A stretch of 64,000 nucleotides of DNA from Arthrobacter sp. Soil782 (lineage in GTDB: Bacteria; Actinomycetota; Actinomycetes; Actinomycetales; Micrococcaceae): NCBI RefSeq assembly GCF_001428435.1, contig NZ_LMSO01000009.1, forward strand, positions 392,086 to 456,085, read 5' to 3'. Position 1 is the stretch's first letter; the number at the start of each line of letters is the position of its first letter. Both the position numbers and the translations under genes were made by a program. Positions 1 through 64,000 of the stretch are shown piece by piece. The notes under the pieces are model-generated. The model was not told the DNA's origin, made no database searches, and worked only from the letters and a program-made list of their open reading frames with translations.

Positions 1-930
1 CACCTGCCCCCCGCGGACCAGTGTCCGCTGTGCCCCTCCACAGCCGGCAATCTGTCCGAAGTTCCCGCCTCCGACTATGAGGTCGTGGTGTTTGAGAACC
101 GCTTCTCCTCCTTTGGACCCTCTCTCGGTGAGCTGCCGGACCTCCAGCCCGCCAGCACAGGTTGGGGCACGACGACGACGGCCTTCGGACGGTGCGAAGT
201 GGTCGCGTTCGATTCCTCCCACGAGGGCTCCTTCGGGTCCTTGCCGCCGGAGCGGGCTCGCACCGTCGTCGAAGCGTGGGCACACCGGACCGAAGCGTTG
301 TCCGCAATGGAAGGCATCCGGCAGGTTTTCCCGTTCGAGAATCGCGGCGCGGACATCGGGGTGACCCTGCTGCATCCGCATGGGCAGATCTACGCCTATC
401 CGTTCGTTCCGCCTCGCGCGGCGCTGATGGGCCAGGCTGCCCGGCGCTATTTTGACGCCGTCGACGGGCGCGGCACCCTGATGGGCTCCGTGCTGAAGTC
501 CGAGCGTGAATCCGGCGAGCGCATGGTGCTTGAAGGCGAACACTTCAGCGCCTACGTGCCGTTCGCTGCACGCTGGCCGCTGGAAGTGCACCTGGTGCCG
601 CACCGTCACGTTCCCGATATTGCCGCACTGACCGGCGAGGAAAAGGACGAGCTGACCACGCTGTACCTCGACCTGCTGGCCCGCGTGGACGGCATCTACA
701 GCACCCCCACCCCCTACATTGCCGCGTGGCACCAGGCGCCCCTGGTTCCTGACCTGCGCGAGGCCGGCTACCTTCACCTGCAGCTGACTTCTCCCCGCAG
801 GGCTGAGGATAAGCTGAAGTTCCTCGCCGGCTCGGAATCAGCAATGGGCGCTTTCATCAACGACACCACTCCGGAGCAGGTTGCCGCCACCCTGCGCGCC
901 GCAACACCAGCAGGGAAGGCAACAGCATGA
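1..930 (+). CDS. galT: Galactose-1-phosphate uridylyltransferase, 5'-truncated by window edge
   Basis: This is the C-terminal 309 residues of GalT, the Leloir enzyme that exchanges UMP between UDP-glucose and galactose-1-phosphate in the cytoplasm. The frame is open from base 1, so the start lies outside the window. The partial protein shows the zinc-site motif CPLCP near its beginning and the active-site motif HPHGQ (bases about 373-387), whose second His is the residue that carries UMP in this family. A later HLVPHRH segment fits the second HIT-like half of the fold. The stop codon overlaps the start of galK by four bases (ATGA), which implies translational coupling. Length and motifs look normal. 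Confidence 0.95.
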   Translation, partial: HLPPADQCPLCPSTAGNLSEVPASDYEVVVFENRFSSFGPSLGELPDLQPASTGWGTTTTAFGRCEVVAFDSSHEGSFGSLPPERARTVVEAWAHRTEALSAMEGIRQVFPFENRGADIGVTLLHPHGQIYAYPFVPPRAALMGQAARRYFDAVDGRGTLMGSVLKSERESGERMVLEGEHFSAYVPFAARWPLEVHLVPHRHVPDIAALTGEEKDELTTLYLDLLARVDGIYSTPTPYIAAWHQAPLVPDLREAGYLHLQLTSPRRAEDKLKFLAGSESAMGAFINDTTPEQVAATLRAATPAGKATA

Positions 931-2069
931 CTCTCGTTCACCAGTTTGAGGATCGCTTCGGACACTCACCCCTCGGCGTTTGGGCAGCTCCCGGCCGCGT
1001 CAACGTGATCGGTGAGCACACCGACTACAACGACGGGTTTGTGCTGCCGTTCGCGATCGACCGGGCCACGCAGGTGGCAGCTTCCATCCGGGAAGACTCC
1101 ACCGTCCGGGTCAGTTCGACCTTCTCCGGCTCCGGCGAGGTAATCATCAGCGATCTGGATGAACTGGCTGCCGGCGACGTCGAAGGCTGGGCTGCCTACC
1201 CGGTGGGCGTTTTGTGGGCCCTGCGGCAGGCGGGCCATTCGGTCATGGGCATGGACCTGCTGATTGACTCGCAGGTTCCGGTTGGAGCCGGCCTGTCGTC
1301 CTCCGCAGCCATCGAGTGCGCGGTGGCGGTCGCCGCCAATGAGCTGTACGGGCTCGGTCTCAGCGGCTCGGAGCTCGCGCTCATCGGCCAACGCGCCGAA
1401 AACGAGATGGTCGGCGCGCCCACCGGCCTGATGGACCAGTCCGCGTCGCTGCTGGGCAAGCTCGGACACGCGGTGTTTTTGGACTGCCGTACGCAGCACG
1501 CCGAGCTAGTTCCCCTGCCGTTGCAGGAGAACGGTTTGGCCCTCCTAGTCATCGACACCCGGGTCAGTCATTCCCATGCAACCGGCGGCTACGCATCACG
1601 CCGTCGTGCCTGTGAGGTCGGTGCCGATGTCATGGGCGTTCCGGCGCTGCGCGACCTCAGCGAAGAGGACCTCGAGGAGGCATCCGGCCTGCTGGACGAG
1701 GAGACGTTCCGGCGGGTACGGCACGTCGTCACGGAGAACGCCCGGGTGCAGGCCGCCGTCGAGCTTCTCCGTAACGAAGGACCACGGGCGATTGCGCCGT
1801 TGCTGGATGCGAGCCACGTCTCCATGCGGGACGATTTTGAGATCTCCTGTGCTGAACTGGACCTCGCCGTTGAATCGTCCCGAGAGGCCGGTGCACTGGG
1901 TTCCCGCATGACGGGCGGGGGCTTCGGCGGCTCGGCCATTGCGCTGGTTCAACTGGCGGATCTGGACCGCGTCGGTGCAGCAGTGACGGCGGCCTTTGCC
2001 GCAGCGGGCTTCACCGAACCGGCCATCTTCGCGGTGTCCCCGGCGGACGGTGCCGGCCGAGTTTCCTGA
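927..2069 (+). CDS. galK: Galactokinase
   Basis: A 380-residue GHMP kinase that phosphorylates galactose at C1 with ATP, the step before GalT. The galactokinase signature GEHTDYNDG is at residues 29-37, the ATP-binding glycine/serine loop PVGAGLSSSAA at 118-128, the catalytic-Asp segment GLMDQ at 167-171, and the GHMP C-terminal motif GSRMTGGGFGGSA at 325-337. The ATG overlaps the galT stop, so the two form an operon. The gene ends before a large palindrome and a terminator-like hairpin. No regulator gene is visible beside it. Confidence 0.96.
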   Translation: MTLVHQFEDRFGHSPLGVWAAPGRVNVIGEHTDYNDGFVLPFAIDRATQVAASIREDSTVRVSSTFSGSGEVIISDLDELAAGDVEGWAAYPVGVLWALRQAGHSVMGMDLLIDSQVPVGAGLSSSAAIECAVAVAANELYGLGLSGSELALIGQRAENEMVGAPTGLMDQSASLLGKLGHAVFLDCRTQHAELVPLPLQENGLALLVIDTRVSHSHATGGYASRRRACEVGADVMGVPALRDLSEEDLEEASGLLDEETFRRVRHVVTENARVQAAVELLRNEGPRAIAPLLDASHVSMRDDFEISCAELDLAVESSREAGALGSRMTGGGFGGSAIALVQLADLDRVGAAVTAAFAAAGFTEPAIFAVSPADGAGRVS

Positions 2070-2076
2070 GGTTTCT

Positions 2077-2109
2077 CCGCCACCCAGCCACCCCCGCCAC
2101 CCAGCCACC
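2077..2109. repeat. Two tandem copies of a 16-base C-rich unit
   Basis: The unit CCGCCACCCAGCCACC occurs at 2077-2092 and again at 2094-2109, just after the galK stop. It has no coding potential that I can support. It directly abuts the large palindrome that follows. Confidence 0.6.
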
Positions 2110-2111
2110 GC

Positions 2112-2179
2112 GGGAACTTTTGTGCAGGTCCGGTGAGTTCAGCGCCTCTCCAGCTCACCGGATCTGCACAAAAGTTCCC
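2112..2179. repeat. Large intergenic palindrome (26-base arms)
   Basis: Arms 2112-2137 and 2154-2179 are reverse complements at 25 of 26 positions and enclose a 16-base loop. The outer part reads GGGAACTTTTGTGCAG. A closely similar single arm lies at 34745-34770 after sdhB, so this looks like a dispersed palindromic element (REP-like) rather than a simple terminator. No T-run follows it. Confidence 0.7.
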
Positions 2180-2188
2180 CTTAACAGC

Positions 2189-2220
2189 AGAAGACCCCCG
2201 GCGGTTGCCGGGGGTCTTCT
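2189..2220. terminator. Hairpin between convergent galK and BI-1 gene
   Basis: A 14-base perfect stem (AGAAGACCCCCGGC and its complement) closes a four-base loop. It lies between convergent genes and can serve both strands. T-runs are weak. Confidence 0.7.
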
Positions 2221-2237
2221 GTTCAGCGCTGTGTCGT

Positions 2238-3092
2238 TTACTCGCTGCCACGCAGGATTGCGATGAGGCGGAGGAACTCGATGTACAGCCACACGAGAGT
2301 GACCGTCAGACCGAATGCTGCCGTCCAGGAGTACTTGCGCGGCGCACCGTTGCGGACGCCTTCGCTGATCATGGTGAAGTCGATGACCAGGGAGAAAGCT
2401 GCGAGGCCGATGGCAAACACGCCGATGACCAAGCCGAATGGGATGTTGGTGCCCGGGATGTCCGCACTGCGCAGACCCCACGGGTCATCGCTGACGCCGA
2501 AGACCATCAGGCCGAGGTTCACGAGGCTGAACAACGCGTACCCGATCAGCATGATCATGAAGATCTTCATGGCCTTGGGCGTTGCACGGACCTTGCCGTT
2601 CTTGAAGAGCAGCAGCGTCACCGCGAACACGGAGAGCGTACCGATCAGCGCCTGCATGGCGATGTTCGGGAATTGCGCTTCGAGGAACATGGTGATGCCA
2701 CCGAGGAACAGGCCCTCAAGGAACCCGTAGCCAAGGATCAACGCAGGCACCGGCTCGCGCTTGAAGGAGTTGACCAGACCCAGCACGAAGCCGCCGATCA
2801 GACCGACAATCATCAGCAGCGGCGCCAGTGAGGGGAACAGGAACACCGGAACAGCGGCGCCGACCAACACCATGCCGATCGTGGCAACAGTCTTGACGAT
2901 GACGTCGTCGAACGTCATGCGCCCCGTATCCGCAGGACCTGCCGAAGGCTGGTTGTAGAGGTGCTCCAGCTGCTGCTGGTTCATAGCCGTTTGACCGGCC
3001 AAAGCTGTGGAACCGTACGCTGCCGAATTGTTGCCGCGGGCAGCGGTACGGAAGTTCTTACCGTTGAAAACCGGGTTTCCGCCGATTGCCAT
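2238..3092 (-). CDS. Bax inhibitor-1 / YccA family membrane protein
   Basis: A 284-residue membrane protein of the BI-1/YccA family with a soluble N-terminus of about 85 residues followed by roughly seven hydrophobic segments (for example residues starting IGMVLVGAAVPVFLF). The family forms pH-sensitive ion-leak channels or protease modulators, but the role in actinobacteria is not settled. I place the start at the ATG at 3092, giving MAIGGNPVFNGK, because GGAGG sits ten bases upstream and homologues typically begin this way. An upstream in-frame start at 3146 has no ribosome site. It converges on galK across the 2189-2220 hairpin. Confidence 0.88.
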   Translation of the reverse strand: MAIGGNPVFNGKNFRTAARGNNSAAYGSTALAGQTAMNQQQLEHLYNQPSAGPADTGRMTFDDVIVKTVATIGMVLVGAAVPVFLFPSLAPLLMIVGLIGGFVLGLVNSFKREPVPALILGYGFLEGLFLGGITMFLEAQFPNIAMQALIGTLSVFAVTLLLFKNGKVRATPKAMKIFMIMLIGYALFSLVNLGLMVFGVSDDPWGLRSADIPGTNIPFGLVIGVFAIGLAAFSLVIDFTMISEGVRNGAPRKYSWTAAFGLTVTLVWLYIEFLRLIAILRGSE

Positions 3093-3227
3093 TGTGATGT
3101 AGTCCTCCATCTGGGGGCTGAGATTGTTCAACCCTACCAATATCAACGGATCCGACGCCGTTTTGTTCCTGATTCCGCCCAGCCGGCTCTACCCGTGGCT
3201 GGGAAGCGCCAACGGTAGACTGTCGGC

Positions 3228-3578
3228 GTGCCAAACCTCCCTGCAGCGAAAGCTCCCCTTCCCGACGCACTGCCGCTGAAAATGCTGCACGACCGCCTCC
3301 TGGTCATCCTGGACAAGGACAGCAGCGAGCGGCGCTCGTCGTCGGGCATTGTCATTCCCGCAACAGCGGTGATGGGCAAGCGGCTCGCCTGGGCAGATGT
3401 GGCCGCAGCCGGACCCAGCGTCCGGCAGGTTTCGCGCGGTGACCGCGTGCTGTTCGACCCGGAAGAGAAATCCGAGGTCGATGTCGGCGGCACCGACTAC
3501 ATCCTCCTGCGCGAACGGGACGTCCATGCGGTGGCGCAACCAGAGACCGACGACGCCGGCACCGGCCTCTACCTCTAG
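3228..3578 (+). CDS. GroES-family co-chaperone-like protein
   Basis: A 116-residue protein with the GroES/cpn10 beta-barrel pattern: LHDRLLVILD near the N-terminus, a mobile-loop-like segment SSERRSSSGIVIP, then GDRVLFDPE and a closing strand YILLRERDVHAV. It starts at GTG 3228 with no strong ribosome site. It is not next to groEL, so it is probably the extra GroES-like paralogue known from actinobacteria and not the main co-chaperonin. Any chaperone partnership is inferred from fold alone. It is transcribed divergently from the BI-1 gene. Confidence 0.8.
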   Translation: MPNLPAAKAPLPDALPLKMLHDRLLVILDKDSSERRSSSGIVIPATAVMGKRLAWADVAAAGPSVRQVSRGDRVLFDPEEKSEVDVGGTDYILLRERDVHAVAQPETDDAGTGLYL

Positions 3579-3731
3579 CCACGCCCTGGCGCCGGCCCAG
3601 TTTCCTCGCTCGAAGGCGTTCGCGCTACCCGACGGTAGCCTCCGCCGAACAGTTGTTATGCAATTGCTATCTGGCAGGCCCCGTATGGCAAAAAGTGGTA
3701 ACACAGCGCAGGTAACATAATCTCCACACTG

Positions 3732-3747
3732 AGTGACTTCGATCACA
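3732..3747. promoter_or_regulatory. CRP/GlxR-like operator upstream of liv operon
   Basis: The sequence AGTGACTTCGATCACA fits the CRP/GlxR pattern (TGTGA, six bases, TCACA) with only the first base off. It lies 56 bases before the livH start, where an activator or repressor would act. Confidence 0.5.
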
Positions 3748-3802
3748 GGCTGTAAGGCCGTCGTACCTCGACGGACAAGCCACCATCGTGGAGGTTCATA
3801 AC

Positions 3803-5140
3803 TTGATAACCAAGCCGACGCCGGCATGGCGCAGGAGGCTACTGATCCTGATTGCCGGCCTCATGGCCGCATGCTTCATGAGCGCACCCGCTGCAGGAGC
3901 ATCAGTCTCCGTTGCCGCACCTGTCATGAACATGCAGACCCCCGCCTCCGTCCAGGCCGGGGAATTCCAGAACAGGATCAGCGGCGTGCTGCGCAACGCC
4001 GAGGGTCCGCTTGCAGACGTCCGCATCACGGTCACCGGTGAGGGTTTCGAAGGCGAAACCACCTCCGATGAAAACGGCCGCTGGGTTGTTGAGGTCGAGG
4101 AGCAGGGTGCCTACGAGGTGGAACTCGATGAGTCCACCCTCCCCGAGGGAGCCGCTCTGGCCGAAGGCCAGGAGAACCCCCGCACCGTTACCTTTGCTGG
4201 AACCACAAACATCACCACGCTCTTCCTCTTCGGTGAGGGCATTGTGCTGGAAACCACGAGCTTCTGGAACGTCTTCGCCGACCGCGCTGTGGCCGGCCTC
4301 AGCTTCGGCCTTCTCCTGGCACTGAGCGCGGTAGGGCTCTCACTGATCTTCGGCACCACCGGACTCACCAACTTCGCCCACGGAGAGATGGTCACGGCGG
4401 GGGCGGTACTGACCTTCGCCTTCGCGGCCATCGGGCTCCCGGCGTTCCTCGCAATCGTCCTCGCCGTCATCGCAGGAGGTGCGCTGGGCTATGTCCAGGA
4501 CGCCGGCCTCTGGAAGCCGCTGAGGAAGCGGGGCTCCGGGCTCATCCCGATGATGATCGTCAGCATCGGTCTCGCCCTGGCCCTGCGCTACATCATCCAG
4601 TTTTTCTTCGGCGGTGCCACGCAGCAGCTTCCAGGCGCACAGGGCCGCATCCTCGACTTCGGGCCGGTATCCATCTCGCAGAACAACCTGACGTCGCTGA
4701 TCACCAGCCTCGTTGTCATCATGCTCATCGCGTTCCTGCTCCTGCGTACGCGCATCGGCAAGGCAACCCGGGCGGTCGCTGACAACCCGGCGCTGGCCGC
4801 TGCATCAGGAATCGACGTCGACCGCGTTATCCGGCTGGTCTGGGTGATCGGCGGAGCACTCGCGGCCCTCGGCGGCATCCTCTGGGCCTACTACCGCCCG
4901 GGTGTCTCCTTCAATATGGGCCAGCAGATCCTGCTGCTGATCTTCGCGGGCGTGGTCCTCGGCGGGCTGGGTACAGTCTTCGGCGCCCTTGTCGGCTCGC
5001 TTATCGTTGGCCTCTTCGTCGAAGTGTCCACCATCTGGCTGGAGGCTGACCTGAAGTACGTCGGCGCTCTGCTCATCATGATCATTGTTCTTCTCTTCAA
5101 GCCAGAGGGCATCCTCGGCCGTCGAGAGCGCGTAGGTTAG
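3803..5140 (+). CDS. livH: Branched-chain amino acid-type ABC permease (LivH) with N-terminal secreted domain
   Basis: A 445-residue protein made of two parts. Residues 1 to about 30 are a signal peptide (positively charged start, hydrophobic core, ending SAPAAGA). Residues of about 50-140 form a beta-rich domain resembling carboxypeptidase-regulatory/transthyretin-like folds (RITVTGEGFEGETTSDENGRW). From about residue 150 on there is a complete LivH-type permease with eight or so membrane segments and typical motifs such as GLSLIFGTTGLTNFAHGE. I chose TTG at 3803 as start because GGAGGT lies seven bases upstream; an in-frame GTG at 3788 overlaps that ribosome site. It is the first gene of the livHMGF operon. 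Usual LivH is about 290-310 residues, so the extra domain is real and faces outside. Confidence 0.9.
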   Translation: MITKPTPAWRRRLLILIAGLMAACFMSAPAAGASVSVAAPVMNMQTPASVQAGEFQNRISGVLRNAEGPLADVRITVTGEGFEGETTSDENGRWVVEVEEQGAYEVELDESTLPEGAALAEGQENPRTVTFAGTTNITTLFLFGEGIVLETTSFWNVFADRAVAGLSFGLLLALSAVGLSLIFGTTGLTNFAHGEMVTAGAVLTFAFAAIGLPAFLAIVLAVIAGGALGYVQDAGLWKPLRKRGSGLIPMMIVSIGLALALRYIIQFFFGGATQQLPGAQGRILDFGPVSISQNNLTSLITSLVVIMLIAFLLLRTRIGKATRAVADNPALAAASGIDVDRVIRLVWVIGGALAALGGILWAYYRPGVSFNMGQQILLLIFAGVVLGGLGTVFGALVGSLIVGLFVEVSTIWLEADLKYVGALLIMIIVLLFKPEGILGRRERVG

Positions 5141-5152
5141 GGGCCACCTGAA

Positions 5153-6136
5153 ATGGACTTCGGAAATATTCTTGCCCTCGCCTTCGGCGAGATCATCAGC
5201 CCGACGACGGCGGCCTACGCGCTGGCGGCGCTCGGCCTCGCAGTGCACTTCGGCTATACCGGCCTGCTCAACTTCGGCCAGGCAGGTTTCATGGCGGTCG
5301 GCGCGTACGGCTTCGCTATCCCGACCCTCAGTTTCGGTGCGCCGCTTCCGATCGCCGTACTGATAGCGCTGCTGGGTTCAGTGGTCTTCGCGATCCTGCT
5401 CGGCATTCCCACCCTGCGCCTGCGCGCAGATTACCTTGCCATCGTGACCATCGCCGCAGCGGAAATCATCCGCTATGTGGTGACGACCAACAGCCTCACG
5501 AACGTCACCGGCTCAGCCAACGGCCTCGCCGGCGGTTTCGAGAACGGGTTCTTCGCGCTGAACCCGTTCCCGGACGGCGCCTACAACATCGGTCCGGTCG
5601 GCATGAACGCGGACGGGCTCTTCATCCGGGTGGTGGGCTGGACGATCGTTGCCCTGGCCTGCCTGTCCGTGTGGCTGCTCATGCGCAGCCCGTGGGGACG
5701 GGTGCTGAAGGGTATCCGCGAAGACGAGAACGCGGTGCGTTCCCTCGGCAAGAACGTCTACGCGTACAAGATGCAGGCGCTGATCATCGGTGGTCTTATG
5801 GGCACGGTTGCGGGGATGATCTTCACCATCCCCCGCGGCGCCGTGCAGCCGGCGAACTACGCGACGGAGCTCACGTTCTTCCTCTACACCGTGCTGCTGC
5901 TCGGCGGCATGGCCACCGTGCTTGGCCCGGTCATCGGCGCAATGATCTTCTGGGTGGTCCTCTCCCTCACCCAGAGCCTGCTCTTCGGCGCCATCGAGAC
6001 CGGCGCCATCACATTCCTCACCAACGTCCAGGCCGGTCAGCTCCGGTACATCCTGGTGGGTGTTGCGCTCATGCTGCTCATGATCTTCAGGCCGCAGGGC
6101 GTACTCGGTAACAAGAAGGAGTTGGCGTTCGCATGA
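5153..6136 (+). CDS. livM: Branched-chain amino acid-type ABC permease (LivM)
   Basis: A 327-residue inner permease subunit that pairs with LivH. It has about eight to ten hydrophobic segments and the family motifs LLNFGQAGFMAVGAYGF and the cytoplasmic coupling segment GRVLKGIREDENAVRSLGKN that contacts the ATPases. The conserved C-terminal segment RPQGVLGNKKE is present. It begins 12 bases after livH and its stop overlaps livG by ATGA, so the operon is tightly coupled. The substrate class (branched-chain amino acids or related amides) is inferred from family; no specificity residue can be read here. Confidence 0.94.
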   Translation: MDFGNILALAFGEIISPTTAAYALAALGLAVHFGYTGLLNFGQAGFMAVGAYGFAIPTLSFGAPLPIAVLIALLGSVVFAILLGIPTLRLRADYLAIVTIAAAEIIRYVVTTNSLTNVTGSANGLAGGFENGFFALNPFPDGAYNIGPVGMNADGLFIRVVGWTIVALACLSVWLLMRSPWGRVLKGIREDENAVRSLGKNVYAYKMQALIIGGLMGTVAGMIFTIPRGAVQPANYATELTFFLYTVLLLGGMATVLGPVIGAMIFWVVLSLTQSLLFGAIETGAITFLTNVQAGQLRYILVGVALMLLMIFRPQGVLGNKKELAFA

Positions 6137-7251
6137 GTGAACCCACGGCGGAACCGACACCGCAATCCCCAGCAAAGCCAGGCGGACGGCGCGCAGCACA
6201 TGCCGTTTCCGGCTCAGCCCAATCGCCAGCCGGGTCCACGCCCGGGTCCACGGCGGATGGCATTGACTACATGACTGATTCACGGCCCATCACCGACGAC
6301 ACCCCCGGCCCGGGCTGCCGCAAGCGCGATCCGATTGTCACGGCGAAGAACGTCACCCGGAGCTTCGGAGGCGTCAACGCCGTCGATGTTGAGTACCTCG
6401 AGATCCCGCGGAACAAGATCACCGCGCTCATCGGCCCGAACGGCGCAGGCAAGACGACACTGTTCAATCTGCTCACCGGGTTTGATTCGCCGCAGAGCGG
6501 GGAATGGACGTTCGACGGCAAGCCGCTGGCCGGCGTCGCGCCCTACAAAGTGGCGCGTCTCGGCATGGTCCGCACGTTTCAGCTGACCAAGATCATGGGC
6601 AAGCTCACCGTTATGGAGAACATGCGCCTCGGTGCTACGGACCAGCCGGGTGAGAGCCTCGCGCGAGCCCTCTTCAAGGGCCTGTGGGGCGGCCGCGAGA
6701 AGGAGATCACCGGCCAGGCCGAGGTCCTGCTGAAGAAATTCAAGCTGGATGCCAAGAGTGACGACTACGCCGCCTCCCTCTCCGGCGGGCAGCGCAAGCT
6801 GCTGGAGATGGCACGGGCCCTGATGGTCAAGCCGCGCCTGGTGATGCTCGACGAGCCGATGGCCGGCGTGAACCCGGCGCTCACCCAGTCCCTGCTTGAC
6901 CACATCAAGAACCTGAAGGCAGAGGGCATGAGTGTCCTGTTCGTCGAACATGACATGCACATGGTCCGGCACGTTGCGGACTGGGTGGTGGTCATGGCGG
7001 AAGGCCGCGTGGTCGCGGAGGGAACTCCCGACGTCGTCATGAAGGATCCGGCGGTCATCGACGCCTATCTCGGTGCTCACCACGATGTTGACCTGGGCGA
7101 CTCCCACGGCGTGGAAAAGCTCGAAGCCGAGCTTTCCCACGACGAGGAGTCTGTGGTGGGAACAGAGAATGCGGGGCTCCTGAACCACGCCAGAATCACC
7201 GAGCTTGAGGGCACCGCCCGAGACACTGGAACAGAGGAGAAGCGGCCATGA
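6133..7251 (+). CDS. livG: ABC transporter ATP-binding protein (LivG)
   Basis: A 372-residue ATPase of the Liv/urea transporter family. Walker A is GPNGAGKTT at residues 101-109, the signature is LSGGQRK, Walker B is LVMLDEP, and the switch His follows in FVEHDM. The N-terminal 60 or so residues are a low-complexity Pro/Ala/Ser stretch absent from typical LivG; a second ATG at residue 47 could be the real start, which would remove most of it. The C-terminal 50 residues are acidic and also extra. It overlaps livM and livF by four bases each. It works in the cytoplasm with LivF to power LivHM. Confidence 0.93.
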   Translation: MSEPTAEPTPQSPAKPGGRRAAHAVSGSAQSPAGSTPGSTADGIDYMTDSRPITDDTPGPGCRKRDPIVTAKNVTRSFGGVNAVDVEYLEIPRNKITALIGPNGAGKTTLFNLLTGFDSPQSGEWTFDGKPLAGVAPYKVARLGMVRTFQLTKIMGKLTVMENMRLGATDQPGESLARALFKGLWGGREKEITGQAEVLLKKFKLDAKSDDYAASLSGGQRKLLEMARALMVKPRLVMLDEPMAGVNPALTQSLLDHIKNLKAEGMSVLFVEHDMHMVRHVADWVVVMAEGRVVAEGTPDVVMKDPAVIDAYLGAHHDVDLGDSHGVEKLEAELSHDEESVVGTENAGLLNHARITELEGTARDTGTEEKRP

Positions 7252-8033
7252 GCGAAGCAGCGGGAACCGCAGGATCACAGCGCGCCCCCGGAGCGGAGTC
7301 AGTGCCCGGCAAGTCCGTCGTGAAGGTCACCGATCTGGTGGCCGGCTACCTGCCCGGCGTCAACATCCTGAACGGTTGCTCGATCGAAGCGCGGTCGGGT
7401 GAACTGATTGGGATTATCGGTCCCAACGGCGCAGGTAAGTCGACTCTCCTGAAGGCAATGTTCGGCCTCGTGAAAGTGCACTCCGGCACCGTAGTGGTGC
7501 GTGACCAGGACCTCACCGGCCTGAAAGCCAACAAGCTGGTCAGCAAGGGTGTGGGATTTGTTCCGCAGAACAATAACGTTTTCGCCACCCTGACCATCGA
7601 AGAGAACCTTCAGATGGGCATGTACCAGCGGCCCAAGGACTTCAAGGAACGCTTCGACTTTGTCACCGGCCTCTTCCCGGAACTCGGCAAGCGGCGCGCC
7701 CAGCGCGCCGGGTCACTCTCGGGTGGTGAACGGCAGATGGTGGCCATGGGCAGGGCGCTCATGATGGAACCGGCCGTGCTACTCCTTGACGAGCCGTCCG
7801 CCGGCCTCTCCCCCGTCAAACAGGATGAGACGTTCCTCCGTGTCCATGAAATCAACCGGGCCGGCGTCTCGGTCATCATGGTGGAACAGAACGCCCGGCG
7901 GTGCCTGCAGATCTGCGACCGCGCCTACGTCCTCGACCAGGGCAAGGACGCCTACACCGGCACCGGACGCGAGCTCATGAAGGACCCGAAGGTCATCCAG
8001 CTCTACCTCGGAACGCTCGCCGACACCGCGTAG
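7248..8033 (+). CDS. livF: ABC transporter ATP-binding protein (LivF)
   Basis: The 261-residue second ATPase of the Liv-type transporter. It has Walker A GPNGAGKST, signature LSGGERQMVAMGRALM, Walker B VLLLDEPSAGLSP and a C-terminal VIQLYLG segment typical of LivF. The first 25 residues are variable and precede the conserved start VVKVTDLVAGY. It is the last gene of the operon and is followed by two strong hairpins, with the binding protein livK convergent beyond them. Confidence 0.94.
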   Translation: MSEAAGTAGSQRAPGAESVPGKSVVKVTDLVAGYLPGVNILNGCSIEARSGELIGIIGPNGAGKSTLLKAMFGLVKVHSGTVVVRDQDLTGLKANKLVSKGVGFVPQNNNVFATLTIEENLQMGMYQRPKDFKERFDFVTGLFPELGKRRAQRAGSLSGGERQMVAMGRALMMEPAVLLLDEPSAGLSPVKQDETFLRVHEINRAGVSVIMVEQNARRCLQICDRAYVLDQGKDAYTGTGRELMKDPKVIQLYLGTLADTA

Positions 8034-8040
8034 CTCACAC

Positions 8041-8079
8041 CAGCTGAGGCCCTCTCCGTCCAGGAGGGGGCCTCAGCTG
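8041..8079 (+). terminator. Hairpin after livF
   Basis: A 12-base stem (CAGCTGAGGCCC paired with GGGCCTCAGCTG) begins eight bases after the livF stop. No T-run follows, so it may act together with the next hairpin. Confidence 0.6.
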
Positions 8080-8102
8080 CGTTAAGGGCTCGCCCACACG
8101 CA

Positions 8103-8135
8103 GAAGAACCCCTCCCAGGCTGGGAGGGGTTCTTC
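8103..8135. terminator. Bidirectional hairpin between livF and livK
   Basis: A perfect 15-base stem, GAAGAACCCCTCCCA and its complement, encloses GGC. It lies between convergent livF and livK and can terminate either strand. Confidence 0.75.
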
Positions 8136-8165
8136 CGTACTGTGCGAGTGAATCAGGTGGTGCGG

Positions 8166-9563
8166 TTAGAGCTGTCCGGCCTCGGAACGGTAAGGCTGCG
8201 GAACATTGTCCGCGTCGAACTCGTAGATACCGATGAAGGCTTCGGTCGGATCACCGTTCTCGTCGAACGTGATCGGGCCGGAGATGCCCTGGTAATCGAT
8301 GTCCTCGCCGTTGCGCTGGAGGGTGATGCAGCCTGCGTAGTCGAAGCACTCAGTGCCCTCCTTGGAGACTGCCTCAAGTTCAGCTGCGATTGCTGCTCCG
8401 TCAATGCTTCCCGCTGCATCTGCGGCGAGGGCGATGAGGTTCACGGCGTCGTAGCTTTCACCTGCGTAGTTCCAGACGTTCAGGTTAGGGTCGATACCGG
8501 CCAACGCCTCCTTGAACTGGTCGCCTGCGAAGGAACCGGGCTGGGTGCCCTGTGCGCCTTCGAGAGTGCCGGGATCAAGATCCTCGCTGTAGTCGGCGGT
8601 GTTGCCGTCCACGAAGAACATCGATCCTGGGTCAACACCCTGACCGGTCATCAGCGGGATGATGCTGTTGGCCTGGTCGAAGCTGATAACCACGTAGGCG
8701 TCAGGCTCGGCTGCCACGAGCGCGTCCACCTGGCTGCTGAACTGCGAGTCACCCTCATTGAACATTTCCTCGGCGACGACCTGGCCGCCGGCGCTCTCAA
8801 CTGTTTCCTTGATACTGGCCTGGAGACCGGTGCCGTACGCATCGTTGAGTACGATCATGCCCACGGTCTGCGCACCACAGGCCATGATGTAGTTGCCGAG
8901 CACGCGGCCCTGCAGGACGTCGGAGGGAGCGGTACGCCAGTAGAGCCCGTTGTCATCCCAGTCGGTGAAGTCCGGCGAGGTGTTGGCTGGCGACATCTGG
9001 ACTACGCCCGCACCGGTGATCTGGTTGATCACTGTCTGCGATACGCCGGACGACGCCGCACCGACAATCGCGCTGACATCCTGGGACAGGAGGTCGGTCA
9101 CGGACTGCGTTGCAATGTCAGTGGTCGTGTCACCGGAATCGCGGTGGATGATCTCGATGTCCTGGCCGAGCACGCCGCCGGACTCGTTGATCTCCTGTGC
9201 CGCGAGGTTAACGCCTGCAATTTCGGGAGGACCGAGGAATGCGAGCGCGCCCGTTGTGGGCAGGAGGGATCCAAGCACCAAGGGAGATTCGGAAGTGGTT
9301 TCCGCCTCAGGTACTGCACTCGGATCGCCCTTTTCGCCGGGCTCGGGGGCTGCGCCGCCCTGACTCTCGGGACAGGTGAGTCCCGACGCTGCCGCTGCCG
9401 AGGCTGTCTCGTCCGAAGGTGAGGCGCCGTCACCTTCGGGGGTGGGATTTCCACCGCAGGCAGATGCGAAAAGTGCGACTCCCAGACTCAGGGCCGCAAT
9501 CTTCGCTGCGCGCGGAGCATTCTCCCCGATGCTGAACCGCGCGGAGTTACGTGTTGCTGTCAT
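8166..9563 (-). CDS. livK: Branched-chain amino acid-type ABC substrate-binding lipoprotein (LivK)
   Basis: A 465-residue periplasmic-binding-fold protein of the Leu/Ile/Val-binding type I class. The N-terminus is a lipoprotein signal with the lipobox ASAC and lipidated Cys36, then a Ser/Glu/Pro-rich linker, then the mature fold beginning LVLGSLLPTTGALAFLGPPE. It should capture the ligand outside the membrane for LivHMGF. It is convergent with that operon instead of part of it, so it has its own promoter, where a CRP/GlxR-like site and another inverted repeat lie. Ligand identity cannot be read from sequence. Confidence 0.93.
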   Translation of the reverse strand: MTATRNSARFSIGENAPRAAKIAALSLGVALFASACGGNPTPEGDGASPSDETASAAAASGLTCPESQGGAAPEPGEKGDPSAVPEAETTSESPLVLGSLLPTTGALAFLGPPEIAGVNLAAQEINESGGVLGQDIEIIHRDSGDTTTDIATQSVTDLLSQDVSAIVGAASSGVSQTVINQITGAGVVQMSPANTSPDFTDWDDNGLYWRTAPSDVLQGRVLGNYIMACGAQTVGMIVLNDAYGTGLQASIKETVESAGGQVVAEEMFNEGDSQFSSQVDALVAAEPDAYVVISFDQANSIIPLMTGQGVDPGSMFFVDGNTADYSEDLDPGTLEGAQGTQPGSFAGDQFKEALAGIDPNLNVWNYAGESYDAVNLIALAADAAGSIDGAAIAAELEAVSKEGTECFDYAGCITLQRNGEDIDYQGISGPITFDENGDPTEAFIGIYEFDADNVPQPYRSEAGQL

Positions 9564-9683
9564 GAAATTTATCTCCTCGATCGAAAGACTCGATCAGCCT
9601 TTGATGCGATCTCCAGGTGTTCCTGGTATGTGAAAAAGCTAGTGCAAAAACGTGTCCAAGATAAGCAAATCTGGTTACATCCT

Positions 9684-9699
9684 TGTAACGCTCGTCACA
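9684..9699. promoter_or_regulatory. CRP/GlxR-like operator upstream of livK
   Basis: TGTAACGCTCGTCACA matches the CRP/GlxR pattern with one half-site perfect (TCACA) and the other one base off. It overlaps an inverted repeat GTTAC-six bases-GTAAC at 9674-9689. It lies about 120 bases before the livK start on the minus strand. Confidence 0.4.
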
Positions 9700-9806
9700 G
9701 GGGTCTTGACTAGCCTTCCAGCGGCATCGATCGAACGTGTGCGGCTCGCGTATTCTTGATGGGATGCTCTGGTGGACTCCCTGCCGGGACGTCCGTCGGA
9801 AGTTAC

Positions 9807-9882
9807 GCCCCAGTAGCCCAATGGCAGAGGCAGGAGACTTAAAATCTTCACAGTGTGGGTTCGAGTCCCACCTGGGGCACCA
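9807..9882 (+). tRNA. tRNA-Leu (anticodon UAA) with short variable loop, CCA encoded
   Basis: A full cloverleaf folds by eye. The acceptor stem is GCCCCAG/CTGGGGC, the anticodon stem is 9833-9837 with 9845-9849, and the loop CTTAAAA at 9838-9844 places anticodon TAA at 9840-9842. The T stem is GTGGG/CCCAC with loop TTCGAGT. A73 is at 9879 and CCA at 9880-9882. The anticodon reads the leucine codon UUA and A73 fits leucine. However, the variable region is only five bases (9850-9854), whereas normal leucine tRNAs have a long variable arm. The amino acid assignment therefore rests on the anticodon. Confidence 0.9.
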
Positions 9883-9899
9883 TTGGCGATGCCGCGCAG

Positions 9900-10223
9900 T
9901 CAGCTTCCTTCAGTCCCGAAGTACAGGTGTTTGTGCAGCCGGCAACCAGGGTTGAACGGTGCACTGCACGAGGAACATCCGTCAGCCTCCAGGTAATCCC
10001 GAATGGACATGGTGCACCGGCACACACCGCACAAGATTGCATCCGTGCCGTACTCCCCTGGTGGCCAGACCTCGGCGGCGTGGTCTGCCGTCTCCGCATG
10101 GCACAGATGGCAGGGGTAAAACTCGCCGCAGCACCTGAACCGGATGGCAACGATGTCCAGGTCCGTCCGGTAATGCACGCAGCGCGTTTGATCATCAACC
10201 GCATGCCCCAGCACCTTCCTCAC
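9900..10223 (-). CDS. CHY-type zinc finger protein
   Basis: A 107-residue small cytoplasmic protein with the CHY zinc-finger pattern: a C-H pair (TRCVHY), then RCCGEFYPCHLCH, a downstream His and Trp, and a second cluster LCGVC...CSSCSAPFNPGC..H. These Cys/His residues would bind two or three zinc ions. The family has few characterised members, so no function is proposed. The start used is GTG 10223, which lacks a clear ribosome site; an in-frame GTG at 10214 is possible. The 3' end lies 17 bases from the tRNA on the opposite strand. Confidence 0.8.
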   Translation of the reverse strand: MRKVLGHAVDDQTRCVHYRTDLDIVAIRFRCCGEFYPCHLCHAETADHAAEVWPPGEYGTDAILCGVCRCTMSIRDYLEADGCSSCSAPFNPGCRLHKHLYFGTEGS

Positions 10224-10250
10224 GATCGTGAACTATAGCTGCTTAAACGA

Positions 10251-10283
10251 CGGCGGCGGCACCCGTGAAGGGTGCCGCCGCCG
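10251..10283. terminator. GC-rich hairpin at end of ndh
   Basis: CGGCGGCGGCACCC pairs with GGGTGCCGCCGCCG around a short loop, just past the NDH-2 stop on the minus strand. The stem is strong but the T-run is poor. Confidence 0.65.
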
Positions 10284-10296
10284 CCTTGAGGAGGTA

Positions 10297-11733
10297 CTAG
10301 GCCTTGGCCTTCGTCTTCTCTGTATCCTCGGAGCGGTTCTTGTCCAGCGAGGGAGTCTCCTGCTTCTTCGGCGGAGGAGTGGCAGCCTCACGGAATTGGC
10401 GGCGTGGAGTCTGCAGATCCATCAGCTGGGTGGTGTCACGCCCGAAGACGAAACCGAGCACCCAGTTGCCCACTACGCGGGCCTTGCGCTCGAACATGGG
10501 CATTGCCATGCCGTGGTAGCCGCGGTGTGCAAGCCAAGCGGGCAGTCCGCGCATGCCGAAGCCCATGATGTTGGCTACGCCCTTGTACTGGCCGAACCCG
10601 GCAACCGCACCGAGGTTCTTGTGCCTGTACTCGCGGACGCGGCCCACGCCGTAGCGCTCAGCGTAGATGTTGTCGGCGAGAAGCTTGGCCTGCCGCACAG
10701 CGTGCTGCGCGTTAGGGACGCAGAAACCGCCCACGCCGCCGCCGGAGAGATCGGGCACGGCTGAGACGTCGCCGGCCGCCCAGGCGCCGTCCAGCGGGCC
10801 GTCGTCGCCGGTGATGCGCAATTCAGCGCTGGCGCGGACGCGGCCGCGCTCGTCAATCGGGAAGTCGGTGTTGCGGACTACGGGGTTGGCCTGCACGCCG
10901 GCAGTCCATACGAGGGTGTCTGTCTCGAATTCATCCGCCGGGGATTTGTCCGGCATATTGATGAGCTTCAGCTTGCCGTCCTTGGCGCTGGCCAGCGAGG
11001 TGTTCAGCTTGACCTGCACGCCGCGGGCCTGCAGGTGCTGCACAACCCATTTGGCCTGCTCTTCCGTGACCTCGGGCATGATGCGTCCCATGGCCTCCAC
11101 CAGCACGAAGCGGATGTCAGAACGCTGAAGGCGCTTGTTCTTCTTGACGGCAGCGCGCGCGAGGTCTTCCATCTCTGCAAGCGCCTCGATGCCGGCGAAC
11201 CCGCCGCCGACGACGACGAAGGTCAGCGCGCGGTCACGCTCCGCACCCGGCTCCATCAGGGATCCGGTCTCGATGCGCTCGAGGAGCTGGTTGCGCAGGG
11301 CGACAGCCTCTTCGATGGTCTTGAGGCCGATCCCCTCCTCCGCCAGACCCTCGATCGGGAACGTGCGGGTGATGGCGCCGGCCGCGATGACGATGTCACG
11401 GTAGTTCAGCTCAAAAGGCTCACTGTCGTCCGCCGGTTCAACGGTTGCCGTGCGCGAGGAGTGGTTGACGCCCGTGACCTTGCCCGAGATGAGCTCGGTG
11501 TCAGTCAGGTGCATGCGGTGGGAGACGACAGCGTGACGCGCCTCAATGTTGCCACCGGCCACCTCGGGGAGGAACGGCTGGTAGGTCATGTAGGGCAAAG
11601 GATCAACGAGCGTGACAATGCCACCGTGATCCTTCACCTTCTTCTGCAGCTTGTGGGCTACGTACAGACCGACGTAGCCACCGCCGACAACAAGGATCCG
11701 GGGACGATCAGAAAAGTTGGAGGTTTGAGCCAT
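10297..11733 (-). CDS. ndh: Type II NADH:quinone oxidoreductase (NDH-2)
   Basis: A 478-residue FAD flavoprotein with the N-terminal dinucleotide fold VVGGGYVGLYVA and a second NAD-binding fold FVVVGGGFAGIEALAE. A further FAD motif AWAAGDVSAVPD is also present. NDH-2 passes electrons from NADH to menaquinone at the inner membrane face without pumping protons. The C-terminal region has the amphipathic/hydrophobic stretch expected for membrane attachment. The ATG at 11733 (MAQTSNFSDRPR) is chosen because upstream extension to 11799 would overlap the peptidase gene and adds unconserved residues. The last 45 residues are charged and variable. Confidence 0.93.
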   Translation of the reverse strand: MAQTSNFSDRPRILVVGGGYVGLYVAHKLQKKVKDHGGIVTLVDPLPYMTYQPFLPEVAGGNIEARHAVVSHRMHLTDTELISGKVTGVNHSSRTATVEPADDSEPFELNYRDIVIAAGAITRTFPIEGLAEEGIGLKTIEEAVALRNQLLERIETGSLMEPGAERDRALTFVVVGGGFAGIEALAEMEDLARAAVKKNKRLQRSDIRFVLVEAMGRIMPEVTEEQAKWVVQHLQARGVQVKLNTSLASAKDGKLKLINMPDKSPADEFETDTLVWTAGVQANPVVRNTDFPIDERGRVRASAELRITGDDGPLDGAWAAGDVSAVPDLSGGGVGGFCVPNAQHAVRQAKLLADNIYAERYGVGRVREYRHKNLGAVAGFGQYKGVANIMGFGMRGLPAWLAHRGYHGMAMPMFERKARVVGNWVLGFVFGRDTTQLMDLQTPRRQFREAATPPPKKQETPSLDKNRSEDTEKTKAKA

Positions 11734-11767
11734 GAAGCCAGCGTACCGGACTTTGTGAAAATCTTCA

Positions 11768-13246
11768 CTAACTGTTGTCGCCGTCCGTTTCCGCCCCACC
11801 CTTCCGGTATACCCGGATGACCTGATACGTTCCGCCGAGCAGGATACAGAGGATCAGCCCGCCGAATCCGAACACGATGAAAGCGGGCACCGACGTGGCA
11901 GCTGACGCACGCTCAGCGGCAGCCGGCACGGTCGGTTCGGGGATGTCGGGCAGCGGCTCTTCGGCCGGTGCCGGTTCCGGCGGAGGAGGCGGCGCCACCT
12001 CGCCGCGCCGGTACGTCTCGATGTACTGCGCCATGCTCACCACACCGCCCGCACCCAGCAACCGTTCCTCAGGAACGGTGAGGTCGGCATTCACGGCCGC
12101 GGCGGCGTCGAGGATTCCGTGACCGTAGATGGTGTCCTTACCGGGTATGCCGGCATCGCGTGCGGTCATGATGATCCGGTTGATGACCTGCGGAGCTGTC
12201 AGGTCCGGGTACTTGGCACGGATCAGTGCCGCGACGCCGGAGACCAGCGGCGCAGCACCGGAGGTTCCGGACCACTTGCTTGCGTACAGCCCACCCGGCA
12301 GCGCCCCGACGAGGTTCTCGGCCGGCGCCGCAATGCCGATGCTGATGCCCTCGGATGATGACTCCCGACTCGCCGCACCCTCCGCATCCAGCCCGCCCAC
12401 AGCGAGAACACCAGGCATGGTGGCCGGCGCACCTACCTGCACGGACCCGCCGGCGCGGTTGCCGGCGGCGGCGACAATGACGACGTCGTTCTGTTCGGCA
12501 TAGAGGAACGCCTCGTCCCAGCTCTCCGGCCAGGTGGGAGACGTGCTGCCCAGCGACATGTTGATCACGGACGCCCCGTTGTCCACCGCCCACCGCACAG
12601 CGTTCGGGATCTGTTCGTCAATGCTCACCCCCGCGGGATTGGCGCCCGTGGACTCGCCGCCGATCCAGAGCGAGACGGCAAGCAGCTCTGATTCCGGTGC
12701 AACCCCGACGACGCCGTCCGGCCCCCGCCCGGCGGCCGTGACTGCAGATTCCTCTGCTTCTGCGGACGCCTCTGCTTCTGCAGACGACGGCGGGGCGGAG
12801 CCCGAGGGTGCGACCGACGGCGATGGCGTGCCGGAAGGCGAGGCGGAAGGACTTGGATCAGGGCCTTCGGGCTCGTGCCCACGCCCGGCAATCAAACTGG
12901 CCACCAGTGTGCCGTGTTCAGGCACCTCGCCGATACCGCGCTGTCCGTTGGGCGCTCCTGCTCCGGAAACATCGGTTCCGCCGGTGACAACGCCTTCCAG
13001 GTCCGGGTGGCTTCCGTCCACCCCGCTGTCTATCACCGCGACCGTCACTCCGGCACCCTTGGTGTCCTCCCATGCCTCGGTGATGCCGTAATCTTCCAAC
13101 CAGTATTCACGCTCGCGGATCTCCCCACCGTGGGCCGCAGCGCTTCCCACCGGGATGATGACGCCGGCGGCAAGACCCGCTGCAAGCACGACGGCGGCAA
13201 TCGACCGTGAAACGAGGGCACCGGACGGCACGGGACGCACTGTCAT
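11768..13246 (-). CDS. Subtilisin-like (S8) serine protease, membrane-anchored, mycosin-like
   Basis: A 492-residue secreted protease. It has a signal peptide ending SAAA near residue 38, catalytic Asp73 (VIDSGVDGSHPD), His111 (EHGTLVAS), oxyanion Asn263 (AAAGNRAGG) and Ser329 (GTSGAAP). Residues of about 127-170 are a Pro/Ser then Ala/Glu low-complexity insert between the His and the rest of the domain. A Pro-rich stalk and one C-terminal membrane helix (about 455-480) with a basic tail anchor it to the outer membrane face. This layout is that of mycosins, but no ESX secretion genes are in the window. It overlaps the Ppx gene stop by four bases. Confidence 0.9.
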   Translation of the reverse strand: MTVRPVPSGALVSRSIAAVVLAAGLAAGVIIPVGSAAAHGGEIREREYWLEDYGITEAWEDTKGAGVTVAVIDSGVDGSHPDLEGVVTGGTDVSGAGAPNGQRGIGEVPEHGTLVASLIAGRGHEPEGPDPSPSASPSGTPSPSVAPSGSAPPSSAEAEASAEAEESAVTAAGRGPDGVVGVAPESELLAVSLWIGGESTGANPAGVSIDEQIPNAVRWAVDNGASVINMSLGSTSPTWPESWDEAFLYAEQNDVVIVAAAGNRAGGSVQVGAPATMPGVLAVGGLDAEGAASRESSSEGISIGIAAPAENLVGALPGGLYASKWSGTSGAAPLVSGVAALIRAKYPDLTAPQVINRIIMTARDAGIPGKDTIYGHGILDAAAAVNADLTVPEERLLGAGGVVSMAQYIETYRRGEVAPPPPPEPAPAEEPLPDIPEPTVPAAAERASAATSVPAFIVFGFGGLILCILLGGTYQVIRVYRKGGAETDGDNS

Positions 13247-14196
13247 CCGTGTTCCCTTCGGGAGACGGCGCTGAGGGCGATTCCGTCCAGAATGTCATGC
13301 TCACTCGCCACTGCGCTCTGCACGAGGCCTTCCGTAGCGTCCGCAACCCTCCGGACGATTGTGCGCCAGATCAGGGCGCCGGCTCCGATCACGTCCACGC
13401 GGCCGGGGTGCATGTAAGGGAGGGCCGCGCGTTCGGAACGCGACAGGTGGAGCAGCGAGGTGGTGGCGGCATCGACCTCGTGAACCGTCAGGGACGTGCC
13501 ATGGATCCGCTCCGACTGGTACTCCGGAAGTTTCAACGCGTGCGCTGTCACGGTGGTGATGCTCCCTGCAACGCCGATGACGCCGTGGACGGAGGCAAGG
13601 TTGACGTCCGAGTTCGCCTCATCGATCATCCTGCCGATCTCTTCCTCGGCAGCGGCGATTTCCCGCTCCGTCGGCGGGTCCGAGCGCAGGAACCGCTCAG
13701 TGAAACGGACGCAGCCCATATCCGTGCTGTGCGCCGCAAGAACCTGGTTTCCGGTGCCGACGACAAACTCTGTGCTCCCGCCGCCGAGATCGACCACGAG
13801 GACCGGGGCGTCGTTCTCCCCTGCCAGCACGCTCGCGGCCCCGGAGAACGACAGCTCCGCTTCCTCACCGCCGCTGACGACCTCCGGTTCGATGCCGAGC
13901 CGGTCCCGTACGCCGGAGACGAAGACGTCGCGGTTGCCCGCATCACGGGTAGCCGACGTCGCCACGAACCGGACGCTCCCGGCGTCGTGCTGCTTGATCA
14001 GTGCCGCGTACTCATCCACGGCCTCGAACGTCCGCTCCAGCGCTGCTTCGGAAATCATGCCGGTGGCGTCAACTCCCTCGCCCAGGCGCACCACCCGCAT
14101 CAGGCGGACGACGTCCGTCAGCCCGGTACCGCCGTCGGCATCCGCGATCAGCAGGCGAATCGAGTTGGTTCCGCAATCAATGGCCGCAGTACGCAT
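13243..14196 (-). CDS. Exopolyphosphatase / pppGpp phosphatase family (Ppx/GppA)
   Basis: A 317-residue member of the ASKHA phosphatase family. The phosphate-binding loop DCGTNSIRLLIAD is at the N-terminus and the second loop VVDLGGGSTEFV follows at mid-protein. The single-domain length matches the actinobacterial Ppx1/Ppx2-like type and not the longer E. coli enzymes. It hydrolyses polyphosphate or pppGpp; which one cannot be told from sequence. The start at 14196 is supported by the run GAAGGGAAGGG and lies right after the DUF501 stop. It overlaps the protease start by four bases. Confidence 0.92.
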   Translation of the reverse strand: MRTAAIDCGTNSIRLLIADADGGTGLTDVVRLMRVVRLGEGVDATGMISEAALERTFEAVDEYAALIKQHDAGSVRFVATSATRDAGNRDVFVSGVRDRLGIEPEVVSGGEEAELSFSGAASVLAGENDAPVLVVDLGGGSTEFVVGTGNQVLAAHSTDMGCVRFTERFLRSDPPTEREIAAAEEEIGRMIDEANSDVNLASVHGVIGVAGSITTVTAHALKLPEYQSERIHGTSLTVHEVDAATTSLLHLSRSERAALPYMHPGRVDVIGAGALIWRTIVRRVADATEGLVQSAVASEHDILDGIALSAVSRREHG

Positions 14197-14197
14197 G

Positions 14198-14848
14198 TCA
14201 GCCCTTCCCTTCACTCGTTCGACGTTCGGCACGTTTGGCATCCAGCTCTGCAGGGCTGAGGCCCTGGGTCTTCACATGCCGGCTGAGATCGCGGTTCGGC
14301 GCGTGTCCACTGGTGTCCCATGCGCCCACGCAGCGGCACTGATCCGCAGTCCACCATTCCGCGATGGCAGCCAGCGCCTCATCTCCCAACGGATTCACAC
14401 CCGGACCGGCCGCGAGGGAATGACCGACCAACACATGAAGGCACTTGACGCGTGAGGGCATGCCGCCGGCGGACACGCCGTCGATCTCCGGCACAGGACC
14501 GATGCCGCTGCGCTCCCCGATCTCGGACCGCGCGCGGAGGTACGCCTCGTGGGCCTGCCGGTAGCGGGCTGCGAGCGCGGTGTCCTGTTCGAGCCGCTCC
14601 GTCATTTCGGTCATGGTCCCGCCGGCTTCCAGACGGGACACCGCCGCGGTGATGACCGGATGCGTGAGGTAGTAGGTCGTGGGAAAGGGGATGCCGTTAC
14701 TGAGTCGCGGGGCGGTCGTCGCCACCAGCGGATTGCCGCAGACGCACCGGGCACCGATCTCGACGACGTCCCGCACCGGGCGGCCCAACTGCCGGCTGAG
14801 GGTCTCGAGATCAGCCGGTGTGGGGGCAAGCGGATTCGATTCCGTCAC
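14198..14848 (-). CDS. DUF501 family protein
   Basis: A 216-residue protein of the actinobacterial DUF501 family, recognisable by LSRQLGRPVRDVVEIGARC, then CGNPLVATTAPRLSNGIPFPTTYYLT, and MPSRVKCLHVLVGHSLA. The Cys-rich elements (ARCVCG, CLH, CRCVGAW) suggest metal binding, but no function is known. The GTG at 14848 is chosen because AAAGGA lies six bases upstream; the longer open frame to 15004 runs into the palindrome and FtsB gene end. It sits in the conserved order enolase, FtsB-like, DUF501, Ppx. Confidence 0.9.
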   Translation of the reverse strand: MTESNPLAPTPADLETLSRQLGRPVRDVVEIGARCVCGNPLVATTAPRLSNGIPFPTTYYLTHPVITAAVSRLEAGGTMTEMTERLEQDTALAARYRQAHEAYLRARSEIGERSGIGPVPEIDGVSAGGMPSRVKCLHVLVGHSLAAGPGVNPLGDEALAAIAEWWTADQCRCVGAWDTSGHAPNRDLSRHVKTQGLSPAELDAKRAERRTSEGKG

Positions 14849-14881
14849 TGCGGTCCTTTCTGAACCTTGTCTACCTCCGGC

Positions 14882-14940
14882 GTTTTTGTCGCCTAGTTGC
14901 GGTTTCGGAATGCCTTTGACAACAGATAGGCGACAAAAAC
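14882..14940. repeat. Inverted repeat with 13-base perfect arms
   Basis: GTTTTTGTCGCCT at 14882-14894 is the exact reverse complement of 14928-14940. Outer bases of the right arm, read on the minus strand as GGAAGTTTTTGTCGCC, loosely resemble the palindromes at 2112 and 34745. It fills the gap between the FtsB-like gene and DUF501. Confidence 0.6.
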
Positions 14941-14955
14941 TTCCGCATACCAAGG

Positions 14956-15660
14956 TTAGTCGGTGGCAGCCCGCTCCACAGATTCCCAGAGGGCGTCCGC
15001 CCACGGCAGATCCTCCGGCGCCGCGGCGGACTGCTGTTCCGCCGACGTCTCCACGTCTGTTCCGCCCTTGACCAGGTAGCGGGTTTCTCCGGGCATTACC
15101 AGGAAGAGGCGGTCGCGGGCCTGCTGCTTGATGTACGCGGGATCCTCCCAGCGGGCGATCTGCGTTTCGAGGACGCCCTGCTCCTGCTGCAGCGCCGCGA
15201 TGCGATCCTGCAGGGCTTCGGTTTCCGACTGCTGCTGCAGGTAGGTACGCACCGAGGGCGCCAGCAGCACGATGATGGTCACCAGCACGACGGCGAGCGC
15301 CAGCAGGCGGCCGGAGAAGGCTTTGGCGGGGATCGGTTCCGCGTCCTCCGCCGGCACAATCACGCGATCCGAGGGCTTGCGGAAAGGTGCGCTCGCGGTC
15401 CGGATGGCTCCCGCCAGTTGGGAGCGTTCCGCGGCCCTGGCTTCGGACGGGGAGGACTTTTTGCGCGGTTCCGGTGATGCCGGAGTACGCACTGCCCTCT
15501 GCGGTGCCGGCGGCGTCTCCGTCTTGCGGCCCGCGCCCGACGGCGCTGAACGCACTGAAGCGCCCTGGTTGCCAGGGCGCTTCAGTTGCGGCGTCTGCTG
15601 CCTCTGCCCGTCAGTGCGCGCTCGCGTTGTACGCGGAACGCTGGGGCGTCGGGTGGACAT
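14956..15660 (-). CDS. Septum formation initiator family protein (FtsB/DivIC-like)
   Basis: A 234-residue bitopic membrane protein. Residues 1 to about 115 are a long, basic, Pro/Ala-rich disordered cytoplasmic tail. One membrane helix follows (LLALAVVLVTIIVLLAP), then a short coiled coil (TYLQQQSETEALQDRIAALQ) and the conserved DivIC signature YIKQQARDRLFLVMPGETRY. In the family this protein bridges FtsQ and FtsL in the divisome. The N-terminal tail is longer than in enteric FtsB, as is usual for actinobacteria. It lies between enolase and DUF501, the conserved actinobacterial position. Confidence 0.92.
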   Translation of the reverse strand: MSTRRPSVPRTTRARTDGQRQQTPQLKRPGNQGASVRSAPSGAGRKTETPPAPQRAVRTPASPEPRKKSSPSEARAAERSQLAGAIRTASAPFRKPSDRVIVPAEDAEPIPAKAFSGRLLALAVVLVTIIVLLAPSVRTYLQQQSETEALQDRIAALQQEQGVLETQIARWEDPAYIKQQARDRLFLVMPGETRYLVKGGTDVETSAEQQSAAAPEDLPWADALWESVERAATD

Positions 15661-15761
15661 CGGACTCCTCGCTCACGCTGTGTTCTGCCGTCAGGTCAGG
15701 GGAAATGCCCCGACAAAGACGGTTACCTGCTTAACGAGGGTAACGCCCCATGATGGACCAA

Positions 15762-17138
<1,377 letters not shown>

Positions 17139-17187
17139 TCAGCCTAATTGAAAGCGGCCGTCGATGGCCGACCGTGACGGGCTCTTT

Positions 17188-17895
17188 TCACTTGGGGACG
17201 ACGGGCACGGCCGAGCCAGACCGCGCGAGATGTTCATCCTGGTATCTGCGCACGGCGACGCGCAGCGCTCGCTCCGGATCCAGCCCAGCGTCGACCGCAC
17301 GCCCGACGACGGCGAGCAGCACCTCGCCGAGCTCTTCCTCCGATGCGAGGCCCGCCTCAACGGACGGCACGACGACGCCGCCATCCTCCTGCGCGGAGGC
17401 TCCGTTGCGACGTGCACGCTTGAGCGTCTTCGCCGCCGCCGCGAGCGCCGGAAGCCCCGACGGGATGCTGGCAAACGGCGTGGAGTCCGGCTGTTCCTGC
17501 GCCTTGATGCTGTGCCACGACGCTTCGATCTCCGCGATCGAGGAGGCCGGTACGTCCCGGAGACCGCCGTCGGGAGTGAACACGTGGGCGTTGCGCCGGA
17601 TCATCTTCGCAGTAAGTCCGTCGATGACCTCTGCCAGAGCAAAGGAGCCGCTTTCCTCCTGCAGGCGTGCGTGAAGCACCACCTGCAGGAGAACGTCACC
17701 AAGTTCGGAGCGCAGTTCGTCAGCGTTGGCCGGCCCCTCGAGCACCTCCAAAAGCTCGTAGCACTCCTCAACCAGGTACTCGGCGAGCGATTCGTGGGTC
17801 AACGTACCCATCCAGGGGCAGCGCTCCCGGAGCTGCCCGATGACGTCGACCAACCGATCGAGGGCCGCTCCCGCCCGCTGGGCGCTTTGGGTCAT
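17188..17895 (-). CDS. mazG: MazG family NTP pyrophosphohydrolase
   Basis: A 235-residue all-alpha nucleotide pyrophosphohydrolase with the EExxE...ExxD metal site visible as LVEECYELLEVLEG followed by LRSELGDVLLQVVLHAR. The leading segment LRERCPWMGTLTHESLAEYL matches MazG, which degrades (d)NTPs or oxidised and alarmone nucleotides. The E. coli protein has two repeats; here the second is reduced, with only a degenerate copy near the C-terminus (SEEELGEVLLAVVGRAVDAG). The start overlaps the add stop by four bases, so the two are co-translated. Confidence 0.9.
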   Translation of the reverse strand: MTQSAQRAGAALDRLVDVIGQLRERCPWMGTLTHESLAEYLVEECYELLEVLEGPANADELRSELGDVLLQVVLHARLQEESGSFALAEVIDGLTAKMIRRNAHVFTPDGGLRDVPASSIAEIEASWHSIKAQEQPDSTPFASIPSGLPALAAAAKTLKRARRNGASAQEDGGVVVPSVEAGLASEEELGEVLLAVVGRAVDAGLDPERALRVAVRRYQDEHLARSGSAVPVVPK

Positions 17896-19034
17896 GCGCC
17901 GTTGGCGCCGTCATACCCCTGCGCAATGAGCTCCGCGAGAGCGGTGCGGCTGTCGAGGGGGATGAACGCGGCTTCCACGGCGTTGAGGGTCAACTCAAGC
18001 AGGTCATCGAGGTCGTAGTCGAAGGTTTCAACGAGGAGCTCGAACTCCTCGGTGAGCGTGACACCGCTCATCAGGCGGTTGTCCGTGTTGACGGTGACGT
18101 TGAAACCGAGCTGATACAGGAGGTCGATCGGGTGGCTCGTGATGTCCTTGCCGAAGGCTTCGATCGCTCCGGTCTGCAGGTTCGACGACGGGCAGACCTC
18201 GAGGGGAATCCCGCGGTCGCGGACCCACGCGGCCACCTGGCCCAGGCTGGCCATGCCGACCGGGGCGTCCGAACCGCCGTCGTCATCGAATTCCACCGTA
18301 ATGTCCTCAGCGATGCGCACGCCATGGCCCAGCCGCTGCGCGCGTCCGCTGACCAGCGCGTCGACGATGCTGTCCACTCCGGCAGCCTCACCGGCGTGCA
18401 CCGTTGCGGGGAACTGGTGCTGCGCGAGGTAGGTGAAGGCGTCCGCGAAGCGGGCGGCGGGGAAGCCGTCCTCGGCGCCGGCAATGTCGAAGCCCACGGC
18501 GCCGCGCTCGCGGTGGCGGACCGCCAGTTCGGCGATCTCCTGACCGCGGTCCGCGTGCCGCATGGCGGTGATCAGCTGTCCAACCTGAATGGTGCGGCCG
18601 CGGGCGGCAACTGCCTCCACACCGGCGTCGAGACCTTCCTGGACCGCCTCGACAACCTCATCGAGGGACAATCCCCCGGTGAGGTGCTGCTCCGGTGCCC
18701 AGCGCACTTCTCCGTAGACAACGCCGTCGTCCGCCAGGTCTTCCACGAACTCCTGCGCCACGCGGGAAAGACCGTCGCGGGTCTGCATGACCGCGATGGT
18801 GTGGTCAAACGTCTCCAGGTAGCGCACCAGGGAACCGGAATCTGCGGAGTCACGGAACCACTGGCCCAGTGCAACCGGATCGGTCGAAGGAAGCTGGTGG
18901 CCGACCGCTTCGGCGAGTTCGATGATCGTCGCGGGCCGGAGGCCGCCGTCCAAGTGATCGTGCAGCGAAACTTTCGGCAGGGCACGGATGTCGAAGGTGA
19001 GGTCAGGAGCAAGGGAAGTCATTGGTTCAGTCAC
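17892..19034 (-). CDS. add: Adenosine deaminase
   Basis: A 380-residue zinc hydrolase that deaminates adenosine to inosine (or the deoxy forms). Metal and active-site residues are visible: HDH at 25-27 in SLHDHLDGGLRP, HAGEAAGVDSI, RLGHGVRI, CPSSN and VNTDN. An in-frame ATG at residue 5 is an alternative start. It overlaps DedA upstream and mazG downstream by four bases each, giving a three-gene unit. With deoA, cdd and the nearby transporter it completes a nucleoside uptake and salvage set. Confidence 0.94.
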   Translation of the reverse strand: MTEPMTSLAPDLTFDIRALPKVSLHDHLDGGLRPATIIELAEAVGHQLPSTDPVALGQWFRDSADSGSLVRYLETFDHTIAVMQTRDGLSRVAQEFVEDLADDGVVYGEVRWAPEQHLTGGLSLDEVVEAVQEGLDAGVEAVAARGRTIQVGQLITAMRHADRGQEIAELAVRHRERGAVGFDIAGAEDGFPAARFADAFTYLAQHQFPATVHAGEAAGVDSIVDALVSGRAQRLGHGVRIAEDITVEFDDDGGSDAPVGMASLGQVAAWVRDRGIPLEVCPSSNLQTGAIEAFGKDITSHPIDLLYQLGFNVTVNTDNRLMSGVTLTEEFELLVETFDYDLDDLLELTLNAVEAAFIPLDSRTALAELIAQGYDGANGA

Positions 19035-19750
19035 AGGCCAAGACTACGCGAGGCCAGTGATTTCGCTGCGGGTTCCTCCAGGCTGTCCGGTTCAGGGGTG
19101 CGTGGGTGCAGCGGCTCCGGGCGCGGCCTCGTGGGGGTCGAGCCGCGCACAGCGCTGATGATGCGGTCAACGATGAAGCCGAGGACCACGGCGATCGCTA
19201 TCGCAACAGTGACGCCCAGGAGGTGGTTGTCTTCGAACCACGCGCCGGCAAGGGCGCCGATCCCCACCGAGTAGCTCCCCCAGGCCAGGGCGGAAATACC
19301 CGTCAGCGCAACGAAGCGCCGTCGTGAGTAGCCGGTTACGCCGGCCGTGAGATTGACCGCCACGCGTCCAAAGGGAATGAAGCGTGCAACCAGGAGCAAT
19401 GATGCCGCCCGCTTCTCAAGTTCGTAGCCGGCCCATTCGAACGCCTTCTGCGAGCGTGGACGGCGCATCCACCGGAAGCGCCGGGTACCGACGCCCCTGC
19501 CCATCAGGTAGGCGATATTGTCACCGGCAAACGCCCCGAGGGCAGAGACGAGGATCAGGAGCCAGGCGTTGGGCACGCCCTCGGTGATAATCAGCGATGC
19601 GAGACCCACCACCACTGACTCGCTGGGGAACGGCGGGAAGAACCCGTCAACCGTGCAGCAGATGAACACGAGCAGGTAGACCCAGGGCTGCTCGGCGGTG
19701 CTGAGAATGAAATCACTCAGTCCATTCGTGACAGCATTAATCGCGTCCAC
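19031..19750 (-). CDS. DedA family membrane protein
   Basis: A 239-residue polytopic protein of the DedA/SNARE-associated (VTT) family. It has the re-entrant segment FFPPFPSESVVVGL, the conserved GDNIAYLMGRGVGTR and the motif ARFIPFGRVAVNLTAGV with the essential Arg residues of the family. Members are thought to flip or recycle lipid carriers such as undecaprenyl phosphate, or to support proton-driven homeostasis. The C-terminal 40 residues are a Pro/Arg-rich cytoplasmic tail. It overlaps add by four bases. Confidence 0.9.
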   Translation of the reverse strand: MDAINAVTNGLSDFILSTAEQPWVYLLVFICCTVDGFFPPFPSESVVVGLASLIITEGVPNAWLLILVSALGAFAGDNIAYLMGRGVGTRRFRWMRRPRSQKAFEWAGYELEKRAASLLLVARFIPFGRVAVNLTAGVTGYSRRRFVALTGISALAWGSYSVGIGALAGAWFEDNHLLGVTVAIAIAVVLGFIVDRIISAVRGSTPTRPRPEPLHPRTPEPDSLEEPAAKSLASRSLGL

Positions 19751-19838
19751 TACCTGCGCTCCTTGGATTGTGCGGATCGGCTCCGGTCGCCGCCGCCCCA
19801 GGTGGGTCAGTGACCTTCTATAAGAACCATGCCAGCCG

Positions 19839-19894
19839 TGGATCAGGAGGGTCCATGGGGTATGCCCCTGTAGAACCCCTGATCCAGCCTTTTT
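19839..19894. other. Inverted repeat with plus-strand T-run in the deoA-DedA gap
   Basis: TGGATCAGG at 19839-19847 pairs with CCTGATCCA at 19878-19886, followed by CTTTTT on the plus strand. No plus-strand gene lies before it. The rest of the 280-base gap holds the deoA terminator and presumably the DedA promoter. Confidence 0.45.
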
Positions 19895-19985
19895 CCAAGG
19901 TTATGATTTGATGCGCTGCCGCCGCGTCGCCCAATGGGGTGATGTTCCCGGCACGGGACTCGTCCCCAGGTAGTAGGTGAGTACC

Positions 19986-20020
19986 CTGACAGGGGCCCCT
20001 GAGAGGGCCCCTGATGTCAG
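19986..20020 (-). terminator. Hairpin after deoA
   Basis: CTGACAGGGGCCC pairs with GGGCCCCTGATGTCAG with a small bulge, about ten bases past the deoA stop. No strong T-run. Confidence 0.6.
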
Positions 20021-20030
20021 GCGGTTCGGC

Positions 20031-21317
20031 TCAGGCGATGCGGTCGATGATGAGCTGCTGCGCCGGGCGCGCACCGTCAGGTGCAATCACGACGGCGGTT
20101 TCCAGCGCCTCACGCGCGCGATCGAACTTCTCGGGGGTGTCAGTCAGGAGGGTCATCAGCGGCTCTCCCGCGCGGACCATAGCGCCGGGCTTGGCATGCA
20201 GCCGGATACCCGCTCCGGCCTGGACCGTATCTTCCTTGCGTGCGCGTCCGGCACCCAGGCGCCAGGCAGCAACACCGACGGCCAGGGCATCGAGCCCGAC
20301 GAGGACTCCGTCGGCCGGTGCGTAGACGGTCTCGGACTCCCGGGCCACCGGAAGCGCTGCACGAGGATCTCCGCCCTGCGCCTCAATCATGCGGTTCCAG
20401 ACGTCCATCGCACGGCCGTCCCTGAGTGCCTGAGCGGGATCAGCATCGCGTACGCCGGCAGCAGTTAACATTTCCTCTGCCAGCCGGACCGTCAGTTCGA
20501 CGACGTCCTGCGGCCCGCCGCCGGCAAGCACCTCAACGGACTCCTCAACCTCGATGGCGTTGCCCGCCGTCAATCCGAGCGGGGTGGACATGTTGGTGAG
20601 GAGGGCCACGGTCTTTACACCGGCATCCGTTCCGAGAGCCACCATGGTCTCGGCAAGCTCGCGGGCCTGTGCCTCGTCCTTCATGAACGCGCCGCTGCCT
20701 ACCTTCACGTCGAGGACCAGCGAACCTGTTCCCTCAGCGATCTTCTTACTCATGATCGACGACGCAATCAGCGGAATGGCTTCCACCGTTCCGGTGACAT
20801 CGCGCAGCGCGTACAGCTTCTTGTCCGCAGGAGCAAGCCCGGCGCCCGCCGCGCAGATAACGGCTCCCACGTCAGCCAGCTGGGCCATCATCTCGTCATT
20901 TGACAGCTGGGCGCGCCAGCCCGGAATGGACTCGAGCTTGTCCAGGGTCCCTCCGGTGTGGCCGAGGCCGCGTCCGGAAAGCTGCGGCACGGCTACGCCG
21001 AAGACGGCGACCAGCGGCGCGAGCGGGAGGGTGATCTTGTCTCCGACACCGCCTGTGGAGTGCTTGTCACTGGTCGGTTTGCCCAGCACTGAGAAATCCA
21101 TCCGCTCGCCGCTGGCGATCATCGCTGCCGTCCAGCGCGAGATTTCCGTGCGGTCCATGCCGTTGAGCAGGATCGCCATATTGAGCGCGGCCATCTGCTC
21201 GTCCGCGATCGCACCGCGGGTGTAGGCGTCAATGGTCCAGTCGATCTGGGCCGGGCTGAGAGTGCCCCTGTCACGCTTGGTGCGGATGATGTCAACGGCG
21301 TCGAACTGTTCGCTCAT
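20031..21317 (-). CDS. deoA: Thymidine phosphorylase
   Basis: A 428-residue pyrimidine-nucleoside phosphorylase that splits thymidine or deoxyuridine into base and deoxyribose-1-phosphate. The family signature LSGRGLGHTGGTLDKLESIPG (split across 20 residues or so near residue 115) is clear, with upstream DKHSTGGVGDK phosphate-binding loop and a C-terminal PYNP-type domain (RLHAKPGAMVRAGEPL). Its start overlaps the cdd stop by four bases. It is the last gene of the nucleoside transport and salvage run on the minus strand and is followed by a hairpin. Confidence 0.95.
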   Translation of the reverse strand: MSEQFDAVDIIRTKRDRGTLSPAQIDWTIDAYTRGAIADEQMAALNMAILLNGMDRTEISRWTAAMIASGERMDFSVLGKPTSDKHSTGGVGDKITLPLAPLVAVFGVAVPQLSGRGLGHTGGTLDKLESIPGWRAQLSNDEMMAQLADVGAVICAAGAGLAPADKKLYALRDVTGTVEAIPLIASSIMSKKIAEGTGSLVLDVKVGSGAFMKDEAQARELAETMVALGTDAGVKTVALLTNMSTPLGLTAGNAIEVEESVEVLAGGGPQDVVELTVRLAEEMLTAAGVRDADPAQALRDGRAMDVWNRMIEAQGGDPRAALPVARESETVYAPADGVLVGLDALAVGVAAWRLGAGRARKEDTVQAGAGIRLHAKPGAMVRAGEPLMTLLTDTPEKFDRAREALETAVVIAPDGARPAQQLIIDRIA

Positions 21318-21790
21318 TCGAAGCTTCCTGTCTCTGTAGTGCCGGCGGCTGACCTGCCTGCGTCTGCGAGGTGCTGCGGGCCGAACGCGTCGGGCAGCAC
21401 CTCGTCCATGGTCCGGATTCCGCTCACGGTCATCAGCTGCATGTCCGGCGCCCGGAATTCATAGAGCAACTGGCGGCAGCGGCCGCACGGCATCAGTGCG
21501 TTGCCGTCCCCGTCCACGCAACTGAAGGCGACGAGGCTGCCGCCGCCGGTCATCTGCAGCTGGCTGACCAGCGAGCACTCCGCGCAGAGGGTGAGCCCGT
21601 ATGACGCGTTTTCTACGTTGCAGCCGGAAACAATCCGCCCGTCGTCCGTCAGGGCAGCAGCCCCCACCGGGAAGTTGGAGTACGGGACATATGCCTTCCG
21701 CATTGCAGCGGTTGCCGCTTCGGCGAGAGCCTCCCATGGGAGGTCAGCGGCAGAGCCGGCCGTCGTCGTGCTTTCATCCATGGTTCCCAT
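21314..21790 (-). CDS. cdd: Cytidine deaminase
   Basis: A 158-residue zinc enzyme converting cytidine or deoxycytidine to uridine forms. The motifs are YVPYSNFPVGAAAL, SGCNVENASYGLTLCAE (zinc Cys and proton-shuttle Glu) and MPCGRCRQLLYEF (two more zinc Cys). The ATG at 21790 is chosen since AAGGAG ends eight bases before it, overlapping the stop of the permease gene upstream; another ATG nine bases in is possible. The first 25 residues are variable. Gene order permease-cdd-deoA points to pyrimidine nucleoside catabolism. Confidence 0.94.
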   Translation of the reverse strand: MGTMDESTTTAGSAADLPWEALAEAATAAMRKAYVPYSNFPVGAAALTDDGRIVSGCNVENASYGLTLCAECSLVSQLQMTGGGSLVAFSCVDGDGNALMPCGRCRQLLYEFRAPDMQLMTVSGIRTMDEVLPDAFGPQHLADAGRSAAGTTETGSFE

Positions 21791-21794
21791 GGCT

Positions 21795-23078
21795 CTACTC
21801 CTTGACGTAGGGAATGCCGCCGGCTGCCGGCGGGCGGGACCGCCCCACCAGTCCTGCAACCGCCAGGATGGTCACGATATACGGCAGCATGGCCAGGAAC
21901 TGGCTCGGGACATCCGTCCCGATGATGGACAGGACAAAGCGCAGGTTGGTCGCGAAACCGAACAGCAGCGCCGCGAAGAACGCGCCGATCGGGTTCCAGC
22001 GTCCGAAAATGAGCGCGGCGAGGGCAATATAGCCCTGACCGGCGGTCATGTCCCGGGTGAACGTACTCACCGACACGAGCGTGAAGAACGCACCTCCGAA
22101 CCCGGCAACAGCACCGCCCAGAAGGACATTCCAGAACCGCGTGGAGTTGACCTTGATGCCCATGGTGTCCGCGGCTTGCGGGTGCTCGCCCACGGCCCGC
22201 ACGCGCAGGCCCCACTTGGTCCGGTACAGCCCGAGCCAGATGACAATCACGGCGGCGTACATGAAGTAACCGACGATGGTCTGCTGGAACAGGATCGGGC
22301 CAATGACCGGGATGTCCGCAAGCAGCGGGATGCGGATGTCCGGCAGACTCGGCGGCGAGTTGAACGTTGCCGAGTCACGGCTCAGGAGCGTGGATGCGAG
22401 GAAGCCGGTCAATCCGGAGACCAGCACGTTCAGCACCACGCCGACAATGATCTGGTTCACCAGGTACTTGATGCTGAAGATCGCAAGGATCAGCGAGACA
22501 AGGACGCCGGCGAAGGCGGCGGCGATCAGTCCCACGTAGACACTGCCCGAGACCGATGCGGCAACGGCTGCGGCAAACGCTCCGGAGAGCAGCTGGCCCT
22601 CGATCGCGATGTTGACGACACCGACCCGCTCGCACAGTACGCCGGAGAGCGAGCCGAAGATCAGCGGGATGGCCAGCGTCACTGATCCGGCCACCAGGCC
22701 CGCAAGGGAGATGGTTGGGCGGTCGGCTATTCCCACCACCCAGGTAAGGAATCCGACCACGAAGAGGAACGCGTAGGCAATGCCCGCCCACTGGTTGATG
22801 CCTGCGCCGCGGCGCACCTGCAGGTAGGAGTAGACCGTGATCGCGATGAGCGCGATGGCCACAACCCAGCCGACCACGTTCGCGGGCAGTGCGATATCCG
22901 CAAGGCGGAAGCGGTCGGAATCATCCGAGACCCGGAAGACAGCGGTGGTCGCCGGTCCGCCGAGTGCGAAGACGAACAGTGCCAGAAGGGCTCCGACACC
23001 GAATCCGATCGGGGCCTTCCAGCTCCTGGTTGATGATCCTGTGACCCGTGAGTCATTCACCGATGCTGCGATGCTCAT
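21795..23078 (-). CDS. Nucleoside ABC transporter permease (second permease, NupQ/BmpC type)
   Basis: A 427-residue permease of the BPD_transp_2 class with about ten hydrophobic segments. The family core is recognisable in PLIFGSLSGVLCERVGVVNIAIEGQLL and the coupling-loop region TKWGLRVRAVGEHPQAADTMGI. It has an N-terminal extension of about 120 residues with three extra hydrophobic helices relative to the minimal family. It overlaps the other permease by four bases and precedes cdd by four bases. Together with the ATPase and BMP lipoprotein it should import nucleosides. Confidence 0.9.
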   Translation of the reverse strand: MSIAASVNDSRVTGSSTRSWKAPIGFGVGALLALFVFALGGPATTAVFRVSDDSDRFRLADIALPANVVGWVVAIALIAITVYSYLQVRRGAGINQWAGIAYAFLFVVGFLTWVVGIADRPTISLAGLVAGSVTLAIPLIFGSLSGVLCERVGVVNIAIEGQLLSGAFAAAVAASVSGSVYVGLIAAAFAGVLVSLILAIFSIKYLVNQIIVGVVLNVLVSGLTGFLASTLLSRDSATFNSPPSLPDIRIPLLADIPVIGPILFQQTIVGYFMYAAVIVIWLGLYRTKWGLRVRAVGEHPQAADTMGIKVNSTRFWNVLLGGAVAGFGGAFFTLVSVSTFTRDMTAGQGYIALAALIFGRWNPIGAFFAALLFGFATNLRFVLSIIGTDVPSQFLAMLPYIVTILAVAGLVGRSRPPAAGGIPYVKE

Positions 23079-24376
23079 GCTGCACCTCCGGATGTGGTCG
23101 CCTTCTGGTTCTTGCGGGACGGTTTTTCCTTCCGGTCAATCCGGAAGATGGCCTTGACCAGAGGCGGCGCGGCGATGAAGAGGACGATGAGTGACTGCAC
23201 CACGAGGACAATGTCGATCGGCGTGCCGGTGAGGGTCTGCATCTGCACGCCACCCGCACGGAACGCACCGAACAACACGCCCGCGAAGAACACGCCCCAC
23301 GGATGGGATCTGCCCAGCAGCGCGACGGTGATCGCGTCGAACCCGAAGCTCGCCGCAATACCGCTGGTCAGCACCTGCTCGGTTCCGGCCACCTGCGCAA
23401 CGCCGGCCAGACCGGCGAGACCGCCGGCAAGCATCATGACGACGACGTAGCCTTTGGTCACGCTGATGCCCGCGGTGCGTGCAGCGGAAGGATTGGCGCC
23501 GACGGCGCGGAGTTCGAAGCCGACGGTGGACCGGTTCAGCAGCCACCAGACGCCGTAGGTCGCAGCAATCGCCACCAGGAAGCCGAGGTGCAGGCGGAAC
23601 TGCGGACCGAGGATCTGTGGGAACAGCGCCGTTTCGTCCAGCCGCGGGCTGATCGGGTTGGCCGATCCCGGATTCTGGAAGGACGGGGTGGTCAGCAGGT
23701 ATCCGACCAGGTAGATGGCGATGTAGTTGAGCATGATGGTCACGATGACCTCGTGCGCACCGGTGCGTGCCTTGAGGATGCCGGGGATGAATCCCCACAG
23801 CGCGCCGCCCACGAAACCCGCAAGGACGACGAAGACCAGGTGCAGGCCGAAGGGCAGGTGCCAGGAGAATCCGATCCAGCCGGCAAACATGGCACCGAGG
23901 ATGATCTGCCCCTGTGCGCCGATGTTGAACAGTCCGGCACGGAAAGCGACCGCCACGCCAAGTCCGGCGAGAATGAGCGGCGTGGCCACGGTGAAGGTCT
24001 CCGTGAGCGGGCGGAACATCAGGGCGAGGGAATCGGCACGCGGGTTGAACACCGCGCCCTGGAACAGCGCCACGTACGCGCTGCTCGCCGCCTCCCAGGC
24101 TGCCAGGAAGGTGTCCGTCGGACGGGTGAAGAAATACGACGCGGCTGCGGCGACGTCCTCATCGGTCAGCGCGATGAGGATCCCGCCGAGGACGATCGAC
24201 AGCACGACGGCGAGAATCGCCACGAGCGAGGAGCCGGTGACAATGCTCTTCAGGATTCCGGGGCCGCGATCCTCGGAGTCCTGGGGTGCCGGCGTTGTGT
24301 CACCGGTCCCCGGAGCCGGCGGCGGCGCGGCTGTTTCCTCAGCTCCGGCTTCGGTCCCCCTGTTCGCGGCGCTCAT
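23075..24376 (-). CDS. Nucleoside ABC transporter permease (first permease, NupP type)
   Basis: A 433-residue membrane permease. An N-terminal cytoplasmic stretch (Ala/Pro/Glu-rich, about 40 residues) leads into eight to ten membrane helices. Family motifs include LAGLGVAVAFRAGLFNIGAQGQ and the coupling loop GFELRAVGANPSAARTAGI. The last 25 residues are basic. It overlaps the ATPase gene and the second permease by four bases each, which indicates balanced synthesis of the two permeases. Confidence 0.9.
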   Translation of the reverse strand: MSAANRGTEAGAEETAAPPPAPGTGDTTPAPQDSEDRGPGILKSIVTGSSLVAILAVVLSIVLGGILIALTDEDVAAAASYFFTRPTDTFLAAWEAASSAYVALFQGAVFNPRADSLALMFRPLTETFTVATPLILAGLGVAVAFRAGLFNIGAQGQIILGAMFAGWIGFSWHLPFGLHLVFVVLAGFVGGALWGFIPGILKARTGAHEVIVTIMLNYIAIYLVGYLLTTPSFQNPGSANPISPRLDETALFPQILGPQFRLHLGFLVAIAATYGVWWLLNRSTVGFELRAVGANPSAARTAGISVTKGYVVVMMLAGGLAGLAGVAQVAGTEQVLTSGIAASFGFDAITVALLGRSHPWGVFFAGVLFGAFRAGGVQMQTLTGTPIDIVLVVQSLIVLFIAAPPLVKAIFRIDRKEKPSRKNQKATTSGGAA

Positions 24377-25923
24377 CGGTCTGTCTCCCCGGTGTCCCGG
24401 TGCTGACCCTGTCCCAGGGCCTCCTCGGCCGTCATCCCCGCCATCATGAGTCCGAGCACGTCGCGTGACGTGTCGCCGGGCACCACGCCCATAAGTTCTC
24501 CTCCGTGCAGGACCGCGATGCGGTCCGCAAGTTCACTGATTTCATCGAGTTCGGTGGATACGATCATCACCGGTGTGCCGCCGTCGCGCTCGGTGACGAT
24601 GCGTTTGTGCAGGAACTCGATCGAGCCGACATCGACGCCGCGTGTGGGCTGGGAGGCAATGAAGAGGTTCAGCGGCCGCGACAGTTCCCTGGCCAGGACC
24701 ACCTTCTGCTGGTTGCCGCCGGAAAGTGTGCTGACGGGTGCTTCTGCACTTTGGGTCCGCACGTCGAACTCCGCGACCTTTTCCCGGGCATTCTTGAGGA
24801 CCACCGACGGTTTCATCGCCATTCCCTTGGCGAAGGGCGGCTCGTTGTACCAGTTCAGGATCATGTTCTCGGCGATCGAGAAGCTGCCTACCAGGCCGTC
24901 CACCTTGCGGTCTTCAGGAACAAAACCCACGCCTTCGCGGATGATGTCCTTGACCTTCATCCCGAGCAGCTCCTTGCCGTTGAGCCGGACTGATCCGGAA
25001 GCGTGGGGATGCAGACCGAGGATAGCTTCCGTGAGTTCGGTCTGACCGTTTCCCTGCACACCGGCGACTGCCAGGATCTCGCCCTTGGAGATCTCAAAGC
25101 TGACGTTGTCGAGCAGCTTCTGTCCACCGGGCCCCGGAACAGTGAGATCGCGGACGGTGAAAGTGGTGTCACCGGGCGTGGCGGGCGCTTTGTTGAGGCT
25201 GAGGCTGACCTGCCTGCCCACCATCATGGAGGCAAGCTCTCCGGTGCTGGCGGTGGGTTCAACCGTTCCGACGACGGCGCCCCTGCGGATCACCGTAATG
25301 ACATCGGACACTGCCTTCACTTCGCGCAGCTTGTGGGAAATGAACACGATGGCGGTGCCGCCCGCCTTCAGCTCCTCGATGATCTGTATCAGCTCGTCGG
25401 TTTCCTGGGGAGTGAGCACGGCGGTGGGCTCGTCCAGAATCAACACCTCCGCCTTGCGGACCAGTGCCTTGATGATCTCCACCCGCTGCTGCACGCCGAC
25501 GGGAAGGTCTTCAACGAGGGCGTCGGGATCAACGTCGAATCCGTAGCGGTCGGAGATTTCGCGGATGCGTGCCCGGGTCTTGTCGAGGTCGAGGATCCCG
25601 CCGGCCTTGGTGTGTTCATCGCCCAGCGCCACATTCTCGGCGACGGTGAAGACGGGGATGAGCATGAAGTGCTGGTGCACCATGCCGATCCCGGCGGCCA
25701 TGGCGTCCCCGGGGCCGCGGAAGGTGACCGGTTTTCCGTCAACCAGGATGTGCCCGTCGCTCGGCTCATACAGTCCGTAAAGGACGTTCATGAGGGTCGA
25801 CTTGCCGGCACCGTTCTCGCCGAGGAGGCAATGCACCTGGCCGGGGTTCACCACCAGATCGATATTGTCATTGGCAACAAGGGAGCCAAACCGTTTGGTG
25901 ATTCCCTGCAGTTCGAGCTTCAC
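24373..25923 (-). CDS. Nucleoside ABC transporter ATP-binding protein (two ABC domains)
   Basis: About 516 residues with two fused ATPase domains, as in the sugar and nucleoside (NupO/RbsA-like) transporters. The first has Walker [18 protein letters not shown] and Walker [12 protein letters not shown]. The second has a degenerate Walker A (VAGVQGNGQTEL), also normal for this family, and signature [16 protein letters not shown] favour GTG 25923, giving a start of VKLELQGITKRFG; an in-frame TTG at 25935 preceded by AAAGGA is the alternative. It drives the two permeases downstream. A strong hairpin separates it from the binding protein gene upstream. Confidence 0.92.
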   Translation of the reverse strand: MKLELQGITKRFGSLVANDNIDLVVNPGQVHCLLGENGAGKSTLMNVLYGLYEPSDGHILVDGKPVTFRGPGDAMAAGIGMVHQHFMLIPVFTVAENVALGDEHTKAGGILDLDKTRARIREISDRYGFDVDPDALVEDLPVGVQQRVEIIKALVRKAEVLILDEPTAVLTPQETDELIQIIEELKAGGTAIVFISHKLREVKAVSDVITVIRRGAVVGTVEPTASTGELASMMVGRQVSLSLNKAPATPGDTTFTVRDLTVPGPGGQKLLDNVSFEISKGEILAVAGVQGNGQTELTEAILGLHPHASGSVRLNGKELLGMKVKDIIREGVGFVPEDRKVDGLVGSFSIAENMILNWYNEPPFAKGMAMKPSVVLKNAREKVAEFDVRTQSAEAPVSTLSGGNQQKVVLARELSRPLNLFIASQPTRGVDVGSIEFLHKRIVTERDGGTPVMIVSTELDEISELADRIAVLHGGELMGVVPGDTSRDVLGLMMAGMTAEEALGQGQHRDTGETDR

Positions 25924-26028
25924 AACCCCAACCAACCTGTCCTTTGTGGGAGCTGGTCAGCGACGGTGAGGTAACACCTCGGCCCGCCCGCCGGCGCCAG
26001 CATGCAGAATCAATTCAACCGTAACGCG

Positions 26029-26087
26029 AACGCGCCGCCCGCTCCTTGCAGGACCACAAGAACCATCCTGGGAGCGGGCGGCGCGTT
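26029..26087. terminator. Hairpin between the BMP lipoprotein gene and the transporter ATPase
   Basis: A 17-base stem (AACGCGCCGCCCGCTCC and complement) with a 25-base loop starts just past the lipoprotein stop on the minus strand. It probably lets the binding protein be made in excess over the membrane parts. Confidence 0.7.
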
Positions 26088-26098
26088 TTCGAGCGGTG

Positions 26099-27211
26099 TT
26101 ACTGAGGGCTTGCCTCAGACTCGACCGTGATCTCGCCGGAGATGATGCCTGCCTTGATCTCCTCAAGTTCGGCCTTCATCTCGTCGGAGACTGCTTCCTC
26201 CTGGTCGTGGAACGGGGCAAGTGCGACGCCGCCGTTCTCCAGGGTGCCGACGTACGGCTCGTTGCTGAAGTTGCCGTTGACGTCTTCGGTGATGACCTGC
26301 TCCACTGCTTCGCCCATGAGCTTCATGACAGAGCTGAGGATGTACTCGGTGCCGCTTTCAACGGTCTCGAAGCCGTCCGAGTCGACCCAGATCACCTTGT
26401 TGCTGCCGCCGTCTGCGTTGGCTTCCTCCACGGCCTCAATAGTGCCCAGGCCCACGGGTCCGGCCACCGGCATGATGATGTCAGCGCCCTCGTTGATGAA
26501 GTTCTGCGTGTTGGTCTTGCCCGCAGCCTGGTTGGAGAAGTCACCGATGAAGGTGCCGGTCTGTGCTTCCTTGTCCCAGCCGAGGAGCTGGACGTCGGCG
26601 TCCTTCTGCTCGTTGTAGTAGGCAACACCCTCAGCGAATCCGTCCATGAAAATGGTCACGGTGGGGATCTGGATACCGCCGTAGGTGGCAACCTTGCCGG
26701 TCTCGGAGGTACCCGCGGCCAGATAGCCCGCCATGAACGCGGCCTGCGCCGTGTCGTAGATGATCGGCTTGACGTTCGGCAGGTCGATCTGGTTGTCGTC
26801 GACGATCGCGAAGTTGGTCTCCGGGTTGGCTTCAGCTGCCTCGGCAGTGGTAGCGGACAACAGGAAGCCGACCGTGACGATCATGTCGCAACCCGAGGTG
26901 ACCATGGAGTTCACATTGGGGGTGAAGTCGGTTTCAGCCTGCGACTCTGCCTGCTGAACCTCGATACCGAGCGACTCTTCGGCGGCCTTGATGCCCTCGT
27001 AGCTGGACTGGTTGAACGACTGATCGTCGAATCCGCCCGAGTCGGAAACGATGCAGCCTGTGTAGTCGGTTGCCTCGGCCGCGGGATCGGATCCGCCGCC
27101 TTCGGTCTCGGCCGGCGGCGCGCCGCAGCCGGCCAGGAGAAGGGCCGCAGCCCCCAGTGCTGCAACGGACATGCCGGTGCGGCGCTGAATCAAGCTCCGT
27201 GAATTCTTCAA
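26099..27211 (-). CDS. BMP family nucleoside-binding lipoprotein
   Basis: A 370-residue extracytoplasmic solute-binding protein of the BmpA/Med (PnrA-like) family, which binds purine and pyrimidine nucleosides. The start is TTG 27211 because GGAGGA lies a few bases upstream and this gives a full signal peptide (basic NSRSLIQRRTG, hydrophobic core) with lipobox LAGC; the open frame to 27301 upstream is unconserved. The mature part begins after an acidic linker and shows the family pattern CIVSDSGGFDDQSFNQSSYEG. It heads the transporter and salvage operon. Confidence 0.92.
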   Translation of the reverse strand: MKNSRSLIQRRTGMSVAALGAAALLLAGCGAPPAETEGGGSDPAAEATDYTGCIVSDSGGFDDQSFNQSSYEGIKAAEESLGIEVQQAESQAETDFTPNVNSMVTSGCDMIVTVGFLLSATTAEAAEANPETNFAIVDDNQIDLPNVKPIIYDTAQAAFMAGYLAAGTSETGKVATYGGIQIPTVTIFMDGFAEGVAYYNEQKDADVQLLGWDKEAQTGTFIGDFSNQAAGKTNTQNFINEGADIIMPVAGPVGLGTIEAVEEANADGGSNKVIWVDSDGFETVESGTEYILSSVMKLMGEAVEQVITEDVNGNFSNEPYVGTLENGGVALAPFHDQEEAVSDEMKAELEEIKAGIISGEITVESEASPQ

Positions 27212-27442
27212 TGTTCCTCCGATAAGAAGTAAGCCCACGAACGAGAGATCAATGAGTGTCCGTCTGCACTGCCCTGAAGCGGGTACAAGCTCTGTTTTCA
27301 TTGATGTTCGTGGCGCCGGTCCCGCCTCAAATTCGGGACTCGATGATGAAGCTTACTCTAACGCCGGAGTGACCGGGCACACTACCAAAGCGCCGCCCGG
27401 TTCTTACATTGTTCAAGTTTTGTTACCAACGGGTAGGTGGAC

Positions 27443-28489
27443 CTATCCGGCGGTTGGAGCTTGAGCCGGCACTTGGCCCCACACCTCCGCAAGGGAAGTG
27501 AGGGAATCAATGCGGGAGTCGACGTCATAGGTGGTGCCCGTGATCATCAGTTCTTGGACTCCGGTGAGCTCCACCAGCTCCTCCAGGCGCGCGGTCACCT
27601 GTTGGACAGTCCCGACGGCCTTGATTGCGGGCAGGTGATCGAGCATCAGCTGCTCCTGGTCCGTGAAGGTGCGCTCGGCGGCCTCCTGGGGCGGCACGAT
27701 CGGCGCCGGCCGGCCGGAACGCAGCGACAGGGCCATCACCCGGGCCGGTCCTGCAAGGTACTCGGCTTTTTCCACTGTGGCCGCCGTCAGCGCCGACGTG
27801 GCCAGCATTGCGTACGGCTCCGCGAGGGCAGGCGAGGGTTGGAAGTTGGAGCGGTAGAGGCGCATGACCGCCGCCGGATCCTCGTTGCCGAAGTGGTGCG
27901 CGTAGCTGTACCGCAGGCCCAGCATCCCGGCCAACTGGGCGGAGTAACCGCTTGAGCCGAGCAGCCACACATCAGGGAAGGACGACGGCGCCGGCGTGGC
28001 TGCCAGCCGCATCACGCGGTCAGGCGTCCGGTTGTCGCCCAGGAGCGCGAGAACCTCCAGGACGTGTTGCGGGAACTCTTCAACGCCGAGCCCGTCGGTC
28101 TGCCGGCGCAGGGCCATCGCGGTCATCTGGTCCGTACCGGGCGCCCGGCCGATTCCAAGGTCGATCCTGCCCGGGTGCAGTGCCTCCAGCAGGGCGAACT
28201 GCTCTGCGACCACGAAGGGCGCATGGTTGGGGAGCATCACACCGCCCGACCCCAGCCGGATCTGCGACGTCTTCGCCGCAAGGTGCGCAATCAGCACCGA
28301 AGGGCTGGTCGAGGCCACAGAGGGCATGTTGTGGTGCTCGGCCACCCAGAAACGGGTCAGTCCCAGACGGTCTGCGGCCTGCGCAAGCTTCGTGCTGTCG
28401 GCAAGGGCATCGGAACTGGAACGACCGGCTCCGACGGTAGCGAGGTCGAGGACGGACAAGGGCACGCGGGGACTGTTGGAGCTGCTCAC
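27443..28489 (-). CDS. LLM class flavin-dependent monooxygenase
   Basis: A 348-residue bacterial luciferase-like flavoprotein of the MsnO8/YhbW subgroup. The pattern LSVLDLATVGAGRSSSDAL then LGLTRFWVAEHHNMPSVAST and the run IRLGSGGVMLPNHAPFVVAEQFALLE is characteristic. Such enzymes use FMNH2 from a reductase, but the substrate is unknown and no reductase is adjacent. The start is GTG 28489 or TTG 28501; neither has a good ribosome site. It follows the M20 hydrolase gene by about 60 bases on the same strand. Confidence 0.88.
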   Translation of the reverse strand: MSSSNSPRVPLSVLDLATVGAGRSSSDALADSTKLAQAADRLGLTRFWVAEHHNMPSVASTSPSVLIAHLAAKTSQIRLGSGGVMLPNHAPFVVAEQFALLEALHPGRIDLGIGRAPGTDQMTAMALRRQTDGLGVEEFPQHVLEVLALLGDNRTPDRVMRLAATPAPSSFPDVWLLGSSGYSAQLAGMLGLRYSYAHHFGNEDPAAVMRLYRSNFQPSPALAEPYAMLATSALTAATVEKAEYLAGPARVMALSLRSGRPAPIVPPQEAAERTFTDQEQLMLDHLPAIKAVGTVQQVTARLEELVELTGVQELMITGTTYDVDSRIDSLTSLAEVWGQVPAQAPTAG

Positions 28490-28552
28490 GCTACGTGGCA
28501 ACCGCCGCGGGCCCGTGTGAATTCCCGCGCCCGGCTCCCGGGCTTTCGCGAA

Positions 28553-29758
28553 CTAGTGCCGGAGTCCGAGGACTGCCCGCAGTGCGGCAGCTGCCATGAC
28601 GCGCACGCCGCACCCGATTGCCTGTTCATCAGGGCGGTAATCACCGCGGTGCAGATCATAGGTTTCACCGCCCGGGGTGCGGGTGCCGAGGCGCATCATG
28701 GCCCCGGGCACCTTCTGGGTCATCCAGGCGAAATCCTCCCCGCCCATGGACTGCGGCGTGAGGACCACTGAATCGGGGCCCAGCTCCGAACGGGCGGCTG
28801 CCTCGATCAGCCCGGTCTCCGCCTCCGTGTTCACCACGGGCGGCACTCCCCTGGTGTGTTCAATCCTGACGTCCACGCCGAACGGAGCAGCGAGTTGCCG
28901 CACAGTCTCGTCCATGAGGTCACCCGCCGCTTCCCAGGCCTCACCGTCAAGGCACCGCATGGTGCCGGACATGAAACCGTGCGCCGGGATGGCGTTGGGA
29001 GCGGAGCCGGCGTGCATCTGGCCCCACACCACCGAGACGGCGCTGCGCACGTCGATGCGCCGGGACAGTACGGCCGGGACGTTGGCTGCGATATGGGCGA
29101 GGGCAAAGACGAGGTCCTCCGTGAGGTGCGGCCGGGACGTGTGCCCGCCGCGTCCGCTCAGCTCGACACGGACTGTGTCCGACGCCGAGGTGATGGCACC
29201 GATGCGCGTTCCCACCAGGCCGACGTCGATACGTGGATCGCAGTGCAGGGCAAGAATCCGGGGAACCTCGGAGAGGACTCCCTGGGCGATCACGTCCAGC
29301 GCTCCGCCCGGCATGGTCTCTTCAGCGGGTTGGAAGATCACGCGGACGCGGCCGCCCAGCGGAGTCTCCGCGTCGATTTTCGCCAGCACCAGCGCGACCC
29401 CCAGCATCACGGTGGTGTGGATGTCATGACCGCAGGCGTGAGCGATGCCCGTCGAGGATGAGGCGTAGGGCAGACCCGTCTCCTCGAGGATGGGCAGGGC
29501 GTCGATGTCTGCCCGCAGGCCGATCCTGATGTCACCTTCGCCGATGTCAACGAACAGGCCGGTATCCTCGAGGCGTTGCGGCCTCAGTCCGGCCGCCTCC
29601 AGCCGCTCAACGAGCCGGTCGGTGGTGCGGTACTCCTTGTGGGACAGTTCCGGATGATTGTGGAGATCGCGCCGAAACCCCGTCAGCTCATCCAGCATCG
29701 GAGCGGTCCACACACCGATGTGTGGGACTACGGGAGCTTCAGTGGAAGTTTTCTGCAC
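28553..29758 (-). CDS. M20 family amidohydrolase
   Basis: A 401-residue zinc-dependent hydrolase of the M20D aminoacylase / IAA-amino acid hydrolase group. Metal-binding residues are visible in AHACGHDIHTTVMLG, IFQPAEETMPGGALD and the C-terminal GGEDFAWM, and the N-terminal RRDLHNHPELSHKEYRTT is typical. It removes acyl groups from amino acid conjugates; substrate is unknown. The start is GTG 29758. It is followed by the LLM monooxygenase on the same strand and may be co-transcribed with manC upstream, from which it is about 95 bases away. Confidence 0.9.
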   Translation of the reverse strand: MQKTSTEAPVVPHIGVWTAPMLDELTGFRRDLHNHPELSHKEYRTTDRLVERLEAAGLRPQRLEDTGLFVDIGEGDIRIGLRADIDALPILEETGLPYASSSTGIAHACGHDIHTTVMLGVALVLAKIDAETPLGGRVRVIFQPAEETMPGGALDVIAQGVLSEVPRILALHCDPRIDVGLVGTRIGAITSASDTVRVELSGRGGHTSRPHLTEDLVFALAHIAANVPAVLSRRIDVRSAVSVVWGQMHAGSAPNAIPAHGFMSGTMRCLDGEAWEAAGDLMDETVRQLAAPFGVDVRIEHTRGVPPVVNTEAETGLIEAAARSELGPDSVVLTPQSMGGEDFAWMTQKVPGAMMRLGTRTPGGETYDLHRGDYRPDEQAIGCGVRVMAAAALRAVLGLRH

Positions 29759-29852
29759 TTCACCAGCGTAACGAACCTGCGGACAGCCGCTTCAACCCCG
29801 CGTCATTGAGCGACTCGCAGCTCCGTTGACCGCGACCATCCGAAGCGTGCAG

Positions 29853-30974
29853 TCAGAGAACGTCGACGTCACCGCTGGCGCGCAGCGACTCCACTGCCTT
29901 CTTAACTTCCTGCGCATGTTCCTTGGTTGTCACCAGAAGTGCGTCAGGAGTGTCCACAATAACGACGTCGTCAATTCCGATCAGCGCGATCACACGCTTG
30001 GTATCCGACACCACAATTCCCGACGCGTTCTCAGAGAAGACACGTGCACCCTCTCCCATGACGGTGAGCTCACTGTTCTCCATGGCCGGATTGAGGCGGC
30101 CGATCGCAGCGAAATCGCCGACGTCATCCCAGCTGAAGTTGCCGGGAATCATCGCTACATCTCCGGCAGCTGCGGCGGGTTCGGCAACGGCGTAATCGAT
30201 CGCGATCTTCGGCAGGGTGGGCCAGACGCGGCCGGCAACCTCGTTGCGGGAGCGGGTATCCCACGCGGCGGCGATTTCCATGAGGCCCGCATAGAGAACG
30301 GGCTCATTAGCCTCCAGGTGCTTGAGCATGAGCGCCACCGGCGCCACGAACATGCCCGCGTTCCAGCTGTACTTGCCGCTGTCGATGTATTCGCGGGCAA
30401 CCGCCACCGACGGCTTCTCCACGAACTCGATCACCGAATGGGCACTCGGCGCCCCGTCGATGTCCAGCGGCTCGCCCGCCCGGATATACCCGAACCCGGT
30501 GGACGGATGGGTGGGCAGAATGCCGATGGTCACGATGTAACCCTCGGCGGCGGTATGAACGGCTTCGCGGACCGCTGCCTGAAAATCTTCGGCGGGCGCG
30601 ATCACCGCATCCGCTGCGAACGAGCCCATGATGATCTCCGGATCGCGGTGATAAAGAATCGCCGCGGCCAGACCGATAGCGGCGGCCGAATCCTTCGGTT
30701 CACTCTCCAGGACGAGGTCCGCGTCCTTCAGCTCCGGTAGTTGCGCGCGCACAGCCCTGCGGTGCGCCTTGCCCGTGACAACCATGATCCGCTTGCCGCT
30801 GAGCGGCTGCAGCCTCTCGTAGGTCGCACGGATCAGGGTGCTGCCGGAGCCGGTCAGGTCATGCAGGAATTTGGGTGCGGCCGCACGGGACAGCGGCCAC
30901 AGCCGCGTACCGGTTCCGCCTGCCGGTATCACACCGTGGAAGCGGTCCAGGGGGCTGTGCTCATGAGTACTCAT
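29853..30974 (-). CDS. manC: Mannose-1-phosphate guanylyltransferase
   Basis: A 373-residue nucleotidyltransferase making GDP-mannose for glycans and lipoglycans. The signature GGTGTRLWPLSR followed by PKFL is present near residue 20, along with FVEKP and NAGMFV motifs of the active site. It lacks the fused isomerase domain of longer bacterial enzymes, which is usual for actinobacteria. The ATG at 30974 is chosen because GGGAG lies just before it and the residues upstream are unconserved. It is divergent from the sdh operon across a 215-base gap. Confidence 0.92.
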   Translation of the reverse strand: MSTHEHSPLDRFHGVIPAGGTGTRLWPLSRAAAPKFLHDLTGSGSTLIRATYERLQPLSGKRIMVVTGKAHRRAVRAQLPELKDADLVLESEPKDSAAAIGLAAAILYHRDPEIIMGSFAADAVIAPAEDFQAAVREAVHTAAEGYIVTIGILPTHPSTGFGYIRAGEPLDIDGAPSAHSVIEFVEKPSVAVAREYIDSGKYSWNAGMFVAPVALMLKHLEANEPVLYAGLMEIAAAWDTRSRNEVAGRVWPTLPKIAIDYAVAEPAAAAGDVAMIPGNFSWDDVGDFAAIGRLNPAMENSELTVMGEGARVFSENASGIVVSDTKRVIALIGIDDVVIVDTPDALLVTTKEHAQEVKKAVESLRASGDVDVL

Positions 30975-31042
30975 CGCTCCCACATTAACCCAGCGGGAAC
31001 GCAGCGCATCAACCGTCCCGCATAGACCTTGTAACAACCCTC

Positions 31043-31058
31043 TGTTAACAAGGTCACA
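31043..31058. promoter_or_regulatory. Possible GlxR/CRP-like site in manC-sdhC gap
   Basis: TGTTAACAAGGTCACA has one perfect half-site and one weak one. It overlaps an inverted repeat CCTTGTAAC/GTTAACAAGG (31027-31053). GlxR is known to act on sdh in Corynebacterium, which makes the position suggestive. Confidence 0.3.
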
Positions 31059-31189
31059 ACGTAGGGCTGCCTAAATTGAACACCCCATCGGCCGGGCCTA
31101 GATTAGGCTTGTGGAAAGAGTGCTCTCGCGGGGCGACATTCCAGCGTTGAAGACGCGCTAACGCCCCTGCGACACAGGGAGGTTTTTCA

Positions 31190-31570
31190 GTGTCGAAGAC
31201 ACCAGCAGGCACCCTCTACCGCGGCCGTGAAGGCCAGTGGTCCTGGGTTGCGCATCGTATTACCGGCGTCGTGATCTTTTTCTTCCTACTCGTGCATGTG
31301 CTGGACACCTCTTTGGTGCGGGTGTCACCCGAGGCCTATGACGCCGTGATCGAGTCCTACAAGAATCCCATCATGGGTCTCGGAGAGCTGGGACTGGTAG
31401 GCGCCATTGTCTTCCACGCGTTCAATGGCCTCCGCGTTGTCCTCGTGGATTTCTGGAAGAAGGGCCCCAGGTACCAGCGCCAGATGCTGTGGGCCGTCGT
31501 CGGGCTCTGGGCAGTCACCATGATCGCCTTCTCCATCCGCCATCTCGCCGTTGTTTTCGGAGGTCACTAA
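31190..31570 (+). CDS. sdhC: Succinate dehydrogenase cytochrome b subunit
   Basis: A 126-residue membrane subunit with three helices. It has the N-terminal motif WSWVAHRITGVVIFFFLLVH and HAFNGLR, with His residues expected to ligate heme b. The start is GTG 31190, supported by GGGAGG about nine bases upstream. It anchors SdhAB to the membrane and passes electrons to menaquinone. It is the first gene of sdhCDAB, three bases before sdhD. An internal frame on the other strand is only a shadow. Confidence 0.94.
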   Translation: MSKTPAGTLYRGREGQWSWVAHRITGVVIFFFLLVHVLDTSLVRVSPEAYDAVIESYKNPIMGLGELGLVGAIVFHAFNGLRVVLVDFWKKGPRYQRQMLWAVVGLWAVTMIAFSIRHLAVVFGGH

Positions 31571-31573
31571 GCC

Positions 31574-32041
31574 ATGGCTGCTCCCATCGTTGAATCTCCC
31601 CGTTCCGGACGCATTTCACCGCAGTACCGGCGCAGCGGCAGTTCCAAGGGCAACTTCGAGATGTTCGCGTGGCTGTTCATGCGGCTGTCCGGCGTGGTTC
31701 TCGTGGTGCTCATCTTCGTCCACCTCTGGACGAGCCTGATCGCCGGAGACGGCATCGAGGGCGTTGACTTCGGCTTTGTCGCCGGCAAGTGGGCGGATCC
31801 GCTGTGGCAGGTCTGGGACCTCGTCATGCTCTGGCTCGCCATGCTCCACGGCACCAACGGTGTCCGCGTCATCATCAATGACTACGCGGAGAAGGACTCC
31901 ACCCGGTTCTGGCTGAAGAACGTGCTGTACGTCTCCACGGTCGTCATCGTTGTGCTCGGCACCCTCGTGATCTTCACCTTCGATCCGTGCCCTGTGGTCA
32001 ACGGAGTACCGCACGTCGCCGACTACTGCCCGGCACCGTAA
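31574..32041 (+). CDS. sdhD: Succinate dehydrogenase hydrophobic membrane anchor subunit
   Basis: A 155-residue membrane subunit with three helices. The helix FMRLSGVVLVVLIFVHLW contains a probable heme-ligand His and the segment MLHGTNGVRVIINDY follows. An N-terminal soluble stretch of about 30 residues (PRSGRISPQYRRSGSS) precedes the first helix, and the protein ends with two Cys residues outside the last helix (DPCPVVNGV, DYCPAP). It partners SdhC in quinone and heme binding. A 72-base gap separates it from sdhA. Confidence 0.92.
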   Translation: MAAPIVESPRSGRISPQYRRSGSSKGNFEMFAWLFMRLSGVVLVVLIFVHLWTSLIAGDGIEGVDFGFVAGKWADPLWQVWDLVMLWLAMLHGTNGVRVIINDYAEKDSTRFWLKNVLYVSTVVIVVLGTLVIFTFDPCPVVNGVPHVADYCPAP

Positions 32042-32113
32042 TTTTCCGGCCGCTGGTAGCTGAGTCATCAGGGCGGCCCTCTTCACCACCAGTTCCAACA
32101 GAAAGAGCACAGT

Positions 32114-33892
32114 ATGCAGGTCCATAAGTACGACGTCGTTATTGTGGGCGCAGGTGGCGCCGGCATGCGCGCCGCGATTGAATCCGGCCAGCGCGCAAGG
32201 ACGGCTGTACTGACCAAGCTCTACCCCACCCGTTCCCACACGGGTGCGGCGCAGGGCGGCATGTGCGCCGCCCTCGCCAACGTCGAGGAAGACAACTGGG
32301 AATGGCACACCTTCGACACCGTGAAGGGCGGCGACTACCTGGTCGACCAGGACGCCGCCGAGGTCATGGCGAAGGAAGCGATCGACGCAGTGCTGGACCT
32401 GGAAAAGATGGGTCTGCCGTTCAACCGCACCCCCGAAGGCCGCATTGACCAGCGCCGCTTCGGAGGCCATACCCGGGATCACGGGAAGGCCCCCGTCCGG
32501 CGCTCCTGCTATGCCGCCGACCGCACGGGTCACATGATCCTGCAGACGCTGTACCAAAACTGCGTCAAGCACAACGTCGAGTTCTTCAACGAGTACTACG
32601 TACTGGACATGCTGACGGTGGACGAGGAGTTCACCGTAGATGGCGTAACACGCATCCGGAAGCGGGTTGCCGGGGTCGTTTCCTATGACCTCGCCACCGG
32701 TGAGCTTCACGTATTCCAGGCCAAGTCGGTTGTATTCGCGACCGGCGGCGTCGGCAAGGTCTACAAGACCACCTCCAACGCGCACACGCTGACCGGCGAC
32801 GGCATGGGCATCGCCTTCCGCCGCGGTATCCCGCTGGAGGACATGGAGTTCTTCCAGTTCCACCCCACCGGCCTGGCAGGGCTCGGAATCCTGCTCTCCG
32901 AGGCTGCCCGCGGCGAGGGCGCCATCCTTCGCAACTCCGAGGGTGAGCGTTTCATGGAGCGGTACGCCCCCACCATCAAGGACCTCGCGCCCCGTGACAT
33001 CGTGGCGCGTTCCATGGCCAACGAGGTGCGGGAGGGTCGCGGCGCCGGGCCCAACAAGGACTACGTCCTTCTGGACCTGACGCACCTCGAACCTGCGCAC
33101 ATCGACGCAAAACTGCCGGACATTACGGAGTTCGCCCGCACCTACCTGGGGGTGGAACCGTACACCGAACCGGTGCCCGTGTTCCCGACCGCGCACTATG
33201 CAATGGGCGGCATCCCCACCAACATCAAGGCTGAGGTTCTGCAGGACAATGACACCGTTGTCCCCGGCCTCTACGCCGCGGGTGAGGTTGCCTGCGTTTC
33301 CGTTCACGGCTCCAACCGCCTCGGGACCAACTCGCTGCTGGATATCAACGTCTTCGGCAAGCGTGCGGGAATCGCCGCGGCTGAGTACGCCGTCACAGCC
33401 GAGTTCGTCGAGATCCCGGACAACCCGCTGGTCGAGACCGAGCGTCTGCTGGACACCATGCGCAGCTCGGAGGGCGGCGAGCGCGTTGCTCAGATCCGCC
33501 AGGAACTGCAGGACATCATGGACGCCAACGTCCAGGTGTTCCGAACCGAGCAGACCCTCAAGGAAGCCCTCGAGGTCATTGACAAGCTTGAGGAGCGCTA
33601 CACCCGCGTCACTGTCCAAGACAAGGGCAAGCGGTTCAACCTTGACCTGTTGGAAGCCGTTGAGCTCGGATTCCTGCTCGATATGGCAAAGGTCATGACG
33701 GCAGCTGCCCTGCATCGGCAGGAATCCCGCGGCGGCCACTTCCGCGAGGACTACCCCGAGCGTGATGATGAGAACTTCATGACCCATTCCATGGCCTACA
33801 AGGATCCTTCCGCCACTGAAACCAGCGGGGTGCGCCTTGAGACCAAACCGGTAGTCTTCACCCGTTACCAGCCCATGGAGCGTAAGTACTGA
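32114..33892 (+). CDS. sdhA: Succinate dehydrogenase flavoprotein subunit
   Basis: A 592-residue FAD subunit that oxidises succinate to fumarate. It has the dinucleotide motif VGAGGAGMRAA, the covalent-flavin His in RSHTGAAQGG, the substrate-binding loop RRFGGHTRDHGKAPVRR, the capping segment RGEGAILRNSEGERFM and HGSNRLGTNSLLD. Length is normal. The stop shares a base with the sdhB start (TGATG), so the two catalytic subunits are translationally coupled. Confidence 0.97.
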   Translation: MQVHKYDVVIVGAGGAGMRAAIESGQRARTAVLTKLYPTRSHTGAAQGGMCAALANVEEDNWEWHTFDTVKGGDYLVDQDAAEVMAKEAIDAVLDLEKMGLPFNRTPEGRIDQRRFGGHTRDHGKAPVRRSCYAADRTGHMILQTLYQNCVKHNVEFFNEYYVLDMLTVDEEFTVDGVTRIRKRVAGVVSYDLATGELHVFQAKSVVFATGGVGKVYKTTSNAHTLTGDGMGIAFRRGIPLEDMEFFQFHPTGLAGLGILLSEAARGEGAILRNSEGERFMERYAPTIKDLAPRDIVARSMANEVREGRGAGPNKDYVLLDLTHLEPAHIDAKLPDITEFARTYLGVEPYTEPVPVFPTAHYAMGGIPTNIKAEVLQDNDTVVPGLYAAGEVACVSVHGSNRLGTNSLLDINVFGKRAGIAAAEYAVTAEFVEIPDNPLVETERLLDTMRSSEGGERVAQIRQELQDIMDANVQVFRTEQTLKEALEVIDKLEERYTRVTVQDKGKRFNLDLLEAVELGFLLDMAKVMTAAALHRQESRGGHFREDYPERDDENFMTHSMAYKDPSATETSGVRLETKPVVFTRYQPMERKY

Positions 33893-34680
33893 TGAGCACC
33901 GAAACAGTCGAAAAAGAACCGGCCTCGAAGGTTGACCTGGCACCCGGAGTAGGCGGCGGCGGTGAAATTCCCACCTTCGACATCACCCTCAAGGTGCGGC
34001 GCTACAACCCCGAGGTCTCTGATGACGCGCACTGGGACGAGTGGAAGCTCACCATGTACGGCACGGACCGCGTCCTGGATGCCCTGCACAAGGTCAAGTG
34101 GGAGCATGACGGCACCGTTTCGTTCCGCCGTTCCTGCGCGCACGGCGTCTGTGGCTCCGATGCCATGCGCATCAACGGCCGTAACAGGCTGGCGTGCAAA
34201 ACCCTGCTGAAGGACCTGGACACCTCCAAACCCATCCTGGTCGAACCGATCAAGGGCCTGCCGGTGGAGAAGGACCTCATTGTTGACATGGAACCGTTCT
34301 TCCAGTCGTACCGCGAGATCATGCCCTTCCTCATCAACCGCGGCCACGAGCCAACCCGGGAGCGCCTGCAGTCGTCGGAGGAGCGCGAGCGGTTCGATGA
34401 CACCACCAAGTGCATCCTGTGCGCAGCGTGCACTTCATCCTGCCCGGTCTTCTGGACAGACGGCCAGTACTTCGGGCCGGCGGCCATCGTCAACGCGCAC
34501 CGCTTCATCTTCGACTCACGCGATGACGCCGGTGACATGCGTCTGGAGATCCTCAATGACAAGGAAGGTGTGTGGCGTTGCCGCACTACCTTCAACTGCA
34601 CCGAGGCGTGCCCGCGCGGCATTCAGGTGACGCAGGCAATCGCCGAGGTCAAGCAGGCCATCCTGTCCCGCAAGGTCTAA
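33892..34680 (+). CDS. sdhB: Succinate dehydrogenase iron-sulfur subunit
   Basis: A 262-residue subunit carrying three iron-sulfur clusters. The [2Fe-2S] ligands are in SCAHGVCGSDAM and RLACKTL, the [4Fe-4S] ligands in CILCAACTSSCPV and the [3Fe-4S] ligands in CRTTFNCTEACPRGI. A disordered N-terminal tail of about 22 residues precedes the conserved IPTFDITLKVRRYNPE. It relays electrons from SdhA to quinone. It ends the operon and is followed by a hairpin. Confidence 0.97.
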   Translation: MSTETVEKEPASKVDLAPGVGGGGEIPTFDITLKVRRYNPEVSDDAHWDEWKLTMYGTDRVLDALHKVKWEHDGTVSFRRSCAHGVCGSDAMRINGRNRLACKTLLKDLDTSKPILVEPIKGLPVEKDLIVDMEPFFQSYREIMPFLINRGHEPTRERLQSSEERERFDDTTKCILCAACTSSCPVFWTDGQYFGPAAIVNAHRFIFDSRDDAGDMRLEILNDKEGVWRCRTTFNCTEACPRGIQVTQAIAEVKQAILSRKV

Positions 34681-34702
34681 GAGCGCCTCTCCTGCGGACG
34701 AA

Positions 34703-34734
34703 ACGGCGCGGCTACCGAAAGGTGGCCGCGCCGT
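34703..34734 (+). terminator. Hairpin after sdhB
   Basis: ACGGCGCGGCTACC pairs with GGTGGCCGCGCCGT around a GAAA tetraloop, 22 bases after the sdhB stop. Confidence 0.75.
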
Positions 34735-34744
34735 CGTCGTTCCC

Positions 34745-34770
34745 GGAAGTTTTGCGCAGATCAGGTGACT
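34745..34770. repeat. Single arm related to the palindrome at 2112-2179
   Basis: This stretch (GGAAGTTTTGCGCAGATCAG and the next six bases) matches the arm of the 2112 palindrome at most positions. Only a partial opposite arm is visible toward 34811, overlapping the end of the YihY gene. Confidence 0.5.
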
Positions 34771-34790
34771 CCGCAGCCGTCCAAGCCGCT

Positions 34791-35846
34791 TTAGGTGCCC
34801 GAAAGTTCCGAGGTTTTGGCAGCGGCCGCCCTGCTGCGCTGGCGCAGGGACCGTGCGCGGCCGCCGCGTGCCCGGGAGCGGGCCGACTGGGCATCTGCCG
34901 CACCGATGGCGCCCCAGGCGGTTGCCAGCAGGTAGACCTGGCTCAGCAGGAAGAACCAGACGAATAGCCCGATGATGACGGCGAAGGGAGCGAGCAACGG
35001 GTTGCGGTCTACTCCAGCCAGCAGGAGGGTGCTGAACGTCCGCAGAACGGTGCTGCCCACTCCCGCGATAAGGGCAGACTGAAACAGAACGGCTCTTGGC
35101 ATCTGGATGGCCGACGCCGAGTGGAACAGGATGACTGCGACGAGGGTGTCCAGCAGGAGCGTGACCGCAGTTCCTGCGACCTGCGTCAACGGTTTCGCAG
35201 CACTATCCAGACCCAGCCATTGAAGAACCAGATCCAGGACGGTATTGGCAACCAGCCCGACAACGGTGGTGACGATGAGCGCCACCGCAAGCACAAGCAG
35301 AATCCCGAGGTCCTTAAGCTTGACCAGGATGGGATTCGACTGGACCGCGGGGAGGTCGAAAATCCCGCGCATCCCCTCGCGTACGCCCCCGATCCAACGC
35401 AGCGATGTAAAGAGCATGACAACCGTTGAGATGAGCAGGGCGAGGCTGAGCCCGGACTCCAGGTCGAAGAGCTCTTCGGTTGTGGCGAACCCGGTGCTGC
35501 TGGTGCCGTCCCCGTCAGTGTCGATGAGCCCGGGCGTGGTTCGGTCCACTGCACGGACGATCATCTGTTGTAATTCGGTATTTCCGGCGACCACCAGCCC
35601 TGCGATTGAGAAACCGACAACCAGCAGGGCAGCAATGGCGAAGAACATGTTGTAGGCGATCCCCGCGGCCATCAGCGGCCCGTGGCGGCTGGTGTAGAGC
35701 TGAAAAGCCCGCATTGGGCGAAAAGCGTTCAGCCTGGCCATCAGATATTGGAAGGTGGCCAGAAGAACGGGTGCTCCCCCGCCCTTTTCCCGCCGGGTCC
35801 GGCCGAGATCGCGGCGCGCTTGCAGAACCTTTAGTTTGAGCTTCAT
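34791..35846 (-). CDS. YihY/BrkB family membrane protein
   Basis: A 351-residue polytopic protein of the YihY/virulence factor BrkB family. Six or so membrane helices are visible from residue 60 on, with the family patterns LMAAGIAYNMFFAIAALL and TSLRWIGGVREGMRGIFD. Despite the old name it is not RNase BN. The ATG at 35846 (MKLKLKVLQ) is used since GGAG lies just before it; the longer frame upstream runs antisense-free but out of frame through the RNA ligase gene. The C-terminus is Arg/Ser-rich and cytoplasmic. Confidence 0.88.
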   Translation of the reverse strand: MKLKLKVLQARRDLGRTRREKGGGAPVLLATFQYLMARLNAFRPMRAFQLYTSRHGPLMAAGIAYNMFFAIAALLVVGFSIAGLVVAGNTELQQMIVRAVDRTTPGLIDTDGDGTSSTGFATTEELFDLESGLSLALLISTVVMLFTSLRWIGGVREGMRGIFDLPAVQSNPILVKLKDLGILLVLAVALIVTTVVGLVANTVLDLVLQWLGLDSAAKPLTQVAGTAVTLLLDTLVAVILFHSASAIQMPRAVLFQSALIAGVGSTVLRTFSTLLLAGVDRNPLLAPFAVIIGLFVWFFLLSQVYLLATAWGAIGAADAQSARSRARGGRARSLRQRSRAAAAKTSELSGT

Positions 35847-35868
35847 TCGCTCCGTGGGGAACGGGTTA

Positions 35869-36474
35869 TCAGGTGCCCGGTTTTTCGCCGGCGGTAGCGT
35901 TCTGGCCAAAAGCGAGCTCTTCCCGTAGTTTCCACACGCCCGTGACGTCGTGCTCGTACAGTCCCATGGTACGTACGGTGAAGGATGCCTCGAAGTCGTC
36001 GAGCTGTACCTCGGCAGAATCCATGTTGGCTTCGCTGACGTCATGGGCCACGGTGACGTGCGGATGGAAAGGGTACTCAAGGTCGCGGGCGAGCGGCCCG
36101 GCCTGTAAGCGCCGGTGCAGGTCAACGCAGGATTCGAATCCCTCGGTGACATTGATGAAGACCACGGGGGTGAGCGGACGGAACGTGCCGGTGCTTTTCA
36201 GCGTCACCGTAAAGGAACTTTGTGCAGAGGCCACCTCACGCACATGGGCGATGGTCGACGGCCAGTCCGCAGCTGGAGTGGTGGTGATCAGCGTGATGTG
36301 CGGCGGGACGAGAGCAGCCATCGGATCGCCGAAGGAAGCCCGCCAGCGTTCGAGTTCGCCAGCAATGGGCTCCGGAATGGCGATGACCACTCCCACCAGC
36401 TTGCCCTCCACAGCACGCCGGCCCACTACGTAGGTCGGTTGGCGCTGCTCGGTGTCGCTGAGGGGGTGGCTCAT
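35869..36474 (-). CDS. 2'-5' RNA ligase (LigT-like, 2H phosphoesterase) family protein
   Basis: A 201-residue protein with the two His-x-Thr motifs of 2H phosphoesterases: HITL at about residue 60 and HVTVAH at about residue 140. These form a symmetric active site that ligates or hydrolyses 2',5' or cyclic phosphate bonds in RNA. The natural substrate is unknown. The ATG at 36474 is preceded by AGGA and lies five bases from the trpS stop. It sits between trpS and the YihY gene on the same strand. Confidence 0.85.
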   Translation of the reverse strand: MSHPLSDTEQRQPTYVVGRRAVEGKLVGVVIAIPEPIAGELERWRASFGDPMAALVPPHITLITTTPAADWPSTIAHVREVASAQSSFTVTLKSTGTFRPLTPVVFINVTEGFESCVDLHRRLQAGPLARDLEYPFHPHVTVAHDVSEANMDSAEVQLDDFEASFTVRTMGLYEHDVTGVWKLREELAFGQNATAGEKPGT

Positions 36475-36478
36475 GATC

Positions 36479-37522
36479 CTAGAAGGCACCCGCCGGTCCG
36501 CGGCCGCGCGCAGGGAGGAAACCTACTTTGGAGAACACATCTGCCAGCGTAACCGACGCAATTTCCCGCGCCTTTTCCGCGCCTACCGCGAGCAGCCGGT
36601 CAAGCTCTCCCGGATCGCCGAGCAGCTCGAGCGCGCGTGCCCGTACCGGCTCAAGGCGATCAACCACCACGCCCGCAAGCTCCACCTTCAGGTGCCCGTA
36701 CATGCGGCCCTCAAAATGCCCGACCACGTCCTCCAGGCTCTTCCCAGTCATCAGCGAATAGATCGAAAGCAGGTTGGATACACCCGGCTTTTCCTCGCGG
36801 TCGAAACGGATTTCCGCGCCGTCATCCGTCACTGCGGATTTGATGCGCTTCGCGGTGACTTTCGGCTCATCCATGATGTTGATCAGGCCCGCCGCCGAGC
36901 TTGCGGACTTGGACATTTTGGCCGTGGGGTTCTGCAGGTCATAGATCTTGGCCGACTCCTTCTGGATGAACGGCTTGGGAACCACGAACGTCTCTCCGAA
37001 TCGCGTATTGAAGCGCTGCGCGAGGTCCCGGCTCAGCTCAATATGCTGGCGCTGGTCCTCACCGACGGGAACGCCTTCCGGCTGGTACAGCAGGATGTCC
37101 GCTGCCTGCAGGATTGGATAGGTGAACAGGCCGACCGAGGTGGAGTCGGTGCCCTGCTTGAGCGACTTGTCCTTGAACTGGGTCATGCGGGAAGCCTCAC
37201 CGAACCCGGTGATGCAGTTCAGCACCCAGGCCAGCTGCGCGTGTTCAGGCACGTGTGACTGCACGAAGAGCGTGCACTTGTCCACGTCCACACCGCCGGC
37301 GATGTATTGCGCGGCGGTCAGCCTGGTGCGCTCCGCGAGCTCCGCCGGATCCTGCGGCACGGTGATGGCGTGGAGGTCGGGAATGAAGTAGATGGCGTCA
37401 TAGGAGTCCTGCATCTGGACCCACTGCACGAGGGCTCCGAGGTAATTCCCCAGGTGGAGGGAACTGCCCGAGGGCTGCATACCGGACAGAACCCGCTGAC
37501 GTGTCGCTGTGGAGGAAGTCAT
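36479..37522 (-). CDS. trpS: Tryptophanyl-tRNA synthetase
   Basis: A 347-residue class I synthetase charging tRNA-Trp. The HIGH-type motif appears as [10 protein letters not shown] in [18 protein letters not shown], and the KMSKS loop as AKMSKS. Other TrpS elements are DLHAIT and [19 protein letters not shown]. The ATG at 37522 ([14 protein letters not shown]) is right because upstream open sequence lies inside the exonuclease gene in another frame. It starts one base after the exonuclease stop. Confidence 0.96.
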
Positions 37523-37523
37523 A

Positions 37524-38375
37524 TCAGTCCTGTGGTTGTAAGAGCTTGTAGTCGACGACGAGCGGCGCATGATCCGAAAAACGCGCTTCCCAGGAGTGGG
37601 CACGATCGACGACGGCGGTGGTGGCGGCAGTTGCCAGTTCTGGCGTGGCGAGATGGTAGTCGATGCGCCAGCCGGCGTCATTGTCGAAGGCCTTGCCGCG
37701 CCAGGACCACCAGGTGTAGGGGCCGTCAACGTCCCCGGCAAGGTCACGGTGGACATCAACCCAGCCGACCGCATCGCTGAAGAAATGATCGAAGTAGGCG
37801 CGTTCCTCCGGCAGGAAGCCTGCCTTCTTCAGGTTGCCCTTCCAGTTCCGGATGTCCCGGGTGGTGTGTCCGACGTTGAGGTCTCCAACCACCAGGGCGT
37901 GGTCTCGGGTGCGGCGCAGCTCGGTGAGCCGCGCCGACATCAGGTCGAGGAACCGGTACTTGTCCTGCTGCTGCGGCGAGTCCGCCTCCCCCGAGTGCAC
38001 GTAGGCGCTGACCACGCTGAGGGTGGTTCCGTCCAGGTCGAAATCAGCTTCCACCCAGCGACCAGCGGAGGCGAAGTACTCGTCACCGATGTGCTCGCGG
38101 GTCTCCGTGGGCTCCAGACGGGAAGCGACGGCGACGCCGGCACGGCCCTTGGCCGCGGCCTCAGCATGCAGAATGTGCCAGGAGTCCCCAAGGAGCTCCC
38201 GCACCACCTTGTCCGGTGCACGCACCTCCTGAAGGCACAGGATGTCGATGTCCCTGTCCTCGAGCCACTCCTGCATTCCCCGCCGGTATGCTGCGCGGAT
38301 TCCGTTCACGTTCACGGTGGCAATACGAAGGGCTTCTGGGTGCTTGCTGCTTATCAGGGTTTGTGCCGAACTCAC
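37524..38375 (-). CDS. xth: Exodeoxyribonuclease III
   Basis: A 283-residue AP endonuclease and 3' exonuclease for base excision repair. It has the motifs [26 protein letters not shown] (metal Glu), [30 protein letters not shown] and [11 protein letters not shown] (catalytic Asp-His). Start is GTG 38375. It is followed directly by trpS, so the two are probably one transcript. Confidence 0.94.
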
Positions 38376-38396
38376 CCAATCAACCTTACCGGAGCG

Positions 38397-38888
38397 CTAG
38401 TCGACGACAGTGCCCTCAACCGGGCCGTCGTCGTCGTTTTTCATCATGCTGCGGGCATTGTGGGAAGTGATCTCGATGGTTTCCAGCGCACGGTCCACCA
38501 TGCCCTGGTCCGAGCCGAGATGATCACGGATCACGCGGGCCTGGACCTGGACGATCTTGAAGCTGTGATCGAGCTTCTGATCCCGCATTGCGCCGCTTGT
38601 ACCGGCCGGGCCTCCGCCCGCCGTGCCCCCGCCGGCGGCCCTGTTGAACTCCTCGATCCGGGCGCTCGCCTTGCGTGCGGCAGAGCGCACCGTAAACACC
38701 ACGAAGCTGAAAATCAGCAGCCACCCAAGGGAGATGATGACCACCAGCCAGCCAACGACGTCGTTCTCATTGGCTGCGAAGACCACAGCCACCAAAAACA
38801 CCACCAACATGATGGCCATTCCTACGCCGCCCATACGCAGGCTCAGTCCCTTGCCCGCGGTTTTTCCAGAGGTTCCCAGTGGTTGCAT
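38397..38888 (-). CDS. Small membrane protein of unknown function
   Basis: A 163-residue protein not recognised as a named family. From the ATG at 38888 (MQPLGTSGKTAGKG), two adjacent membrane helices follow (MAIMLVVFLVAVVFAA and VVGWLVVIISLGWLLIFSFVVF). The cytoplasmic remainder has a Gly/Ala linker and an amphipathic segment (DHSFKIVQVQARVIRDHLG) that could form a coiled coil. It ends in acidic residues. It lies just upstream of the exonuclease gene on the same strand. Confidence 0.7.
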   Translation of the reverse strand: MQPLGTSGKTAGKGLSLRMGGVGMAIMLVVFLVAVVFAANENDVVGWLVVIISLGWLLIFSFVVFTVRSAARKASARIEEFNRAAGGGTAGGGPAGTSGAMRDQKLDHSFKIVQVQARVIRDHLGSDQGMVDRALETIEITSHNARSMMKNDDDGPVEGTVVD

Positions 38889-39078
38889 GCCTCTATTGTC
38901 GCAAACCGGCAGCGCGGGCATGGTTGCTTCCACCACCGGCGAAAAGACGGTTCGAGCATCCGAAGAAGGCGCGCGGGAAATTTAATTCAGATCACACCCA
39001 TCCGTGATACACCCCACGCCGAACTAAGGTCATGCGCATCCTTTCCGGTGCGCGTCCCATTCGCACCATGGAGGAACC

Positions 39079-39852
39079 ATGAACAAGAAAGCACTTTTCG
39101 CAGTCCCGACCCTCGCTATGGGTCTGCTCGCAATGGGCGGCGCACCCGCCATGGCTGACAACCATGTGGAGTCCTACTCCTCGACCCTCGGCCAACTGAA
39201 CGGCACCACGGGCACGGGTACCATCACGGTCGATGTCGAAGGAACCCAGGCAACTGTCAACCTTCAGGTGTCCGGCTTGGCTGAGACCTTCATGGACGGA
39301 CCCTACCCGCACGTCCAGCACATCCACGGTGGAGCCGAGGGCACCTGCCCCACGCCTGCTGCGGACACTGACGGAGACGGCCTCGTCAGCGTAACCGAGG
39401 GTGCTCCGTTCTACGGCGGCATCGTCACCACCCTGTCCACCAGCGGCGACACCAGCCCTGCTGCAGGTCTTGACCTTGCACTGGGCGGCCAGGGCGGCAC
39501 CTACAGCATCGAGCGCACCTTCGAGCTGAACGCTGAAACGCAGGCAGCACTTGAAGCCGGCACGGCGGTCGTTGTCGTCCACGGTCTCGATCCCGCCACC
39601 GCAGGTGTCAGCGAAGAGGTATTCAGCGCACCCAGCGATCTGAACCCGGACCTGCCGATCGGTGCAACCTCGCCTGCTCTGTGTGGCACCCTGGTTGCTT
39701 CACAGATGGGCGCAATGCCTGAGGGCGGCGCTGACACCGGCGTTGCTCAGGAGACCGGCTCCAACCTGGGCATGATCGCCCTCGGTGGCGGCCTGGTTCT
39801 GGCAGCAGCAGCCGGCGGCACCTACGCCGTCCGTCGCTCAACCACCAAGTAA
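39079..39852 (+). CDS. CHRD-domain secreted surface protein
   Basis: A 257-residue secreted protein. A signal peptide ends at PAMA|D near residue 26. Residues of about 30-205 form one CHRD domain, seen in HVQHIHGGAEGTCP, ADTDGDGLVSV and EGAPFYGGIVTTLSTSGDTS. The C-terminus has GGADTGVAQETGSN, a hydrophobic helix and the basic tail RRSTTK, which is the layout of a sortase sorting signal although no classical LPXTG is present. The strong ribosome site GGAGGAACC precedes the ATG. The class F sortase follows by 17 bases and is likely its partner. CHRD function is unknown. Confidence 0.88.
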   Translation: MNKKALFAVPTLAMGLLAMGGAPAMADNHVESYSSTLGQLNGTTGTGTITVDVEGTQATVNLQVSGLAETFMDGPYPHVQHIHGGAEGTCPTPAADTDGDGLVSVTEGAPFYGGIVTTLSTSGDTSPAAGLDLALGGQGGTYSIERTFELNAETQAALEAGTAVVVVHGLDPATAGVSEEVFSAPSDLNPDLPIGATSPALCGTLVASQMGAMPEGGADTGVAQETGSNLGMIALGGGLVLAAAAGGTYAVRRSTTK

Positions 39853-39869
39853 AGGACTGATCTGATCTC

Positions 39870-40550
39870 ATGATCAGCTCCAACTCCGGCCGCCGCAGAA
39901 GCTTTGCAGTTTCTGCGGCGGCCGCCCTTTTGATACTCACCGGTTGCGGCACAGGCACCGGCAGCGAGGATGCTCAGGCCCCAACGACGACGGCGGCGCC
40001 GGCTACCTCCGTGCCGGCAACACTGGCCCCTTCCGCGAGCCCCGAAACGTCCCCCTCCGCGGAGCCTTCCCAGACACCCGCCCTTCCGCCGGTGCTGGAA
40101 GCCTCCAAACCGGTCTCCTTCTCGATACCCACCATCGAAGCGGGCTCCGAACTGCTCTCGCTTGGACTACGGGAAAACGGCTCCCTGGAGGTGCCGCCGG
40201 ACGGACCCGGAGCACCAGCCAGTTGGTACAACCAGTCCCCCACGCCCGGCGAGCGCGGACCGGCCGTCTTGCTGGGCCATGTCAACGCCACCGGCGGCGG
40301 CCCCGGCGTCTTTGCGGACCTCAGGGCGCTGAAGGCCGGCGACCTCATCGAGGTCAAGCGCGAGGATGGGTCGATCGCCACCTTCGCAGTCACCAAAGGC
40401 GAGCAGTACCCGAAGGACGACTTCCCCACCCAGAAGGTGTACGGGAACACCGAGGGCGCCGAACTCCGGCTCATCACCTGCGACGGCTACGATCCGGAAA
40501 CCGGGCTCTTTGACGACAACTACGTGGTGTACGCCGAACTGGTCATCTGA
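39870..40550 (+). CDS. Class F sortase, lipoprotein-type N-terminus
   Basis: A 226-residue extracytoplasmic sortase. The signal has the lipobox LTGC with Cys26, then a Thr/Ala/Pro/Ser-rich linker to about residue 75, then the catalytic domain. Catalytic His137 is in VLLGHVNA and Cys204 in RLITCDGYD. No arginine occurs after Cys204, where the usual third catalytic residue of sortases lies; the nearest is Arg200. It should cleave and attach a surface protein, most simply the CHRD protein encoded just upstream, on the outer face of the membrane. Confidence 0.85.
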   Translation: MISSNSGRRRSFAVSAAAALLILTGCGTGTGSEDAQAPTTTAAPATSVPATLAPSASPETSPSAEPSQTPALPPVLEASKPVSFSIPTIEAGSELLSLGLRENGSLEVPPDGPGAPASWYNQSPTPGERGPAVLLGHVNATGGGPGVFADLRALKAGDLIEVKREDGSIATFAVTKGEQYPKDDFPTQKVYGNTEGAELRLITCDGYDPETGLFDDNYVVYAELVI

Positions 40551-40606
40551 GGTTCCAAACAACAAGCCTTTGGTACCAGCAGGCCCTCACTACCAGAAGT
40601 CGCTGC

Positions 40607-40966
40607 CTACCAGCACACGAGACAGAACGGGTGGCCTGCCGGGTCCAGATAGACCCGGTAGGTGCCCGTCCCCGACTCCAGACTGGTAGCCCCTAGCGCG
40701 AGCACCTTCTGCTCCGCTACGTCGAGGTCCTCCACCCGGATATCGAGATGCACCTGCTGCGGGATCTCCTGGCCCGGCCACCTCGGCGGCATGTATCCCT
40801 CAACCTGCTGGAAGGCCAGTGCCGGACGGTCCGGGGCATCACCGATGGTGATCCACCCGTTGTCATCATGCTGGACGCGGATCATGCCCAACAGGTCCTC
40901 GTAGAAGGACGCCAGCTGGTCCGTGTTTGAGCAGTCGAAGACGGTTGCGTGCCATTTCCCAATCAT
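40607..40966 (-). CDS. VOC (glyoxalase/bleomycin resistance-like) family protein
   Basis: A 119-residue single VOC domain protein with two beta-alpha-beta-beta-beta units: VFDCSNTDQLASFYEDLLGM and LDIRVEDLDVAEQKVLALG. The metal-site residues are H, H and E at conserved positions in many members; here His near the N-terminus (KWHATVFD) and HLDIR are visible, while the C-terminal Glu position reads CLVCW, so metal catalysis is uncertain. The ATG at 40966 is used. Substrate is unknown. It is convergent with the sortase. Confidence 0.8.
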   Translation of the reverse strand: MIGKWHATVFDCSNTDQLASFYEDLLGMIRVQHDDNGWITIGDAPDRPALAFQQVEGYMPPRWPGQEIPQQVHLDIRVEDLDVAEQKVLALGATSLESGTGTYRVYLDPAGHPFCLVCW

Positions 40967-41035
40967 GGTCCCAGTATCTGCCGTCCCCACCCAAGATGGT
41001 AGACAATCGCGGACATCTTCCGTCCTTGCACATTC

Positions 41036-41869
41036 CTACTTCAGGAACAGCTTCCGGAGGCGCGCGGTGGTCAGCACCATTCCGACGAGGATCATCACCA
41101 GGTAGTAGGTAATGTGGACCGCCGTTGCGGGGGTGAAGATGCCGACACTGAGTTGACGCAGCAATTCAACGCCGTGCCAGAGCGGCAGAGCCTGGATGAA
41201 CCACTGGATGCCCTGCGGGTAAACACTCAATGGATAGAACGTCGCCGAGAACAGGAACATCGGCAGCATCACGAAATTGATCCAATCCATCTGCTGGAAG
41301 GTCTTCATGTAGCTGGTGATGCCCATGCCGAACGAGGCGAAGCCAAAAGCAATCAGCACGGACGCCGGAACCATCAGCAGTGCCCACGGCGTGGTGATCA
41401 GCCCCATCAGCCCCATGACCGCGGTGAAGCCCGTGGCGTACAGGGCGCCCCGCAGGAGCGCGAGGAAAATCTCGCCGATCGCAACATCCAGCGGCCCCAG
41501 CGAGGTGTACAGCATGCCCTGGTAAAGCTTTGCGAAATTCATCTTGAAAAACACGTTCCAGGTGGAGTCATAGACCGCGCCGTTCATCGCGGAGACTGCA
41601 AGGAGCGCCGGGGCGATGTAGGCGGCGTAGCTGATTTCCTCTCCGCCGGGCCCGACGACGGTGCCCACCAGTGCGCCCAGGCCCACCCCCATGGAGATGA
41701 GGTAGAGCACGGGCTCAAAGAACCCGGACACCATGATCAGCCAGTTGCTGCTCTTGGTGGCCATGAGTCCGCGCGCGATCACTGCTTTGGCATTTCGTGC
41801 GTACAGCGCACTGAACGGGCGGTCCTTGACCTGGACCCGGTAGTCCTCTTCTGTGAGAATGTTGCTCAC
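41036..41869 (-). CDS. ABC-2 type exporter permease (downstream)
   Basis: A 277-residue permease with six helices of the ABC-2 (DrrB/NodJ-like) class. It has a cytoplasmic start (YRVQVKDRPFSALYARNAK), then helices and the family segment FKMNFAKLYQGMLYTSLGPLDVAIGEI. It overlaps the upstream permease by four bases. It is related to that permease, so the pair likely forms a heterodimer with the ATPase encoded first. Export substrate (drug, lipid or glycan) is unknown. Confidence 0.87.
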   Translation of the reverse strand: MSNILTEEDYRVQVKDRPFSALYARNAKAVIARGLMATKSSNWLIMVSGFFEPVLYLISMGVGLGALVGTVVGPGGEEISYAAYIAPALLAVSAMNGAVYDSTWNVFFKMNFAKLYQGMLYTSLGPLDVAIGEIFLALLRGALYATGFTAVMGLMGLITTPWALLMVPASVLIAFGFASFGMGITSYMKTFQQMDWINFVMLPMFLFSATFYPLSVYPQGIQWFIQALPLWHGVELLRQLSVGIFTPATAVHITYYLVMILVGMVLTTARLRKLFLK

Positions 41870-42774
41870 TTGCCCAGCCTCCGTTCATACATGCGGCGGG
41901 CCAGGACCCAGCCGAGCAGTGCCAGCGCCACCAGATAGAGGATGTGGATGGCCGAGAGCCAGAGCGGCTCGTCATACCCATAGGTCAGCACCCGTCCCAG
42001 TTCCGTGCCGTGCCACAGCGGGGAGATCCACCCGATCCAGCGTAGGAAAATGGGCAGCGTTTCGAGCGGGAAGAAGGTGCCGGAAAACAGGAACAACGGA
42101 GTCACGATGAAGCGCATGACCAGCGCGAACTGGCCCTTGTCCTCGGTGACGCTGGCCGAGTACGCCATGAGCGGGAGCCCGAACGAAAGCCCGCAGACAA
42201 CGGCGACGATGATTGCCACCGAACCCCAGGCAGATGGCGATGCACCGAAGGCAGCAACGATCGCGAAGTAGATCGCGGACATCAGGAAGAGCCTCAGCGA
42301 GATCGCGATGATGTATCCGTTGACGATCTGGTGCACTGCCAGCGGCGAGGCATGCGGACCGTAGTAGACGCGCCGCCACTTGAAGCCGTCCATGACTGGA
42401 TAGGTGAACTCCGTGGCGGCCGTCATGATCGTGGCGGAGGACAGGAGCGCCGGCGCAATGAACGCAAGATAGCTAACGCCGCCGAAAGCGCTCTCGGCGC
42501 TGTTGCTGTCCACGAGCGTGGCGAGGCCGACTCCCATTGCGAAGAGATACATCACGGGATTGCCCACGCTGTAGGCGAGCAGCGTCCAGCGGTAGCCGTT
42601 CATCACCTTAAGGGCGTGTTCGGCGTAATACCAGGAGCCGAACTTCCGGGCGCGTTCCGCCGCGACCATCGGGGAATGGGCAGCGCGGACGGCCTGCTCA
42701 TTCTTCGTATTTCCCGTTTCCCGGTGGCCGCCCGGTGCGGGCTGATCCGGGGTGCCGGTGTGCTGGCTAGTCAA
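41866..42774 (-). CDS. ABC-2 type exporter permease (upstream)
   Basis: A 302-residue permease with six helices of the DrrB/NodJ class, carrying a longer disordered N-terminal segment (about 40 residues rich in Gly, Pro and charged residues). Motifs include YYAEHALKVMNGYRWTLLAY and the segment MDGFKWRRVYYGPHASPLAV, matching the position of the equivalent segment in the other permease. It overlaps the ATPase stop by eight bases and the next permease by four. Confidence 0.87.
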   Translation of the reverse strand: MTSQHTGTPDQPAPGGHRETGNTKNEQAVRAAHSPMVAAERARKFGSWYYAEHALKVMNGYRWTLLAYSVGNPVMYLFAMGVGLATLVDSNSAESAFGGVSYLAFIAPALLSSATIMTAATEFTYPVMDGFKWRRVYYGPHASPLAVHQIVNGYIIAISLRLFLMSAIYFAIVAAFGASPSAWGSVAIIVAVVCGLSFGLPLMAYSASVTEDKGQFALVMRFIVTPLFLFSGTFFPLETLPIFLRWIGWISPLWHGTELGRVLTYGYDEPLWLSAIHILYLVALALLGWVLARRMYERRLGK

Positions 42775-43708
42775 CGAGGCTCCTACCGGTCAGCCGCAGG
42801 AAAACATCCTCAAGGGAGGACCGGCGCACAAGGGAGGTAATGGGATGAAGACCGCGGGCGGTGACCTGCTCAAGGGCAGACTCGCCGTCGTGCGTGTAGA
42901 TCAGCACGCGGTCCGGCAGGGACTCGAGCCGTTCACCGATGCCGGCCAGATCCGCTGCCACCGTTGTGTTCCTTTCCGAGCCGAAGCGGAGCTCGAGCAC
43001 CTCACGGGTGGAGTGCTCGCGGATGAGTGTGGCGGGAGATCCCTCAGCCATGATCTGCCCCTTGTCCACCACGACGAGGCGGTCGCAGAGCTGCTCGGCC
43101 TCATCCATGTAGTGGGTTGTGAGGATCAGGGTAACGCCGGACTCCTTCAGACGGAACAGCCGGTCCCAGAGAATATGCCGGGCCTGTGGATCGAGGCCGG
43201 TGGTGGGTTCGTCCAGCAGGAGGATCTTCGGTTCGTTGATGAGAGACCGGGCGATGGTCAGGCGCCGTTTCATGCCGCCGGACAGCGAGTCCACCTTCGC
43301 CTTCGCCTTGTCCGTCAGTTGGGCGAATTCCAGGAGCTCATCCGCTTTGGGTTTGAGGTAGCTCATGGGAAGGCCGAAGTAGCGGCCGTAAACCAGCAAA
43401 TTGTCCCGGACGCGCAGTTCCTCGTCCAGATTGTCCTGCTGCGGCACGACGCCGAGGTGCGCCCGAACCTCCGGACCATGCTGCTCAGGGTCCAGACCCA
43501 TGATGGTCAGCTTCCCGGAGGTGCGCTGCGAGACGCCGCCGATCATCCTCATGGTGGTCGACTTGCCGGCGCCGTTGGGACCGAGCAGGCCGAAGGACTC
43601 CCCCGCTGGTACGTCGAATGAGATGCCGTCGACGGCAGCGAAATTCCCGTAGTGCTTGGTCAGCCGGTCAGCGGAGATGACGTAGTTCGGATTAGTTTGG
43701 TTGGGCAC
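42767..43708 (-). CDS. ABC-2 type exporter ATP-binding protein (DrrA/NodI-like)
   Basis: A 313-residue ATPase with Walker A GPNGAGKSTTMRM, signature LSGGMKRRLTIARSL, Walker B KILLLDEPTTGLDP and switch His THYMDEAEQ. The C-terminal domain of about 80 residues is that of DrrA/NodI-type exporters. It starts at ATG 43708 and lies 29 bases past the folD end. The three genes form one exporter operon. Confidence 0.92.
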   Translation of the reverse strand: MPNQTNPNYVISADRLTKHYGNFAAVDGISFDVPAGESFGLLGPNGAGKSTTMRMIGGVSQRTSGKLTIMGLDPEQHGPEVRAHLGVVPQQDNLDEELRVRDNLLVYGRYFGLPMSYLKPKADELLEFAQLTDKAKAKVDSLSGGMKRRLTIARSLINEPKILLLDEPTTGLDPQARHILWDRLFRLKESGVTLILTTHYMDEAEQLCDRLVVVDKGQIMAEGSPATLIREHSTREVLELRFGSERNTTVAADLAGIGERLESLPDRVLIYTHDGESALEQVTARGLHPITSLVRRSSLEDVFLRLTGRSLVD

Positions 43709-43737
43709 CAGAACAGCCTAGAGGAACAACGGACGAA

Positions 43738-44631
43738 CTACCCGGTGGTGATGGCCGCCTGACGTTCCGCAGCCTCCACGACGTTGGCCAGGAGCATCGC
43801 GCGCGTCATGGGGCCCACTCCCCCGGGATTGGGCGAAAGCCAGCCTGCGACGCCGGATGCGTCCTTTGCGACATCGCCGCGCAGTGTGGCCTTGCCAGTC
43901 TCAGGATCGGTCACCCGGCTCACGCCGACGTCCAGGACGATGGCACCAGGCTTTAGATGTTCAGCCGTGATCATGCCGGGCAGGCCCGCGGCCGCCACGA
44001 CGACGTCGGCCTCGCTGAGGTGCCGCGGCAGGTCCACCGTGCCGGTATGCGCCAGTGTGACCGTCGCATTGATTGCACGCCGGGTCAGCAGCAGGCCAAG
44101 CGGCCTACCTACAGTCACCCCACGTCCCACGACGAGCACGTTCTTGCCCTTGAGCTCGATGTCATGGCGCAGAAGCAGCTCGACGATGCCATGCGGGGTA
44201 CACGGCAGGGGCGAGTCCATAGGTCCGTTGACATTGAGGACGAGCTTCCCGAGATTGGTCGGGTGCAGTCCGTCGGCGTCCTTGCCCGGTGCCATCCGCT
44301 CAAGAATGGCATGTGCGTCGATGTGCGCAGGCAGAGGCAACTGGACGATGTAGCCGGTGGTGGCGTCGTCGTCGTTCAGTTCGTCAATAACCTTTTCGAG
44401 GTCCTCCTGGCTGATGTCGCCCGGGAGGTCCCGGCGGATCGAGTTGATGCCCACCTGCTCACAGTCACGGTGCTTTCCGGCGACGTAGGAGTGGCTCCCG
44501 GGATCATCTCCGACCAGCACCGTTCCCAGGCCGGGCTTAACGCCCTGGCCCTTCAGAGTGGTGACCCGCTCTGTGAGTTCGCTGCGGATTGCGGCCGCTG
44601 TTGCCTTGCCGTCAAGAATTTTTGCGCTCAT
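43738..44631 (-). CDS. folD: Methylenetetrahydrofolate dehydrogenase / cyclohydrolase
   Basis: A 297-residue bifunctional enzyme linking 5,10-methylene-, methenyl- and 10-formyl-tetrahydrofolate. It has the motifs [15 protein letters not shown] (catalytic Lys), [19 protein letters not shown]-binding [14 protein letters not shown] and C-terminal [19 protein letters not shown]. Length is normal. The ATG is one base before the stop of the small Cys-rich gene upstream, which itself overlaps glyA, so all three are likely one transcript. Confidence 0.97.
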
Positions 44632-44796
44632 CTACGCCGCTCCTTTGTTGAGCTGTTCCCTGTCCAATTCCTCGAGCAGGTACGCCTTGCCACGTTCGCA
44701 GCAGCCCGTGAAACAGCACTCCTCCGTGGGGATCTCGTACTCGTCCGAGCGGGCGGCTGCCGATTCCAACGCACCCGGAGGCAGGTCTTCTACCAT
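44632..44796 (-). CDS. 54-residue Cys-rich protein between glyA and folD
   Basis: A small open frame of 54 codons starting at ATG 44796 inside the last codons of glyA and ending immediately before the folD start. The product has the central motif [16 protein letters not shown] with four Cys in two pairs, an acidic N-terminal half and an amphipathic C-terminal helix ([13 protein letters not shown]). AGGA-type sequence (CGAGGA) lies upstream of the ATG. The overlap on both sides, the sensible composition and the fixed place in a one-carbon operon argue that it is a real gene. I recognise no family; the paired Cys residues suggest metal or iron-sulfur binding, which is inference. Confidence 0.7.
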
Positions 44797-46085
44797 TCCT
44801 CGTGCCCGGGGTAGAGCGGGAAATCGGCAGCGAGGCGGGACACGCGTGCGCGCAGGGCCTCGAGGTCGGCACCGGGCTTCAGGACTGCGGCGATGATTTC
44901 GCCCACCTCGGTGAATTCAGCGGAGCCGAATCCGCGGGTGGCCAACGCCGGGGTGCCGATGCGGAGACCGGAGGTAACCATGGGCGGGCGTGGATCGTTG
45001 GGGACAGCGTTGCGGTTGACCGTGATACCGACCGAGTGCAGGAGGTCCTCCGCTTGTTGACCGTCCAGCTCGGAGTTGCGGAGGTCCACCAGGACCAGGT
45101 GAACGTCGGTGCCGCCGGTGAGGACCGACACGCCGTGTTCGGTGACGTCGGCGCCCATGAGCCGCTCGGCGATGATGCGGGCGCCCTCGAGGACGCGCTC
45201 CTGGCGCTCCTTGAATTCTTCCGTGCCGGCAATCTTGAAGGCCGTGGCTTTGGCTGCGATGACGTGCATGAGCGGGCCGCCCTGCTGGCCCGGGAAAACG
45301 TTGGAGTTCAACTTCTTGGCCCACTCCTGCTTGGCCAGGATCACGCCTGAGCGAGGGCCGGAGAGGGTCTTGTGCACGGTGGAGGTGACCACGTCCGAGT
45401 GGGGAACGGGGCTCGGGTGCAGGCCGGCTGCCACGAGGCCTGCGAAGTGGGCCATGTCAGTCCAGAGCAGGGCGCCGACCTCATCAGCGATGGACCGGAA
45501 TGCTGCGAAATCGAGGTGGCGGGGGTAGGCGGACCAGCCGGCGATGATGACCTGGGGCTTCTCCGCCAGAGCCTGCTCGCGGACGCGCTCCATGTCGAGG
45601 CGGTGCGTGTCATTCTCGACGCCATATGCTGCGACTTCATAAAGCTTGCCGGAGAAGTTCAGCTTCATGCCGTGGGTCAGGTGGCCGCCATGCGCCAGGG
45701 ACAGGCCCATGATCTTCTCGCCGGGCTTGATCATCGCAGCGAGCGCGGCGGCGTTGGCCTGCGCTCCTGAGTGCGGCTGGACGTTGGCGTACTCCGCACC
45801 GAAGAGCGCCTTTACGCGCTCGATGGCCAGGCTTTCTGCGACGTCAACATGCTCGCAGCCGCCGTAGTAGCGGCGGCCCGGGTAGCCCTCCGCGTACTTG
45901 TTGGTCAGGACCGAGCCCTGGGCTTCGAGGACCGATCGCGGCGCGAAGTTCTCGGAGGCGATCATCTCGAGGGTGTCGCGCTGGCGTGCGAGCTCATTGT
46001 TGAGGACCGCGGCGATTTCCGGGTCCACCTCGGACAGCGGCGCATTGGTCACGGACTGGGTCACAGAGGGAGAGGATGAAGTCAC
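44790..46085 (-). CDS. glyA: Serine hydroxymethyltransferase
   Basis: A 431-residue PLP enzyme converting serine and tetrahydrofolate to glycine and methylene-THF. It shows [19 protein letters not shown], the conserved [16 protein letters not shown], the PLP-Lys motif [13 protein letters not shown] and the C-terminal [13 protein letters not shown]. Start is GTG 46085 with AGGAGCC before it. It heads glyA, the Cys-rich miniprotein, and folD, and is divergent from purU across a 149-base gap containing a short palindrome. Confidence 0.97.
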
Positions 46086-46111
46086 GGAAGGCTCCTGGTG
46101 AGATGAGGGTT

Positions 46112-46133
46112 CTACAGGTCAGGCTACCTGTAG
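46112..46133. promoter_or_regulatory. Palindrome in glyA-purU divergent promoter region
   Basis: CTACAGGT at 46112-46119 and ACCTGTAG at 46126-46133 are perfect eight-base arms with a six-base spacer. It lies 27 bases before glyA and about 100 before purU, a good place for a shared operator or a leader hairpin. Confidence 0.45.
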
Positions 46134-46234
46134 ACCGCGGTGCGCCCGAAAGTTCCAGCCAAACTGGCTCGAAGTGTTTCGGATGGTGACTCGCAGCGCT
46201 GCTGTGCCACGGCCGTGCCCGGTAGCCTTGGAGC

Positions 46235-47116
46235 GTGACTGAAGCTGTACAGGCCGGTGTTCCCGGCAGCGCGCCGTCGTCGTTCATTCTGACGCTCTCC
46301 TGTGATGACCGGCCGGGAATTGTCCATGCCGTTTCCGGGGCGTTGGTGGCTGCTGACTGCAATATCACCGAGTCCCAGCAGTACGGCAGCCCGGACTCGG
46401 GGACGTTCTTCATGCGGGTGGCGATCACCACCCGATCGGAGCGGGGCGCCGTCGAAGCGCACCTGGCGCCGGTAGCCCAGGCGTTCGGGATGGCGTGGGG
46501 GCTGCACGCCGAAGGCACACCGGCGCGCACGCTCATCATGGCCTCCAAATCCGCCCACTGCCTCAACGACCTGCTCTTCCAGCAGCGCGCAGGGATTCTG
46601 CCGATCGAGGTGCCCGTGATTGTTTCGAACCACACGGACCTGGCTGACCTTGCCGCATTCTATGGCGTGCCTTTTCACCATGTTCCCGTCACTGCTGACG
46701 GTAAGGCTTCGGCGGAGGAACGGCTTTTGGAGCTCGTGGCCGAGCACCGGATTGAACTCGTGGTTCTTGCACGGTACATGCAGGTGCTCAGCGACTCCCT
46801 GTGCTCGCAGCTGGTGGGGCGTGCAATCAATATCCACCACTCGTTTCTGCCGTCGTTCAAGGGTGCGCGTCCCTACCACCAGGCGCACGCCCGCGGCGTG
46901 AAGCTGATCGGTGCAACTGCCCACTATGTGACCCCGGCTCTTGACGAGGGCCCCATCATCGAGCAGGAAGTCATCCGCGTCGATCACGCGCGGACGGCAC
47001 CACAGCTGGCCGCGATGGGTGCGGACGTCGAAAGCCGGACGCTGGCACAGGCCGTGCAGTGGCATGCCGAGCACCGTGTGCTGCTCGATGGCACGCGGAC
47101 TGTCGTCTTCAACTAG
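46235..47116 (+). CDS. purU: Formyltetrahydrofolate deformylase
   Basis: A 293-residue enzyme hydrolysing 10-formyl-THF to formate and THF. An N-terminal ACT domain (SFILTLSCDDRPGIVHAVSG, about residues 14-95) precedes a formyltransferase-like domain with catalytic motifs SNHTDL, HHSFLPSFKGARPYHQA and DEGPIIEQ. The ACT domain is the usual site for methionine/glycine control in PurU. Start is GTG 46235. It is divergent from glyA and followed 18 bases later by a DUF1737 miniprotein. Confidence 0.95.
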   Translation: MTEAVQAGVPGSAPSSFILTLSCDDRPGIVHAVSGALVAADCNITESQQYGSPDSGTFFMRVAITTRSERGAVEAHLAPVAQAFGMAWGLHAEGTPARTLIMASKSAHCLNDLLFQQRAGILPIEVPVIVSNHTDLADLAAFYGVPFHHVPVTADGKASAEERLLELVAEHRIELVVLARYMQVLSDSLCSQLVGRAINIHHSFLPSFKGARPYHQAHARGVKLIGATAHYVTPALDEGPIIEQEVIRVDHARTAPQLAAMGADVESRTLAQAVQWHAEHRVLLDGTRTVVFN

Positions 47117-47134
47117 GTTCGTTCAGGAGTAAAC

Positions 47135-47308
47135 ATGGGTGATGAGACGCCACTGCGCTACCGCGTGCTGACCGGCCCCGACGACCGCGCGTTCTGCGCG
47201 CGAGTCAGCGAGGCTCTGGAGAGTGGCTACCGGCTGCATGGCTCCCCCGCCGTGACGTTCAACGGCGAGCGCGTGATCGTTGCACAGGCGGTAGTTCTGG
47301 AGGACTGA
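47135..47308 (+). CDS. DUF1737 family small protein
   Basis: A 57-residue protein starting at ATG 47135 with AGGAG seven bases or so before it. The sequence LRYRVLTGPDDRAFCARVS then GYRLHGSPAVTFNGERVIVAQ is characteristic of DUF1737. The fold is a small beta-alpha-beta unit of unknown function, probably a scaffold or regulator. It is immediately downstream of purU on the same strand. Confidence 0.85.
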   Translation: MGDETPLRYRVLTGPDDRAFCARVSEALESGYRLHGSPAVTFNGERVIVAQAVVLED

Positions 47309-47370
47309 GCCGGCCTGCAGTTCCCCATTGAGAAGCTCGGCCTGAGATCCCGCGGGGATAGGCTTGGCAA

Positions 47371-47892
47371 ATGGGACACATCATTGAATTCGGCGGTAAC
47401 ACTCCCTCGATCCCGGAGACCGTGTTCGTAGCGCCGACTGCTTCCGTCATCGGCAAGGCAACCTTCGGGGATAACGCCAGCGCGTTCTACGGCGCCAGTG
47501 TGCGCGCAGACACTGAGACCATCATCATCGGCGAGGGTACAAACCTGCAGGACAACGTCGTCGTGCATGCCGATCCGGGCTTCCCCGCCAGCGTGGGAGA
47601 CCGCGTGAGCGTGGGGCACAGCGCCGTCGTGCATGGGTGCACGATCGGGAACGACTGCCTGATCGGCATGAGCGCCACCATCATGAACGGCGCAACCATC
47701 GGAGAGGGATCCCTGGTTGCGGCCGGCGCCGTGGTGCTCGAAGGCATGCAGGTTCCGCCGCGTTCGCTAGTGGCCGGTGTCCCGGCGAAGGTCCGCCGGG
47801 AGCTGACCGACAACGAACTGCAGGACGTCCGGGAGAACGCTTCCCGCTATCAGGAGTTGGCTGCTCTCCATCGAGTTGCGTTTACTTCTTGA
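47371..47892 (+). CDS. Gamma-carbonic anhydrase family protein
   Basis: A 173-residue left-handed beta-helix protein with repeating hexapeptides (V-G/N-x-x-I-type). Metal-binding His are expected in VVVHADPG, SVGHSAVVHGCTIG, as in the gamma-class carbonic anhydrase/PaaY family. Typical segments ADTETIIIGEGTNLQDNVVVH and NDCLIGMSATIMNGA are present. It may hydrate CO2 or serve as an acyltransferase-like relative; catalysis is not proven from sequence. It follows the DUF1737 gene. Confidence 0.9.
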   Translation: MGHIIEFGGNTPSIPETVFVAPTASVIGKATFGDNASAFYGASVRADTETIIIGEGTNLQDNVVVHADPGFPASVGDRVSVGHSAVVHGCTIGNDCLIGMSATIMNGATIGEGSLVAAGAVVLEGMQVPPRSLVAGVPAKVRRELTDNELQDVRENASRYQELAALHRVAFTS

Positions 47893-47924
47893 CGGCAACA
47901 ACCTTCGTGTAGGAATCTGTAGGC

Positions 47925-49133
47925 ATGTCCGTTGAGTCTGCCGCGCCGTCGAGGCCTGCCCCCAAGCCGAGCCTTCATAAGCCAGGTTCCCAGTCGGCTC
48001 TCCGGCAGCTCAATGAGCAAAGAATCATCCAGGCGCTTGCGACCGGTGGTCCTCAGACCCAGGCTGAACTGGCCCGCCAGACCGGGCTTTCCACGGCGAC
48101 GGTCTCCAACATCGTTCGCGGTATGGCGGACTCAGGCACAGTAACAACGAGTCCCACCACCAGCTCCGGGCGCAGGGCCCTGTCCGTTGCGCTCAATGAC
48201 AACGGGTCAATTGCTGTCGGCATCGACATCGGCCGAAGGCACGTGAGGGTAGTCCTTGCCGGCCCGGACTACCGTGTTCTTTGCGAGGAAGCCATCCCAC
48301 TGACAGCCGGCCACACCGCGGAGGAAGGGCTCGACGCCGCCGCGGAACTCCTTGGACGGCTACTGACGGAATCGGGTACTCCCCGAAGCGCGCTACTCGG
48401 CGCCGGCATCGGAATCCCCGGCCCCATTGACCGTCGCACAGGAACCGTTGTGCAGGGCGCCATCCTGCCTGAATGGGTGGGAATCAACATCCTCGAGACG
48501 TTCAGTGAACGCCTCAGAATCCCTGTGTTCATTGACAATGACGCCAACCTCGGAGCGCTGGCGCAGGTCACCTGGGGGCCGCACAGTTCGGTGGAGAACC
48601 TGATCTTCGTGAAGATCGGCTCAGGCATCGGCGCCGGCCTGATCCTCAACGGTGCGCTGTACTACGGCAACGTCGGGATCACGGGAGAACTAGGCCACAC
48701 CACCATCGACGAGCACGGCCTCATCTGTCGGTGCGGCAACCGCGGCTGCCTCGAAACCGTCGCCTCGACGGCAACCATGATCAGCCTGCTCGAGCGCACC
48801 AGCCACCGGCCGCTCACGGCGCCCGACATTGTGCAGCTCGCCCTCGGCGGAGACACCGCAACACTTCGCGTGCTTGACGATGCCGGCCTCGCGATCGGCC
48901 GCGCCATTGCCCATGTCGCCAACCTGATCAACCCCGAACTGATAGTTCTCGGCGGGTCCCTGACCGGCCTCGGCGACATCCTTCTTGACCCCGTCCGGCG
49001 CGGATTGCATCGGCATGCAGTGCCGGTTGTCGGAGAATCGACAACTGTCAGCATGGGCTCCCTCGGGGACCGCGCCGAAGCACTCGGGGGCGTCGCCGTC
49101 GTCTTGTCCCAGCCCAGCCTTAGCTCAAGCTAA
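47925..49133 (+). CDS. ROK family transcriptional regulator
   Basis: A 402-residue regulator with an N-terminal winged helix-turn-helix (about residues 28-80: [20 protein letters not shown]) and a ROK sugar kinase-like domain. The [11 protein letters not shown] motif and the zinc-binding [10 protein letters not shown] are both present. It lies immediately upstream of a sugar ABC transporter on the same strand and is a good candidate for its repressor or activator. The ligand is probably the transported sugar. Confidence 0.92.
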
Positions 49134-49134
49134 G
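49119..49134. promoter_or_regulatory. Perfect palindrome at end of ROK gene, candidate operator
   Basis: CTTAGCTCAAGCTAAG has seven-base arms around CA and overlaps the ROK stop codon. It precedes the mmsA start by about 130 bases. Flanking CCAG/CTGG extend the symmetry imperfectly. Confidence 0.4.
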
Positions 49135-49261
49135 TTCTGGTTTTCCAACAGTTCGACATTATTTGCGTTCAAGACTTGACGCCAACACCCTACTCAGAGT
49201 TTACTTTTTTGGCGGACCTTTTCGGTCCAAGGACAGCGCAGTCAGTTGCGGGAAGGCCTCT

Positions 49262-50800
49262 ATGGACAACCACACCATCCTCGAGATGCAGTCGATCACC
49301 AAGGAATTTCCCGGTGTGAAAGCACTCGATAATGTTTCCCTTTCCGTTACGGCCGGCGAGATTCACGCGATCTGCGGTGAAAACGGTGCTGGAAAATCCA
49401 CGCTGATGAAAGTGCTCTCCGGGCTCTATCCTTACGGCGACTACCAGGGTCAGATTGTCTTCCAGGGCAAGGAGATGCAGTTCAGGGACATTCGTTCCAG
49501 CGAAGCCGCCGGAATCGTGATCATCCACCAGGAACTCGCGCTGATCCCCGAGCTGTCCATCGCCGAGAATATTTTCCTCGGCAATGAGCCCACACGCTTC
49601 GGGGTGATCGACTGGGACAAGGTCAACCTCTCCGCCGTCGAACTCCTGGCCCGCGTCGGGCTGAGCGAGGACCCGACTACCAAGATCAAGGACATCGGGG
49701 TCGGCAAGCAGCAGCTGGTCGAAATCGCCAAGGCCCTCAGCAAGTCCGTTAAGCTGCTCATCCTCGATGAGCCCACAGCCGCACTCAACGAAGCTGACTC
49801 CCAGCATCTGCTGGATCTGATGTCCGGACTGCGCTCCAAGGGCATCTCGTGCATCATGATCTCCCACAAGCTCAACGAGATCGAGCAGATTGCGGACTCC
49901 ATCACAATCATCCGTGACGGCAAGGCAATCGAAACCCTGCATATCAAGAACGACGGCGTGGACGAGGACCGCATCATCCGCGGCATGGTCGGACGCTCTC
50001 TCGAGTCCCGTTTCCCTGACCACACCCCGAAGATCGGCGAAACGTTTTTCGAGGTGCGCAACTGGACGGTGGGCCACCCCAACGTTGCCGACCGCCTGGT
50101 CTGCAAGAACTCCAGCTTCAAGGTGCGGCGCGGGGAGATCGTCGGCTTCGCCGGCCTGATGGGCGCCGGGCGCACGGAACTGGCCCGTTCCGTGTTTGGC
50201 CGCTCCTACGGCAACTTCAAGTCCGGCCAGATTTTCAAGGACGGCAAGGAAGTCACCTACAAGTCCGTCCCCCAGGCAATCGAAGCGGGCCTCGCTTATG
50301 TCACCGAGGACCGCAAATCGCTTGGACTGAACCTCCTGGATGACATCAAGACCACCACCGTCTCCGCAAACCTCAAAAAGATCACGCACAACTTCGTGGT
50401 GGACAACGATGAGGAGTACCGCGTGGCGGAGGAATACCGGAAGTCGCTGCGGACCAAGACACCGAGCGTCAACGAGGGTGTGGCCAAATTATCCGGCGGC
50501 AACCAGCAGAAGGTGGTGCTGTCGAAATGGATGTTCACCGATCCGGATTTGCTCATTCTTGACGAGCCGACCCGCGGCATCGACGTAGGCGCCAAGTACG
50601 AGATCTACGGCATCATCCAGAAGCTCGCAGACCAGGGCAAGGGCGTGATCGTCATTTCCTCAGAGCTCCCGGAACTCCTCGGTCTCTCAGACCGCATCTA
50701 CACCATTTTCGAAGGCTCCATCACCGGCGAGGTGACCCGTGAGCAAGCCAGCCAGGAATCCCTGATGAAACTCATGACCGCCAGCAGAAAATCTGCCTGA
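49262..50800 (+). CDS. mmsA: Sugar ABC transporter ATP-binding protein (MmsA/GguA-type)
   Basis: A 512-residue protein with two ATPase domains for monosaccharide import. The first domain has Walker [18 protein letters not shown] and Walker [12 protein letters not shown]. The second has the degenerate A loop [19 protein letters not shown] and signature [15 protein letters not shown], the usual pattern for this family. The ATG at 49262 is used, with GGGAAGG upstream; the extra N-terminal frame back to 49163 is unconserved. It contains a TTA leucine codon at codon 410, rare at this GC content. It is the first gene of a three-gene transporter. Confidence 0.95.
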
Positions 50801-50820
50801 CCGAATCCCTAGGACGCACC

Positions 50821-52110
50821 ATGAATTCCCTCAAGCGAATGTTCGGCGGCAACACCCGGCAGTTCGGGATGATTTTCGCCCTGATCGCCCTGATTCTGTT
50901 CTTCCAATGGCAGACCGGCGGCAACACACTCACACCGACCAACGTCATCAACCTTTTCAACGGCAACGCGTACATCCTGATCCTGGCAATCGGCATGGTG
51001 CTGGTCATCATCGCGGGCCACATCGACCTCTCGGTCGGGTCCGTGGCAGCCTTCGCCGGCGTCGTCGTCGCCATCTCCATCCGCGACTGGGGCATCCCCT
51101 GGTACCTCGGGATCGTGCTCGGGCTTGTCCTCGGTGCACTGATCGGAGCGTGGCAGGGATTCTGGGTTGCCTACGTGGGCATACCGGCGTTCATCGTGAC
51201 CCTGGCGGGCATGCTCCTGTTCCGTGGAGCGAACCAGTACGTGGGCGAATCAAACACCATTCCCGTACCTGAGGCGTTCCAGTTCATCGGGGCCGGCTAC
51301 CTCCCCGAGGTGGGACCCGTCACGGGATATAACAACCTCACGGTGCTCCTGGGTCTGCTCGCTGTGGGCTTCTTCGTGTACCAGGAGTTCAGCAACCGCC
51401 GCCGCACCGCGCAGATCGGCTCAGAGGTGCAGCCGCTGTGGATCTCCGTGGCGAAACTCGTCCTCCTCGCCGCCGCCATCCTGTATGTCACGTCCCTGTT
51501 CGCCACCGGCCGCCCGGGAACGTCCTTCCCTATTCCCGGGCTCATCCTCGCTGTCCTGGTAATCATCTTTGCGTTCATCTCGAACAAGACCGTGGTCGGT
51601 CGCCATGTGTATGCCGTCGGTGGCAACCGCCACGCGGCCGAGCTCTCCGGTGTGCAGAGCAAGCGCGTGAACTTCCTGGTGATGATGAACATGTCCATCC
51701 TTGCGGCCCTCGCCGGAATGATCTTCGTGGGCCGTTCCACAGCATCGGGCCCCTTCGATGGCGTGGGCTGGGAACTCGATGCGATCGCGGCAGTGTTCAT
51801 TGGCGGCGCAGCAGTGACCGGTGGCGTGGGAACGGTGATCGGCTCCGTGATCGGCGGCCTCGTCATGGCCGTCCTGAACAACGGCCTGCAGCTGATGGGC
51901 ATCGGCGCCGACATGACACAGATCATCAAGGGTCTCGTGCTGCTGATCGCAGTCGCGTTTGATGTGTACAACAAGAGCCAGGGGAAACCCTCCATCATTG
52001 GGCTGCTCACCCGAAACTTCGGCGGCGGGCGAAACAAGCCCGATGCGCCGTCAGCGCCCGAGGAAAACCCCGCAGCCCGGGAGGCAGTGGGCACAAAGCA
52101 GGTCCTCTAG
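50821..52110 (+). CDS. mmsB: Sugar ABC transporter permease (MmsB/GguB-type)
   Basis: A 429-residue permease of the XylH/GguB class with about ten membrane helices. Family motifs are AIGMVLVIIAGHIDLSVGSVAAF near the N-terminus and AVGGNRHAAELSGVQSKRVNF plus AIAAVFIGGAAVTGGVGTV near the C-terminus. The last 40 residues are a variable charged tail. It starts 20 bases after mmsA and imports sugars delivered by the binding protein. Confidence 0.94.
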   Translation: MNSLKRMFGGNTRQFGMIFALIALILFFQWQTGGNTLTPTNVINLFNGNAYILILAIGMVLVIIAGHIDLSVGSVAAFAGVVVAISIRDWGIPWYLGIVLGLVLGALIGAWQGFWVAYVGIPAFIVTLAGMLLFRGANQYVGESNTIPVPEAFQFIGAGYLPEVGPVTGYNNLTVLLGLLAVGFFVYQEFSNRRRTAQIGSEVQPLWISVAKLVLLAAAILYVTSLFATGRPGTSFPIPGLILAVLVIIFAFISNKTVVGRHVYAVGGNRHAAELSGVQSKRVNFLVMMNMSILAALAGMIFVGRSTASGPFDGVGWELDAIAAVFIGGAAVTGGVGTVIGSVIGGLVMAVLNNGLQLMGIGADMTQIIKGLVLLIAVAFDVYNKSQGKPSIIGLLTRNFGGGRNKPDAPSAPEENPAAREAVGTKQVL

Positions 52111-52182
52111 AACCGATCCGCCGGTTCTGGCCAAAACCTTTCACTGACAACCAAAGCAAGATGCTAAAGAAAGAGAAATCGA

Positions 52183-53289
52183 ATGCGTAACTTCGCAAAA
52201 TCACTTGCAGCACTCACTGCAATTTCAGCATTGGCGCTGACATCCTGTGGCCGCGAGGATCCCGGTACGGCAACCGGGACCGCCGGCGGCACCGAGACCG
52301 CCTGCGAAGGGTTCGAGGAAGGCGCCGCCATCGGTGTAGCGCTGCCCCAGAAGACCTCGGAGAACTGGGTCCTGGCCGAGCAGCTGTTTAACGATGGCCT
52401 GACCGAAGCTGGGTACGAGCCGTCCGTCCAGTTTGCCAATGGCGGCGTGGCGGAGCAGCAAGCCCAGATCAGCTCAATGATCACCAACGGCGTGGAGGTC
52501 CTCGTGGTCGGTGCGATCGACGGCGCACAACTGGGCAACCAGCTGCAGCAAGCCAAGGACGCCGGGATCACGGTCCTCGCCTATGACCGTCTGCTCACCA
52601 ACACCGAAAACGTGGACTACTACGTGGCCTATGACAACTTCAAGGTCGGTGAGCTGCAGGGCCAGGCACTCCTGGACGGGTTGGCTGAGCGCAAGGGTGA
52701 AGGTCCTTACAACATCGAACTGTTTGCGGGCTCTCCCGATGACGCAAATGCGCAGGTCTTCTTCGACGGCGCCATGAGCGTCCTTCAGCCGAAGATCGAC
52801 GACGGCACGCTCAATGTCGTCTCAGGCCAGACCTCCTTTGACCAGGCAGTGACCCAGGGCTGGAAGGCCGAGAACGCGCAGCGTCGCATGGATACCCTCC
52901 TCAGCGGTAACTACGCCTCCGAGGAATTGCATGGCGTGCTCTCACCGAATGACACGCTGGCACGCGCCGTCCTCACCTCGGTTGCGGCTGCAGGAAAGGA
53001 TACGCCGGTTGTCACCGGCCAGGACTCCGAGGTGGAATCGGTCAAGTCGATCATGGCAGGTGAGCAGTACTCCACCATCAACAAGGACACCAGCAATCTG
53101 GTGGAGCAGACCATCACGATGGTTGAAGCCATCGGCGCCTGTGAAGAGGTCGAGGTCAATGACACCGAGTCCTACGACAACGGCGTGAAGGTTGTCCCTG
53201 CATACCTGCTGGAACCGCAGATCGTCACCCAGGAAAACGCGGCAGAAGCGTACGCCGATGACCCCGCGCTCGCTGAGCTGGTCAAGTAG
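52183..53289 (+). CDS. chvE: Multiple-sugar-binding lipoprotein (ChvE-like)
   Basis: A 368-residue solute-binding lipoprotein. The signal peptide ends in lipobox LTSC, followed by a Gly/Thr linker, then the mature fold starting with GVALPQKTSENWVLAEQLF. Sugar-contacting motifs typical of ChvE-type proteins are YDRLLTNTENVDYYVAYDN and TGQDSEVESVKSIMAGEQY. It delivers monosaccharides such as arabinose, galactose, xylose or glucose-type ligands to MmsAB; the true ligand is unknown. A strong terminator follows. Confidence 0.94.
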   Translation: MRNFAKSLAALTAISALALTSCGREDPGTATGTAGGTETACEGFEEGAAIGVALPQKTSENWVLAEQLFNDGLTEAGYEPSVQFANGGVAEQQAQISSMITNGVEVLVVGAIDGAQLGNQLQQAKDAGITVLAYDRLLTNTENVDYYVAYDNFKVGELQGQALLDGLAERKGEGPYNIELFAGSPDDANAQVFFDGAMSVLQPKIDDGTLNVVSGQTSFDQAVTQGWKAENAQRRMDTLLSGNYASEELHGVLSPNDTLARAVLTSVAAAGKDTPVVTGQDSEVESVKSIMAGEQYSTINKDTSNLVEQTITMVEAIGACEEVEVNDTESYDNGVKVVPAYLLEPQIVTQENAAEAYADDPALAELVK

Positions 53290-53300
53290 CCAACTCCAGG

Positions 53301-53340
53301 AAGATCCCCGGCCGCATCTTCGCGGTCGGGGATCTTTTTT
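53301..53340 (+). terminator. Rho-independent terminator after chvE
   Basis: AAGATCCCCGGCCGC pairs with GCGGTCGGGGATCTT (one G-T pair) around ATCTTC and is followed by a run of six or seven T. Confidence 0.9.
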
Positions 53341-53432
53341 CTTGGCGCCGCTGGTTCTTTCAAAGGGGCACCGCGGACGTACCTCTGCCGTAACGGGTGG
53401 ACGGGCCCTCTTGCATTCGGAAGTATGAAGGA

Positions 53433-54509
53433 ATGACGACAAACCTCCGCTTCCCTGTGCCCCCGTGCGTCGCGCCGGACGCGCCCTCGCCTTTCGTCGC
53501 TACCGGCGCGCCGCTGCGCTGGGGCGTGGTTGCCACGGGCGGGATCGCGCGCAAAGTAACCGAGGACATCGCCCGCCTCGATGACGCCGTGCTGCAGGCG
53601 GTGAGCTCACGGACGGAGGATCGGGCGCGCAGCTTCGCCGACACGCACGGCTTCGCAACCGTCCATTACGACGACTGCGGCTCCCGCGGTTTCGAGCTGT
53701 TGGCTGAGGATCCGGACGTAGACGTCGTCTATGTGGCGACTCCGCATGGCCAGCACTACGAGGTATGCAAGGCACTGCTTTCCGCCGGCAAACACGTCCT
53801 GTGCGAGAAAGCCTTCACCGTCAACGCGCGTGAGGCGGAAGAGCTCATCAACCTCGCCCACGAGAAGCGGGTGTTCCTCATGGAGGCGGTATGGACCCGC
53901 TTCCTTCCCAGCGTGAACCGAGCGTGGGACATCATTCACTCAGGCGAACTCGGCGACATCCGCTGGGTGCAGGCGGACCTCGGCTTCCCCGCTGCCTATA
54001 GCCCCGAAGCCCGTCTGTGGGACCCGCTCGCCGGGGGCGGAGCGCTGCTGGATCTCACGGTTTACCCATCCACGTGGGCGCTGGGCTCGCTGGGCTTCCC
54101 CACCTCGGTTGCGGCCGAAGGCACACTCAACGACGACGGCGTGGACGCGCAGAACGCGCTGACCCTCACCTACGCACGCGGCGCGCAGGCCCAGCTGTCG
54201 TCGTCGTTGTTGGCTTCGGGCCCCAGCCAGGCCACCGTCGCCGGAAGCAAAGGGTGGCTGCGCACGTCCGCTCCGCTTCACAACCCGCGGGAACTGTACG
54301 TGCATCCGCACGGCGGTGAAGCGCGGGTCGAGAAGTTCGAACAGGCAGGGAACGGGTACGCGTACGAGCTGCGCGAAACAACGCGCTGCATTCAGGAGGG
54401 TCTTCTTGAAAGTCCCACCATGCCGCTGCAGCACACGCTCGACACCATGCGGATGTTCGACGGCGTCCGGGCTCAGCTGGGCCTCCGGTATGCCAACGAC
54501 GACCGGTAG
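53433..54509 (+). CDS. Gfo/Idh/MocA family NAD(P)-dependent oxidoreductase
   Basis: A 358-residue protein. The N-terminal Rossmann domain is visible in LRWGVVATGGIARKVTEDIA, DVVYVATPHGQHYEVC and the catalytic-Lys motif GKHVLCEKAFTVNAREAEEL (EK), followed by a C-terminal alpha/beta domain with GGGALLDLTVYP. Such enzymes oxidise sugars, inositols or dihydrodiols. The ATG at 53433 is taken, though AAGGA is very close to it; GTG 53397 is in frame but lacks support. It lies after the sugar transporter but behind a strong terminator, so co-function is possible, not assured. Confidence 0.88.
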   Translation: MTTNLRFPVPPCVAPDAPSPFVATGAPLRWGVVATGGIARKVTEDIARLDDAVLQAVSSRTEDRARSFADTHGFATVHYDDCGSRGFELLAEDPDVDVVYVATPHGQHYEVCKALLSAGKHVLCEKAFTVNAREAEELINLAHEKRVFLMEAVWTRFLPSVNRAWDIIHSGELGDIRWVQADLGFPAAYSPEARLWDPLAGGGALLDLTVYPSTWALGSLGFPTSVAAEGTLNDDGVDAQNALTLTYARGAQAQLSSSLLASGPSQATVAGSKGWLRTSAPLHNPRELYVHPHGGEARVEKFEQAGNGYAYELRETTRCIQEGLLESPTMPLQHTLDTMRMFDGVRAQLGLRYANDDR

Positions 54510-54526
54510 CGGCCACCATCACCGTG

Positions 54527-54579
54527 AATAGGCAGGACACGCCCCTTATCCCGCGGGAAAAGGGCGTGTCCTGCCTATT
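54527..54579. terminator. Very long hairpin between convergent genes
   Basis: About 20 paired bases (AATAGGCAGGACACGCCC and complement) flank an 11-base loop between the oxidoreductase and the symporter genes. It is suited to bidirectional termination. Confidence 0.8.
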
Positions 54580-54590
54580 CAACGAGGGAC

Positions 54591-55583
54591 TTAGCTCGCG
54601 AGGTTCGTTTCCGGTGCCGGCTGCTGTGCAGCGTCGCCCACACCGCGGCGCCGCCAGTACGCTGCCAGGAGTGCCCCGGATACGTTATGCCAGACCGAGA
54701 ATATTGCTGCAGGCAGGGCTGACTCGGGCGTCATGTGGGTCCGGGCGAGACCCGCTGCGAGTCCCGAGTTCTGCATTCCAACCTCGATTGCAGTGGTGCG
54801 TCTGGCTGGAATCGGCAGCTTGAAGGCCCGTGCGGCTGCATAGCCGAGCGCATACCCGAGGCCGTTGTGCAGTACTACTGCGAGCAGCACCAGCAGGCCC
54901 GCCGAGAAGATTGCTTCGGCGCTCAGACCGACTACAGCCATGACCACCAATGTGATTGCGGCGACCGAGATCCAGGGCAGCACGGGAAGCGCGGCGACCA
55001 CAAGACGTGGCAGGAACAGCCGTGCAGCCAGGCCGAGTGCCACCGGAATCAGCACGATCTGCACAATGGACCACGCCATGGCACCGGCATCGACCGGTAG
55101 GTATTGTCCTGCCAGCCAGAGGGTCAGCAGCGGGGTCAGCAGCGGAGCAAGCAGCGTCGACACGGTTGTCATGGCGACAGACAGTGCCACATCACCCTTG
55201 GCGAGGTAGGACACCACATTGGACGCCGTGCCGCCCGGGCAGCAACCAACGAGGATCACTCCGGCGGCCAGTGCGGCGGGAAGTCCCAGCACGGAGACCA
55301 CCAGGAGTCCCAGCAGCGGCATCACCACGAACTGCGCAACCACGCCGATAACCACCGGAATCGGTCGTCTGGCGATCATTGCGAAATCCGGCGGCGTCAG
55401 GGTCAGGCCCATACCGAACATGATCACCCCGAGAAGAGGGTTGATCGCCGGCGCAAGACCGGTGAACGCCGTCGGTATCATCAGTGCGACGGCACCGCCG
55501 CCCAGCACCAGCAACGGAAAAATGGTAACTGCGATGCGCGCGTTGCGTTCCTCAGCGGACGCAGCCGGATGTAGCGATTTCAT
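54591..55583 (-). CDS. Bile acid:sodium symporter (BASS) family transporter
   Basis: A 330-residue membrane protein with about ten helices of the BASS fold. Family patterns are LGVIMFGMGLTLTPPDFAMI, LVGCCPGGTASNVVSYLAKGDVALSVAMTT and the late EVGMQNSGLAAGLA. Sodium-site residues are within these segments. Bacterial members import organic anions such as pantoate or keto acids; substrate is unknown. The N-terminus (MKSLHPAASAEERNARIA) is short and cytoplasmic. It is convergent with the oxidoreductase. Confidence 0.93.
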   Translation of the reverse strand: MKSLHPAASAEERNARIAVTIFPLLVLGGGAVALMIPTAFTGLAPAINPLLGVIMFGMGLTLTPPDFAMIARRPIPVVIGVVAQFVVMPLLGLLVVSVLGLPAALAAGVILVGCCPGGTASNVVSYLAKGDVALSVAMTTVSTLLAPLLTPLLTLWLAGQYLPVDAGAMAWSIVQIVLIPVALGLAARLFLPRLVVAALPVLPWISVAAITLVVMAVVGLSAEAIFSAGLLVLLAVVLHNGLGYALGYAAARAFKLPIPARRTTAIEVGMQNSGLAAGLARTHMTPESALPAAIFSVWHNVSGALLAAYWRRRGVGDAAQQPAPETNLAS

Positions 55584-55760
55584 GCTTCAAGAAGTAACAC
55601 GAGCATTTCACCGTCGTCGTATCCGGCCCAGAATTGTTACGAAAGGCACCTAATGTAGGCTCCGCACAGGTTCCGACAGAACAGTTCTTCTGAGGCTTCT
55701 TGAGCAGCGGCTGGCGCATCGCCGGTCAGGCGGGACGGCCGGATTTTCTACACGCAAAAA

Positions 55761-55799
55761 GCCCCGCACCTGCGAGCGAATCGCGGGTGCGGGGCGTTC
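55761..55799 (-). terminator. Rho-independent terminator after icd
   Basis: On the minus strand GCCCCGCACC pairs with GGTGCGGGGC and a T-run (TTTTTGCG) follows, 15 or so bases past the icd stop. Confidence 0.85.
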
Positions 55800-55810
55800 T
55801 GCATATGGTC

Positions 55811-58030
55811 TTAGCCGAGGGTCGAGAGGACTTCAGTGAACTTCTGCGACGGCCGCATCGCGGCCACCACCTTGGTGATGTCCGGGTGGTAGTAGCCGCC
55901 GATATCCACCGGTGTTCCCTGGACTGCGAGCAGTTCCGACAGGATGGTGTCTTCGCTGGACGTCAGCTGTTCCGCCACTGCCGAGAATGCCGCTGCGAGC
56001 TCGGCGTCCTCGTTCTGGCTTGCGAGCTCTTTGGCCCAGAACTGGGCAAGGTAGAAGTGGCTTCCACGGTTGTCGAGTTCGCCGACCTTGCGGCTCGGTG
56101 ATTTGTTCTCCAGGAGGAAGGTAGCCGTTGCACGGTCGAGTGTGTCCGCCAGGATCTGGGCACGCGCATTTCCTGCTGTGGTGGCAAGGTGCTCGAAGCT
56201 GACCGCAAGCGCAAGGAACTCGCCGAGGCTGTCCCAGCGCAGGTGATTCTCGCGGACGAGTTGCTGGACATGCTTGGGAGCAGAACCACCCGCACCCGTC
56301 TCGAAGAGGCCGCCGCCGTTGATCAGGGGAACGATGGAGAGCATCTTGGCGCTGGTGCCCAGTTCAAGAATGGGGAACAGGTCGGTGAGGTAGTCCCGCA
56401 GTACGTTTCCTGTGACGGAAATGGTGTCTTCGCCCTTGCGGATTCGTTCGAGGGTGAATGCGGTTGCCTTCACCGGCGAGAGGATCTCCAACTGGAGACC
56501 CTCGGTGTCGTGCTCCTCGAGGTACTCGTTCACCTTGGCGATCAGGTTGGCGTCATGCGCGCGCTCCTCATCAAGCCAGAACACGGCCGGCGTTGCTGAC
56601 GCACGGGCTCTCGTGACCGCGAGCTTGACCCAGTCGCGGATGGCGACGTCCTTGGTCTGGCACGCACGCCAGATGTCACCCGGCTCGACCTCGTGCTCGA
56701 TCAGGATGTCACCGGAATTATCCACAATCTGGACCTTGCCCGGCGTCTCAATTTCGAAAGTCTTGTTGTGGCTGCCGTATTCCTCGGCGGCCTGGGCCAT
56801 CAGGCCGACGTTCGGCACGGTGCCCATGGTGGTGGGATCGAACGCACCGTTGGCGCGGCAGTCGTCAAGCACTACCTGGTAGATGCCCGCGTACGAGCTG
56901 TCCGGCAGCACTGCGAGAGTGTCTGCTTCTTCTCCATCCGGGCCCCACATGTGACCGGAGGTTCGGATCATCGCGGGCATGGAAGCGTCGACGATGACGT
57001 CGCTCGGAACGTGCAGGTTGGTGATCCCCTTGTCCGAATCCACCATCGCCAGCTTCGGTCCGTTCTCGATGCCCTTGCGGACGGCAGCTTCCACCTCTTC
57101 GCGGGTGCCGGACGGCAGCTTCTCGAGGCCGCTCAGGATGGAGCCGAGCCCGTTATTGGGGCTGAGGCCTGCTGCTTGGAGCTGGTCGCCGTAGGCCTCG
57201 AAGACCTCGGGCAGGAAAGCCCGGACAATGTGGCCGAAGATGATTGGGTCTGAGACTTTCATCATGGTGGCCTTGAGGTGTGCGGAGAACAGCACACCGT
57301 CATTCTTTGCGCGCTCAACCTGAGCTGCAAGGAACTCGTCCAGGGCGGCCGCACGCATGACGGTTCCGTCGATAACCTCGCCGGCGAGGACCGGGAACGC
57401 CTTTTTCAGAACGTTCACCGTGCCGTCCTGTGTAACGTGCTGAATGGTCAGCGAGTCGTCGGAGGACATGACGACTGACTTCTCATTGGACCGGAAGTCG
57501 CCCTCGCTCATGGTAGCGACGTTGGTCTTGGAATCGGCTGACCACGCGCCCATGGTGTGCGGGTTCTTGCGGGCGTAGTTCTTCACCGACTGGGGCGCGC
57601 GGCGGTCTGAGTTGCCCTCGCGAAGCACCGGGTTGACGGCCGAGCCCTTGATTTTGTCATACCGGGCTCGGACGTCGGATTCCTCATCGCTGGAGGGGCT
57701 GTCCGGGTAGTCCGGCAGTGCGTAACCCTGGCCTTGAAGCTCCGCGATAGCTGCCTTCAGCTGCGGCACTGAAGCGCTGATGTTCGGGAGTTTGATGATG
57801 TTTGCTTCGGGCTTGGTGGCCAGTTCTCCCAGCTCGCTGAGCGCGTCACCGATGCGCTGTTCCTCGGTCAGGTAGTCGCCGAACGTCGCAATGATGCGCC
57901 CGGCCAGCGAAATGTCGCGGGTCTCCACCTCTACCCCGGCGGTCGACGCGAAAGCCTCGATGATCGGCAGGAACGAGTACGTGGCCAGCATCGGCGCTTC
58001 GTCGGTGTGGGTATAGATGATTTTAGCCAT
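55811..58030 (-). CDS. icd: Monomeric NADP-dependent isocitrate dehydrogenase
   Basis: A 739-residue TCA enzyme of the monomeric class, not the short dimeric type. It begins [20 protein letters not shown] and shows [46 protein letters not shown] and the catalytic region [15 protein letters not shown]. It oxidatively decarboxylates isocitrate to 2-oxoglutarate with NADP. Length matches the roughly 740-residue family. The start has GGAG sequence upstream. A good terminator follows. It is about 70 bases from the purH end on the same strand. Confidence 0.97.
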
Positions 58031-58101
58031 GGTGAGGCGTCTCCTGAGGGCTCTTTTTGTACTGAGTCTGTTGGTGCTTCAACTGTGTCTAACGTACCGG
58101 T

Positions 58102-59718
58102 TTAGTGGAAGAAGTGGCGTGCTCCGGTGAAGTACATGGTGATGCCCGCCGCATTCGCCGCATCGATGACTTCCTGGTCGCGTACCGATCCTCCGGGCTG
58201 AACGACCGCGCGCACACCGGCGTCGACGAGGATCTGCAGACCGTCCGCGAACGGGAAGAACGCGTCCGACGCCGCTACCGCACCACGCGCGCGTTCGTTA
58301 CCCTCACCCGCGAGCGAGTTTGCCCGCTCCACCGCAAGCTTGCAGGAATCCAGCCGGTTTACCTGTCCCATTCCGACGCCGACGGCGGCACCATCGCGGG
58401 CGAGCAGGATTGCGTTGGACTTCGCGGCACGGCAGGCAGTCCAGGCGAAAGCGAGGTCCGCCAAAGTTGCGGTGTCCGCTGCCTCGCCCGCCGCGAGTGT
58501 CCAGTTCCCGGGGTCATCTCCGTCGGCGTTCACGGTGTCCGTGACCTGGATCAGGACGCCGCCGGAAACCTGACGGATCTCGGTCGGGTAGCGATCGTAG
58601 CCCTCGGGCAGGGCGAGCAGGCGGATGTTTTTCTTCTGGGAAAGTATCTCAACCGCTTCGGGCTCGAATCCGGGGGCGATGACAACCTCGGTGAAAATGT
58701 CCTTCACCGTCCTTGCCATTCCGGCCGTCACAGTACGGTTAGCTGCGATCACGCCGCCGAACGCGGATACGGGATCGCAGGCGTGCGCCTTGGCGTGGGC
58801 ATCCGCGATGGGATCTGTTGCGGTTGATGAGCCGACTGCAACACCACAAGGGTTGGCGTGTTTGATGATGGCCACGGCCGGCTCACGGAAGTCGTAGGCC
58901 GCACGCAACGCGGCATCGGCGTCGACGAAGTTGTTGTAGCTCATTGCCTTGCCGTGCAACTGGTCCGCCTGCGCAATTCCCACAGGAGCGGCCTTGTCCA
59001 CGTAGAGCGCTGCCTGCTGATGCGGGTTTTCGCCGTAGCGCAGTACCTCCGAGCGCTCCAGCGCCAGACCGGCGTAGGCAGGCCAGTCAATCAGGCCGTC
59101 GTCGTCCTCGTCCTGGAACTGCGTTGCCGTCCAGGTGGCGACCGCATTGTCATAGGCGGCGGTGTGAGCGAAGGCGCGTGCGGCCAGCTGCCGGCGGGTT
59201 TTCAGATCAAAGCCGCCTTCGCCGGCGGCGCGAACAACACTGCCGTAGAACGTCGGATCCACCACGATGCTGACGGCGGCATGATTCTTGGCTGCCGAGC
59301 GCACCATAGCGGGGCCGCCGATGTCGATCTGCTCGACGACGTCGTCCGCTGAGGCGCCGGAACGCACTGTTTCAACGAACGGATAGAGGTTGACCACTAC
59401 CAGGTCGAAGGCTTCGATCTCCATTTCGGCGAGGGTGTCCATGTGGGCCGGGACACGTCGGTCAGCCAGAATCCCGCCATGCACGCGCGGGTGAAGCGTC
59501 TTCACCCGGCCGTCGAGCATTTCCGGTGAACCTGTGACTTCCTCGACCTGCTGCACGGGGATGCCTGCCGCCGCGATGGTCTTGGCAGTAGACCCGGTGG
59601 ACACAATGCGGACGCCGGCGTTGTGCAGCCCCTGAGCAAGTTCCTCCAGACCGGTCTTGTCATAGACGGAAATCAGCGCTCGGCGGATGGGAACACGGTC
59701 AAGGTTGGTCAAGGTCAC
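58102..59718 (-). CDS. purH: Bifunctional AICAR transformylase / IMP cyclohydrolase
   Basis: A 538-residue bifunctional enzyme for the last two steps of IMP synthesis. The N-terminal cyclohydrolase domain has [20 protein letters not shown], and [10 protein letters not shown]; the C-terminal transformylase has the catalytic KHANPCGVA and GPA-like [20 protein letters not shown] region. The GTG at 59718 is chosen, with GGAG eight bases upstream; the open frame back to 59874 is not conserved. No purN is next to it. Its formyl donor, 10-formyl-THF, connects it with folD, glyA and purU in this window. Confidence 0.96.
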
Positions 59719-60029
59719 GCAGGTCTCCAAGGGGAATGAGTGCGGTGGAATCATCTCCAGTCTAAAAGGGCGGGAGTCCGGGCAGGAAATAACGCGCAAA
59801 TAACGATCAGCGGCGTGAAACCTTAATGTTCGAAACCGTGCTTTCCCAATTGGACCTGCTCGCAGGCCTGCCATGGCGCCTGTGTGGCAACCTTCCCCCG
59901 TTGCACAGCGTCCGCGGACGGTTGATAACAGACAGGTCTCATCGGTTGGAGTGAAGTACTAAGCACGCTTACGTAGATAGGGATCCGGCGCTTCGGCGCC
60001 ACAATCCACCGATAGAGGAGGAATACCCA
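59719..60029. other. 311-base purH-lipoprotein intergenic region
   Basis: The left part should hold the purH promoter. The right part is the leader of the lipoprotein gene, with the palindromic element at 59957-59976, a GGCGC-TTCG-GCGCC hairpin at 59987-60000 and the ribosome site GGAGGAA before ATG 60030. I see no gene in it. Confidence 0.7.
59957..59976 (+). promoter_or_regulatory. Palindromic element upstream of first lipoprotein gene
   Basis: TACTAAGCACGCTTACGTAG recurs with one change at 63608-63627 before the paralogous gene. The core (TAAGC, then GCTTA) is an inverted repeat. It ends 53 bases before the ATG. Confidence 0.6.
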
Positions 60030-61127
60030 ATGACTACGCACAAGCAGATGAGCCGAACCCGCAAGCTTGCCATGGCAGGCATCCTGCCGATTGCCGCCCT
60101 GAGCCTCGCAGGCTGCAACAGCACCTCGGGCACCGAAGAGGGCGCTGACGTCGAAGACGTGGTCGAGGAAGAAGACGCTGTAGACGCCGAATCAGGACCA
60201 TACGACGGCGTCTATGACACAGACTTCTACGAAGCCTACGACAGCTACGTCGGTGAGGAAGTGACCCTCTCAGCTGACGTGAACGAGATCGTCTCCGAGA
60301 AGTCCTTCACCATTGCCGGAACCGATGACACGACAGTCGAGGCGCTTCTCGTCATTGCCGAGGGCGAGATGGAGGAAGTGACACCCGGCCTGACGGTTTC
60401 CGTCACCGGCACCGTGATGGAGTCCTTCGACCTGCCGACCGTTGAGGAAGAAACCGGCCTTGACCTCGACGAGCGTCGACACCTCGGTGGACGCAGACAG
60501 CTAGCAACACCGCCCGCCGGCCAATCACACGGGTTGGCCGGCGGGCCCCACAGAGAAGAATCCCGATCCACAAAAGGAGGAGTCATGGGCACGATGAGTA
60601 AGCAGAATTGGATGAAGAAAGCAGCGGCGCTGTCGATCCTTCCTATCACCGCACTTGGCGTGGCAGGCTGCAACAGCACCTCCGGGCCTGAGACAGGCAC
60701 GGATGTCGAGGACATCGTCGAAGAAGATGAACTGATCGATGAGGAAGACGTCGCTGAGGAAGCGGATCCCGCCCTTGAACCGTACGACGGCGCCTACGAT
60801 CAGGACTTCTACGACGATGCTGAGAATTACGTGGGCCAGGAAGTAACCGTCTCAGCGGACGTAACGGCGACGCTCACGGATGATTCCTTCGTGATCGCGG
60901 GCGGTCCGGACACCACCGTCGATCCGCTGCTGGTGATCGAGGAACAGGAAATTCCTCCCCTCGACCTGGGCCAGGCCGTCAAGCTTACCGGAACCGTCGA
61001 GCAGGCCTTCGACGTCGCTGCCGTCGAGGAGGAGTTCGGAATCGACCTGGAGGATGAACTGTACGCCGACTACGTCGGCGATCCCTACCTCGCCGTCACG
61101 AGCGCCGAAATCCTCGAAGAGGAGTAA
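60030..61127 (+). CDS. Fused tandem lipoprotein frame (first unit damaged at its 3' end)
   Basis: A continuous 365-codon frame containing two complete lipoprotein units. Unit one (codons 1 to about 150) has the lipobox LAGC, an acidic linker VEDVVEEEDAVDAE and a beta-rich domain (YVGEEVTLSADVNEIVSEKS, then LTVSVTGTVMESFDLP). At DLDE it loses homology with unit two: the next residues are Arg/Gly-rich, while the plus-one frame gives a short Ser/Asp end and TAG at 60502-60504. The frame then crosses a 13-base-stem hairpin and runs in phase into unit two. This points to a deletion or frameshift that removed the first stop. The strong ribosome site GGAGGAATACCC precedes ATG 60030. Function is unknown. 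Confidence 0.6.
   Translation: MTTHKQMSRTRKLAMAGILPIAALSLAGCNSTSGTEEGADVEDVVEEEDAVDAESGPYDGVYDTDFYEAYDSYVGEEVTLSADVNEIVSEKSFTIAGTDDTTVEALLVIAEGEMEEVTPGLTVSVTGTVMESFDLPTVEEETGLDLDERRHLGGRRQLATPPAGQSHGLAGGPHREESRSTKGGVMGTMSKQNWMKKAAALSILPITALGVAGCNSTSGPETGTDVEDIVEEDELIDEEDVAEEADPALEPYDGAYDQDFYDDAENYVGQEVTVSADVTATLTDDSFVIAGGPDTTVDPLLVIEEQEIPPLDLGQAVKLTGTVEQAFDVAAVEEEFGIDLEDELYADYVGDPYLAVTSAEILEEE
60512..60546 (+). terminator. Terminator-like hairpin inside the fused lipoprotein frame
   Basis: GCCCGCCGGCCAA at 60512-60524 pairs perfectly with 60534-60546 around a nine-base loop. It lies eight bases after the plus-one-frame stop, where a terminator or processing hairpin of the undamaged first gene would be. 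Confidence 0.7.
60585..61127 (+). CDS. Acidic lipoprotein (second unit), OB-fold-like domain
   Basis: A 180-residue lipoprotein with its own start, ATG 60585, and strong ribosome site AAAGGAGGAGTC. The signal WMKKAAALSILPITALGVAG ends in Cys of lipobox VAGC. A very acidic linker (about residues 37-65) leads to a domain with YVGQEVTVSADVTATLTDDS, TTVDPLLVIEEQEI, VKLTGTVEQAFDVAAVEEEF and YADYVGDPYLAVTSAEIL. The strand pattern suggests an OB-type barrel, which is inference. It is paralogous to unit one and to the gene at 63711. I recognise no named family. Confidence 0.8.
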   Translation: MGTMSKQNWMKKAAALSILPITALGVAGCNSTSGPETGTDVEDIVEEDELIDEEDVAEEADPALEPYDGAYDQDFYDDAENYVGQEVTVSADVTATLTDDSFVIAGGPDTTVDPLLVIEEQEIPPLDLGQAVKLTGTVEQAFDVAAVEEEFGIDLEDELYADYVGDPYLAVTSAEILEEE

Positions 61128-61201
61128 TCAGCTACACAGACCTCTCCAGACAAGACGCTTTCCGCAGTGAAGGCACCCTCTACTGAGTGAAGGAGAACAT
61201 C

Positions 61202-61951
61202 ATGATCACCCAGAACGATATTTCCCGCATCCTCGATTCCAAAGGCAACGTCCTCGACTTCGACGGCAACAAGGTCGGCTCGGTCGGAGAAATTTACGTC
61301 GATGACCGTACCGGCAACCCGAGCTGGGTCACGGCCAACACGGGGCTCTTCGGATCGAAGGAGTCTTTTGCACCGCTTGACGGCGCAACGCTCGAGGGCG
61401 ACGACGTGCGGGTGGGCTACACCAAGGCCACCATCAAGGACGCCCCGCAGGTAGCTCCCGACGCGCACTTGAGCGAGCTGGAGGAAGCCGAGCTATACCG
61501 CTATTACGGCATAGCGGACGGGGACTACGTTTCGGATCCCAACTCCGTCGGTCGCGACACCTCGGGGCGGGTGACGGATGACTCAATGACCCGTTCTGAG
61601 GAGCAGCTCCACGTAGGCACGGAGCGGCAGGAGACCGGACGGGCTCGTCTGCGCAAGTTCGTCGTTACGGAGAATGTCACTAAAACGGTCCCGGTCCAGC
61701 GTGAAGAGGTGCGCGTCGAGCGAGAGCCGATCACCGAAGCCAACCGCGGTGATGCCCTCAGCGGCCAGGGCGTAAGTGAGGACGAGCATGAGGTGGTCCT
61801 CCACGAGGAGCGACCCGTCGTAGATAAGGAAGCTGTGCCGGTGGAGCGCGTCCGTCTGAACAAGGACACGGTCACCGAAGAGCAGACCGTGAATGAGGAA
61901 GTCCGAAAGGAACAAATCGACACCGACGACATCGACCGTAACCGCCGCTAA
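61202..61951 (+). CDS. PRC-barrel and DUF2382 domain protein
   Basis: A 249-residue cytoplasmic protein. Residues of about 8-85 form a PRC-barrel (KVGSVGEIYVDDRTGNPSWV, then FAPLDGATLEGDDVRVGYTK). Residues of about 135-245 match DUF2382 (LRKFVVTENVTKTVPVQREE, VLHEERPVVDKEAVPVERV), highly charged and repetitive. The family is stress-associated in actinobacteria and other bacteria. The ATG at 61202 is used, with AAGGAG six bases upstream. It lies 74 bases after the lipoprotein pair on the same strand, so co-transcription is plausible. Confidence 0.9.
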   Translation: MITQNDISRILDSKGNVLDFDGNKVGSVGEIYVDDRTGNPSWVTANTGLFGSKESFAPLDGATLEGDDVRVGYTKATIKDAPQVAPDAHLSELEEAELYRYYGIADGDYVSDPNSVGRDTSGRVTDDSMTRSEEQLHVGTERQETGRARLRKFVVTENVTKTVPVQREEVRVEREPITEANRGDALSGQGVSEDEHEVVLHEERPVVDKEAVPVERVRLNKDTVTEEQTVNEEVRKEQIDTDDIDRNRR

Positions 61952-62042
61952 CCGGCGGTCGGTGACGCTGGCGCATATCAATCCATAACCCGCGCATCGG
62001 GCCGTCCTGCCAGTGTCGGTTCTTGCACACGAAGGAGGAGTC

Positions 62043-62188
62043 ATGAACAACGCACCGATGAATTCCTGGTGGAGGAAGATTGCAGTTGCGGCACTGTTGC
62101 CACTTGCCGCGGTGGGAGTCGTCGGCTGCGATGATCGGCCGTTGAGGAAGAGGTAGTCGACGAGGAAGTTGTTGAAGAGGACGATTAG
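62043..62188 (+). pseudogene. Frameshifted remnant of a small acidic lipoprotein
   Basis: ATG 62043, with AAGGAGGAGTC before it, opens a frame with a lipoprotein signal (WWRKIAVAALLPLAAVGVVG then Cys). It stops at TAG 62154-62156 after 37 residues. One base shift at about 62140 restores the acidic run VEEEVVDEEVVEEDD to TAG 62186-62188. The acidic tail matches the linkers of the neighbouring lipoproteins, so this looks like a shortened paralogue with a single-base deletion, or a sequencing error. No folded domain remains. Confidence 0.6.
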
Positions 62189-62229
62189 AACCTCTTACGC
62201 GAATCTTCCCTCAGAGAACATCATGAAAA

Positions 62230-62260
62230 CGGCCGGCCGGAAACTACTCCCGGCCGGCCG
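62230..62260 (+). terminator. GC-rich hairpin after the lipoprotein remnant
   Basis: CGGCCGGCCGG pairs with CCGGCCGGCCG around nine bases, followed by CTTTC. Confidence 0.7.
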
Positions 62261-62309
62261 CTTTCGCATCTGAACCCGGATCCGGGTCGGAGCTTCGATT
62301 GGAAACATT

Positions 62310-63386
62310 GTGGGCCAAGTCACGGTTGGATTGATAGCAGACCCAGGTCTGCCTGAAAAGATCATGCACCAGCTCAAGAGCAAACTCGCCAACGAACTGC
62401 GGCATGGGACGGATGATGCCGAAGTTTGGAAGGTACATACGAAGCGCGAGAAGCTGCCGCTTAATTCCGAGGGAGAAATTCCATTCTTCTCCCTGACGAA
62501 AAGGCTGAAGAACGAGAACGGCTGGGACTACCTCTTCTATCTGACTGACTTGCCAAGGGCCGCAGACGGAGAACCGATGCTTGTGGAGATAGACCACGAG
62601 ATGAGCGGCGCACTGATCTCCCTTCCGGTGCTGGGCGCCGTTGGCGTTCAAGCTAAAGCGCGCAGACTCATCCTGGCGCTGGTCCATGCCCTGAGGGCAG
62701 AGCCATTGGCGACCGCTTTCCACCAACTCGATGGGGTGGGCCTGGGCAGGACTTCCTACCACCCCGGAGAGGAGCGGGACAAGCCGAGCTACCTCACGAC
62801 GTCGGGCAGGTCCGGCCGCTTTCGATTACTGGTGGGGATGGTCCGCAACAATCGGCCGGGGCGGCTACTGCCGGCCCTGTCGAGTTGCATCGCAGCGGCG
62901 GCAGCTTCGGGAGCCTTCGGCATCTTCTATGCAGCCATCTGGAACATGGCCGACGCACTTTCCCCGCTCCGGTTGTTCATGATCAGCGTCTTGAGCATCG
63001 GCGCGCTGAGTGCCTGGCTGATCATGCACAACGGACTGTGGAGCAAGACGAAGCGGCACAGCAAATGGGACATCAACGAGGCCAGACGTGACAACGCAGC
63101 CACCATCATCACCGTGTACCTGAGCGTGACGATAATGTACCTGGTCCTGTATGGAATGCTCCTGGCCGGCTCCATAGCAGTCATCTCCACGAGCTACCTC
63201 CAGTCCCAATTGGGGCATCCAGTGGGCTTCCTCGACTACGCCACCTTGTCCTGGTTGGCGGCATCGCTTGGCACGATCGCCGGAGCATTGGGGTCGAATT
63301 TCGATCAGGACGAAGCAATCCGCGAAGCGACGTACAGCCGGCGGCAGCACGAACGCAGAAAGCTCGCCGAGTCATACGAGGACTGA
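62310..63386 (+). CDS. Membrane protein of unknown function
   Basis: A 358-residue protein I do not recognise. The first 185 residues are soluble, with an alpha/beta look (TVGLIADPGLPEKIMHQLKS, GWDYLFYLTDLPR, RRLILALVHALRAEPLATAF). Four or five membrane helices follow between about residues 188 and 332. The C-terminal 28 residues are charged (RRQHERRKLAESYED). Start is GTG 62310, with GGAAA before it. It lies between lipoprotein paralogues and may belong with them. Codon use is typical for the window. Confidence 0.75.
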   Translation: MGQVTVGLIADPGLPEKIMHQLKSKLANELRHGTDDAEVWKVHTKREKLPLNSEGEIPFFSLTKRLKNENGWDYLFYLTDLPRAADGEPMLVEIDHEMSGALISLPVLGAVGVQAKARRLILALVHALRAEPLATAFHQLDGVGLGRTSYHPGEERDKPSYLTTSGRSGRFRLLVGMVRNNRPGRLLPALSSCIAAAAASGAFGIFYAAIWNMADALSPLRLFMISVLSIGALSAWLIMHNGLWSKTKRHSKWDINEARRDNAATIITVYLSVTIMYLVLYGMLLAGSIAVISTSYLQSQLGHPVGFLDYATLSWLAASLGTIAGALGSNFDQDEAIREATYSRRQHERRKLAESYED

Positions 63387-63710
63387 GATGGCGCGAGCCG
63401 TGCACCCGTAGTGAACGTCAAAGACAGTACAACACCTGAAGTAACGCCGGAATAACGATGCCTGTTGCCGTTCCTTGATGTTCTTCGCCGTCCTCGGGCG
63501 TCGACTTCCCAGACACGCCCGCGATAGAGCTGATCAGCTTCGGGCTTACCGGTGAAGCAGTCTCGAAAGTCTTAGTTACAGAACAGTCACGCTGGTTGAG
63601 GGCAAACTACTAAGCATGCTTACGTAGCAATTGAACGGGCAGCAAGGACCTTCCCACCAGGCATTGCACTGGAGTCCGAGCGCCGTCCACCAATAGAGGA
63701 GGAATACCCA
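63387..63710. other. 324-base gap upstream of the last lipoprotein gene
   Basis: No gene is seen. The last 110 bases form a leader similar to that at 59940-60029, including the palindromic element and the final 20 or so bases with GGAGGAATACCC. The first 200 bases show nothing I can name. Confidence 0.6.
63608..63627 (+). promoter_or_regulatory. Palindromic element upstream of last lipoprotein gene
   Basis: TACTAAGCATGCTTACGTAG, here with a perfect AAGCATGCTT core, is the second copy of the element at 59957. It ends 83 bases before the ATG. Confidence 0.6.
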
Positions 63711-64000
63711 ATGACTACGCACAAGCAGATGAGCCGCACCCGCAAGCTTGCCATGGCAGGCATCCTGCCGATCGCCGCCTTGAGCCTCGCAGGGTGTAAC
63801 AGCACCTCAGGTACAGAAGCGGGCGCTGACGTCGAAGATGTGGTCGAGGAGGAAGAAGCCGTTGACGCCGGCGCAGCCGTAGAACCCTACGAGGGTGCCT
63901 ACGACACCGGGTTCTATGAGGACTACGAGAGCTACGTCGGTGAGGAAGTGACCCTTTCGGCGGACGTGAACGAGATCGTCTCGGAGAAGTCCTTCACCAT
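63711..64000 (+). CDS. Acidic lipoprotein, 3'-truncated by window edge
   Basis: The first 96 codons of a lipoprotein nearly identical to unit one at 60030. The signal and lipobox LAGC are the same, the acidic linker is VEDVVEEEEAVDAGAA, and the domain starts EPYEGAYDTGFYEDYESYVG. The leader and ribosome site are also duplicated. It runs off the window. It is a recent duplicate of the first lipoprotein gene, about 3.7 kb away, and its 3' end would show what unit one lost. Confidence 0.85.
   Translation, partial: MTTHKQMSRTRKLAMAGILPIAALSLAGCNSTSGTEAGADVEDVVEEEEAVDAGAAVEPYEGAYDTGFYEDYESYVGEEVTLSADVNEIVSEKSFT

Follow-up and report, generated by a model that had tools for sequence, protein, structure and literature searches.

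An open frame of 365 codons occupies positions 60030-61127 (+) of the window, by which we mean the whole 64,000-nucleotide stretch analysed here, a part of contig C9 of the Arthrobacter sp. Soil782 genome (G000; 3.42 Mb in 14 contigs). The initial annotation proposed that two lipoprotein genes had merged in this frame into a two-domain, doubly targeted protein. The question is whether the frame encodes such a fusion, or whether a damaged gene (unit A) runs into the intact gene downstream of it (unit two).

Layout of the 365-codon frame

An open reading frame check gave a product of 365 aa. As first described, the zero frame continues from 60030 through a hairpin and remains in phase with unit two to 61127 (Table 1). 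The product contains the motifs LSLAGC and LGVAGC, one in each half, both of which we take to be lipobox-like. Unit two also has a start of its own, as initially annotated, and its ATG at 60585 is in phase with 60030.

Table 1 Features of the 365-codon frame and its surroundings
Feature	Position	Strand	Remarks
Palindromic element upstream of unit A	59959-59972	+	Pattern match
Palindrome, further places	63610-63623; L035:7818; L039:8519		
Unit A	60030-60470	+	Lipoprotein signal, acidic linker, most of a predicted OB-fold domain; homology to B up to D147
Putative deletion joint	60470-60473	+	47 bases of B absent; exact place ambiguous from the 2-base overlap
Former unit A tail VDTSVDADS and TAG stop	60475-60504	+	Now in the +1 frame
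Hairpin 3' of former unit A stop	60512-60546	+	Strong; B followed by an identical hairpin; without T-run
Shine-Dalgarno AGGAGG of unit two	60575-60580	+	Sequence
Unit two	60585-61127	+	Complete lipoprotein gene of the same family as unit A and B, 180 aa
Paralogue B	63711-64000	+	Cut by the window edge; complete at L008:797-1324, 175 aa

The openness of the frame is unremarkable, because the zero frame of the 111-base spacer was open in 67.7% of 5000 dinucleotide shuffles and one third of deletion lengths gives the phase. Openness and phase are thus expected by chance and are weak evidence. In the real spacer, two of the three frames are open. With all deletion lengths equally likely, a fusion would result from about one such deletion in four. 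The arginine-rich spacer sequence is the former tail and 3' flank translated in another frame.

Unit A lacks 47 bases of paralogue B

Comparison with the full paralogue starting at 63711, whose protein beyond the window edge ends in DEAFVDFDGENYVVAESVDTSVDADS, revealed an internal loss of 47 bases in unit A. In an alignment that starts 60 bases before the ATG, the first 300 columns contained 57 mismatches and a 6-base gap, and the next 207 columns contained five mismatches, followed by the 47-base gap. On the 3' side of the gap, both alignment and BLAST showed unit A to be identical to B at 98 of 98 bases, through the tail, the stop, the hairpin, and the 3' flank. This rise in identity toward the 3' end looks like gene conversion between unit A and B or an assembly effect.

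The missing bases lie after residue 147 of unit A, where the two sides of the joint overlap by 2 bases. A gap of 47 bases, not being divisible by three, shifts the former tail into the +1 frame, while the zero frame continues past it. The claim that unit one loses its homology to the 63711 paralogue was borne out, with the match to B ending after DLD, and so was the TAG at 60502-60504 as the end of the +1 frame, in which the tail VDTSVDADS is read. Unit one has therefore lost something relative to its paralogue, and its former stop is now out of frame owing to the 47-base gap. Programmed frameshifting was ruled out, since 47 bases are absent rather than the frame slipping at one site.

The tail that is now out of frame has counterparts in relatives. 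SVDTSVDADS is the end of an intact gene in genome G012 with 84% identity to B, and the second copy in G012 and the copies in G019 and G015 finish with VDTSVDADS or a similar sequence; the remaining family members have different C-terminal tails. The complete C-terminal part of the protein (helix, last strand, and tail) is present in frame in unit two and missing in unit A. At the other end of the protein, Cys29 of B, the lipobox cysteine, is invariant in 18 of 18 rows of the family alignment and in 19 of 19 when unit A is added.

Family assignment and predicted fold

Neither the 365-aa frame nor unit two matched any Pfam or NCBIfam family above the curated cut-off. The domain DUF4431 (PF14485) scored 19.3 bits with the 365-aa frame and 13.6 bits with unit two, both below the Pfam gathering cut-off of 24 bits. 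The PG1828 family lipoprotein (NF050142) scored 30.2 bits with the 365-aa frame, below the NCBIfam cut-off of 50, and its best stretch covered residues 15-52, which comprise the signal and the acidic part.

The structural model of B (mean pLDDT 73.7, with blocks of 81-92 over residues 61-170 and 47 residues at a pLDDT of at least 90) shows a small beta structure in which residues 150-156 form a helix and residues 161-168 the last strand. Foldseek returned 17 matches with E up to 0.001 and TM scores by query of 0.31-0.41. The best were RPA14 and the aspartyl- and asparaginyl-tRNA synthetases, which are known as OB-fold proteins. On the basis of these matches, an OB fold for the B family is likely but not firm. 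The family resembles DUF4431 and OB-fold domains in its sub-threshold match and its Foldseek matches, but it differs in remaining below the cut-off, in its low TM scores, and in having a signal for lipid anchoring.

The 47 missing bases correspond to residues 150-166 of B, i.e., the helix at 150-156 and most of the strand at 161-168. A model of the 185 residues before unit two, built from the B alignment plus the sequence itself, had a mean pLDDT of 59.3 and no residue at or above 90. It contained a low-confidence strand at residues 168-175 (blocks near 50) formed by spacer residues. Judged from this model, the domain of unit A is probably incomplete, and the spacer strand could, with low confidence, stand in for the lost one. 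The lower model confidence for unit A does not prove misfolding.

Among the papers listed by a search of the open-access literature (for DUF4431, PG1828, fusions, and the palindrome core), none concerned the lipoprotein family of B by its title or abstract opening, and those listed for PG1828 dealt, by title, mostly with P. gingivalis. As predicted lipid-anchored OB-fold proteins, the members of the B family may deserve study on their own account.

Distribution in related genomes

With B as the query, matches were found in 11 of 38 genomes of the genus including G000, one of them weak. With an alignment of 18 family members as the query, 33 of 395 genomes of the taxonomic family had matches, again including G000; these genomes were drawn from a larger group, scoring covered eight candidates in each of them, and the best match was weak (E 7e-5 to 9e-4) in 10 of the 33. 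Among the matches scored, two near-complete matches in one open frame occurred only in G000 (1-150 and 1-171, in a 390-codon frame). No fusion was found in any other genome with a match, either in the 38 genus genomes or among the eight candidates from each of the 395 family genomes. An in-phase product conserved in relatives, which would have pointed to a true fusion, was looked for in both sets and not found.

Three other frames were considered and rejected as fusions. In G028, the two partial matches that share a 160-codon frame belong to a single 140-aa gene. The long frames of G305 (623 codons) and G299 (1086 codons) have one family match each, and reading these stretches showed a single lipoprotein gene with the frame open upstream.

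A contig scan with the single protein query returned no loci, and a scan with the alignment returned 13, in Arthrobacter, Kocuria, Blastococcus, Geodermatophilus, Streptomyces, and Pseudonocardia; in both scans, records of the own genome or a near genome were possibly left out. In a separate set of 13 loci that we read, we saw no A-like gene immediately before a gene like unit two, so the joint itself has no counterpart to be compared across them. The intact family genes read in relatives encode 140 to 190 aa, with start codons chosen by us. A plasmid search gave one partial match, from Kocuria rosea, at 33.9% identity. Family genes split between frames were observed in two of the 10 other matching genus genomes, G001 and G023 (L039, about 7904-8430, and L019, 1283-1809).

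Hairpin and upstream palindrome

The hairpin within the 365-codon frame has a 15-pair stem with a free energy of -34.2 kcal/mol (z -5.42 against 200 shuffles). The hairpin that follows the truncated paralogue C is a different one (z -3.22). The initial annotation had called the hairpin in the frame terminator-like. The strong stem is real; an intrinsic terminator would combine a GC-rich stem with a T-run, and no T-run follows this hairpin. It is also not among the four sites listed by a terminator scan of 59700-64000, in which 3.1 sites were expected. A role of this hairpin as a terminator is conceivable.

Many family genes are preceded, at a distance of 71-101 bases from their start, by a palindrome resembling CTAAGC-N-TGCTTAC. 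At least 13 of the 17 pattern positions were matched in 11 of 20 upstream regions, compared with 0.02 regions per set in 100 shuffled sets; the pattern was written after six of the 20 regions had been viewed, and among the 14 others, five reach 13 positions and nine do not. With one mismatch or less, the palindrome occurs at five places in the own genome, two of which lie before family genes, and the reversed control occurs at one. This conserved palindrome may be an operator or promoter element, and it may be the more interesting by-product of this analysis.

Origin of the fused frame

We put a probability of roughly 0.6 (0.62) on the reading that unit A is a recently broken gene whose frame runs by chance into its neighbour, and that it is effectively a pseudogene. 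Unit A would have been one member of a local array of lipoprotein paralogues, each with a lipobox, usually an acidic linker, and one predicted OB-fold domain. The loss of 47 bases toward the 3' end of unit A, which may have come about through illegitimate recombination at the 2-base overlap, would have taken out the final helix together with most of the final strand and displaced the tail and stop from the frame. Translation that begins at 60030 would continue through the hairpin into unit two, with the phase being a coincidence, and unit two would be made from its own ribosome site, whose AGGAGG lies four bases before the ATG. We infer that the organism itself carries the deletion and acquired it recently, that the domain of unit A would be unstable, and that the 365-residue product would be minor and without function.

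The main rival is an assembly error, in which reads from the near-identical copies (A, B, and C) were misjoined and unit A is in reality intact. It is the less likely cause, but it must be taken as serious because a single N at L008:1389 immediately follows, in B, the 98 bases that are identical in A. This N marks an assembly gap between the 3' flank of B and the truncated copy C, the first part of which is missing, and the 98-base identity between A and B reaches directly up to it. Copy C begins after the N with 93 bases identical to A, and the end of this match at the joint of A follows from the deletion itself. A 100-N gap likewise interrupts a family gene in G015, and repeats have been documented as misassembly sites in other bacteria (PMC5771137). 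However, the two sides of the joint overlap by only 2 bases, which is not typical of ordinary joins at repeat overlaps, and the 3' part of B occurs in the own genome at four places only (B, A, C, and a member 35 kb away), with no further copy found there. The completeness of the genome (99.68%) also argues against genome-wide indel errors. From the sequence, we would favor a real deletion over an assembly error at about 2 to 1, and the fusion reading is unsupported under either. A real and useful fusion, in which the 365 residues would comprise two OB-fold domains and two lipid signals, appears very improbable. It would fit an open frame that is in phase, the presence of the upstream element and ribosome site of unit A, and the room in the unit A model for a replacement strand derived from the spacer, at low confidence. 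However, an open, in-phase frame is to be expected by chance, the fusion was not seen in the other matching genomes, the arginine-rich spacer is a former tail and 3' flank in another frame, and the first domain appears to be incomplete. Moreover, a second lipid signal that lies within an exported chain would be expected to serve as a membrane anchor or stop-transfer sequence instead of being lipidated, which would put the domain of unit two on the wrong side. The two-domain, doubly targeted protein of the initial annotation therefore finds no support. If the deletion is real and was kept, a two-domain envelope protein spanning the membrane at the second signal, with its first domain completed by a strand from the former 3' flank, could have gained a use, and we give this outcome hardly any chance.

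Pseudogenes arising by out-of-frame internal deletion are known from paralogue arrays. A broken unit A would resemble them in keeping its tail, stop, and 3' flank out of frame with intact sisters nearby, but would differ in that its shifted frame meets the next paralogue in phase. The lpl genes of Staphylococcus aureus form a tandem lipoprotein cluster (PMC4470592) and likewise consist of clustered same-strand lipoprotein paralogues. The array studied here differs in its predicted OB fold and in having other genes between the copies. Either a simple frameshifting deletion or a slip in assembly can give rise to a long open frame that crosses a hairpin in phase with a paralogue, and a gene caller could annotate the 365-codon frame as a two-domain lipoprotein.

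Neighbouring genes of the array

The own genome contained seven matches to unit two: unit A, unit two itself, B, the truncated copy C, two members located shortly outside the window, and a further one about 35 kb from its edge. The lipoprotein genes are interspersed with a PRC-barrel/DUF2382 gene (61202-61951) and a gene encoding 358 aa (62310-63386) with no Pfam or NCBIfam family above the cut-off. A tiny lipoprotein start, which reads to GCDD, was also observed at 62043-62188; its likely acidic continuation, VEEEVVDEEVVEEDD, and a stop lie in another frame, and it is perhaps a second frame-broken gene in the array.
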